NCBI GenBank assembly: GCA_039680785.1
Contig: JBDKSF010000082.1
Location: 1 to 36,220, forward strand
Direction: 5' to 3'
Length of the DNA stretch: 36,220 nt
Source: Candidatus Cloacimonas sp.
GTDB lineage: Bacteria; Cloacimonadota; Cloacimonadia; Cloacimonadales; Cloacimonadaceae
Below are positions 1 to 36,220 of the stretch, in pieces. The translations under genes were made by a program, and so were the position numbers. The notes below the pieces were generated by a model. It was not told the DNA's origin. It did not search any database and worked only from the letters and a program-made list of their open reading frames with translations. Position 1 is the first letter of the stretch, and each line of letters starts with the position of its first letter.

Positions 1-730
1 ATTCTTTATATACCATACAGTTCAATGCCGGAGACGAATCCGAGTAACCCATCGCCAAAAGGTCTTCAATTTCTTTCAATAAACCGTCGGCAAGCATTTT
101 TTCCATCCTCAGATTGATGCGTTTATACAGTTCCGAACGGGGAATATCAATCAGAATGCGAAAGACATTGTATTTTTGGCTTTCTTTTTGGTTGTGCCAG
201 TGTTCCGAAAGCGGAATACCCGTTCCCAGAAAAACTTCCAAACCGCGTAAAATTCTTTGTGTATCATTTTTACTTATCTGAGCGGCAAATTCGGGGTCGC
301 ATTTCTGCAAGTCAGCATATAAAACTGCCAGTCCTTCATCTTTAAGGCGTTGTTTCAAAGTTTCTCTGATATTTTTAGGAAGAGGAGGATGAGCAAAAAT
401 TCCTTCTAAAAGCGCTTTTATATAAAGTCCTGAGCCACCGCAGATAATTGGAATTTTACCTTTGGAATACAGGTCTGCTATGATTTTTTCCGCATCGGCA
501 ACAAAATTGCCGGCATTATAGGTCTCGTCGGGATTGATAATATCCAGTAAATGATGTTTAACTCTTTGCTGTTCCTCTTTACTTACTTTTGCGGTGCCAA
601 TATCCAGAAAGCGATATACCTGTCTGGAATCAGCAGATATGATTTCGGTTTCAAAGTCCTCCGCAAGGGCAATTGCCAAAGCTGATTTTCCTGTGGCGGT
701 TGCTCCTTCAATGGTTATAACAGGGATCAT
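1..730 (-). CDS. miaA: tRNA dimethylallyltransferase MiaA (C-terminus cut by window start)
   Basis: MiaA transfers a dimethylallyl group to N6 of A37 in tRNAs that read U-starting codons. About 243 codons are visible of the roughly 300 usual for the family, and the C-terminus lies outside the window. The start MIPVITIEGATATGKSALA contains the P-loop GATATGKS at residues 9-16, followed by the family motif ISADSRQVYR near residue 38. The last visible codons give a MVYKE version of the usual IGYKE motif. The ATG at 730 overlaps the mutL stop (ATGA, 4 nt), so it is translationally coupled and last in a kinase-mutL-miaA unit. The mutL-miaA neighbourhood is common in bacteria. The family assignment is secure. 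Confidence 0.95.
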   Translation of the reverse strand, partial: MIPVITIEGATATGKSALAIALAEDFETEIISADSRQVYRFLDIGTAKVSKEEQQRVKHHLLDIINPDETYNAGNFVADAEKIIADLYSKGKIPIICGGSGLYIKALLEGIFAHPPLPKNIRETLKQRLKDEGLAVLYADLQKCDPEFAAQISKNDTQRILRGLEVFLGTGIPLSEHWHNQKESQKYNVFRILIDIPRSELYKRINLRMEKMLADGLLKEIEDLLAMGYSDSSPALNCMVYKE

Positions 731-2619
731 AAAGTGCGTTTAAACTTCTTTTCAAAATCAGTTACGGGGATTTTTAAGATGAGAGGTCTGCCGTGGGGAC
801 AAAAATAGGGAACCTGACAGGCAAAAAGTTCATTGATTAAATTCAACATTTCCCTGCGCGTAAGTTTATGATTGGCTTTAATGGCAGCTTTACAGGCAAT
901 TGATTTTATTAAACCATCCCTGAAATCGGTAGTAATATCCATTTCCTGTTCCAGTTGTTTTAAGATTTCAATAAAAACCTGACCACCGGCAAAATCAGTC
1001 AATTCGGCAGGAATTTCTTCTATCACAATTGAATCACCGCTAAATTTTTTAAGTGTAAAACCTACTTTCTCCAGCAGTTCCAAATTTGCTTCTACCAGGT
1101 CTTTTATGTCCGAGGCAATATAAGGTGGAATATCTATAACCAACGGAATAATAAGTTTTTGACGCACGGCAGGAGCTCCCCCGCTTCTTTGTATTAATTT
1201 TTCATAGATAATTCTTTCATGAGCTGCATGTTGATCAATAATTACTAAGGCATCTTCCACTTGAATGAAGATATAGGTATTATGAAACTGCCAGGGATTG
1301 ATATAGTCCTCTTCATTTTTTAGCAAAATATCGTATTTCAGCTTATCGTTGGGCTGATCGGAAAATATTTCCTGCACCTCACTTTCTTCTTTGGCAGGAT
1401 TAAAGATTGGAATATCTTTGGGCGTATCGGGATTTGATTCGCTCTTAAAAATATCATCCTGAAAGAGTTCGCCAAATTCTTTTTTATAAGCCGAGAACTG
1501 CGGAACCTCTATATTACTTACGAAAATATCGCGCTCCAAGGAAGTTGCTTTTTCACCTTTTGATTCACCTTGAAATTTACGCCGCGCACTGGCAAATTTA
1601 CTATCTTCATAAGCCCGAAGCGCATTAGTCAGCGTTTCAAAAACCAGAGAATGCACCAGATTATTTTCGCGAAAGCGCACTTCCAGTTTGGCGGGATGGA
1701 CATTTACATCAATCTGCTCCGGAGGAATTTCCAAAAAAAGAATATAGGGCGGAGTAGTTCCTTTTTGCCAGGCACGGGTTTTTAAAATGAAGGGTTCATA
1801 AGCTGATTTTATCGCGTGACGAACTGTCTTATCAAAAATATAACGACCGTTAATAAAAGTGTATTGCGCATCGATCAATTTATCCGAGCGATCTTCCAAG
1901 CCAAAAATGTAACCGTTTACGGAGTAATTGCCATATTTTCCATCTATGGAAATCACATCGTCAGCAAAAAATGTGCTTCCGAAGACCTCTTCTATGCGCT
2001 GTTTTCTCTCTGTGCAAGCAATATAATTCAGCTTTTCCTTATCGTCAATCACAAGGCGAAAACTTATTGTAGGATAGACCAGCGCTTGATAATGCATATA
2101 TTTTAGGATGTGTCTGGTTTCTACTTGAGCGGTTTTGAGAAATTTTCGCCGCGCAGGAAGGTCTTTAAATAAGCCCCGCACAGTTACGGTAGTTCCGGGT
2201 GTGGCAGAAGTTCGTGTTACATTCAATAATTTACCATCTGCAAATTCAATTATCGTAGCCATCTCGTCTTCCGCTTTTCGCGTTACTAAATTTAGTTTCG
2301 AAACCGAAGCAATGGATGGTAGCGCTTCACCTCTAAAACCCAGTGAATCGATATGAATAATGTCATCCACGGTCTTAATTTTACTGGTAGAATGGCGTTC
2401 AAAAGCCAGCATTGCATCATCGGCATTCATTCCGCAACCGTTATCTAAAACCCTTATCAGGTCTTTGCCTCCGTTTTCAATGACAACAATTATACTTTTG
2501 GCACCGGCATCAATGGCATTTTCCACCAGTTCTTTAACAACGGAAACTGGACGCTCAATAACTTCTCCGGCGGCAATTTTATTGCGGACATCTTCAGATA
2601 GGATATGAATATTATTCAA
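727..2619 (-). CDS. mutL: DNA mismatch repair protein MutL (endonuclease type)
   Basis: MutL links MutS mismatch recognition to strand removal. The N-terminal GHKL ATPase shows KELVENAIDAG, DNGCGM and GFRGEALPSIASV. The C-terminal dimerisation domain carries DQHAAHERIIYE near residue 460, which fits the DQHA-x2-E-x4-E metal site of nicking MutL proteins. ACKAAIKA and CPHGRP near residue 606 complete that site. This is therefore the catalytic form found in bacteria without MutH. The length of 630 residues is normal. The start is a TTG preceded by AAGGA at six bases, and no upstream ATG fits because the kinase gene stops 9 nt earlier. It overlaps miaA by 4 nt. Confidence 0.95.
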   Translation of the reverse strand: MNNIHILSEDVRNKIAAGEVIERPVSVVKELVENAIDAGAKSIIVVIENGGKDLIRVLDNGCGMNADDAMLAFERHSTSKIKTVDDIIHIDSLGFRGEALPSIASVSKLNLVTRKAEDEMATIIEFADGKLLNVTRTSATPGTTVTVRGLFKDLPARRKFLKTAQVETRHILKYMHYQALVYPTISFRLVIDDKEKLNYIACTERKQRIEEVFGSTFFADDVISIDGKYGNYSVNGYIFGLEDRSDKLIDAQYTFINGRYIFDKTVRHAIKSAYEPFILKTRAWQKGTTPPYILFLEIPPEQIDVNVHPAKLEVRFRENNLVHSLVFETLTNALRAYEDSKFASARRKFQGESKGEKATSLERDIFVSNIEVPQFSAYKKEFGELFQDDIFKSESNPDTPKDIPIFNPAKEESEVQEIFSDQPNDKLKYDILLKNEEDYINPWQFHNTYIFIQVEDALVIIDQHAAHERIIYEKLIQRSGGAPAVRQKLIIPLVIDIPPYIASDIKDLVEANLELLEKVGFTLKKFSGDSIVIEEIPAELTDFAGGQVFIEILKQLEQEMDITTDFRDGLIKSIACKAAIKANHKLTRREMLNLINELFACQVPYFCPHGRPLILKIPVTDFEKKFKRTL

Positions 2620-2628
2620 TTATGTTCC

Positions 2629-4290
2629 TTAATAACGAAAGATACTGCCATCCGTAAATTCTCTGATGATAGAATTATAGGGAACCAACGAATCGGCAAT
2701 ATCCTTACAATTGGAAATTAATTGGGAAAGTCGTTTTGCTTCCATATAGGCAGATGATGTAGGAGAAACCCCTAACAGCAATTTCCAAGCATATTTGCGA
2801 ATCACGCTCATTTCATAAGTTAAGCTACTGTTAAACATATAATTGGCATTTTCCTGATAGGGAAATATATTTTTATCTTCCCCTTCGCGGACATCTTGCC
2901 AGCGCATTAATGTTTCTTCCGCACTGTAACCTCTGTAACGATGATCACGAATAATTCTGCGTAATAATCTACAATCGGTGGTAGCAATCCGATTATGATT
3001 ATCAATATTCAGCTGATTTAGGGCGCTAACATATATTTTCACTTTTCGGTTGGCAGGAATGGAAGAAGTTAAGGTCTCATTCAAACCGTGAATGCCTTCC
3101 ATCACAATTATACTGTTACTGCCGAGTTTGATAAAATTGTTGCTGTGGCGTCTGGCGCCTTTGGTAAAATCATAGCGGGGCAATTCAATTTGTTCTCCTT
3201 CCAGCAGTTGGTTCATTTGCATATTCAAATATTCCAGGTCCATGGCGTAAATTGATTCAAAATCGTATTCACCGTTGGGTTTACGGGGTGTTTTATCCCG
3301 GGGCAGAAAGTAATCATCCATTCCGATGATGACTGGTTTTGCCTTACAGGCCTGAAGTTGAACACCTAACCTTTTAGCAAAAGTGGTCTTACCGGAAGAA
3401 GAAGGCCCGGCAATCAGAATTAACTTCACCTCTTTTTTGGTAACAATATCAGCTGCTATTTCCGCTATTTTCTTTTCGTGCAATGCCTCTTCCACTTGAA
3501 TAAATTCCGATATTTCGTAGTTATCGATCAGTTTATTGATGTCTATAATATTATGCACCCGTAAAATATCCAGCCATTTATCGTGTTCCTGATGGAGGGC
3601 AAATAGTTTTGAGGGAAGCTGGAAAGAGGATATTTCCATCTTTTCATCTCTTCCTGGAAAGCGTAAAATAAAGCCAGGAGCGTGATAAACGATATCAAAG
3701 GTCTTTATTTTGCCGGTTCTTTCCACCAGCGGATGAATAAAACAATCATAATACTTTCCGCATCGGTAGAGTTCCACATTTTCTTGGTAATGATATTTCA
3801 AATTTTTGAGCACATCATTCCGACCCATCGCACTGAAAATATCTATTGCCTCATCGGTTTTAACCGTTATCTTTTCTATGGGTAGATCGCTATCCACAAT
3901 GTTATGCATCTCTTTTTTCAAGCGGTTGCAATCATCTTCGGTAAAATTTTGGGAATTGAAGACCTCACAATATACACCGTCGGCAATGGAATGTTCCACT
4001 ACCAGAGAGTGTTCCGTTCCCATTATAGTATGCAATGCCTTAACCATAATGAAAATAGCGCTATCCTGATAAATTCTGTAACCCTCGGGATGAAGATAAG
4101 TGATGCAATCAATAAGAGTTTCTCTATCGGGTATGTAATCTTCATTGACATATTCTCGATGATTTATTTTATAGGATAAGACCTGTGATTTGTCTATCAT
4201 AGTTCTTTTCATTGTTTCTGCCAGAGAACGGGGTGTATCCACTTCCAGCAGAGAGTTTTTGGTGCCGTTTAAGCGAATGTCCAAAATCAT
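2629..4290 (-). CDS. uridine kinase-like nucleoside kinase with ThrRS-like N-terminal region
   Basis: The C-terminal half is a phosphoribulokinase/uridine kinase-type P-loop domain: GPSSSGKTTFAKRLG near residue 293, then IIGMDDYFLPRD and LPRYDFTKGARR. It probably phosphorylates a nucleoside or a related small molecule; the substrate cannot be read from sequence. The first 250 residues resemble the TGS and editing (SAD) region of threonyl-tRNA synthetase, with HSIADGVYCEV and ELYRCGKYYD, but its zinc/editing histidines are not conserved. Proteins of this architecture, about 550 residues long, are known in Thermotoga, clostridia and Bacteroidetes. The frame extends to a TTG at 4377. The ATG at 4290 is preferred (553 aa) because AGGA lies seven bases upstream and the ThrRS-like homology begins there. 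It is followed by mutL after 9 nt. Confidence 0.85.
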   Translation of the reverse strand: MILDIRLNGTKNSLLEVDTPRSLAETMKRTMIDKSQVLSYKINHREYVNEDYIPDRETLIDCITYLHPEGYRIYQDSAIFIMVKALHTIMGTEHSLVVEHSIADGVYCEVFNSQNFTEDDCNRLKKEMHNIVDSDLPIEKITVKTDEAIDIFSAMGRNDVLKNLKYHYQENVELYRCGKYYDCFIHPLVERTGKIKTFDIVYHAPGFILRFPGRDEKMEISSFQLPSKLFALHQEHDKWLDILRVHNIIDINKLIDNYEISEFIQVEEALHEKKIAEIAADIVTKKEVKLILIAGPSSSGKTTFAKRLGVQLQACKAKPVIIGMDDYFLPRDKTPRKPNGEYDFESIYAMDLEYLNMQMNQLLEGEQIELPRYDFTKGARRHSNNFIKLGSNSIIVMEGIHGLNETLTSSIPANRKVKIYVSALNQLNIDNHNRIATTDCRLLRRIIRDHRYRGYSAEETLMRWQDVREGEDKNIFPYQENANYMFNSSLTYEMSVIRKYAWKLLLGVSPTSSAYMEAKRLSQLISNCKDIADSLVPYNSIIREFTDGSIFRY

Positions 4291-4340
4291 TTTTTTTCCT
4301 GTTAATTCCAAATCTGATAAGGAATTATGAAATTTATTAT

Positions 4341-4350
4341 ATTTATACCA
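4341..4350 (-). promoter_or_regulatory. possible extended -10 element for the kinase-mutL-miaA unit
   Basis: On the minus strand the sequence reads TGGTATAAAT, an extended -10-like site (TGnTATAAA) about 50 bases before the ATG at 4290. No good -35 hexamer sits 17 bases upstream. If real, it lies downstream of the alternative TTG at 4377 and supports the later start. Weak evidence. Confidence 0.25.
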
Positions 4351-4398
4351 GAGATTTAAACCTGAAAATTTAGTCAAGCTTTATAGGAGAGATAGATA

Positions 4399-5352
4399 GT
4401 GCAAAAGATAAGTAAAAAACAATACTTGCAAAGAGAAATATGGCGTCTGATAGGAATCATTTTCGGCTCATTTTTTTTTGCAATGGGTTATTCTTGGTTT
4501 TTATTACCTTACAATATGGCTCCCGGTGGAGTAGGTGGCTTATCTCAAATTTTATATGCCTTTTTGGGTATTCCCAATGGCGTTTCGATGATTTTAATCA
4601 ATATTCCGCTGTTCATAATCAGTTTTATCTTCATTGGCAAATCCTTTGGCAGCAAGAGCTTATATGGAATGTTCGTCAGCTCTGTGATGACCGACTTTCT
4701 CAGCTTTCCTGCTTTATATAAAATAGGTATTATTACCGATCTAAAGCCATATACTCATATCTTGAATGGACATACAATCTACGCAATGTTAGGTCCGGAA
4801 GATATGTTATTAAGCGCAATGGCAGGTAGTGTTTTACTGGGAATCGGTTTGGGACTTATTTTCCGGTTCCGGGGATCAACTGGAGGAACAGATATCCCGG
4901 TGGCGCTAATTAAGCAGAAAGCCAATCTTTCCATCGGAACCGGTTATTACATTGTAGAAACGGGAATCATTTTACTGGTGGCTATCATTTTTAAAGCCCC
5001 TAAATTGCTAATCTGGGGTTATTTTAATCTCTTCATCACCGTGAAAATAACTGACTTAGTCAGTGAAGGACTTCCTTATATCAAAGGCGCATATATCATT
5101 TCCGATGCCGTGGAAGATATTAGCAAAGAAATTTTTACCAAACTGGAACGCGGAGTTACATATCTAAATGGCGTTAGCGGATATAACAAGCGTGATATCA
5201 AAATACTGTTCGTAATTTTAAACCGAAGACAGGTTCCCCAATTAACCGATATCGTTAAAGATGCCGATCCCGATGCCTTTATGATTATTATGGATGTTTA
5301 CGATGTGCTTGGTTATGGCTTCAAATCACGCAGCTTAAAGTTGAATGAATAA
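4399..5352 (+). CDS. YitT family membrane protein (DUF161 plus DUF2179)
   Basis: This is a multi-pass inner-membrane protein of the YitT family; its molecular function is not established. Residues 1-210 contain hydrophobic segments with glycine-rich turns such as YNMAPGGVGGLSQ and FRGSTGGTDIP, typical of the membrane part. Residues 235-317 form the soluble C-terminal domain (RGVTYLNGVSGYNKRDIKI, then DPDAFMIIMDVYDVLGYGF). Its 317 residues are slightly longer than the roughly 280-290 typical of the family. The start is a GTG with AGGAGA about eight bases upstream. It is a single gene divergent from the kinase and convergent with the exoribonuclease. Confidence 0.9.
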   Translation: MQKISKKQYLQREIWRLIGIIFGSFFFAMGYSWFLLPYNMAPGGVGGLSQILYAFLGIPNGVSMILINIPLFIISFIFIGKSFGSKSLYGMFVSSVMTDFLSFPALYKIGIITDLKPYTHILNGHTIYAMLGPEDMLLSAMAGSVLLGIGLGLIFRFRGSTGGTDIPVALIKQKANLSIGTGYYIVETGIILLVAIIFKAPKLLIWGYFNLFITVKITDLVSEGLPYIKGAYIISDAVEDISKEIFTKLERGVTYLNGVSGYNKRDIKILFVILNRRQVPQLTDIVKDADPDAFMIIMDVYDVLGYGFKSRSLKLNE

Positions 5353-5410
5353 ATTTAATTTCCGCTCTCACTGCCTGATTTGAAACAAAATATTCCTTTA
5401 TTATGGTAGG

Positions 5411-5443
5411 AAGGACTTTTTTACTTTATACTGCAAAGTCCTT
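5411..5443. terminator. hairpin between convergent genes, possible terminator
   Basis: AAGGACTTT (5411-5419) and AAAGTCCTT (5435-5443) form a perfect 9-bp stem with a 15-nt loop between the YitT gene and the convergent exoribonuclease. Neither strand has a clear T-tract after the stem, so intrinsic termination is only a possibility. Confidence 0.4.
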
Positions 5444-5501
5444 ATTTACCCCAAAGCTAATTTAGAGCCAAATTCGTTTACTGGGTAAGCGATGGAAAGA
5501 T

Positions 5502-7355
5502 CTATATTAGATCAGCCCACACAATTCCTTTGTCCACATCCACTTTGTAAATAACGATTTTCACTATCTCTGCGTGTGTGTAACTATCACATTTGGCGGA
5601 GATTACAAATCCCCAGGGGATTAGTTCCAAGCGCAAATATCCTTTTTCAAATGTTCTTACGCAAGCATCCAACGGAGTATTTAAGTAGTTCTGTCGGATA
5701 AATTGCAGCACCCAATAATGTTCACTCTTATGGGCTATTTCCTTCAAATATTGAAGATGTTTTTCAATATAAGGAATCTCGAACTCCAGCTCCTCTTGCG
5801 TAAAGGGTATTTTTTCTTTATTTAGCATAGCTAAAATCTGGCTCTGATTGACTAAATCCACATACCTACGCAAAGGAGAAGTTAAATGGGTGTATGCTTT
5901 CACACCAATTCCGCTATGAAATTCAGGATGAGTGGAAAGATATGCCTTGTTAACAAAAAAATTGGTGGCAATGTCTTCGTAATGATTGATATTGCGATAA
6001 ATAATCGGTAAGTTTGATTTTAAGGCATAATCTGCTAATGCGGAATTATACAGAATCATTAATTCTTCAATCATTTTGCGGGCTGGACTTTGTGTATCTA
6101 CGCATTTTGCTTCCAACCCTTTAGCGGTAGCCCTGATATAATAATAAAAGCGTTTATTTTCCGGGATGGAATCTGCTTCTCTCTTTGTTGCCAATGCGTT
6201 ACAAAATTTGGATAAAGTGGCGAAGGGTTCGTTGGCAATATCTCGCTCCACTTCATTATAACTGTAATTGGCAGAAATAGATATATTTTTGCGGCTAATT
6301 TCCGTTCGTTTAATCGCTAAATTCTTATCCACCCAAACAGTTAAAGCTAAAACCGGACGCACTGCATTTTCCAGCAAACAAAGTTCCTGTTCAGAATATT
6401 TGGGAGGAAATAAAGGTATAACTGCATTGGCAGTATATAATGTCACCACTCTTTTTTTGGCTTCGGCAAAGAGAGCTCCTTTCAGATTAAGCCGTTCAGC
6501 AACGGAACTTACATATATTCCAATTTTCCAGAGTGAACCTTTTTTAACGATGCTAATGGCATCATCATAATCTCGGGTAGTATCTTCATCAATGCAAAAA
6601 GATGTTTCTTCGGCAACGAGATTATCCTCGGGCTGTAGCTTTTCCTTATTTAATAAATCGGAAAAACCAATGGGGATGCCTGATTGTGCAATAACTGGAT
6701 CTATGTTGTCAGGCATTTCTCCACAGTCCATTCGAAATTGAATAATTGCTTCTTCAGGTTTCAGCTGCGCATATTTAGCCAGAATAAGTTGTCGCAACTC
6801 TTTGTGTTTCTTTTCGTTGTTTAATTCGGGCAGCAAGCAATAAAGTTTATGCTGAACTTGTTCACTTAATTTTGCACCCTTAAACCAACCATCTATCTCT
6901 TGCAAAAATTGCTTTTCCATTTCCTGCTCTTTTAGCATTTCAGTGTATAACGCAGTTTCTTCAACCGTTTTCAGACGATATTTATCTTTTTTATAGTGAA
7001 ATTGAGCGGGATTTTCCCTTAAATATTTTAACAGAGCAAATCGTTGAGCATCACTTAGCCAATTAAGCCGTTCCGCTATTTCTGACAAAGTATATTCCCG
7101 CTGCTGCATAAAATTGAAATTTAGCTTGGGCAAAATTGCTTCATTTTCAGACACTTGGGAAAAAAACATAGCTCTGGCGTCAGCAGGATATTTCTCTTTA
7201 CTAATCAGGATAAATCGCTCGGCAGGCAAAGTAAAATGAGTATTGCTTTCGGTTATAATTTCATAATATCGATTATTGCCAGCTGTTACATAGCCAAACT
7301 TCAGAATTCCCCTTTCATAATAGGCAACAAATTTATCTAATGGAATATCTTCCAA
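5502..7355 (-). CDS. RNase II/RNase R family 3'-5' exoribonuclease (RNB domain)
   Basis: The RNB domain shows the metal-binding aspartate cluster in FCIDEDTTRDYDDAISI near residue 255 and the conserved arginine segment YTHLTSPLRRYVDLVNQ near residue 495. This fits a processive 3'-5' exoribonuclease acting on single-stranded RNA. The C-terminus ends in a short beta-rich segment that may be a reduced S1 domain, and the N-terminus lacks an obvious pair of cold-shock domains. The frame is open to an ATG at 7403, but that ATG lies inside the tRNA-Arg gene. The TTG at 7355, with AGGAAGAAGGA just upstream, is the first sensible start after the tRNA and gives 617 aa. It is probably co-transcribed with the tRNA. 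RNase II is a better general label than RNase R, but the subfamily is uncertain. Confidence 0.85.
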   Translation of the reverse strand: MEDIPLDKFVAYYERGILKFGYVTAGNNRYYEIITESNTHFTLPAERFILISKEKYPADARAMFFSQVSENEAILPKLNFNFMQQREYTLSEIAERLNWLSDAQRFALLKYLRENPAQFHYKKDKYRLKTVEETALYTEMLKEQEMEKQFLQEIDGWFKGAKLSEQVQHKLYCLLPELNNEKKHKELRQLILAKYAQLKPEEAIIQFRMDCGEMPDNIDPVIAQSGIPIGFSDLLNKEKLQPEDNLVAEETSFCIDEDTTRDYDDAISIVKKGSLWKIGIYVSSVAERLNLKGALFAEAKKRVVTLYTANAVIPLFPPKYSEQELCLLENAVRPVLALTVWVDKNLAIKRTEISRKNISISANYSYNEVERDIANEPFATLSKFCNALATKREADSIPENKRFYYYIRATAKGLEAKCVDTQSPARKMIEELMILYNSALADYALKSNLPIIYRNINHYEDIATNFFVNKAYLSTHPEFHSGIGVKAYTHLTSPLRRYVDLVNQSQILAMLNKEKIPFTQEELEFEIPYIEKHLQYLKEIAHKSEHYWVLQFIRQNYLNTPLDACVRTFEKGYLRLELIPWGFVISAKCDSYTHAEIVKIVIYKVDVDKGIVWADLI

Positions 7356-7377
7356 ACTTTCCTTCTTCCTAAATTTC

Positions 7378-7453
7378 TGGCGCCCCAGAGATGACTTGAA
7401 CATCCGACCAACGGTTTAGGAAACCGTTGCTCTATCCTCTGAGCTACTGGGGC
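7378..7453 (-). tRNA. tRNA-Arg (anticodon CCT), with encoded CCA
   Basis: All cloverleaf parts fit: acceptor GCCCCAG/CTGGGGC, T8-A9, D stem GCTC/GAGC, anticodon stem ACGGT/ACCGT with loop TTCCTAA (anticodon CCT), five-base variable region, T stem GGATG/CATCT (one G-T pair) with loop TTCAAGT, discriminator G73 and an encoded CCA at 7380-7378. It reads AGG codons. It lies 22 bases upstream of the exoribonuclease start on the same strand and overlaps the longest version of that ORF. Confidence 0.97.
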
Positions 7454-7489
7454 GCATCAACATTTAACCATTCTTGTAAGAGCCCAATT

Positions 7490-7510
7490 TTGTCAAGTTT
7501 ACATTGACAA
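7490..7510. promoter_or_regulatory. inverted repeat between divergent tRNA-Arg and asd units
   Basis: TTGTCAA (7490-7496) and TTGACAA (7504-7510) are perfect 7-bp arms separated by 7 bases. Each arm also contains an outward-facing TTGACA: minus strand 7496-7491 toward the tRNA and plus strand 7504-7509 toward asd. It could be back-to-back -35 elements or an operator. No good -10 hexamer sits 17 bases from either arm, so the promoter reading is tentative. Confidence 0.4.
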
Positions 7511-7583
7511 GCTATCCCTACTGTAAAAAAGTGCATAAACTACATAAATATGATGTAATGATATAAAAGATAAGGAAATACAA

Positions 7584-8564
7584 ATGAAAACAGCAATAGT
7601 TGGCGCCACCGGTGAAGTTGGCAGAATGATGATTACCTGTTTGGAAGAAAGTAACTTAACTATTTCAGAACTGGATCTGTTTGCTTCAGAACGCTCTGCA
7701 GGAACCATTTTATATTATCTTGACCAACCTCTTAAAGTTCAAGAACTGAAGCAGGACTCTCTGCTTAAACATTATGACTATGTTCTTTTTTCGGCGGGAG
7801 CGGGAGTTGCCAAAACTTATGCCCCGATTGCAGCCCAGGCATCAGAAGTTGTAATTGACAATTCTTCCGGATTCAGGAAAGAAACAAATATTCCTCTTGT
7901 TGTTCCACAAGTAAATGGAGAACTCCTTTTAGGTTACAAAGGCATCGTAGCTAATCCCAATTGTTCCACGATTCAGATTATTTTGCCTCTGGCAGTTCTG
8001 GATAAGCTTTTCGGTTTAAAGAAATTGATCGTTTCCACTTATCAGTCAGTTTCCGGCAGTGGACATCAGGGAATTCAAACTTTGTTGAATCAACGCAAAG
8101 GCATTAATGACAAAGGTATTTACCCACATATCATTGACTTGAATGTTATTCCTCAAATTGGCGCCATTTTGGATAATGGATATTGTCAGGAAGAAGAAAA
8201 AATGCAGTTTGAAAGTCGTAAAATACTATCTAAATGGAATTTAGCCGTTAGTGCCACAACTGTGCGAGTCCCTGTTATTTATGGACATAGTGTTTCCGTT
8301 TATGCCGAATTTGAAAATAATGTAGATTTACCCAAAGCGGAAGCAGCATTGCAAAAGGCACCTGGCATCATTTATTATCCCAATACTTATATTACGCCTT
8401 TGGATTTGGGCTCTTCCAACGATTCTCATACTTGTCGTTTGCGTTTGGGAACCGATGATAAGTCCTTAACTTTTTGGAATGTAGGGCACAATGTTCGTTT
8501 GGGAGCGGCAGCCAATGCAATTGATATTTTATTGACTCATTCCAAATATACGGGCAAACTTTAA
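7584..8564 (+). CDS. asd: aspartate-semialdehyde dehydrogenase
   Basis: Asd reduces aspartyl phosphate to aspartate semialdehyde, the branch point to lysine/diaminopimelate, threonine and methionine. The N-terminal NADP-binding motif is VGATGEVGRMM, and the catalytic cysteine is C127 in NPNCSTIQ. VSTYQSVSGSGHQG and RVPVIYGHSVSV are further family motifs. The 326 residues match the usual length. The ATG has AAGGAA about seven bases upstream. The next gene, an M20 amidohydrolase, overlaps by one base (TAATG), which suggests a shared role in diaminopimelate/lysine metabolism. Confidence 0.95.
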   Translation: MKTAIVGATGEVGRMMITCLEESNLTISELDLFASERSAGTILYYLDQPLKVQELKQDSLLKHYDYVLFSAGAGVAKTYAPIAAQASEVVIDNSSGFRKETNIPLVVPQVNGELLLGYKGIVANPNCSTIQIILPLAVLDKLFGLKKLIVSTYQSVSGSGHQGIQTLLNQRKGINDKGIYPHIIDLNVIPQIGAILDNGYCQEEEKMQFESRKILSKWNLAVSATTVRVPVIYGHSVSVYAEFENNVDLPKAEAALQKAPGIIYYPNTYITPLDLGSSNDSHTCRLRLGTDDKSLTFWNVGHNVRLGAAANAIDILLTHSKYTGKL

Positions 8565-9682
8565 TGCTTGATTTAATTGAGCTGCGTCATAACTTGCATA
8601 AAATCCCTGAGCTTGCTTTTAAGGAATTTAAGACCAGAGCATTATTGGAAGAAAGCATTAGTAAAATATTGCAAGACCAGCCAAAAGATACCTGGAAACT
8701 GCATCATTTTAATGGCAATACTGGCTTGCTTTTAGAATATACTTGTGCCGCAGGACCCTATTTATTATTCAGAGCAGATATGGATGCTTTGCCCATTTAT
8801 GAAAATACAGGAGTTGATTATGCCTCCGAACATCCGGGTTTTATGCATTCTTGCGGACACGACATTCATTTAGCTATTTTAATGGGCTTAATTCAATTTG
8901 TGGCGATAAACAAGCCCCAACGCAATTTGTTGTTTCTTTTCCAACCAGCGGAAGAAGGTGAAGGAGGAGCACAAAGTGTTTTGGCAGAAGGAATAATTCA
9001 AAAGTTCAATATAGAAATGGTTCTGGCTTTACACATTGCCAGTGATTTACCTGTGGGCGCCATTTCCGCCAAAGAAGGTATCTTTTTTGCCATTCCGCAA
9101 GAGTTTGATGTTTGTTTTTACGGAAAATCGGCGCATATTGCCTTCCCAGAAAAAGGCATTGATGCTTTAAACGCAGGCATAATGTTTATGAATTTAATTA
9201 CAGATCGCCTGCAAGAGCTTAAAGCAAAGGAAAAAATTATTTTTCACATCGGGAAAATGAGCTCCGGCACCATTCGCAATGTTATTTCTGACCAATGTGT
9301 TCTGGAAGGAACGCATAGGTCCCTTTCCAAAGAAATCAGCCAAAAAATCAATAATGTCATCAAAGATACCGCAGCATTTGTAGCCAAAGCAACAGGGGCA
9401 AATTACGAGGTTAAATTTTTAGCCACTTACGACCCAGTTATCAACAATGCCAATTTAGTAAAACGCTTACAGGAGATTTGCCAACGGGAAAACATTCAAT
9501 ACATTCCTGCAGAAACAGCTATGACTGGAGAGGACTTTGGCTTTTTCACCACTCTTTATCCGGGTTTGCTTTTTTGGCTGGGGAGCGGATGTCCCCAACC
9601 CTTGCATTCAGATAAATTTTTGCCTAAAGATGAAAGCATTGAAGTTGGCGTAAAGGTCTTTAGCGCTTTCCTGCCAAAATAA
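8564..9682 (+). CDS. M20 family amidohydrolase/deacetylase
   Basis: This is a metal-dependent M20 (amidohydrolase, M20D-like) enzyme. It shows RHNLHKIPELAFKEF at the N-terminus, the metal-site segments RADMDALPI and MHSCGHDIHLA near residue 100, and FQPAEEGEGGAQ. Relatives remove acyl or acetyl groups from amino acids, including N-acetyl-diaminopimelate. The single-base overlap with asd makes a diaminopimelate-pathway deacetylase attractive, but general hippurate hydrolase or aminoacylase activity is equally compatible with the sequence. Its 372 residues are normal for the family. The gene ends 121 bases before the convergent NUDIX gene, and I see no clear terminator between them. Confidence 0.9.
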   Translation: MLDLIELRHNLHKIPELAFKEFKTRALLEESISKILQDQPKDTWKLHHFNGNTGLLLEYTCAAGPYLLFRADMDALPIYENTGVDYASEHPGFMHSCGHDIHLAILMGLIQFVAINKPQRNLLFLFQPAEEGEGGAQSVLAEGIIQKFNIEMVLALHIASDLPVGAISAKEGIFFAIPQEFDVCFYGKSAHIAFPEKGIDALNAGIMFMNLITDRLQELKAKEKIIFHIGKMSSGTIRNVISDQCVLEGTHRSLSKEISQKINNVIKDTAAFVAKATGANYEVKFLATYDPVINNANLVKRLQEICQRENIQYIPAETAMTGEDFGFFTTLYPGLLFWLGSGCPQPLHSDKFLPKDESIEVGVKVFSAFLPK

Positions 9683-9803
9683 TGCTTTTTATTTATCTTA
9701 CGCTGGCTCAGCTATTTGAATAGGATACAGTTTATTTATGTCTTAAGCGGAACTACGAATTGGAGAAGGCGTTAGCATTTTTCCCCAAACATTTCCAAAT
9801 AAT

Positions 9804-10409
9804 TTATTTAGCGACGGCAGGTTGGGTTCCGGTTTCTTTGGCAATGAAATCCCGATGCGCATCAAAGGCAATAATAGGTAAGTTATTCACAGGAAAAAAC
9901 TTTGCTTCTTCAGCATCATCTCCGGCTTGCAACTTGCCACCAATTGCCTTTATCCGAAAACCAATACTGAGAATTCTTTCGTAGATTGGACTTTTACCAT
10001 AAAACCAACCTATGGAGTGCATAATTTTACCTTTGATGCCTGTTTCTTCTTCCAGCTCTTGAAGGGCATTTTCTTCCGGCGTAAGATTAATTTCCATATA
10101 GCCACTGGGAAGTGCCCAATAACCAACTTTCGGAGGAAAACGCCTTTTCACCAAAAGCAGTTCCTTGTTTTCATTAAATAGCACAATTGCCACTGCCGGA
10201 ATAGGATTTTTGTAATAAACCCAATTACAAGCGGGACATATAGGCCTTAGTTTATTTTCAGCATCGGTTTTCAGCACCAATTTATGCCCGCAATGCAGAC
10301 AGAAATTAACATCTTTGTAATTAGCAGGACTAAGTTTTTTCATAAGTTCACTAATGGAAATTAGCACCCTTTTGTCAAGCAAAACGAAGGTAATTTTTTT
10401 TACGGACAT
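9804..10409 (-). CDS. NUDIX hydrolase with N-terminal zinc ribbon
   Basis: Residues 35-70 contain a CxxC...CxxC zinc ribbon (FCLHCGHKL, then PICPACNWVYYKNP), as in NADH pyrophosphatase-like NUDIX proteins. The NUDIX region reads YWALPSGYMEIN, then QELEEETGI. Against the consensus Gx5Ex7REUxEExGU, the glutamate after Gx5 is a leucine and the arginine is a glutamine, while the metal-binding EExG glutamates are kept. The substrate is probably a nucleoside diphosphate derivative, but it is not determinable here. The ATG at 10409 gives 201 aa. The ATG at 10343 (M23, MKKLSPANYKDV) is a plausible alternative because homology begins after it. Neither has a good ribosome binding site. Confidence 0.85.
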   Translation of the reverse strand: MSVKKITFVLLDKRVLISISELMKKLSPANYKDVNFCLHCGHKLVLKTDAENKLRPICPACNWVYYKNPIPAVAIVLFNENKELLLVKRRFPPKVGYWALPSGYMEINLTPEENALQELEEETGIKGKIMHSIGWFYGKSPIYERILSIGFRIKAIGGKLQAGDDAEEAKFFPVNNLPIIAFDAHRDFIAKETGTQPAVAK

Positions 10410-10570
10410 ACGGATTAACGAGTAACAAAATTTATTAGGGAATGGATTGGTGGATGGAACAGATAGTCAGTTTGGCAATTTGCTCTAATAACGACATAAC
10501 TCATTCCATCATAATCTGATACATAATCACTTTATCCCTCCCTGCCGGTCTGGCATATACTGCTCATTTG

Positions 10571-10627
10571 TTAATCGAACGCTTCCCGAATGCTTCCCGT
10601 ATGAACATTCGGGAAGCGTTCGGGATA
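10571..10627. repeat. perfect inverted repeat built from 11-nt units
   Basis: A 17-bp perfect inverted repeat (10576-10592 and 10606-10622) flanks a 13-base loop. It can be read as consecutive 11-nt units: TTAATCGAACG (10571), CTTCCCGAATG (10582), CTTCCCGTATG (10593), two bases AA, then the inverted units CATTCGGGAAG (10606) and CGTTCGGGATA (10617). It is far more GC-rich than its surroundings. It could form a cruciform or a strong RNA hairpin, or present helically phased protein sites. No T-tract follows, so a simple terminator is unlikely. Confidence 0.85.
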
Positions 10628-10936
10628 CTTTTCGGCAATATAAGGGTTTTAAGTAGGAACGAAATAGGAGATCAATCCTCCTGAAATAGCTAAAAAGTAG
10701 GTAAACAAAAGATAATTGTATAGTGTGATAATTTGTGGTACTTAACGAACCATTTAGGAAATTCTTACATACTCCCCCAAAAGTTCTGATAACCTTTGGC
10801 TTATCTTTTCAAATTCTTCTATGAGAGGAAGGTTGACAAAATCAAGGTATGCAAAAATTTGGCTAATATATATTGTAAACTAAGACAAAAAACTCTGCCG
10901 AAAAACACAGGGTTACATAGCAAGAGGAGTATTAGA

Positions 10937-11080
10937 ATGGAACCAGCTAACAATATAAGTGTTAGGAACAAAGGAATTACTTTGGGGACAGTAAGTTATG
11001 ATATAACAAAAGCGTTGCCCGAAGCGGAAACCTTTTTTCGAAAAGGAACAAGGCGTGAAGCAACTCCTCGGCAATTATAA
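10937..11080 (+). CDS. doubtful 47-codon small ORF
   Basis: An ATG preceded by AGAGGAG with seven bases of spacing opens a 47-codon frame that starts MEPANNISVRNKGITLG and ends in a basic tail, RKGTRREATPRQL. I recognise no family. The frame extends upstream to a TTG at 10796, but only this ATG has a ribosome binding site. A hairpin, CCTTTT-TTCG-AAAAGG (11031-11046), lies within it. It may be a real small protein, an upstream leader of the der operon, or chance. Confidence 0.25.
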   Translation: MEPANNISVRNKGITLGTVSYDITKALPEAETFFRKGTRREATPRQL

Positions 11081-11081
11081 T
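11076..11081 (+). promoter_or_regulatory. possible -10 box for the der operon
   Basis: There is a perfect TATAAT 57 bases before the der ATG, but no recognisable TTGACA-like hexamer at 16-18 bases upstream. It is the best promoter candidate for the 17-gene run by position only. Confidence 0.3.
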
Positions 11082-11138
11082 ATTATGATTGCATCGGTCA
11101 TTTGTTTCTTAAAGATAAACTAAAAACCAGATGGAAAA

Positions 11139-12473
11139 ATGAGAAAATATATCGTATCTATCGTAGGGCGTCCCAATGTAGGAAAATCCACATTATTTAA
11201 TCGTTTGTGTAGAAAGCGTTCTGCTATTGTAGATTTTGAAGCAGGCATAACGCGAGACCGCAAATACGAAGATGTAATCTGGAATGGGAAAACATTTAAA
11301 CTTGTGGATACCGGTGGCATTGTTTTTGACAGTAATGAGACAATGGACAAAATGGTTAAACATCAAGCATTATTGGCAATTGAAGAAAGTGATCTGATTA
11401 TTTTTTTGGTGGACGCTCAAACCGGCGTTACCGATATCGACAAAGACATAGCCAAAATCCTTTATCCACATAGAGATAAAGTTATGCTCGTTGCCAATAA
11501 AGCCGATAGTGAAAAATTGGAGTGGGAGGTCTATGATTTCCTGCAATTGGGTTTAGGTGAGGCAATTGCTATTTCTGCTTCGCATGGACGCAATACGGGA
11601 GATTTTTTAGATGCTTTAATAAAACGCATTCCTGGCACACAATTGGCTTATCAAAATGAAGATAAACCCGCTGCCACACGCATTGCCATAGTGGGAAAAC
11701 CCAATGTAGGAAAAAGTTCCATCGCCAATTTGCTGATCGGCAATCCGAAATTAATTGTCACTGATATTCCGGGCACAACGCGTGATTCCATAGATAGCCC
11801 TTTTCGTTTTCATAACAAGGATTATGTTTTAATCGATACTGCAGGGCTAAGACGCAAAACGAGAGTAAGTTACGGAGTGGAATATTTTTCCAATTTAAGA
11901 ACTATAGATGCAGTTGATCGTGCGGACATTGTAGTTTTGGTTCTTACTGCGGATGAGGAACTTAGCGTTCAAGACATCAAAATAGCCAGCTATGCCAAAC
12001 GCAAGATGAAGGAAATTCTGGTTGTGTTTAATAAATGGGATTTGGTGGAAAAAGAGACAAATACGGTAAATAAATATCTGCAGAATTTGCATTATCAGAT
12101 GCCTTTTCTGCAATTTGCCCCCGTTCTATTCATTTCTGCTAAAACAAGCCAACGCATCAATCGGATAATGGAAACGGTTGCCCAAATTGAAGTAGAAAGT
12201 GAAAAACGGATTTCCACCTCAGAACTCAATCGCTTTATGGAAACGGTTATTATGCACAGACCCCCTACCCACCCAAGTGGAAGACAGGTAAAAATATATT
12301 ATATAACGCAAGCACAAGTGAAACCGCCCACCTTTATTTTCTTTTGCAATACGCCTTCTTTGATAACGGAAAACTACCGGCGATTTTTACATAATCAATT
12401 AAGGGAAACATTCAAATTTGAAGGAGTTAGCATTAAGCTGATTTTTAAGGGACGCAAAAAAGAAGAGGACTAA
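11139..12473 (+). CDS. der: ribosome biogenesis GTPase Der (EngA)
   Basis: Der is a double-GTPase needed for assembly of the 50S ribosomal subunit. Two tandem G domains are visible. Domain 1 has GRPNVGKSTLFNRL (residue 9), DTGG and NKAD. Domain 2 has GKPNVGKSSIANLL (near residue 186), DIPGTTRD, DTAG and NKWD. The C-terminal KH-like domain covers roughly residues 350-444. The length of 444 residues is typical. It is the first gene of the long rightward run, and plsY begins directly after its stop codon. The ribosome binding site is weak. Confidence 0.97.
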   Translation: MRKYIVSIVGRPNVGKSTLFNRLCRKRSAIVDFEAGITRDRKYEDVIWNGKTFKLVDTGGIVFDSNETMDKMVKHQALLAIEESDLIIFLVDAQTGVTDIDKDIAKILYPHRDKVMLVANKADSEKLEWEVYDFLQLGLGEAIAISASHGRNTGDFLDALIKRIPGTQLAYQNEDKPAATRIAIVGKPNVGKSSIANLLIGNPKLIVTDIPGTTRDSIDSPFRFHNKDYVLIDTAGLRRKTRVSYGVEYFSNLRTIDAVDRADIVVLVLTADEELSVQDIKIASYAKRKMKEILVVFNKWDLVEKETNTVNKYLQNLHYQMPFLQFAPVLFISAKTSQRINRIMETVAQIEVESEKRISTSELNRFMETVIMHRPPTHPSGRQVKIYYITQAQVKPPTFIFFCNTPSLITENYRRFLHNQLRETFKFEGVSIKLIFKGRKKEED

Positions 12474-13106
12474 ATGAATGAACATAACTTTATGCTCTTA
12501 GGTTTTTTAATAGTTGCTTATCTGGTTGGCAGTATTCCCAATGGCTGGCTTGCTGGAAAATTAATTTACCGGAAAGATATCCGCAAAGAAGGAAGTGGAA
12601 ATATAGGCGCCACCAATGCTTTAAGGTCTTTTGGAACGCTAAGTGGCGTTCTTGTTTTACTTTTGGATATGGCTAAGGGTTTTATTCCGGTCGGTTTAGC
12701 AATCTTAATTACAAGCAAAGAAAGTAGCTTGGTACCGATAACTGCTTTTTTAGTTATTATGGGGCATATTTTCCCTGTCTATTTAAAATTCAAAGGTGGT
12801 AAAGGAGTTGCTACGGCTGCCGGATCTTTTTTAGCGTTTGCGCCTTATAGTTTACTGATAGCGATTATTGTTTTTTTAATTGTAGTTATCCTTTATCGTT
12901 ATGTATCTCTGGCATCTATATGTGCCGCTCTTTCTTTTCAGACCCATTATCTGGCACAATTGCTGAAAGCGGAAAAGGCGGATTTTGTCTCTTTAATTTT
13001 AATTTCAGTAGTCATAATGATGATACTTATTAAACATCAAAGCAATCTGGAAAGATTGTTAAGAGGAACTGAATCTAAACTAAAATTTGGTAAAAAAGGA
13101 AATTAG
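12474..13106 (+). CDS. plsY: acyl-phosphate:glycerol-3-phosphate acyltransferase PlsY
   Basis: PlsY makes lysophosphatidic acid from acyl-phosphate and glycerol-3-phosphate at the inner membrane, the first step of phospholipid synthesis. The three active-site motifs are present: GSIPNGWLAGK, then EGSGNIGATNALRSFG, then GHIFPVYLKFKGGKGVATAAGS. At least five hydrophobic segments are visible. The 210 residues are slightly above the usual 190-205, with a basic tail. The ATG immediately follows the der TAA. The der-plsY adjacency is common in bacteria. Confidence 0.95.
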   Translation: MNEHNFMLLGFLIVAYLVGSIPNGWLAGKLIYRKDIRKEGSGNIGATNALRSFGTLSGVLVLLLDMAKGFIPVGLAILITSKESSLVPITAFLVIMGHIFPVYLKFKGGKGVATAAGSFLAFAPYSLLIAIIVFLIVVILYRYVSLASICAALSFQTHYLAQLLKAEKADFVSLILISVVIMMILIKHQSNLERLLRGTESKLKFGKKGN

Positions 13107-13113
13107 AACCTGA

Positions 13114-14496
13114 ATGTGTGGAATCATAGGAGTTTTTGGAGCTGACGACGCCGCCCATCTTGCCGCTTTAGGACTTTTCGCTGAACAGCATAGAGGGCAA
13201 GAAAGTTGTGGTATGGCAGTGAGTGACGGTTTTCTTATCCGTTTGCATAAGCAAATGGGATTGGTTAAAGAGGTCTTTCATAGTGAACAATTAACTGCTT
13301 TGCCAGGAAAAATAGCTATTGGCCATGTGCGATATCCCACTAAGGGAAGTGCGACTGAATTTAATACCCAACCACATTTAGTGGAGACACTTTCGGGTCC
13401 CTGTTACGCACTTGCCTCAAATGGTGATATTGTAAATTATATGCAAGTGCGCAAAGCATTGGAAAAAGAAAAGGTCTATTTTAAAAGTGACAACGATGGT
13501 GAGCTGCTGGTTAAATATATTGCCTATAGAATCTTACATTATCAAGAAAAAATAGAAGTGGCAATCCAGCATTTAATGCAAGATATCAAAGGTGCATATT
13601 CCAGCGTTCTTTGCACACCTACGGAACTTTATATGTTTAGAGATCCGCTTAGCATCCGTCCAATGATGTGGGGAAAATTACCTGATGGAACAATTGTAGT
13701 GGCTTCGGAAAGTTGTGCTTTGGATACTTTAGGCGCCATAGATAGAAAAGAAGTCCCTCCCGCTGGAATAATCAAAGTTAGCGAAAAAGGAATAGAAATT
13801 TTTGAAAATGACCCAAATCTCTATCGAAGCTGTAATTGTGAAAAGCATTGTATTTTTGAACAGATATATTTTTCCCGCCCCGATAGTTTTCACTTTGGCG
13901 AAAATGTGTATCAAGTAAGAGAAAAAATTGGAGCAGCTTTGGCAAGACAAGACGAAGGATTAAATCCTGATTTGGTAGTTCCGGTTCCCGATTCATCCAA
14001 TTTTATCGGAATGGGCTATGCCAATCAAAGTGGCAGACCTCTTTCCTTAGGCCTAATTCGTAATCATTATATCGGCAGAACTTTTATTAAACCGGAACAA
14101 TCAGTCCGCGATGAAAGCGTGCGCCAAAAATTTAATGTCCTGCCCCATTTTTTTAATGGGAAAAAAATTGTGCTGATAGATGATAGCATTGTGCGGGGAA
14201 CCACCATCCGAAAAATCGTGAAATTGATCAAAGATGCCGGAGCAACGGAAATTCATTTGCGCATTGGCAGCCCCCAAATAAAACATAGTTGCTATTATGG
14301 AATAGATACTCCCAATGCACAAGAATTGGTTGCCAACCGTAGAACATTGGAAGAAATTAGGGAAATTACCGGTGTGGATACTTTAAAACATCTATCCCAA
14401 AGCGATTTGCAAAGCTGTGTTCATTGCCCTGAAAATTATTGTTATGCCTGTTTTGATGGCAATTATCCCGTAGGAGTTCCCGATGCATACAATTAA
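13114..14496 (+). CDS. purF: amidophosphoribosyltransferase PurF (Fe-S cluster type)
   Basis: PurF converts PRPP and glutamine to phosphoribosylamine, the first committed step of purine synthesis. MCGIIGVFG places the glutaminase nucleophile at Cys2 with no propeptide, followed by EQHRGQESCGMAV. The PRPP loop is VLIDDSIVRGTTIR in the second half. Cysteines in CNCEKHCIFEQIYF, IKHSCYYGID and SCVHCPENYCYAC match the positions of the [4Fe-4S] ligands of Bacillus-type PurF, so oxygen-sensitive cluster binding is likely. The 460 residues are normal. The stop overlaps the heptose kinase gene by 14 nt. Confidence 0.96.
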   Translation: MCGIIGVFGADDAAHLAALGLFAEQHRGQESCGMAVSDGFLIRLHKQMGLVKEVFHSEQLTALPGKIAIGHVRYPTKGSATEFNTQPHLVETLSGPCYALASNGDIVNYMQVRKALEKEKVYFKSDNDGELLVKYIAYRILHYQEKIEVAIQHLMQDIKGAYSSVLCTPTELYMFRDPLSIRPMMWGKLPDGTIVVASESCALDTLGAIDRKEVPPAGIIKVSEKGIEIFENDPNLYRSCNCEKHCIFEQIYFSRPDSFHFGENVYQVREKIGAALARQDEGLNPDLVVPVPDSSNFIGMGYANQSGRPLSLGLIRNHYIGRTFIKPEQSVRDESVRQKFNVLPHFFNGKKIVLIDDSIVRGTTIRKIVKLIKDAGATEIHLRIGSPQIKHSCYYGIDTPNAQELVANRRTLEEIREITGVDTLKHLSQSDLQSCVHCPENYCYACFDGNYPVGVPDAYN

Positions 14497-15475
14497 TCCT
14501 AACAAACTGGAAGAGATTTTAAATAGTTTTAAACAACGCCGCATAATCGTTTTAGGCGATATAATGCTGGATGAATATTTATGGGGAAAAGTTCAACGCA
14601 TTTCTCCGGAAGCGCCTGTTCCCATAATTGAAATAAATACAAGCGATTACCGTTTAGGGGGAGCAGCCAATGCAGCTCTAAATTTAAATGTTTTGGGTGC
14701 GGAAGTTACTCTGACGGGTGTTTGTGGAAAAGACCCTCAATCGCAAATCATAATGAAGAAACTTAAAGAAAGAGGGATGTCTGCTTCAGGTATATTTATT
14801 GATGCCAGTAGGCCTACAACCCTAAAAACCAGAATTGGTTCCGTAAGTCAACAAATTGTGCGTTTAGATAGAGAAGATGTCTCTGAACTAAATTTGAATC
14901 TGCAAAAAGATATTTTCACCTATCTTGCTCAAATTATGCCTCAGGCGGATGCACTTTTAATTGAGGACTATAATAAGGGTTTGCTTAGTTTTAATTTGAT
15001 CAATGATGTTCTGCAGCTGGCCAGAAAATATAAAAAACTGGTTGCGGTTGATCCCAAATATCTCAATTTCAGTTCCTATGGAGGAGTAGAAATTTTCAAA
15101 CCCAACTTTAGAGAATTGGAAAGTTATTGCGGCAGAAAATTTACCGATAGAGAGGATTTTGAAAGGTCTGCGGAAGAACTAAGGCAAAGAATGAACATTA
15201 AACATTTGGTAGTTACCGTAGGCAGCGAAGGAATGTATGTTTTTTCAGGAAAAAAGCAAGTAAAACATCTTCCCAGTTTTGCTCGCGAGGTATATGATGT
15301 CTCCGGAGCGGGTGATACAGTTATAAGTGCTTTAACTTTGGCTTACTTATATGATTCAAACATTGATTCTGCCACTTTGATTGCTAATCATTCTGCAGCT
15401 GTGGCAGTTGCCAAAAAGGGAACTGCCAGTGTCACTACGGATGAAATAAGAGAAAGTTTCAATGCTGCAATCTAA
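14483..15475 (+). CDS. D-glycero-beta-D-manno-heptose-7-phosphate kinase (HldE kinase half)
   Basis: This PfkB-family sugar kinase corresponds to the N-terminal half of E. coli HldE (RfaE1). It phosphorylates heptose 7-phosphate at C1 on the way to ADP-heptose for LPS core. [26 protein letters not shown] is the family signature near residue 20, and [13 protein letters not shown] near residue 270 is the PfkB anion-hole and catalytic motif. The ATG lies inside purF (14-nt overlap) with AGGAG seven bases upstream. It overlaps the adenylyltransferase gene by another 14 nt, so the two halves are separate, coupled genes. The rfaE1 or hldA label would also fit. Confidence 0.93.
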
Positions 15476-15941
15476 AATCATACCCTATGCCAAAATGGAT
15501 GAGTTAAGTAAGAACTTGCGCAACCAGGGAAAACGGATTATATTTACTAATGGTTGTTTTGATATTATACATTCAGGGCATATCCTCTATCTGGAAAATG
15601 CCAAAGCGATGGGAGATGTTCTGATTGTAGGACTTAATAGTGATGCATCGGTGAAAAGATTGAAGGGAATTAGCCGTCCTGTTAATGCTGAAGGAGATAG
15701 AGCTTTGGTCTTGGCAGCTTTGGAAATGGTTGATTATGTGTGTATTTTCGAACAAGATACGCCCTATGAACTGATTGGCATTATTAAACCTGATGTATTG
15801 GTGAAAGGTGGCGATTGGCAAGTGGAACAAATTTGCGGAGCTGATATTGTGCAAAGTTACGGAGGAAAAGTTTGTTCCTTGAATTATGAAAAAGGGATCA
15901 GCACTTCCGAAATTATTAAGCGCATAAAACAAGGAAATTAA
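15462..15941 (+). CDS. D-beta-D-heptose 1-phosphate adenylyltransferase (HldE transferase half)
   Basis: This nucleotidyltransferase corresponds to the C-terminal half of HldE (RfaE2) and makes ADP-heptose from heptose 1-phosphate and ATP. The class signature [16 protein letters not shown] near residue 30 contains the HxGH motif, [13 protein letters not shown] follows, and [13 protein letters not shown] ends the protein. The 159 residues match stand-alone versions. The ATG sits 14 nt inside the kinase gene. The rfaE2 or hldC label would also fit. Confidence 0.94.
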
Positions 15942-15942
15942 A

Positions 15943-16353
15943 ATGCTGGAAGAACCAGTTGAAGATAGCGGTATCGTAACAAAAGTGGAAGGTAACTGTG
16001 TTACCGTAGAAATCGAACGCGGGAAAAATTGCCAGGGTTGCAAAATGCAAGGACTGTGTTTTACGCAAAGTGAGCCAACCAAGTATGAATTAGTTACCGA
16101 TCTACCTTTGCAAGTAAATGATAGAGTGCAGCTAAATATCTCACCTTTAGGAAGAACTTTGGTGTCTTTGCTAATTTTTGGGGTTCCCATCCTGTTTTTA
16201 TTTGCGGGTTATTTAATTGCGTCGTTGTGGTTTATCGAAATTGTTGCGGCTCTAATCGGTTTTGCCGGAATGGCATTGTCTTTTCTGTTAATAAGGTTTA
16301 TCGACAATAAATACGGAACTCATTTAAAGATAAGCATCGCGAGGAAACTGTGA
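15943..16353 (+). CDS. RseC/MucC family membrane protein
   Basis: This small inner-membrane protein is of the SoxR-reducing-system RseC family. Residues 8-60 form a soluble beta domain with the cysteine cluster CQGCKMQGLC. Two transmembrane helices follow, about residues 68-90 and 94-112. RseC-type proteins are linked to sigma-E signalling or to redox (Rnf-associated) complexes, and the role here is not evident. No rnf genes are adjacent. It starts one base after hldE2 and overlaps folB by 4 nt (GTGA). The 136 residues are normal. Confidence 0.85.
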   Translation: MLEEPVEDSGIVTKVEGNCVTVEIERGKNCQGCKMQGLCFTQSEPTKYELVTDLPLQVNDRVQLNISPLGRTLVSLLIFGVPILFLFAGYLIASLWFIEIVAALIGFAGMALSFLLIRFIDNKYGTHLKISIARKL

Positions 16354-16727
16354 AAATAAAACTGAACGAAATGGTCTTTTATGGTTATCATGGAGTCCAG
16401 GAAGAAGAAAGAACTTTAGGTCAGCGCTTTATCGTAAGTGTAACCCTATATACCAGTTCCAATATAGATAATCATATTCGCCATCTGGAAGATACGATTG
16501 ACTACACGAAAGTATATGCCGTAATAAAAGAAATAATGGAAAGCAGGCAATTTTACTTATTGGAAAACTGTGCTAACACCATAGCCGATAAACTTTTAAC
16601 TGATTTTCCCTTGCTCAATAAACTTACTATCTGCATTCAAAAACCCTCAGTTCCAATTCAAGGAAGCATAAAATCGGTAGAAGTTATCCTCAGCAGAAGC
16701 AGAAATAATCAAGAGGAAAATATTTAG
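16350..16727 (+). CDS. folB: dihydroneopterin aldolase FolB
   Basis: FolB cleaves 7,8-dihydroneopterin to 6-hydroxymethyl-dihydropterin in folate synthesis. The motif FYGYHGVQEEERTLGQRF carries the substrate-binding glutamate, LENCANTIADKL follows, and IQKPSVPI holds the conserved lysine near residue 100. The length of 125 residues is typical. The start is a GTG with GAGGA six bases upstream, overlapping the RseC-like stop. folK follows after two bases, and the two enzymes act in sequence. Confidence 0.95.
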   Translation: MKIKLNEMVFYGYHGVQEEERTLGQRFIVSVTLYTSSNIDNHIRHLEDTIDYTKVYAVIKEIMESRQFYLLENCANTIADKLLTDFPLLNKLTICIQKPSVPIQGSIKSVEVILSRSRNNQEENI

Positions 16728-16729
16728 CT

Positions 16730-17227
16730 ATGCTATATTATCTTTGTCTCGGTTCCAATACGGAAGATCCCAACGCCCAACTGGATGAGGCAATAGAGCG
16801 GTTGTCAATGCTTTCTGGAATTGAAATTATGCGCAAATCCTCACGCATAATTACGAAACCCTACGGAATGAAGAATCAGCCAGATTTTATAAATCAGGTG
16901 CTGGAAATAGATAATAATTATTCGCCTCAGGAATTAATGGAAAAGCTTCTGCATATCGAAATGACTATGGGACGCCTAAGAAGAATAAAATGGGGACCTC
17001 GTAACATTGATATAGATATTCTTCTGGCAGGAGATTTGAAATTGGATAGTAGAATCACGCCACAAGAAAATCCCTGGCCCAGTGTGATTATTCCCCATCC
17101 AGATTTGCATAATAGAGAATTTGTTTTATGCTTGCTTAATGAACTTATCCCCGACGCCGTGCATCCCGTTTTACATAAAACAATAAGTGAATTATATAAA
17201 GAAATATCTGCTAAGGAAGAACTATAA
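16730..17227 (+). CDS. folK: 2-amino-4-hydroxy-6-hydroxymethyldihydropteridine pyrophosphokinase FolK
   Basis: FolK (HPPK) transfers pyrophosphate from ATP to hydroxymethyl-dihydropterin, the product of FolB. Key motifs are YLCLGSNTEDP at the N-terminus, YGMKNQPDFINQV, the signature WGPRNIDIDILL near residue 85 and IPHPDLHNREFVL. The 165 residues are standard. No folP is nearby, so the next step is encoded elsewhere. It overlaps the GlmU-like gene by one base (TAATG). Confidence 0.95.
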   Translation: MLYYLCLGSNTEDPNAQLDEAIERLSMLSGIEIMRKSSRIITKPYGMKNQPDFINQVLEIDNNYSPQELMEKLLHIEMTMGRLRRIKWGPRNIDIDILLAGDLKLDSRITPQENPWPSVIIPHPDLHNREFVLCLLNELIPDAVHPVLHKTISELYKEISAKEEL

Positions 17228-18255
17228 TGAGTAATCTGTCAGCAATTATTTTGGCTGCAGGAAAAGGCACAAGAATGAAATCGGAAAGAGCTAAAGTTAC
17301 TTTGCCGCTGGCTGAAAAACCAATGATTCAGAGAGTGGTAGATACTGCTTTGGCTACTAAGTGTCAAAAGATCTATGTTGTAGTGGGCTACCTGAAAAAC
17401 AGCGTGATAGCTGCCCTCGAAGATAATGACAGAATTGAATTTGTGGAGCAAAAAGAACAGCTCGGAACAGGCAATGCCGTAATTACAACTGAACCGTATT
17501 GGAAGGATTTAGATCAGGATGTGTTTATTTTATGTGGAGATGTTCCTTTACTTAGTGTGCAAACCCTTATCCAATTATATGAAAAGCATAAAAATGAACA
17601 GGCATCCTGCACAATTCTAACGGCCTTCTTAGAAGACCCGGGAAAATATGGACGCATTTTGCGCAATAACGAAGGGAACATATACAGCATCATTGAATAC
17701 AAAGATGCCAACGAAGAACAGCGGAAAATTAAAGAATGGAATACCGGCATCTATTGTTTTAAAGTAGGAGATTTGTTTAGCGCTTTAAAACAGACCTCCA
17801 ATAACAATAAACAGGGAGAATATTACCTTACCGACACAGTGGAAATTCTCGCTAAGCAAGGTAAAATTATCTCCAGTATTGTGCTGGAGGACTTGTTGGA
17901 AGCTTCCGGAGTGAATTCTCAGGAAGAATTGGCTGCCTTGGAAAATAGTTATGTGGATCGCATTCGCAAAAAATGGCTGAATAGCGGAGTTATCATTCAC
18001 AATCCGGAAACCGTTTATATCGGTGATGAAGTTATTATTGAACCCGATGTGGAAATCTATCAGAATACTGTCATCAAAGGCAAATGTATGCTGGAAAAGG
18101 GTTGTGTAATAGGTCCCGGAGGTCTTTTGGAAAATAGCACCGTTTCGCTTGATTCCATTTTGCAGGGACACAATATTTTGGTGAATGCCATTATGCCGGA
18201 ACACCATATTTTGAGCTACGGATCCAATATAATTGAAGAAATGCAATATGAATAA
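17227..18255 (+). CDS. GlmU-like sugar-1-phosphate nucleotidyltransferase lacking the acetyltransferase domain
   Basis: The N-terminal 230 residues are a GlmU-type uridylyltransferase: LAAGKGTRMKSERAK, EQLGTGNAV (the usual GTGHAV has N for H), LCGDVPLL, YGRILRN, IIEYKDANEEQRKIKE, NTGIYCF and GEYYLTDTVEI. Only four or five left-handed beta-helix turns follow (VYIGDEVIIEPDVEI, VIGPGGLLENSTV), ending at residue 342. GlmU is normally about 455 residues. The acetyl-CoA and catalytic histidine region is absent, so it probably makes UDP-GlcNAc or another UDP-sugar without acetylating glucosamine-1-phosphate. The frame is intact and no degraded second half follows; the HIT gene overlaps its end by 8 nt. 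Confidence 0.9.
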   Translation: MSNLSAIILAAGKGTRMKSERAKVTLPLAEKPMIQRVVDTALATKCQKIYVVVGYLKNSVIAALEDNDRIEFVEQKEQLGTGNAVITTEPYWKDLDQDVFILCGDVPLLSVQTLIQLYEKHKNEQASCTILTAFLEDPGKYGRILRNNEGNIYSIIEYKDANEEQRKIKEWNTGIYCFKVGDLFSALKQTSNNNKQGEYYLTDTVEILAKQGKIISSIVLEDLLEASGVNSQEELAALENSYVDRIRKKWLNSGVIIHNPETVYIGDEVIIEPDVEIYQNTVIKGKCMLEKGCVIGPGGLLENSTVSLDSILQGHNILVNAIMPEHHILSYGSNIIEEMQYE

Positions 18256-18784
18256 TCAAAATAAGGACAACGGAGAAAAGCACTATCTTTATTCTCCTTG
18301 GCGTCTGGATTATATATTAGGTGACAAAATGGATGATTGCGTTTTATGTCGTTTCCAAAATCCTGATAATGATAAAGATAACTTGATTGTCTATAGAGCC
18401 AATGCCTGTTATGTAATGTTGAATCGCTATCCTTATAATAACGGACATCTGATGATTATTCCTTATCAACATTCCGCTTCTATAACGGATTTGGAATTGG
18501 ACACCTGGCTGGAAATGTGTTCCTTGGTAAGAGACACGGAACAAATTTTATTGCGAGTTTATCATTGTGACGGCATAAATATTGGCATCAATCTGGGTTG
18601 TGCAGCCGGAGCTGGAATTGCAGAACATTTGCACATTCATCTTGTTCCACGCTGGCAAGGAGATAGCAATTTTATGACTATTATCGGTGGCGAAAGAGTT
18701 ATCCCTGAGTCCTTTGAAGTTGCTTTCGCCAAATTAGCGCCTGAATTTGCAAAACTTGCTAAAACTAAAGAGCTTAACAGTTGA
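18248..18784 (+). CDS. HIT family hydrolase/phosphorylase
   Basis: This histidine-triad nucleotide-binding protein shows EHLHIHLVPRW, which fits H-x-H-x-H-x-x with the catalytic middle histidine. NRYPYNNGHLMIIPYQH and the N-terminal SPWRLDYI and CVLC are typical of the Ap4A-phosphorylase-like branch. It probably acts on a nucleoside polyphosphate or an adenylylated small molecule. The frame extends to a TTG at 18233, but the ATG at 18248 (178 aa) is preferred. It overlaps the preceding stop by 8 nt and the next gene by 4 nt (TTGA). Confidence 0.9.
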   Translation: MNNQNKDNGEKHYLYSPWRLDYILGDKMDDCVLCRFQNPDNDKDNLIVYRANACYVMLNRYPYNNGHLMIIPYQHSASITDLELDTWLEMCSLVRDTEQILLRVYHCDGINIGINLGCAAGAGIAEHLHIHLVPRWQGDSNFMTIIGGERVIPESFEVAFAKLAPEFAKLAKTKELNS

Positions 18785-19227
18785 GTTTGACAAACAAACC
18801 CCCTGAAAAAAACTTGCCCTCAAAAAAGAGTTTGATAGTATCTGTCATTCTGATTCTTTTGGTTACGACAGCAGTTATCCTGTATTTTGCCTTAAAAAAC
18901 AGAAATTCAGAGACCAAAAATTTTCACGCAGAGGACAAGTTCCCTGCAATTAAAGTAATAGTGACCAATGGTTGCGGATATGAACATCTGGCGGCTGATT
19001 TTGCCGCTGCATTGAAAGATAAAAATATTGAGGTGGTAAGTTTGTCACAGACCTCCAAACCGATATATGACAAAACCATAATCGTTATCCGCAAAGGCGA
19101 TATGCAGGATTTGAATCGCTTGCAAAAAATGACTGGAATCCAGCGCTGGACAAGCGCATACAATGAATATTTCGGTGCCGATTTTGAAATCATCGTCGGC
19201 AGGGATTATGAACAGTTTTTACCATAA
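18781..19227 (+). CDS. membrane-anchored LytR C-terminal (LytR_C) domain protein
   Basis: A short cytoplasmic tail, one transmembrane helix (about residues 19-38) and an extracytoplasmic LytR_C domain are visible. The domain starts at IKVIVTNGCGYEHLAADFA and includes DKTIIVIRKGD. LytR_C domains accompany cell-envelope proteins, and this one has no LCP catalytic domain. The 148 residues end FEIIVGRDYEQFLP. The start is a TTG that overlaps the HIT stop (TTGA). Genes of LytR type next to rsfS are found in many bacteria, which supports the call. Confidence 0.8.
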   Translation: MSLTNKPPEKNLPSKKSLIVSVILILLVTTAVILYFALKNRNSETKNFHAEDKFPAIKVIVTNGCGYEHLAADFAAALKDKNIEVVSLSQTSKPIYDKTIIVIRKGDMQDLNRLQKMTGIQRWTSAYNEYFGADFEIIVGRDYEQFLP

Positions 19228-19245
19228 ATAAGGGAGAAGATATCA

Positions 19246-19596
19246 GTGAGTAATTTCAGCAAAGAAGCCATTATCACCTGGCTGAAAGAGAAGAAAGCAG
19301 AAAACATTCGCATTTATGATATGCAAGATAAATGTGATTATACAGATACAATAATCGTTTGCGAAGGCAATGCCGATGTTCATAATAAAGCTATTGCCAA
19401 TTACCTTTTGGATATGCTAAAAGAAAATCATCTGCCATTGTTAAGCAAGGAAGGCATTGATTTTGGGCACTGGATTTTGATTGATGGCGGAGAAATTATC
19501 GTGCATATCTTTTTACCTGAAACAAGGGATTTTTATCATATAGATGACCTTTTAACCAAAATAGTGAATACGCAGACACAAGAGAGTAACAAATGA
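19246..19596 (+). CDS. rsfS: ribosomal silencing factor RsfS
   Basis: RsfS binds ribosomal protein uL14 and blocks subunit joining during starvation. The family motifs are IYDMQDKCDYTDTIIVCEGNA near residue 25, EGIDFGHWILIDGGEIIVHIF and ETRDFYHIDDL. The 116 residues match the family. The GTG start has GGAGA about nine bases upstream. It overlaps argS by 4 nt (ATGA). Confidence 0.95.
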   Translation: MSNFSKEAIITWLKEKKAENIRIYDMQDKCDYTDTIIVCEGNADVHNKAIANYLLDMLKENHLPLLSKEGIDFGHWILIDGGEIIVHIFLPETRDFYHIDDLLTKIVNTQTQESNK

Positions 19597-21242
19597 TTAA
19601 AGAACTACTGCATAAAAATATCGTGGAAGCACTGGATGCACTGAATCTTAGCCACTCAAAAGAGTTTGGCGTGGATGTTCCCAATAATTCTGAATTTGGT
19701 GATTTTTCTACTAACGCCGCTTTGGTCTTGGGTAAAGAAAACAAACAGTCCCCAAAGCAACTGGCGGAGAAAATAGTAAAAGAACTGAAGAAAAATAAAG
19801 CATTTAAAAAGCTGGAAATAGCAGGGCCTGGTTTTATCAATTTTTACTTAGCGCCTGCTTTATATCAACAGGTATTTTGGGAGATTTACAAAAACGAAGA
19901 ATATGGCAAAAGCGATTTCGGTAATGGCGAAAAAATATTACTGGAATTCGTTAGCGCCAATCCCACCGGTCCATTAAATATTGTAAATGCTCGTGCCGCC
20001 GCTTTTGGAGACACGCTTTATCGTATTATGAAATGTGTGGGTTATGCTCCTGCCAGAGAATTTTACATAAACGATGCCGGTAACCAAGTGGATATTTTGG
20101 CGGAGTCATTGGAACTGCGTTTGCGGGAAATCCACGGAGAGAAAATTGGGGAATTTCCTTATGAAGCATATCATGGAGAGTATGTAAAACATTTGGCTCA
20201 TCGCTTAAACGCTTTGGAAGGAACCCGTGTTTTTATGCTGCCTGAAAAAGACCGTTTGGAACACTTAAAAGAATTTGCTCTTTCTGAACTACTGGAAATG
20301 CAAAGAAGCTCTCTGGAAAAATTCGGAGTGGTATTTGAAGGTTGGGTTTCGGAAAAAGTTTTAAGATCTGAAGGTGTTGTGGAAGAAGTGCTTTCCTATT
20401 TAACTGAAGCCGATTGCACTTATGAAAAAGAGGATGCCATCTGGTTTTGCAGCACCAAGTTTGGCGACGATAAAGATAGAGTCCTGATGAAATCGGATGG
20501 TTCAATTACTTATTGCGTCCCCGACATTGCTTATCACCTAACGAAAATTCAGCGCGGATTCACTAAATTGATTGATATTTTCGGTCCCGATCATCATGGA
20601 TATGTTCCTCGGATCAGAGCTGCCTTCAGAGCATTGAATTATGACGATTCCATCTTAGAATTCATTTTCCTGCAGCAAGTGAACATTTTTGAAAGCGGAG
20701 AGAGAATAAAGATGAGCAAGCGGGCAGGTAAAATTGTCACTATGGACGAACTTATAAGTGTTGTAGGTAAAGATGCAGCTCGTTATTTTTTCATAGCTCG
20801 CAAAGCAAATGCCCATTTGAATTTTGATTTGGAGCTGGCGTTGAAAAAGAATAACGAAAATCCTGTTTATTACTGTCAATATGCTCACGCTCGTATTTGC
20901 AGCATCATCAAAAAAGCACGCAGCGTTAAAATGTACCCGAAGCACTTTACGAAGGAAATGGCAGGAAAACTAACCAAACCGGAAGAATTGGTTCTGATTC
21001 AAAAGATGGCAGACCTTCCGGAGCTGTTGATTCTGATCGCTAAATATCGCGAACCACATCGCTTAACTACCTATTTGGAAGAATTTGCTTCTTTGCTACA
21101 TCACTACTATGAAAAATATCAGATTGTAAATCCGAAGAATCCCACTCTTACTCAGGCACGCTTGATGTTGCTAATAACCGTAAAAAAAGTTATGGAAATT
21201 TGTTTTGATTTGCTGGGTATTAGCGCTCCGGAAAAAATGTAA
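19593..21242 (+). CDS. argS: arginyl-tRNA synthetase
   Basis: ArgS charges tRNA-Arg. Domain order is an N-terminal Add1 domain (about 1-100, including FGDFSTNAA and IAGPGFINFYL), the class I catalytic core, KMSKR at 373-377, and a DALR anticodon-binding domain (YYCQYAHARICSIIKKA onward). The HIGH motif position reads NPTGPLNIVNARAA, so residues 129-132 are N-I-V-N instead of H-x-G-H. The surrounding SANPTGPL and AREFYINDAGNQ are intact. The 549 residues are normal. The protein looks full-length, not decayed. A tRNA-Arg gene lies elsewhere in this window. Confidence 0.95.
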   Translation: MIKELLHKNIVEALDALNLSHSKEFGVDVPNNSEFGDFSTNAALVLGKENKQSPKQLAEKIVKELKKNKAFKKLEIAGPGFINFYLAPALYQQVFWEIYKNEEYGKSDFGNGEKILLEFVSANPTGPLNIVNARAAAFGDTLYRIMKCVGYAPAREFYINDAGNQVDILAESLELRLREIHGEKIGEFPYEAYHGEYVKHLAHRLNALEGTRVFMLPEKDRLEHLKEFALSELLEMQRSSLEKFGVVFEGWVSEKVLRSEGVVEEVLSYLTEADCTYEKEDAIWFCSTKFGDDKDRVLMKSDGSITYCVPDIAYHLTKIQRGFTKLIDIFGPDHHGYVPRIRAAFRALNYDDSILEFIFLQQVNIFESGERIKMSKRAGKIVTMDELISVVGKDAARYFFIARKANAHLNFDLELALKKNNENPVYYCQYAHARICSIIKKARSVKMYPKHFTKEMAGKLTKPEELVLIQKMADLPELLILIAKYREPHRLTTYLEEFASLLHHYYEKYQIVNPKNPTLTQARLMLLITVKKVMEICFDLLGISAPEKM

Positions 21243-21260
21243 TAGCAGCAAGAACATTAA

Positions 21261-21707
21261 ATGAATACTTCTTTCAGCATTCGCCCACTCTTTAGAGAAG
21301 ATATTGAATCTGTGCAAAAGATTGAGCGTTTGGTTTTTTCTGATCCCTGGCCTGATGAAGCATTTACAGATTTTCTTAGTCCTTGGTATTATGCTTTGTT
21401 ACACGACGAACAAGTAATCGGTTATATTTTTTATTATGGAACGAGAGAAGAAAGAGAAGTCATAAATTTTGCCATTCAGCCAGATTTTCAAGGTATGGGA
21501 TTGGGAGAATTTTTGTTGATGGAGACCATGCGACTAATGACTGAAGATGGAGGAAAACTCATCTTTTTGGAAGTGCGTATTTCCAATTACAAAGCTCGTT
21601 GTCTCTATGAAAAAGTAGGTTTTCAAGAAATCGGACTAAGAAAGAACTACTACAAAAAGCCAGAAGAGGATGCCATAGTAATGGTATATAATAATTATGC
21701 ATTATGA
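21261..21707 (+). CDS. rimI: GNAT acetyltransferase, probable ribosomal protein S18-alanine N-acetyltransferase RimI
   Basis: A single GNAT domain of 148 residues has the acetyl-CoA loop DFQGMGLGEFLL (Q-x-x-G-x-G) near residue 75 and the C-terminal ARCLYEKVGFQEIGLRKNYY, typical of RimI. EDIESVQKIERLVFSDPWPDEAF at the N-terminus also fits. RimI acetylates the N-terminal alanine of bS18, but other protein targets are possible. The gene follows argS by 18 bases and overlaps nadB by 11 nt. Confidence 0.9.
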   Translation: MNTSFSIRPLFREDIESVQKIERLVFSDPWPDEAFTDFLSPWYYALLHDEQVIGYIFYYGTREEREVINFAIQPDFQGMGLGEFLLMETMRLMTEDGGKLIFLEVRISNYKARCLYEKVGFQEIGLRKNYYKKPEEDAIVMVYNNYAL

Positions 21708-23298
21708 ATATGATTATTTAGTCATCGGCAGCGGAATTGCCGGTTTGATATATGCTCTGCAAGTTTCCCAATTTGGAAAAGTTGCAGTGATTACTAAAAG
21801 TTCCTTAAATGATTGCAACACAGATCACGCGCAAGGTGGAATTGCAGCTGCCATTGATGTTAAGGACTCTTTTGAAGCACATATTGAAGATACTTATCAA
21901 GCGGGAGCGGCATTGGGAAAGCGTCAAGTTATCTCCGAAATAATTTCTTCCGCACCTGCGCTAATTCAATATTTGATAGATTTGGGCACCGATTTCACCG
22001 TTAGAGACCCCAACTATGACATCTGTCTGGAAAATCTGTCTCTGACAATGGAGGGAGGACACACTCGCCGCAGAATTGCTTATGCGGCAGATTCTACAGG
22101 CCACCAAATTATGGAAGCGTTGATTACTCAGTGTCGGAAACATCCTAATATAGAGATTTATGAAAATCATATCGCCATAGACCTGATAACTCAGCATCAT
22201 ATCGTTCAGGATGAAGGTTTTGTCCCCGGCATTTCTTGTTGGGGCGCTTATGTTCTGGATACAGTTGACAATCAGGTAAGTATTTTTAAAGCCAAAAAAA
22301 CAATGATGGCTACCGGTGGAGCGGCACAAATTTATACCCCCAATACCAATCCTAAAGTTACTACTGGCGATGGAATGGCTATGGCTCGTTTGGCAGGAGC
22401 GCGTTTAGTTAATATGGAATTTGTCCAATTTCATCCCACCGCTTTTTGGAGTCCGGATGGCTATACTTTTTTAATCAGCGAGTCATTAAGAGGTGAAGGA
22501 GCGGTTTTATGTTTGTCGGATGGCAGCACTTTTATGGAAAAATATCATCCACAGGGCAATTTAGCGCCGCGAGACATCGTTTCGAGAGCCATAGATAGCG
22601 AGCTGAAAAAAAGAGGAGAAAAATTTTGCTATCTGGATGCTACCAAAGTTCCTGCAGAACAACTGCTAAAGCATTTTACTTCAATAAACGCTATGTTACA
22701 GGCAAGAGGCATTGATTTTACCAAAGATCCCATTCCGGTTGCTCCCGCGGCACATTATTTTTGCGGAGGCGTTCTTTCCACCATTGAAGGCATCACCGAT
22801 ATCCACAATCTTTTTGTAGCGGGAGAATCTGCCTGTTGTGGATTGCATGGAGCCAATCGTTTAGCATCCAATTCCTTGTTGGAAGCATTAGTTATGGCTT
22901 ACAAAGCAGGAAATCATCCTTCCAATTTGGAAAAAGTTCAATTTCCCCGCATTCCGGAATGGAAAGTGATAAATGAATTCAATGTTAACGAGTGGGTGGT
23001 CATTAGCCACAATCGTGAAATTATCGGAACCATTATGCAAGGTTATGCCGGAATCAGACGCAGCCGCAGATTATTAAAATATGCACTTTCTCGTCTGGAA
23101 AACATCTATACTGAAATAAATAATTTCTACCAGCATAATGCAGTTCGTAAAGAAGTGGTGGAAACCAGAAATATGGCTATTATTGCCATAGCGGTTGTTA
23201 AAAGTGCATTGATGAGAAAAGAAAGCCGCGGTGCACATTTTTTAGTTGATAATCCGGAACGCGATGATGAGCACTACCAACACGACACCATTATTTAA
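21697..23298 (+). CDS. nadB: L-aspartate oxidase NadB
   Basis: NadB oxidises L-aspartate to iminoaspartate, the first step of NAD synthesis. The FAD-binding motif is YLVIGSGIAGLIYAL, followed by DHAQGGIAAAID, EGGHTRRRIAYAADSTG, FVQFHPTAF, ESLRGEGAVL, APRDIVSRAID and GANRLASNSLLEALV. These fit aspartate oxidase better than fumarate reductase or succinate dehydrogenase. The 533 residues are normal. No nadA or nadC is in the window. In an anaerobe the electron acceptor would probably be fumarate (inference). The gene overlaps rimI by 11 nt, and the preferred tmk start lies 10 nt after its stop. Confidence 0.94.
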   Translation: MHYEYDYLVIGSGIAGLIYALQVSQFGKVAVITKSSLNDCNTDHAQGGIAAAIDVKDSFEAHIEDTYQAGAALGKRQVISEIISSAPALIQYLIDLGTDFTVRDPNYDICLENLSLTMEGGHTRRRIAYAADSTGHQIMEALITQCRKHPNIEIYENHIAIDLITQHHIVQDEGFVPGISCWGAYVLDTVDNQVSIFKAKKTMMATGGAAQIYTPNTNPKVTTGDGMAMARLAGARLVNMEFVQFHPTAFWSPDGYTFLISESLRGEGAVLCLSDGSTFMEKYHPQGNLAPRDIVSRAIDSELKKRGEKFCYLDATKVPAEQLLKHFTSINAMLQARGIDFTKDPIPVAPAAHYFCGGVLSTIEGITDIHNLFVAGESACCGLHGANRLASNSLLEALVMAYKAGNHPSNLEKVQFPRIPEWKVINEFNVNEWVVISHNREIIGTIMQGYAGIRRSRRLLKYALSRLENIYTEINNFYQHNAVRKEVVETRNMAIIAIAVVKSALMRKESRGAHFLVDNPERDDEHYQHDTII

Positions 23299-23308
23299 TA
23301 AGAGTGCT

Positions 23309-23974
23309 ATGCCCAGAAAAAATTCTCCCTGCGTAAACTCTCGCCCCGAAGGATTGTTCATTACTTTTGAGGGTATTGAAGGGAGCGGTAAAACTACCCA
23401 AATTCAACTGCTGGCAAAAGATTTTGAGTTAAAAGGCATTCCTTTTATCACTACGCGTGAACCGGGAGGAACAAAAATATCCGAGGCAATCAGAACTCTG
23501 TTGTTAAACCCCAAGTTCAGCGAAATGCAACCGGAAACGGAATTGTTATTATATTGTGCAAGCAGAGCTCAACATACCGCAGAACTCATTTTACCTTCAC
23601 TGGCAGAAGGCAAAATAGTTATTTGTGACCGCTATTTTGATTCCACTTATGCTTATCAAGGAGCGGCAAGAGAGCTGAATGAAGAAGTTATTGATATCCT
23701 CACTCAATTTTCCACTTATGGCAGAAATCCCGATTTAACCTTTCTTTTAGACCTTCCCGCAGAGGTTGGTTTAAGCAGAATTAACAATCGCAATTTAGAC
23801 CGTTTGGAACAGGAAACCCTCAGCTTTCATCAAAAAGTGCGTCAGCAATATTTAGCTATTGCCAGTAAATACTCTTTTAGATATATTGTCATAAATGGGG
23901 AAAAACAAGCGGAAGAAATTCACCGTCAGATTCTTTCCACCTTGCAGACCTATATAGGAGAACAAAATGATTAA
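23309..23974 (+). CDS. tmk: thymidylate kinase Tmk
   Basis: Tmk phosphorylates dTMP to dTDP. The P-loop is FEGIEGSGKTTQ near residue 20, REPGGTKISE follows, DRYFDSTYAYQG carries the DRY motif, and the LID region is around NRNLDRLEQETLSFHQKV. The frame is open back to a TTG at 23246 and ATGs at 23264 and 23267, all inside nadB. The ATG at 23309 gives 221 residues, closest to the family norm of about 205-215, and starts 10 nt after the nadB stop. It overlaps the protease gene by 8 nt. Confidence 0.92.
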   Translation: MPRKNSPCVNSRPEGLFITFEGIEGSGKTTQIQLLAKDFELKGIPFITTREPGGTKISEAIRTLLLNPKFSEMQPETELLLYCASRAQHTAELILPSLAEGKIVICDRYFDSTYAYQGAARELNEEVIDILTQFSTYGRNPDLTFLLDLPAEVGLSRINNRNLDRLEQETLSFHQKVRQQYLAIASKYSFRYIVINGEKQAEEIHRQILSTLQTYIGEQND

Positions 23975-25568
23975 ACCTAAACAGAAACTTGCTCTTATTT
24001 CCATAGTCAGTATTTGGGTGCTGAGTGCTTTGTTACTGATTGTAGCCACCAATGCTTATGCCCAAAACCGTCCTCAAAGCACTAATTTATATTCTCAGGT
24101 TCAGCTTTTCAGCGAGGTTCTTTATAAGCTGAAACAATATTATGTTACTGACTTGAAAGACGAAGAACTTATTAAAGCGGCTATAGATGGAATGCTTGGT
24201 TCTACAGATCCTCATACCACTTATTTCACTCCCGAAGAATTCAAGGAATTTACCACAACCACAAAAGGCACTTTTGGCGGCTTGGGAATTCAAATTGATA
24301 AAATTGGCGATTATATTACCGTTGTTTCTCCCATCGAAGGAACTCCTGCTTATAGAATGGGTATTACGGCTGGCGATAAAATTATCAAAGTAAATGGGGA
24401 ATCAATGGTCGGTTTATCAACCGACGAAGCCATCAAAAAAATGCGCGGCGATGTCGGCTCTCAAGTAAGAATAACCATCAGTCGTCCCGGTTTACCGGAA
24501 CCCATAGATTTTGAAATCACCCGCGAAACCATCAAAATAAAAAGCGTTCCCTATAGTTTCAAACTGGATAACGGAGTGGGCTATATCCGCATCACTCAAT
24601 TTAACGAAAATACAGTTACGGAATTACGCGCCGCCTTAAACACTTTGGAAAGCGAAGGCATCAAGGGTTTGATTATTGACCTGCGTTGGAATCCCGGCGG
24701 ACTTTTAGACCAAGCAGTGGATACAGTTAACGAATTTATCGGGCAAAATCGTTTGGTAGTGGAAACCAAAGGCAGAACTGAAAATAAACAACTTTTCACT
24801 CGTTATGCCACTAAAGAAAGAACTTATCCGATTATTGTTTTAGTGAATGAGGCCTCGGCAAGCGCTTCTGAAATTTTTGCCGGCAGTTTACAGGACTGGG
24901 ATAAGGGCTTGGTTATGGGCAAAAATACTTTCGGAAAAGGCAGCGTGCAACAACTTATCCCCCTTTCCAACGGCAACGGAATTAAAATTACCACTGCCTA
25001 TTATTATATCAAAAGTGGACGCTGCATTCATAAATTCAGCAATGATAACATATTGAAAGGCAAAGAAGTTAGCGAAGAAGACCTGAAAAAAGAAAGTGAA
25101 CACAACCGCGAGCAGGTATATTATACCGCCAATAACAGAAAAGTTTACGGCGGAGGCGGAATTCAACCAGACATTGTAGTAGAAAACGAATTCCTTACTC
25201 TTCTGGGAGTAGAACTGCGTCGCAAAAATGTTTTCTTCAACTTTGCCGTGGATTATCTCGTGCAACATAATCATCAGTTTGATGAAAACACGGTAATTAA
25301 CGATAAGATTATGAACGATTTCCTGGCTTATGTAAGCAAAAATGATATCAAATATACCCAAGCAGATGTAGATAGCGCCGATGCTTTTATCCGCACATCC
25401 ATCAAAAGTGAATTAGTTCGCAAAGTGCAAGGCGATTCCGAAGCATATAAAATAACTATCAGTCAGGATAAACAACTGCGGGAAGCCATCGCTTTGTTTG
25501 ATCGTTTTAAGACCTTGGAACAGATGTTTTCCTACGCCGCTTCCTTAAATGCCAAAAAGGAAAAATAG
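23967..25568 (+). CDS. C-terminal processing peptidase (S41A, Ctp/Prc family)
   Basis: This envelope serine protease cleaves proteins from their C-termini. A signal-anchor helix lies at residues 8-31 and ends NAYAQ. A PDZ domain follows at about 100-190 (GGLGIQIDKIGDYITVVSP and GTPAYRMGITAGDKII). The S41 core carries the serine-lysine pair in NEASASASEIFAG (S299) and NTFGKGSVQQ (K324), with GYIRITQFNENT upstream. Residues 390-533 form the C-terminal helical extension. The 533 residues are usual for the CtpA class. It is the last gene of the rightward run and is followed by a strong hairpin. Confidence 0.94.
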   Translation: MIKPKQKLALISIVSIWVLSALLLIVATNAYAQNRPQSTNLYSQVQLFSEVLYKLKQYYVTDLKDEELIKAAIDGMLGSTDPHTTYFTPEEFKEFTTTTKGTFGGLGIQIDKIGDYITVVSPIEGTPAYRMGITAGDKIIKVNGESMVGLSTDEAIKKMRGDVGSQVRITISRPGLPEPIDFEITRETIKIKSVPYSFKLDNGVGYIRITQFNENTVTELRAALNTLESEGIKGLIIDLRWNPGGLLDQAVDTVNEFIGQNRLVVETKGRTENKQLFTRYATKERTYPIIVLVNEASASASEIFAGSLQDWDKGLVMGKNTFGKGSVQQLIPLSNGNGIKITTAYYYIKSGRCIHKFSNDNILKGKEVSEEDLKKESEHNREQVYYTANNRKVYGGGGIQPDIVVENEFLTLLGVELRRKNVFFNFAVDYLVQHNHQFDENTVINDKIMNDFLAYVSKNDIKYTQADVDSADAFIRTSIKSELVRKVQGDSEAYKITISQDKQLREAIALFDRFKTLEQMFSYAASLNAKKEK

Positions 25569-25603
25569 GCATTTCGCCTGAATAGAAATTAGTTAGAAAC
25601 ATT

Positions 25604-25650
25604 AGCCCAAATAGTGCCCTCCCATTTTGATGGGTAGCATTATTTGGGCT
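25604..25650 (+). terminator. rho-independent-type terminator after ctp
   Basis: AGCCCAAATAGTGC (25604-25617) pairs with GCATTATTTGGGCT (25637-25650) with one G-T pair. Inside it a second stem, CCCAT-TTTG-ATGGG, closes the loop, giving a long near-continuous hairpin. TTTACTATT follows. It ends the 17-gene run 36 bases after the ctp stop. Confidence 0.75.
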
Positions 25651-25765
25651 TTACTATTACCCAAACTTCAGCTTAGCACAATAAGAACCCAGTAATTTTT
25701 AGCTTTGCAATTACTTATTATTGCCGAAATAATAGTTTGGCGGCTAATTGGACATCGGTCGATTG

Positions 25766-25846
25766 TGTTATACTATAGTAACATATCAGTAACGCTCAAG
25801 TAACGAGATAAGAGCAGTGTTACGGCAGTGTTAGAGTGTTATTACG
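25766..25846. repeat. 11-nt-periodic AGTAAC / AGTGTTA repeat cluster
   Basis: AGTAAC occurs at 25777, 25788 and 25799, exactly 11 bases apart. Inverted-sense AGTGTTA copies follow at 25816 and 25827 (11 apart) and 25835. TGTTATACTAT at 25766 is in phase with the first set. AGTAACGCTC (25788-25797) can pair with GAGTGTTATT (25834-25843) through eight Watson-Crick and two G-T pairs, and GTAAC/GTTAC can form a nested stem. The function is unknown; it may be phased protein-binding sites or a structured RNA. Confidence 0.75.
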
Positions 25847-25976
25847 CAATCGCCTTTCTGCCAAGCAATTAAGATGTTATAGAGCTAACAGGACAAATAC
25901 AAGCTCGTATTATTTAAAATCAATAAGAGAAAAGCGATTTATTTTTATTCGTTTTCTGCAAAAATCTTTTTTTTGC

Positions 25977-26005
25977 TTGACACATTTTTAATTATATTAT
26001 AAAGA
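25977..26005 (+). promoter_or_regulatory. probable promoter of the large secreted protein gene
   Basis: There is a perfect TTGACA at 25977-25982. Downstream TAAAGA begins after 17 bases (26000-26005), or TATAAA after 15 bases (25998-26003). It lies about 95-120 bases before the start codon in a very AT-rich stretch. Confidence 0.45.
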
Positions 26006-26098
26006 GAGAAAATGGAGTTTTAGTTCAGGGTTGTATATGAATGCCTTGGTTAAAAGCGGAAATTTATGTAAACGATAAAACTTTAGTAAGGAGTTATT

Positions 26099-29000
26099 AT
26101 GTGTAAGAACAAATTATCTCTGGTTATGTTGCTCTTCCTATTGATGGCAATAAGCTCTTGGGCAACGGTTAGTGAATATTCGTTTACTTCTACTTTAGCA
26201 ACTTTTACGGAAATGACCGGCGGAACCATCCACGGCACAAATGCCAATGATAATGAGTGTTTTATGGCTATCCCCATCGGTTTTTCCTTTACTTATAACG
26301 AGGTTAGCTACACTACAATCAGCATTGCTTCCAATGGTTTTATTGCTCTGGGCGATACTGTTGTAACCAGTAACACGGCTATAAGTGCCGCTACTGGCAC
26401 AAATAACATTGTCGCTGGCTTAAATCGCGATATTAAATCGCGCGATACAGGTTCCTTAATGTCGCTAAGTAGTGGGACTGCCCCCAACCGTGTTTTTACA
26501 ATTCAGTGGTTACATTATAGAAGATCAGCTTCTGCCACTGCCAATGATGATTTCAGTTTTCAAATTCAGCTGCAGGAAAACGGCAATAAGGTATGCTTTA
26601 TTTACGGTGCTTTTACAACCGTCACTTCCTCTACCAATGCTGCTATTCAGGTAGGTTTGAGAGGAGATACCAATGCTGATTTCAATAATCGAACCACTTC
26701 CACTGATTGGACAGCTACCAATGCCGGAACAGCCAACAATAATTTTTGCACTTTAAGCGCATCTGTCTATCCACCTAATGGTTTAACTTTTACTTTTACT
26801 CCTCTGGTAACTGGCGAACCACCTGCCGCTGCACAAAATCCTGTTCCCGCCAATAATGCAACTAATGTTTCCATATACACGAATCTTAGTTGGGCTCCCG
26901 GAGGTGGAGTAGTGGAGGGCTACAGAATTTATTTGGGAACTGATAATCCCCCTACTAATTTAGTAAACGGAGTTATCCTATATCCAACTGCTTTTAATCC
27001 TGCAGATTTTACTTACAACACAGTATATTATTGGCAAATCGTTCCTTATAATAATTTCGGAAATGCGGTAAATTGCCCCGTGTGGACTTTTACCACTTTA
27101 GCAGATCCAACTGTTTCCACTTTTCCGTGGAACGAAAATTTTGACGGTTTAACTGCTCCTGCTTTGCCTCCTGGATGGTTGACAATAAATGCTAATAACG
27201 ATACTCATACCTGGGCTTCCAATAATGAAATTGCTCATACTTTACCCAACAGCGTAAGAATTAGGTTTAATGAAACAATAGCAATGAACGATTGGTTAAT
27301 TATGCCTCAAATGCAATTGACCCAAGGAATCAATTATATCATAAAATTCTACTATCGCGCGTCCAGTACTCTCCTGCCTGAAAAACTTGCTCTCTATTGG
27401 GGAAATGCGCCAACGGTGGATGCTTTGACCAATGAAATCTACAATAATGATAACATTACAACTACTACTTTCACACCTGCTGAAGTAATTGTAAATCCTT
27501 CTGCCAGTGGAATATATTATTTTGGTTTTAAGGGGTATAGTCAGCCCAATTCATTTTATCTTTACTTAGATACCATTTCTCTGGCAGTGTGGGAGGAAAT
27601 TTTTACTCCACCGGCAAATCTTACGGCTACAATTGATGGTTTTAATGTTCATCTTGCTTGGAATGCTCCCGCGGTGTCAAGAGCTCTATTGGGCTATAAA
27701 ATCTATCGTGATACGGCTTTGATAGCTACTGTATCTTCTCCTGATTCAACCAGTTATGATGATCTTGATCTGGCTTCAGGACTTTATAGCTATTGGGTAA
27801 CCGCTTATTATACTACCGGTGAATCCACTCCTTCCAATACTGTTATGGCTGATGTGGCTCCTATTCTTCCTCCTCCCATAAATCTTACAGCAACGGTTAT
27901 AGAAAGAGATGTAGCTTTGCATTGGAATAACCCGGAAGGTGATTGGATCACTTGGTCGGATATGACTACCGGAAATTCGGTGGGAACTAATTCCGCTATT
28001 GTTTTTGATGTTGCGCATAGATGGACGCACGAAGATCTTCTTCCCTATATGGGGCGCTCAATTTCGCGGGTAGAATTTATTCCTGCCTATGCTAATTGCG
28101 TATATACAATCAAGATCTGGACTGGTGGTTCCGCTACTAACGCTGGAACTTTAGTGCATTCACAAGTAGTGCAAAATCCAGTGATAAATGAATGGAACCG
28201 GGTATTTTTAACTGTCCGTGTCCCAATTCCTGACACTGGTGAACTTTATTATGGTTATGAATGCAACACGCAAGGTGGTTATCCTGCTGGGGCAGATCTG
28301 GGACCACAAATTGAAGGCAAAGGAAATATGATGTTCTTTCAGGGTTCTTGGCAAACCCTTACTCAAATTGCCCCCGCTTTAACTTATAATTGGTCAATTA
28401 GGGCTTTTATGCAATATCCCGTTGCCACCAAAAATATAGTTACTCAAAAAACACTCTCTCCCCGCTCTGAACGCAATGTAGTTGGGTATAAAGTTTATCG
28501 GAATGGAGTTTTACTTTCCACAATTAACAGCGAAGAGATTATTAATTATGTTGATGCTGGTTTGCCAAATGCCACTTATCTTTACAGCGTAACCTCTTTC
28601 TCTCCTGCCGGAGAATCTGAACCCGCCTTGGTAGAGGCAATTGTTAATTTCCAGTTGGCTGAAACAGTTTTTGAAGATGGTTTTGAGGATTATCCTGATT
28701 TTGCCACTACTTTTATTCCTTGGACACTGAGAGACATTGATCTATCCGCCACTTATGAAATTAATGGAATTGATTTTGCCGGCTCTGGAGACCCAATGGC
28801 TTATATTGTGTTTAATCCGTCTGCCACTACCCCTCCCCTAACAACCGTCAATCCTCATTCAGGTGCAAAAATGCTTGCTTCCTTTTCAGCAATGAGTTCT
28901 ATAAATAATGACTGGATGATTGCTCCCAGAGTTCATTTGGGCACAAACAGCACTATTAAATTCTTTGCCAGATCACTTACCGATTCTACCGGTTTGGATA

Positions 29001-29536
29001 GATTCCGCGTTGGCGTTTGTTCTCTGGCAACTATCATTATTCCCGGTTTTATGTATGTAACTGGTCCTACTTATGTGGAAGCTCCCATTGTATGGAATGA
29101 ATATGTATATGACCTTTCTCAGTATGACAATCAGAATGTTTATATTGGTATTCGTTGTGTGTCTTCTCAATCCGGCGCCTTTTTGGTAGATGATTTTAGC
29201 ATTCATTCCGATGGCGGTTATGTTATCGTGAGTAATGATGATCCCTCTGCTCCCGCTTATATCAATGCTTTGAATGGTAACTATCCCAATCCTTTCAATC
29301 CGGAAACCACCATTCGTTTTTCCACTGCAGCCAAAGGTCCTGTTACTATTGATATCTATAATATAAAGGGACAATTGGTCAGGCATTTGGTTAAAGACAA
29401 TTTGGATGCCGGAAATCACACTATCGTTTTCAACGGTAAAGACGATAACGACAATTCTGTTGCCAGCGGAATGTATTTTTATAAAATGCACACTGGAACA
29501 TTTAGTGATACTCGTAAAATGATTATGCTGAAGTAA
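26099..29536 (+). CDS. large secreted multidomain protein with FnIII, cleaved-adhesin-like domains and C-terminal sorting domain
   Basis: A signal peptide (residues 1-22, LVMLLFLLMAISSWA) leads into a beta-rich N-terminal domain (about 25-235). A FnIII-like domain follows (about 245-335), then a cleaved-adhesin-like domain starting FPWNENFDGL at 341, and a FnIII domain (503-588, PPANLTATIDG). A second FnIII begins at about 590, is interrupted at about 614 by a 175-residue beta domain, and resumes at about 790-850 (NVVGYKVYRNG). A second adhesin-like domain spans about 860-1055. The C-terminus (NYPNPFNPETTIRFS at about 1060, ending TRKMIMLK) is a type IX secretion/FlgD-like sorting domain. It is probably exported to or through the outer membrane. 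No protease or glycosidase site is recognisable. AAGGAG lies seven bases before the ATG. Confidence 0.87.
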   Translation: MCKNKLSLVMLLFLLMAISSWATVSEYSFTSTLATFTEMTGGTIHGTNANDNECFMAIPIGFSFTYNEVSYTTISIASNGFIALGDTVVTSNTAISAATGTNNIVAGLNRDIKSRDTGSLMSLSSGTAPNRVFTIQWLHYRRSASATANDDFSFQIQLQENGNKVCFIYGAFTTVTSSTNAAIQVGLRGDTNADFNNRTTSTDWTATNAGTANNNFCTLSASVYPPNGLTFTFTPLVTGEPPAAAQNPVPANNATNVSIYTNLSWAPGGGVVEGYRIYLGTDNPPTNLVNGVILYPTAFNPADFTYNTVYYWQIVPYNNFGNAVNCPVWTFTTLADPTVSTFPWNENFDGLTAPALPPGWLTINANNDTHTWASNNEIAHTLPNSVRIRFNETIAMNDWLIMPQMQLTQGINYIIKFYYRASSTLLPEKLALYWGNAPTVDALTNEIYNNDNITTTTFTPAEVIVNPSASGIYYFGFKGYSQPNSFYLYLDTISLAVWEEIFTPPANLTATIDGFNVHLAWNAPAVSRALLGYKIYRDTALIATVSSPDSTSYDDLDLASGLYSYWVTAYYTTGESTPSNTVMADVAPILPPPINLTATVIERDVALHWNNPEGDWITWSDMTTGNSVGTNSAIVFDVAHRWTHEDLLPYMGRSISRVEFIPAYANCVYTIKIWTGGSATNAGTLVHSQVVQNPVINEWNRVFLTVRVPIPDTGELYYGYECNTQGGYPAGADLGPQIEGKGNMMFFQGSWQTLTQIAPALTYNWSIRAFMQYPVATKNIVTQKTLSPRSERNVVGYKVYRNGVLLSTINSEEIINYVDAGLPNATYLYSVTSFSPAGESEPALVEAIVNFQLAETVFEDGFEDYPDFATTFIPWTLRDIDLSATYEINGIDFAGSGDPMAYIVFNPSATTPPLTTVNPHSGAKMLASFSAMSSINNDWMIAPRVHLGTNSTIKFFARSLTDSTGLDRFRVGVCSLATIIIPGFMYVTGPTYVEAPIVWNEYVYDLSQYDNQNVYIGIRCVSSQSGAFLVDDFSIHSDGGYVIVSNDDPSAPAYINALNGNYPNPFNPETTIRFSTAAKGPVTIDIYNIKGQLVRHLVKDNLDAGNHTIVFNGKDDNDNSVASGMYFYKMHTGTFSDTRKMIMLK

Positions 29537-29559
29537 ATATATTTTAAGCGAAGCTATTG

Positions 29560-29591
29560 AAACCGGAGTTTACCAAAGCTCCGGTTTTTTT
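29560..29591 (+). terminator. rho-independent terminator of the rightward secreted-protein gene
   Basis: AAACCGGAG (29560-29568) and CTCCGGTTT (29579-29587) form a perfect 9-bp stem with a 10-nt loop, followed by further T residues. It starts 24 bases after the stop codon. Confidence 0.88.
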
Positions 29592-29593
29592 AT

Positions 29594-29611
29594 GGAAGAT
29601 TGGCATCTTCC
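29594..29611. repeat. small perfect hairpin between two terminators
   Basis: GGAAGAT and ATCTTCC enclose a four-base loop (TGGC). It lies between the two opposing terminators. It may be an extra termination or processing stem, or chance. Confidence 0.4.
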
Positions 29612-29623
29612 GACACCTATTGT

Positions 29624-29656
29624 AATAAAAAAACCCCCGCATTTTTACGGGGGTTT
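29624..29656 (-). terminator. rho-independent terminator of the leftward secreted-protein gene
   Basis: AAACCCCCG (29631-29639) and CGGGGGTTT (29648-29656) form a perfect stem with an 8-nt loop. Read on the minus strand, the stem is followed by a run of seven T residues, as expected for the gene ending at 29702. Confidence 0.88.
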
Positions 29657-29701
29657 ATTAATACTAAACTGACCAAGGTCAGCATAGTTTATTGCTATTG
29701 G

Positions 29702-32700
29702 TTAATGTCTGTTAGGATTTGCTCCCTCTGCATCAAAAGATACTTTACTGGCTTTTAAAGAACCTTGAGGAACGCTTCTGCCTTTGCTACCTGTCAGATT
29801 GGTAGAAGCAACTACCTTAAAGAACTTTTTAGCTTCAGTTCCAGTATATTCAAAGGAAGTGGTAGTAATGTTATCTGCCAAAAGAACCCAGTTAGTGGGA
29901 AATTCTGCATAAGGATCGTTTGACCCATAAACATCATAACTGGCTGCAGGGCTAAGTGCATTCCAGCTGATGACAGGATTTCCAGTAACAGCACTAATGT
30001 TGGCAGCTGTTTCAGGAATTAAAAGTTCACCACTTTGAACATAAGCATCAATACACCATTCACCAGTTAACCCTGTGAAATAATAGAAAGGCGTTCCCTG
30101 ATTCATTATGTAAGCATAAGGGGTATAATCGTAGGTTTGATCCAGGGCGTAATAACTGCAGGAAGTCATATTCCCAAAAGCAATCCAGAAATAGGGTGTA
30201 TCAATTTGTATGCCATAAGCACTCAGATCAAAAGTAGTCCAAGTTCTGGCAGTGGGGAAATTGATTGTGGAAGGTCCATACAAAACAGATATATTTCCTT
30301 CGGAATCTTCCCCATAAATATACAGGGTGGCATTTGTGGCAGTATAAGTAATACCAGAAACGGATAACAGCTGCAATGTCTGGAAAGTTCCATAAAGCGG
30401 ATTTTCATAATAGACCATCGGTCCCCAAACGATAGATGTAGAACCGTTATATGAGGTTGGTCCGGTCATATCATAGTAAATCCACACAGGATCATTAATT
30501 TCAAAGCTGAATTGCTTAGTAGCGTAGTTATTATGGTCATCCCATGTCTCAAACTTATAAGTTACCTCATCTCCTACTGAAAAGACAGCAGGAATCTCAC
30601 CTGTATAAGTATTTCCGGTCGTGGGAGGAGTCATAGCTATCGGTGCACTCCAAGTTGTTCCACTATTAGTTGAATAATAGAGATTTACACCCATTATAGG
30701 ATTATTGAAAATAGCGTCATCGACTACATTAATGGTAACAGGGAAAGGAAGATCATCCCGCAAAGTATTAATAATGGGCAGATGATTGGAAAATACAGGC
30801 GGCAAAACATCGTCAGTATAGAAGTTTACAGTTACATCATCAATATACCAGGCATTGGCATCATAACCTGTATATTTGAAAGCAATGTAAATTATATTCC
30901 CGGCATAATCACTAAGATTTACTGTTTTCTGAGCCCAAGCAGTGGTGGTTAAATCATCCTGAGCCCAAATTTCTACCCAGTTGGGATTTGTAGGACTCGG
31001 ATCTGTATTTACCAAAACGCCATTGTAAACAGTATAAGGTGCATAGGGATTACGACTCCAGAAAGTTAATGCTCCGGCTCCTGTGGAAGGTAATTGAATG
31101 GCAGGAGTAATCAACCAACCGTTTTGTCCCGGATCAGCTGTTTCAGCACTGAAATTATGACGCACACTATAAGAAGGTGAATGAGAATAAGTAGTAGTAG
31201 GACCGTAAATTGCCCAAGTAGTAGCATCGTTATCTACATTGCCAATAGTCCAACCCGTAGGCATAGCGCCAGAATGTTCAAAGTTCTCTGTCCAAGGGAA
31301 AGTATTTATGGCTGAAGCAATAATATGGAAGGTAAAGATTTCACTTAATGCTTCTTCCTGCCCTTCTACATAAGCACCAACTCTCCAATACCAGGTTTCC
31401 GACGGACTAAAAGTTACCAAATTGTTAGCTACAGGGTTATAGTAACTTACCGTAATTCCTTCCGCCGCATAAGTTGGATTGAAAGAACTCAATTCCAGAT
31501 TTTCCAGTTCTGTATCCATATAAACATTATAGGACTCCGGAAGAGCACCTTGTGAATTAGCTGCCCAGTCCAGATCAAAACCTGTGAAGGGTAAATTTTG
31601 TTGCCCATTGGCAGGATAAACCAGATTGGGGGCAGCCGGAGCTGCAGTTACAGAGAAAATCTGGAAATTATCTATCTGTAAAGGAGTTCCAATCGGTGTA
31701 TTATCATTGGATTGAAAATACCAACGGAAACGAACGGTGCTTCCCGAAAAGTTTGTTATATCACCTGTTACTCCTGTGTAACTTAAAATCATTGAAGCCC
31801 AGGTCTCAGGAGCACTGGAAAAGACATAATTGGAACCATTAGGATCAGCATAAGGATTGCTCATATAATACCAAGCACCATTATGATAGACCTCCCAACC
31901 GAAATAATCGACATCCGGAAAAACACCAGCATCATCATAGGAACCTTTCAACTGAAAGTCCGCAATTATCTGAGTTGCACCTGTGGGCAAAGTAATATCC
32001 GGGCTTTCCACATAATTCATCATATTGGGAACATAGGTTCCAGCATTGTTCATTGAAGACATAATATGAGTGGGTGAAGGAGCATTAGCATCAGTGGCAA
32101 TATGCCAGAAATCACCTGCCGTAGGAACTAAACTGCTATAAGTCATATTATCTTCTTCACCAGTATTAGTGTATCCAGCCAGAGCGATATCATCCACCAT
32201 CACTCCAAACAAGGCAGGTTCATCATCCGTGCAATAAGCAGGATCGGAAGCAAAGGCAAAACGAATTTTTACGCTCGCAGAGCCACTTACCAAATAGCTG
32301 GATAGATTTACGGTAACTGTAGTCCAGTCACGCACTCCACCCCAACCGGAAACTCCCATTCCTTCTCCATGCTCAGAACCAAAAGCATAAGAATTATTGA
32401 AATCATAAACCGGAGAAACAATGGCAGTGGTATCAGGAATTACAGTATAGGTAATACCGGAATTGGTAGATATACGAATATTAAAAGAATCCCAGCCATC
32501 ATATCCACCGCTTGCTCCAGGAGGTTCTAAACCATGTTTCATCTTAAAAGTGAGAGTGCTATTACCAGTGGAAATAGGAATTACCGGTGTATCCAAAACA
32601 AGGTATTGATGGTTATGATATCCACCGTTTCCATTTTCATCTCCCATCCACCAGACATTTCCCTGAGTTCCTCCCGCATTATAAATATGCCACATATTAG

Positions 32701-32893
32701 GTGAGACAGCACCATCATAATGGGTCCAGCCAGTAGCTCCGGATTCAAAATCCTCGGTATAAAATATTTGCCGACTGGCATTTTTAGCTGCATTAATATT
32801 GACTTCATCAGCCACAGCAATAGTTCTACTTATTCCTGCCATTAAAGCACTTATAGCAAAAACCATTGCTAACAGGAATACGAATTTCTTCAT
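29702..32893 (-). CDS. large secreted multidomain beta-rich protein without recognisable sorting domain
   Basis: A signal peptide (FVFLLAMVFAISALMAG, cut near residue 20) precedes a MAM/cleaved-adhesin-like domain (about 45-240, FYTEDFESGATGWTHYDG). A second sandwich follows (about 255-405), then a FnIII-like stretch (about 415-515, PNLVYPANGQQNLPFTG) and another adhesin-like domain starting FPWTENFEHSG at about 525. Further beta domains extend to about 950, with a last FnIII-like unit before the end. The C-terminus is short, basic and lacks the YPNPFNP-type sorting domain seen in the convergent neighbour. It may remain periplasmic or use another anchor. No catalytic motif is visible. TGGAGAT lies six bases before the ATG. 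The 1063 residues appear intact. Confidence 0.85.
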   Translation of the reverse strand: MKKFVFLLAMVFAISALMAGISRTIAVADEVNINAAKNASRQIFYTEDFESGATGWTHYDGAVSPNMWHIYNAGGTQGNVWWMGDENGNGGYHNHQYLVLDTPVIPISTGNSTLTFKMKHGLEPPGASGGYDGWDSFNIRISTNSGITYTVIPDTTAIVSPVYDFNNSYAFGSEHGEGMGVSGWGGVRDWTTVTVNLSSYLVSGSASVKIRFAFASDPAYCTDDEPALFGVMVDDIALAGYTNTGEEDNMTYSSLVPTAGDFWHIATDANAPSPTHIMSSMNNAGTYVPNMMNYVESPDITLPTGATQIIADFQLKGSYDDAGVFPDVDYFGWEVYHNGAWYYMSNPYADPNGSNYVFSSAPETWASMILSYTGVTGDITNFSGSTVRFRWYFQSNDNTPIGTPLQIDNFQIFSVTAAPAAPNLVYPANGQQNLPFTGFDLDWAANSQGALPESYNVYMDTELENLELSSFNPTYAAEGITVSYYNPVANNLVTFSPSETWYWRVGAYVEGQEEALSEIFTFHIIASAINTFPWTENFEHSGAMPTGWTIGNVDNDATTWAIYGPTTTYSHSPSYSVRHNFSAETADPGQNGWLITPAIQLPSTGAGALTFWSRNPYAPYTVYNGVLVNTDPSPTNPNWVEIWAQDDLTTTAWAQKTVNLSDYAGNIIYIAFKYTGYDANAWYIDDVTVNFYTDDVLPPVFSNHLPIINTLRDDLPFPVTINVVDDAIFNNPIMGVNLYYSTNSGTTWSAPIAMTPPTTGNTYTGEIPAVFSVGDEVTYKFETWDDHNNYATKQFSFEINDPVWIYYDMTGPTSYNGSTSIVWGPMVYYENPLYGTFQTLQLLSVSGITYTATNATLYIYGEDSEGNISVLYGPSTINFPTARTWTTFDLSAYGIQIDTPYFWIAFGNMTSCSYYALDQTYDYTPYAYIMNQGTPFYYFTGLTGEWCIDAYVQSGELLIPETAANISAVTGNPVISWNALSPAASYDVYGSNDPYAEFPTNWVLLADNITTTSFEYTGTEAKKFFKVVASTNLTGSKGRSVPQGSLKASKVSFDAEGANPNRH

Positions 32894-32937
32894 AATTATC
32901 TCCAGAAATTTGTATTATTATAGTTTAGGATTGTTAT

Positions 32938-33246
32938 CTAAACAAAGAGCCGATTATCCTCCTTTGGATCGTTTGAGAGATATTTAGCTCTCGTATTTGA
33001 TTTTGACTGGATTAACCAAGTGGGTTTTATGCTGAATATAAATACATCGGTAGCAAGGATATAATGTGCGATGATTATTTCTAACATACCGGCATAAAAG
33101 TATTCAGACAGAAAACCATTATTAGAAGGAGAAGTATAATTTGAGGGATCAATAGTGGAAGAAATGTTTTTATAACTTGCCCCATACATTTTACAGTATG
33201 CTCTGAAAAATAAATTACCGGGACAAATTATAGATTTCACTGTCAC
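32938..33246 (-). CDS. hypothetical 102-codon ORF
   Basis: An unrecognised frame contains PGNLFFRAYCKMYGASY and a hydrophobic stretch (MLEIIIAHYILATDVFIF). GAGG lies just before two in-frame GTG codons (33246 and 33240), and the second has the better spacing. Codon use looks ordinary for the window. It ends 44 bases before the secreted-protein start on the same strand. It could be a small membrane protein, the remnant of a longer gene, or a chance frame. Confidence 0.28.
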   Translation of the reverse strand: MTVKSIICPGNLFFRAYCKMYGASYKNISSTIDPSNYTSPSNNGFLSEYFYAGMLEIIIAHYILATDVFIFSIKPTWLIQSKSNTRAKYLSNDPKEDNRLFV

Positions 33247-33683
33247 CTCAGAATCATTTTTTTAGATCAGTGTAGCATCGTAAATATGTTTAAAGCCAAA
33301 AAAAGAAAACAAACCGGACCGTTAAAACCACTGATTCATATTACATATACAAAATAATTATTCTAATTAAAGATGTCAAGGTTTTTTTTTGCTTTTTAGT
33401 AAATTTTTTCTGTAGATTAAAGTAACTGACTGAGATATAAATGATTATGCCTTTTTACTTGAAGGAGAAGTTTAGATAGTATAGCTTCTTATGGCAAAAT
33501 GAGTTTGCCCAAGCTCCGCAGTTTCGTAAAAAATATTACTCCCGTTTAGGTCTCACTGCCAATTTAGGTTTGGCAGTTTCAGCAAAATTATACGATAATA
33601 AAAAAAGGTTTCATTGAGATTTGTTTAGGTATCAGCTTTTTATAGAAAAAAGGGTTGTATTAGCATTCTTTGGCTGCATAATA
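33247..33683. other. AT-rich intergenic region
   Basis: I see no supportable gene here. It contains a possible leftward promoter at 33351-33379 and a perfect 8-bp hairpin, ACTGCCAA/TTGGCAGT (33555-33562 and 33570-33577, 7-nt loop), about 107 bases past the stop of the leftward OstA-like gene. That hairpin has no proper T-tract on either strand. Confidence 0.5.
33351..33379 (-). promoter_or_regulatory. possible leftward promoter
   Basis: The minus strand has TTGACA (33379-33374), 17 bases, then TATTTT (33356-33351, four of six matches to TATAAT). It could drive the hypothetical ORF and the large secreted-protein gene. The same CTTGACA start is seen in the promoter candidate at 25977. Confidence 0.38.
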
Positions 33684-34763
33684 TTACTGTTTGAAGACAT
33701 ATTTACCCTTAATGCCTGTTTTCATTTGCATCGTTTGCAGCTTGCTGTTTTCGTCAAAATAAGCTTGCAGAAAAACGCCAGAAGCGCTGTTTATCATAAA
33801 GTCCTTTTTTTCGGTTTGATCTTGTTGGAAATAATAGTTCACTTTCCCTTCGGCAACGAAATTACGCAGTTGGTCATCCAGAAAATCCATTGTCACCATT
33901 TCTGCATCCACTTTATTTTTCTTATTGCCATAGCGTTCATCCGCAAAATCAATATGGCAGGAATCAATTAATTCTGCTTTTACCAGGGTTCTATCTTTCA
34001 AGAAGAGGTGAAATTCATTTGCCCGGGCGTCGGCAAAATCCGAGAAAAATTTTGGTTCACCGATAAAGACAGCTTTTTCATCGGTAAGGAAGTAGATCAA
34101 AAAATCGCTGGTTGACTGAAAATCGCCTCTATCCACTTTCACATTGAAGGTAGCGATCAATTTATTTTCCTCATCGTAAAATTCCATTTTTTCGGCTGAA
34201 ACGGTTAGAGTATCTTGTCTGCCGGAAGATAAAATTGGCTCTTCCAACAGGATAGCATAACCTTTTCCTCTGTCCCATTGAGCATATCCGCAATTAACAT
34301 TACCATTTTCCTGATAGTCATAACCGTGAACTTTATTCCAAGTAGTTAAGATATCATTTTTCTTATCATAAGTGGCATATTTACTTTTCAGCCAGCGATA
34401 GACGCCGTCTTTGGTTCTTTCCGTGGCAGTAATTCTGCCGCCCAAATTCATCAAATCTGGAATCCTATAATACGCTAATGTATCAGCTTCCAGTGTCAAA
34501 CTGTCATTTTTAACGATTACATTTCCTGATAAGCGAGCTATTTTTTGTTTATCCAAAATTAGGGCATTGCGACAAAGAAATTCTGTATTTCCATAGAAGA
34601 AATGAACATTTCCGTTCAGCTCCAATGCCTCTTCATTTTCCATTTTTGTCATAAACAGTTTATCCGAATGCACCAAGCGGAATTTTTCTTCCGGTTGCGT
34701 TTTTGCCATTAAAGGAAACAGGAGACACAAAACCAGTAGGCAAATCAGAATTCTTTTTACCAC
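33684..34763 (-). CDS. OstA/LptA-like periplasmic LPS transport protein
   Basis: A signal peptide (ILICLLVLCLLFPLMA, cut near residue 20) is followed by repeated OstA-type beta units, for example LELNGNVHFFYGNTEFLCRNALI, ARLSGNVIVKNDSLTLEADTLAYY and VDAEMVTMDFLDDQLRNFVAEGKV. These build the beta-jellyroll that carries LPS across the periplasm. The 359 residues are about twice an E. coli LptA and far shorter than LptD, so it is an extended bridge-like relative. The GTG start overlaps lptC by 7 nt with GAGGA upstream. No lptB is in the window. Confidence 0.82.
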   Translation of the reverse strand: MVKRILICLLVLCLLFPLMAKTQPEEKFRLVHSDKLFMTKMENEEALELNGNVHFFYGNTEFLCRNALILDKQKIARLSGNVIVKNDSLTLEADTLAYYRIPDLMNLGGRITATERTKDGVYRWLKSKYATYDKKNDILTTWNKVHGYDYQENGNVNCGYAQWDRGKGYAILLEEPILSSGRQDTLTVSAEKMEFYDEENKLIATFNVKVDRGDFQSTSDFLIYFLTDEKAVFIGEPKFFSDFADARANEFHLFLKDRTLVKAELIDSCHIDFADERYGNKKNKVDAEMVTMDFLDDQLRNFVAEGKVNYYFQQDQTEKKDFMINSASGVFLQAYFDENSKLQTMQMKTGIKGKYVFKQ

Positions 34764-35311
34764 TTAATTTCCTCTTTCTTAAAATACCCTTCCGCTGAAA
34801 CAGCATCCATTTCTACATAGCTCAGTTTGCTGTTTGTTCTTAAGTTCTTCCCCAACATCACATTGCCACTTCGGGTAACGGTAACTTCCAAAGGAGCGGA
34901 TATTTCATCCACAGTTCTATCCCATGCCATTTTTTGCGTAGCCAGAGTTCCATTGGGAGAAGTGAGTTTAGCATTGCCACTGGCAAATATATAATTTCGG
35001 GCTTCATCTACAATTGTGGTATCGGCTTTTATCACAGAGCTGATATTATTATTTTTATCAAAAGTGGTAAGGGTAACCTTATAGGCATAAAGCAAACGCC
35101 TGTCGTAAAACCTTTCAATTTTATCCGCTTCCAGAATATATTCATTGCGGTCGTTGTCCATCTGAGTAAGTTTTACTTGATAACTTGTTTCATCGGGTAA
35201 ATCGCGGGGCAAAATTCCAGTTTGGGATTGCAAATCCACTTTTTGGCAAGCAGAGAGCAAAATAATTATGCTAACTGATGCTATCCAGATAGGATATAAC
35301 CGTTTTTTCAT
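34757..35311 (-). CDS. lptC: LPS export protein LptC (lipoprotein-like)
   Basis: LptC links the LptBFG inner-membrane transporter to the LptA bridge. The N-terminus IWIASVSIIILLSAC is a hydrophobic helix ending in a lipobox-like LLSAC. This suggests a lipoprotein anchor in place of the transmembrane helix of E. coli LptC. The rest is a beta-jellyroll (YILEADKIERFYDRRLLYAY, ADTTIVDEARNYIFASGNAKL) typical of LptC/YrbK. The ATG has AAGG six bases upstream and lies inside kdsC (41-nt overlap). It is followed by the OstA-like gene. Confidence 0.87.
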   Translation of the reverse strand: MKKRLYPIWIASVSIIILLSACQKVDLQSQTGILPRDLPDETSYQVKLTQMDNDRNEYILEADKIERFYDRRLLYAYKVTLTTFDKNNNISSVIKADTTIVDEARNYIFASGNAKLTSPNGTLATQKMAWDRTVDEISAPLEVTVTRSGNVMLGKNLRTNSKLSYVEMDAVSAEGYFKKEEIKW

Positions 35312-35831
35312 AAATACCTTTATGGATCAGGACATAATTGATCATATCTCTTGCCGCTCCGTGTCCACCGTTATAATCAGAAACCCAATCCGCGATTTTA
35401 GTAACTCCAGCTTGAGCATTTGCCGGAGCAGCTGAAAAGGCAGCTTTTCTCATCGCAGGAACATCATTCCAGTCATCTCCCATATAAGCAACATTGGTAA
35501 AATTTAAGTTCAAGTCATTTAGCAGGTTATTTATACAATCGAGTTTATTGGCTACATTTTCGAAGAGATAAGTGATATTTAAATCACGACAGCGTCTTTC
35601 CAATGCCTCAGAACTGCGTCCAGTGATAATACTAACCATCATATCCGTATGCTGCAGCAGTTTGAATCCCAAACCATCATGACTATGAAAGTTTTTTAGT
35701 TCAATATTTTGGGAACCGTAAATAAAACGACCGTCAGTCAATACACCGTCACAATCAAAAATTAGCAGTTTGAGATCATTCCAAGGAACGACTCTTTTAT
35801 TGGGCTTAACAAAAGTTGTTTTATCATACAT
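35271..35831 (-). CDS. kdsC: 3-deoxy-D-manno-octulosonate 8-phosphate phosphatase KdsC
   Basis: KdsC removes phosphate from Kdo-8-phosphate to give Kdo for the LPS inner core. The HAD signature IFDCDGVLTDG lies near residue 28, FHSHDGLGFKLL follows, SIITGRSS is motif II and VAYMGDDWNDVPAM is the acidic motif. The 186 residues suit the tetrameric C0-type family. The ATG has AAGGA eight bases upstream. kdsA lies immediately upstream with a 12-base gap, and lptC overlaps the 3' end. Confidence 0.94.
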   Translation of the reverse strand: MYDKTTFVKPNKRVVPWNDLKLLIFDCDGVLTDGRFIYGSQNIELKNFHSHDGLGFKLLQHTDMMVSIITGRSSEALERRCRDLNITYLFENVANKLDCINNLLNDLNLNFTNVAYMGDDWNDVPAMRKAAFSAAPANAQAGVTKIADWVSDYNGGHGAARDMINYVLIHKGIYEKTVISYLDSIS

Positions 35832-35843
35832 AATAATAGTCCT

Positions 35844-36220
35844 TTAGTTTAAAACCCTTAAACAATCGCTTAGCAGGACTTCCATTTTAGCGAGAGGGAG
35901 CATACTGGCGGCATCGCTTTTTGCCTTTTCAGGATCAGGATGCGTTTCGATAAAAAGTCCTTTCACTTTTCCCGTAGCTATGGCTGCTTTAGCCATCGGA
36001 TAAGCAAATTCAGGATTTCCTCCTGAAAAATTACTTATTGAAGGTCTTTGCAGAGAATGAGTTACATCATACACAACCGGATACCCAAATTGGCTCATAA
36101 TGGCAAAACTACGAAAATCAACTACCAGATTATGATATCCAAAAGTGGTTCCGCGTTCGGTGAGCAAAATTTGTTCATTTCCGCTGGAAGAAGCTTTTTC
36201 CGCAGCTAATTTCATATCCT
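35844..36220 (-). CDS. kdsA: 2-dehydro-3-deoxyphosphooctonate aldolase KdsA (N-terminus cut by window end)
   Basis: KdsA condenses PEP with arabinose 5-phosphate to Kdo-8-phosphate. The visible 125 C-terminal codons include [48 protein letters not shown] and SMLPL, which match the second half of the TIM barrel. The N-terminal half, including the residue that separates metal-dependent from independent forms, is outside the window. It is the first visible gene of a kdsA-kdsC-lptC-ostA unit. Confidence 0.95.

Follow-up and report, generated by a model that had tools for sequence, protein, structure and literature searches.

A histidine-free variant of the HIGH signature in the arginyl-tRNA synthetase of Candidatus Cloacimonas sp. 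and of other bacterial lineages

The argS gene and its surroundings

The window, the stretch of 36,220 nucleotides analysed here (contig C82, JBDKSF010000082.1, of the Candidatus Cloacimonas sp. assembly GCA_039680785.1), carries an arginyl-tRNA synthetase (ArgRS) gene with the following features.

19593..21242, forward strand: argS, arginine-tRNA ligase; complete ORF of 549 aa with an ATG start, matching TIGR00456
19977..19988, forward strand: codons 129-132, N-I-V-N in the place of the HIGH signature (translation and alignment with 3fnr)
20583..20597, forward strand: codons 331-335, G-P-D-H-H; Pro332 accompanies the His-less motif; 62 of the 77 readable canonical ArgRS of NPTGP type have Ala here
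20676..20678, forward strand: codon of Gln362, where 72 of the 77 readable canonical ArgRS of NPTGP type have Leu, Phe or Met
20709..20723, forward strand: codons 373-377, KMSKR, the second class I signature, intact (translation)

The gene is preceded by those for a nucleotidyltransferase, a HIT protein, a LytR_C protein and RsfS, and it shares 4 bases with the end of rsfS. It is followed by genes for a GNAT acetyltransferase, an FAD protein of the fumarate reductase/aspartate oxidase type, thymidylate kinase and an S41 peptidase, and no sign of a mobile or accessory copy was seen among the genes around it. The host genome (2.07 Mb, 99.17% complete, 122 contigs) was searched with the family model and only one match was obtained, so that no second argS was found in the assembled contigs; as a control, the same search detected argS in all 14 known genomes. 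Elsewhere in the window a tRNA-Arg (CCT) at 7378-7453 on the reverse strand covers the first 26 bases of the ORF 5502-7403 on that strand, and the true start of this ORF is therefore probably further in.

The protein scored 427.5 bits against the TIGR00456 equivalog model (cut-off 261.65) over residues 2-549, and three domains exceeded their gathering scores: PF03485 (N-terminal), PF00750 (catalytic) and PF05746 (DALR anticodon-binding). The ArgS-related anticodon-binding protein NrtL (NF045898) was also considered and rejected, the score of 118.2 bits lying below the 340 required.

In the translation the motif reads NPTGPL-N129-I130-V131-N132-ARAAAFGD, its four codons being AAT ATT GTA AAT. 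Pairwise alignment with the ArgRS of C. jejuni (3fnr) places N-I-V-N directly beneath H-I-G-H, so this is the true signature site and not a shifted match. The translation and the alignment thus bear out the preliminary description, which had reported that both histidines of HIGH are replaced; its further statement that KMSKR and the remainder of the protein are intact agrees with the translation, the TIGR00456 score and the domains. Its account of the loss was correct for the two histidines but missed the glycine: three of the four HIGH positions are changed, including Gly to Val at position 3. The protein therefore has none of the three residues by which HIGH is recognised (His at positions 1 and 4, Gly at 3), and it does have K-M-S-K in the loop after the fifth strand (K373-M-S-K-R377). 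The GXHH arrangement of IleRS2 (Gly or Ala at 1, His at 3 and 4) is absent, N-I-V-N standing in its place. With no His, Val at position 3 and Pro332, the protein fits the N-x-V-[SN] subgroup as defined here.

An AlphaFold2 model was obtained with a mean pLDDT of 91.5, and in it the motif is predicted to lie between a strand (114-122) and a helix (130-148), where the class I fold puts it. When the model was compared with solved structures, the top 14 rows by Z were all ArgRS chains. Of the solved ArgRS, 3fnr comes nearest (Z 40.8, 446 residues, rmsd 2.1); it has HIGH, and the five ArgRS chains whose alignments were inspected are all H-x-G-H; no solved structure of a member of the variant group was found.

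Distribution of the variant signature

Among 31 named ArgRS loci (26 from Cloacimonadota/Cloacimonetes, one from Candidatus Syntrophosphaera, which we take to belong to Cloacimonadota, and four from other groups) the nearest to the window ArgRS is 91% identical and the four from other groups are 39-45% identical. The ArgRS of Candidatus Syntrophosphaera thermopropionivorans (L047) reads NIVS. The comparison was extended to 124 genomes of the phylum, in which the argS family model gave some match in 117 and a match above the cut-off in 110. A DNA pattern for NPTGPLN[IV]V was present in 112 of the 124, and in 16 of 165 genomes from outside the phylum, while a control pattern read backwards gave 0 matches. 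The 12 pattern-negative phylum genomes (G002, G006, G008, G044, G049, G052, G056, G099, G102, G109, G117 and G119) yielded argS fragments lacking the motif, nothing, or weak matches of about 17-22 bits, and in none of them does an argS match span the motif. The weak matches, mostly in long ORFs, were taken for other synthetases. In G044, which is scored as 100% complete, no argS was found, the best family match (1.3e-4) being in an 827-aa ORF; this is probably an assembly gap.

The motif was read in 111 phylum genomes, with one ArgRS each (the variant copy of the pattern-positive G045 was left out), and was NIVS in 59, NVVS in 23, NVVN in 20 and NIVN in 9. Asn129 and Val131 are thus present in 111/111, with Ser at position 132 in 82 and Asn in 29. 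Lys376 is present in all 109 readable cases, where the second signature is KMSKR in 108 and MMSKR in one. On a FastTree tree of Cloacimonadota, Ser and Asn have been exchanged at position 132 at least nine times, which rules out that Asn at position 4 is special in itself. A single base separates the window codon AAT from AGT (Ser), the codon in the five near relatives compared; as 29 of the 111 have Asn at this position, the finding does not depend on that base being right. Between the window argS and its 91% identical relative dN is 0.058, with synonymous sites near saturation. The gene is under purifying selection, and the variant is fixed and constrained across the phylum.

No further argS above the cut-off was found in 107 of the 111 genomes in which the variant motif was read. 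The canonical second ArgRS that the preliminary description had proposed to look for is likewise not seen in the host genome, although five of the 124 phylum genomes carry one beside the variant: HLGH in G036, G045 and G059 (loci L069, L095 and L140) and HIGH in G076 and G077 (L064 and L063). Both genomes examined from the genus of G076 and G077 have the extra copy. These five copies may be contamination rather than native genes.

A further 160 genomes were searched for argS, of which four, all without argS, were from Cloacimonadota and 156 from outside it. A match was obtained in 148 of the 156 and none in eight. The 148 genomes gave 149 ArgRS (two from G175), two of them unreadable at the motif. 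The remaining 147 comprised 89 with H-x-G-H, 25 with no His, three with G/A-x-H-H and 30 with at least one His in some other arrangement. Val occupies position 3 in 24 of the 25 His-less proteins ([NVL]-[VIA]-V-[SNQ]), position 1 being Val or Leu in five of these 24; the remaining one is TIGS (L262). By family code the 24 variant genomes fall in 24 families, and they likely span nearly as many phyla, G130 and G278 sharing one. In the phylum of G130 the DNA pattern was found in 23 of 39 genomes, and the family model recovered an argS from 14 of the other 16, in every case N-[IV]-V-S with GPDH. Asn at position 1 and Val at position 3 are therefore present in 37/37 readable genomes of that phylum, the fourth residue being read in 14 only. 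Two further phyla, sampled by one and two genomes, gave the variant in 1/1 and 2/2.

Other rare ArgRS signatures were encountered in this survey: HIGR (L195, L207), HVGN (L162, L239) and the TIGS of L262. Ala replaces the HIGH glycine in four ArgRS of canonical type, L216, L205, L294 and L173 (TVAH, TVAH, TIAH and HIAH respectively).

The preliminary description regarded the loss of both histidines as deserving a check, and the departure is indeed noteworthy. A reading of the motif as peculiar to one gene, or as the sign of a defect, was not supported: the motif is shared by 111/111 phylum ArgRS and 24/147 readable ones from outside. Judged from the sequences compared, the variant is shared by many bacterial lineages and is no defect of a single gene; the window motif is unusual as a signature but ordinary within its ArgRS group, which explains the apparent oddity. 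The clade-wide alignment that had been suggested as a check on the description's concern thus revealed a common variant, which is probably also an active one.

Origin of the variant and positions that change with it

In an unconstrained quick tree with 132 rows (one of 133 was dropped for having too few filled columns) the variant label needed eight changes, and few deep branches were supported. A set of 70 rows was then used to compare trees with and without a variant clade. It contained all 24 outside variants, six Cloacimonadota and 40 canonical sequences, the last made up of 34 random rows and the undrawn ones of ten named rows (intruders in the first tree and G-to-A rows). Free quick trees of these rows had 6 and 9 changes of label. 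The tree in which the variant rows were held together was better than the free tree by 53.2 likelihood units (p-AU 0.87), and it was still higher by 37.8 (p-AU 0.83) after removal of the linked columns (119-142, 329-336, 360-364, 371-378, 237 and 258). As the variant-together tree has the higher likelihood, a single origin stands unrejected; it appears to be the best fit of the trees found, which is not proof of it.

Positions linked to the motif were sought against 78 canonical NPTGP-type ArgRS, a set that includes four loci from genome contigs (L057-L060) in addition to the whole-genome panel and leaves out L262, which belongs to neither group. Position 135 is Ala in 22/24 outside variants vs 0/78 canonical sequences, which mostly have Gly, Gln, Asn or Trp. 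Pro332, the x of GxDHH, is present in 24/24 outside variants and 109/109 readable phylum members vs 3/77 readable canonical ones, and Gln or His362 in 21/24 and 108/109 vs 0/77. Gln237 was found in 19/24 outside variants vs 7/77. Lys376 separates the groups less than these four positions do (24/24 vs 37/77).

The three canonical sequences with Pro332 are three of the four that have Ala at position 131 (TVAH, TVAH and TIAH, with GPDH for GADH); the HIAH row has Ala332, and none of the 73 readable canonical rows with Gly131 has Pro332. As the canonical Pro332 rows also have the glycine changed, a link between positions 131 and 332 is suggested. The three rows sit on separate, weakly supported forks of the tree, and L262 has Pro332 together with Gly131. 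A test on independent pairs gave on average 2.0 for, 0 against and 1.0 neutral for Pro332, and 0.8 for, 0 against and 2.2 neutral for Gln/His362, in each case with just three pairs on well supported branches. There was no support for Lys376 (0.3 for, 0.4 against, 2.4 neutral). The linked changes could reflect shared ancestry instead of compensation.

Function of the variant and comparison with known systems

HIGH is a textbook hallmark of the class I synthetases, whose histidines and glycine are described as necessary for the transition state and for adenine. A housekeeping enzyme that is essential and yet lacks all three of these residues is therefore a natural test of the role of the signature. 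Arginylation is not known to have a bypass, and the product of the sole argS of the genome should accordingly be active. We consider it likely, with a probability of about 0.8, that the window ArgRS is the only and working ArgRS of the cell, that it comes from an old and widespread bacterial subgroup, and that its ATP site no longer uses HIGH. That the enzyme is active is most likely, given that it is encoded by a single copy and is conserved.

Formation of arginyl-adenylate would then still run in the same fold. Contacts to the phosphates and the transition state would come from the lysines of KMSKR, and the N-terminal end of the helix beginning at the motif could add others. That the second KMSK lysine is invariant in the variant suggests that this loop bears the phosphate work. 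Asn129 and Asn/Ser132 might donate hydrogen bonds in place of the histidines, and for Asn at position 4 the TyrRS His48Asn work of Fersht's group is reportedly a precedent. Asn129 cannot, however, be a phosphate ligand in general, as position 1 is Val or Leu in five of the 24 outside members. Val131 would fit a pocket that has been reshaped, with GPDHH and Gln/His362 as its likely other half. The HIGH glycine is reported to make room for adenine, and IleRS2 makes space for a bulkier third residue by a shift of the helix tip (PMC10485003); by analogy a similar shift could accommodate Val131, perhaps with Pro332 and Gln/His362 as partner changes.

Several other explanations were weighed. The possibility that N-I-V-N is an error of sequencing, assembly or alignment is practically negligible: the Asn132 codon is indeed a single base off those of near relatives, but the recurrence of N-x-V across genomes inside and outside the phylum, with nothing from the reversed control, rules out an artefact for Asn129 and Val131. 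It is very unlikely that the window ArgRS is catalytically weak or dead, with the real arginylating enzyme absent from the assembled contigs or not recognised. In several class I enzymes activation reportedly becomes about 1000-fold slower when the first His is mutated (PMC10485003), and the extra HIGH or HLGH copies in five phylum genomes would suit such a reading; yet the host genome has no second argS, and Asn129, Val131 and Lys376 are invariant in a phylum where the gene is under purifying selection. Nor can a missing contig be the explanation when 107 of 111 variant genomes have no further argS above the cut-off.

Neutral drift is a possible but rather unlikely account. In this case HIGH would be dispensable in the background of these enzymes, activity would be lower but sufficient, and the co-occurring changes would merely hitch-hike on ancestry. 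The Ser/Asn switching at position 4, the choice of Asn, Val or Leu at position 1 outside the phylum, and a LeuRS urzyme in which replacement of HVGH by AVGA raised activity (PMC10450160) are all consistent with drift, and the independent-pair test, with its three well supported pairs, does not separate compensation from ancestry. Against it, Val131 is invariant both inside the phylum and in the 24 outside members (where it is part of the group definition), as is Pro332, which is no part of that definition. The co-occurrence of Pro332 with Ala131 in canonical sequences also argues against drift, although L262 pairs it with Gly, as does the strong energetic coupling of the HIGH and KMSKS signatures in full-length LeuRS (PMC10450160). 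That the motif was selected as protection from a natural inhibitor mimicking ATP or arginyl-adenylate seems distinctly improbable. There is a parallel in IleRS2, where the altered motif has His instead of Gly as its third residue and increases the Ki of mupirocin up to 1000-fold at a mild catalytic cost (PMC10485003), and in all members of the ArgRS variant Val takes that place; but most phylum genomes read have the variant as their one, inherited ArgRS and not as an additional resistant copy. A bolder form of the preferred reading, which we regard as speculative and on balance improbable, would have the whole ArgRS branch working without any HIGH side chain, by KMSKR and backbone contacts alone, with a pocket rebuilt around Val131, Pro332 and Gln/His362 that shields it from natural inhibitors mimicking the adenylate.

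The variant has become fixed in no fewer than two phyla and also occurs in many further families, and annotators should not take loss of HIGH alone as the sign of a dead enzyme. No description of an N-x-V-S/N form of ArgRS was found in the open-licence PMC literature, judged mostly by titles and abstracts.

Of the known systems, the canonical NPTGP-type ArgRS of C. jejuni (3fnr) shares with the window ArgRS its fold, the NPTGPL context and the KMSKR loop; it differs in having H-I-G-H, GADHH and Met362 where the window ArgRS has N-I-V-N, GPDHH and Gln362. The loss of the histidines has a precedent within class I, since bacterial TrpRS, which carries TIGN for HIGH, is a working synthetase without the signature histidines (PMC10201369). 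TrpRS keeps Gly at position 3, where the window ArgRS has Val, and the two differ in subclass and amino acid. For the loss of the glycine the precedent is IleRS2, functional with GXHH, which like the window ArgRS has naturally lost the His of position 1 together with the Gly of position 3, and has done so over whole lineages; it tolerates the motif through a differently placed active-site helix (PMC10485003). GXHH nevertheless retains His, and the window ArgRS has none. Against the reading of the window ArgRS as a working enzyme, mutation of either HIGH histidine in TyrRS is reported to lower activity (PMC5919687). In the LeuRS mutants in which HVGH was changed to AVGA, both histidines are replaced and KMSKS is kept, much as in the window ArgRS; AVGA is a laboratory mutant whose full-length form is less active than the wild type, whereas the ArgRS variant is natural and has Val for Gly as well (PMC10450160 for LeuRS). 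The natural ArgRS variant thus complements the laboratory work on the coupling of HVGH and KMSKS in LeuRS.
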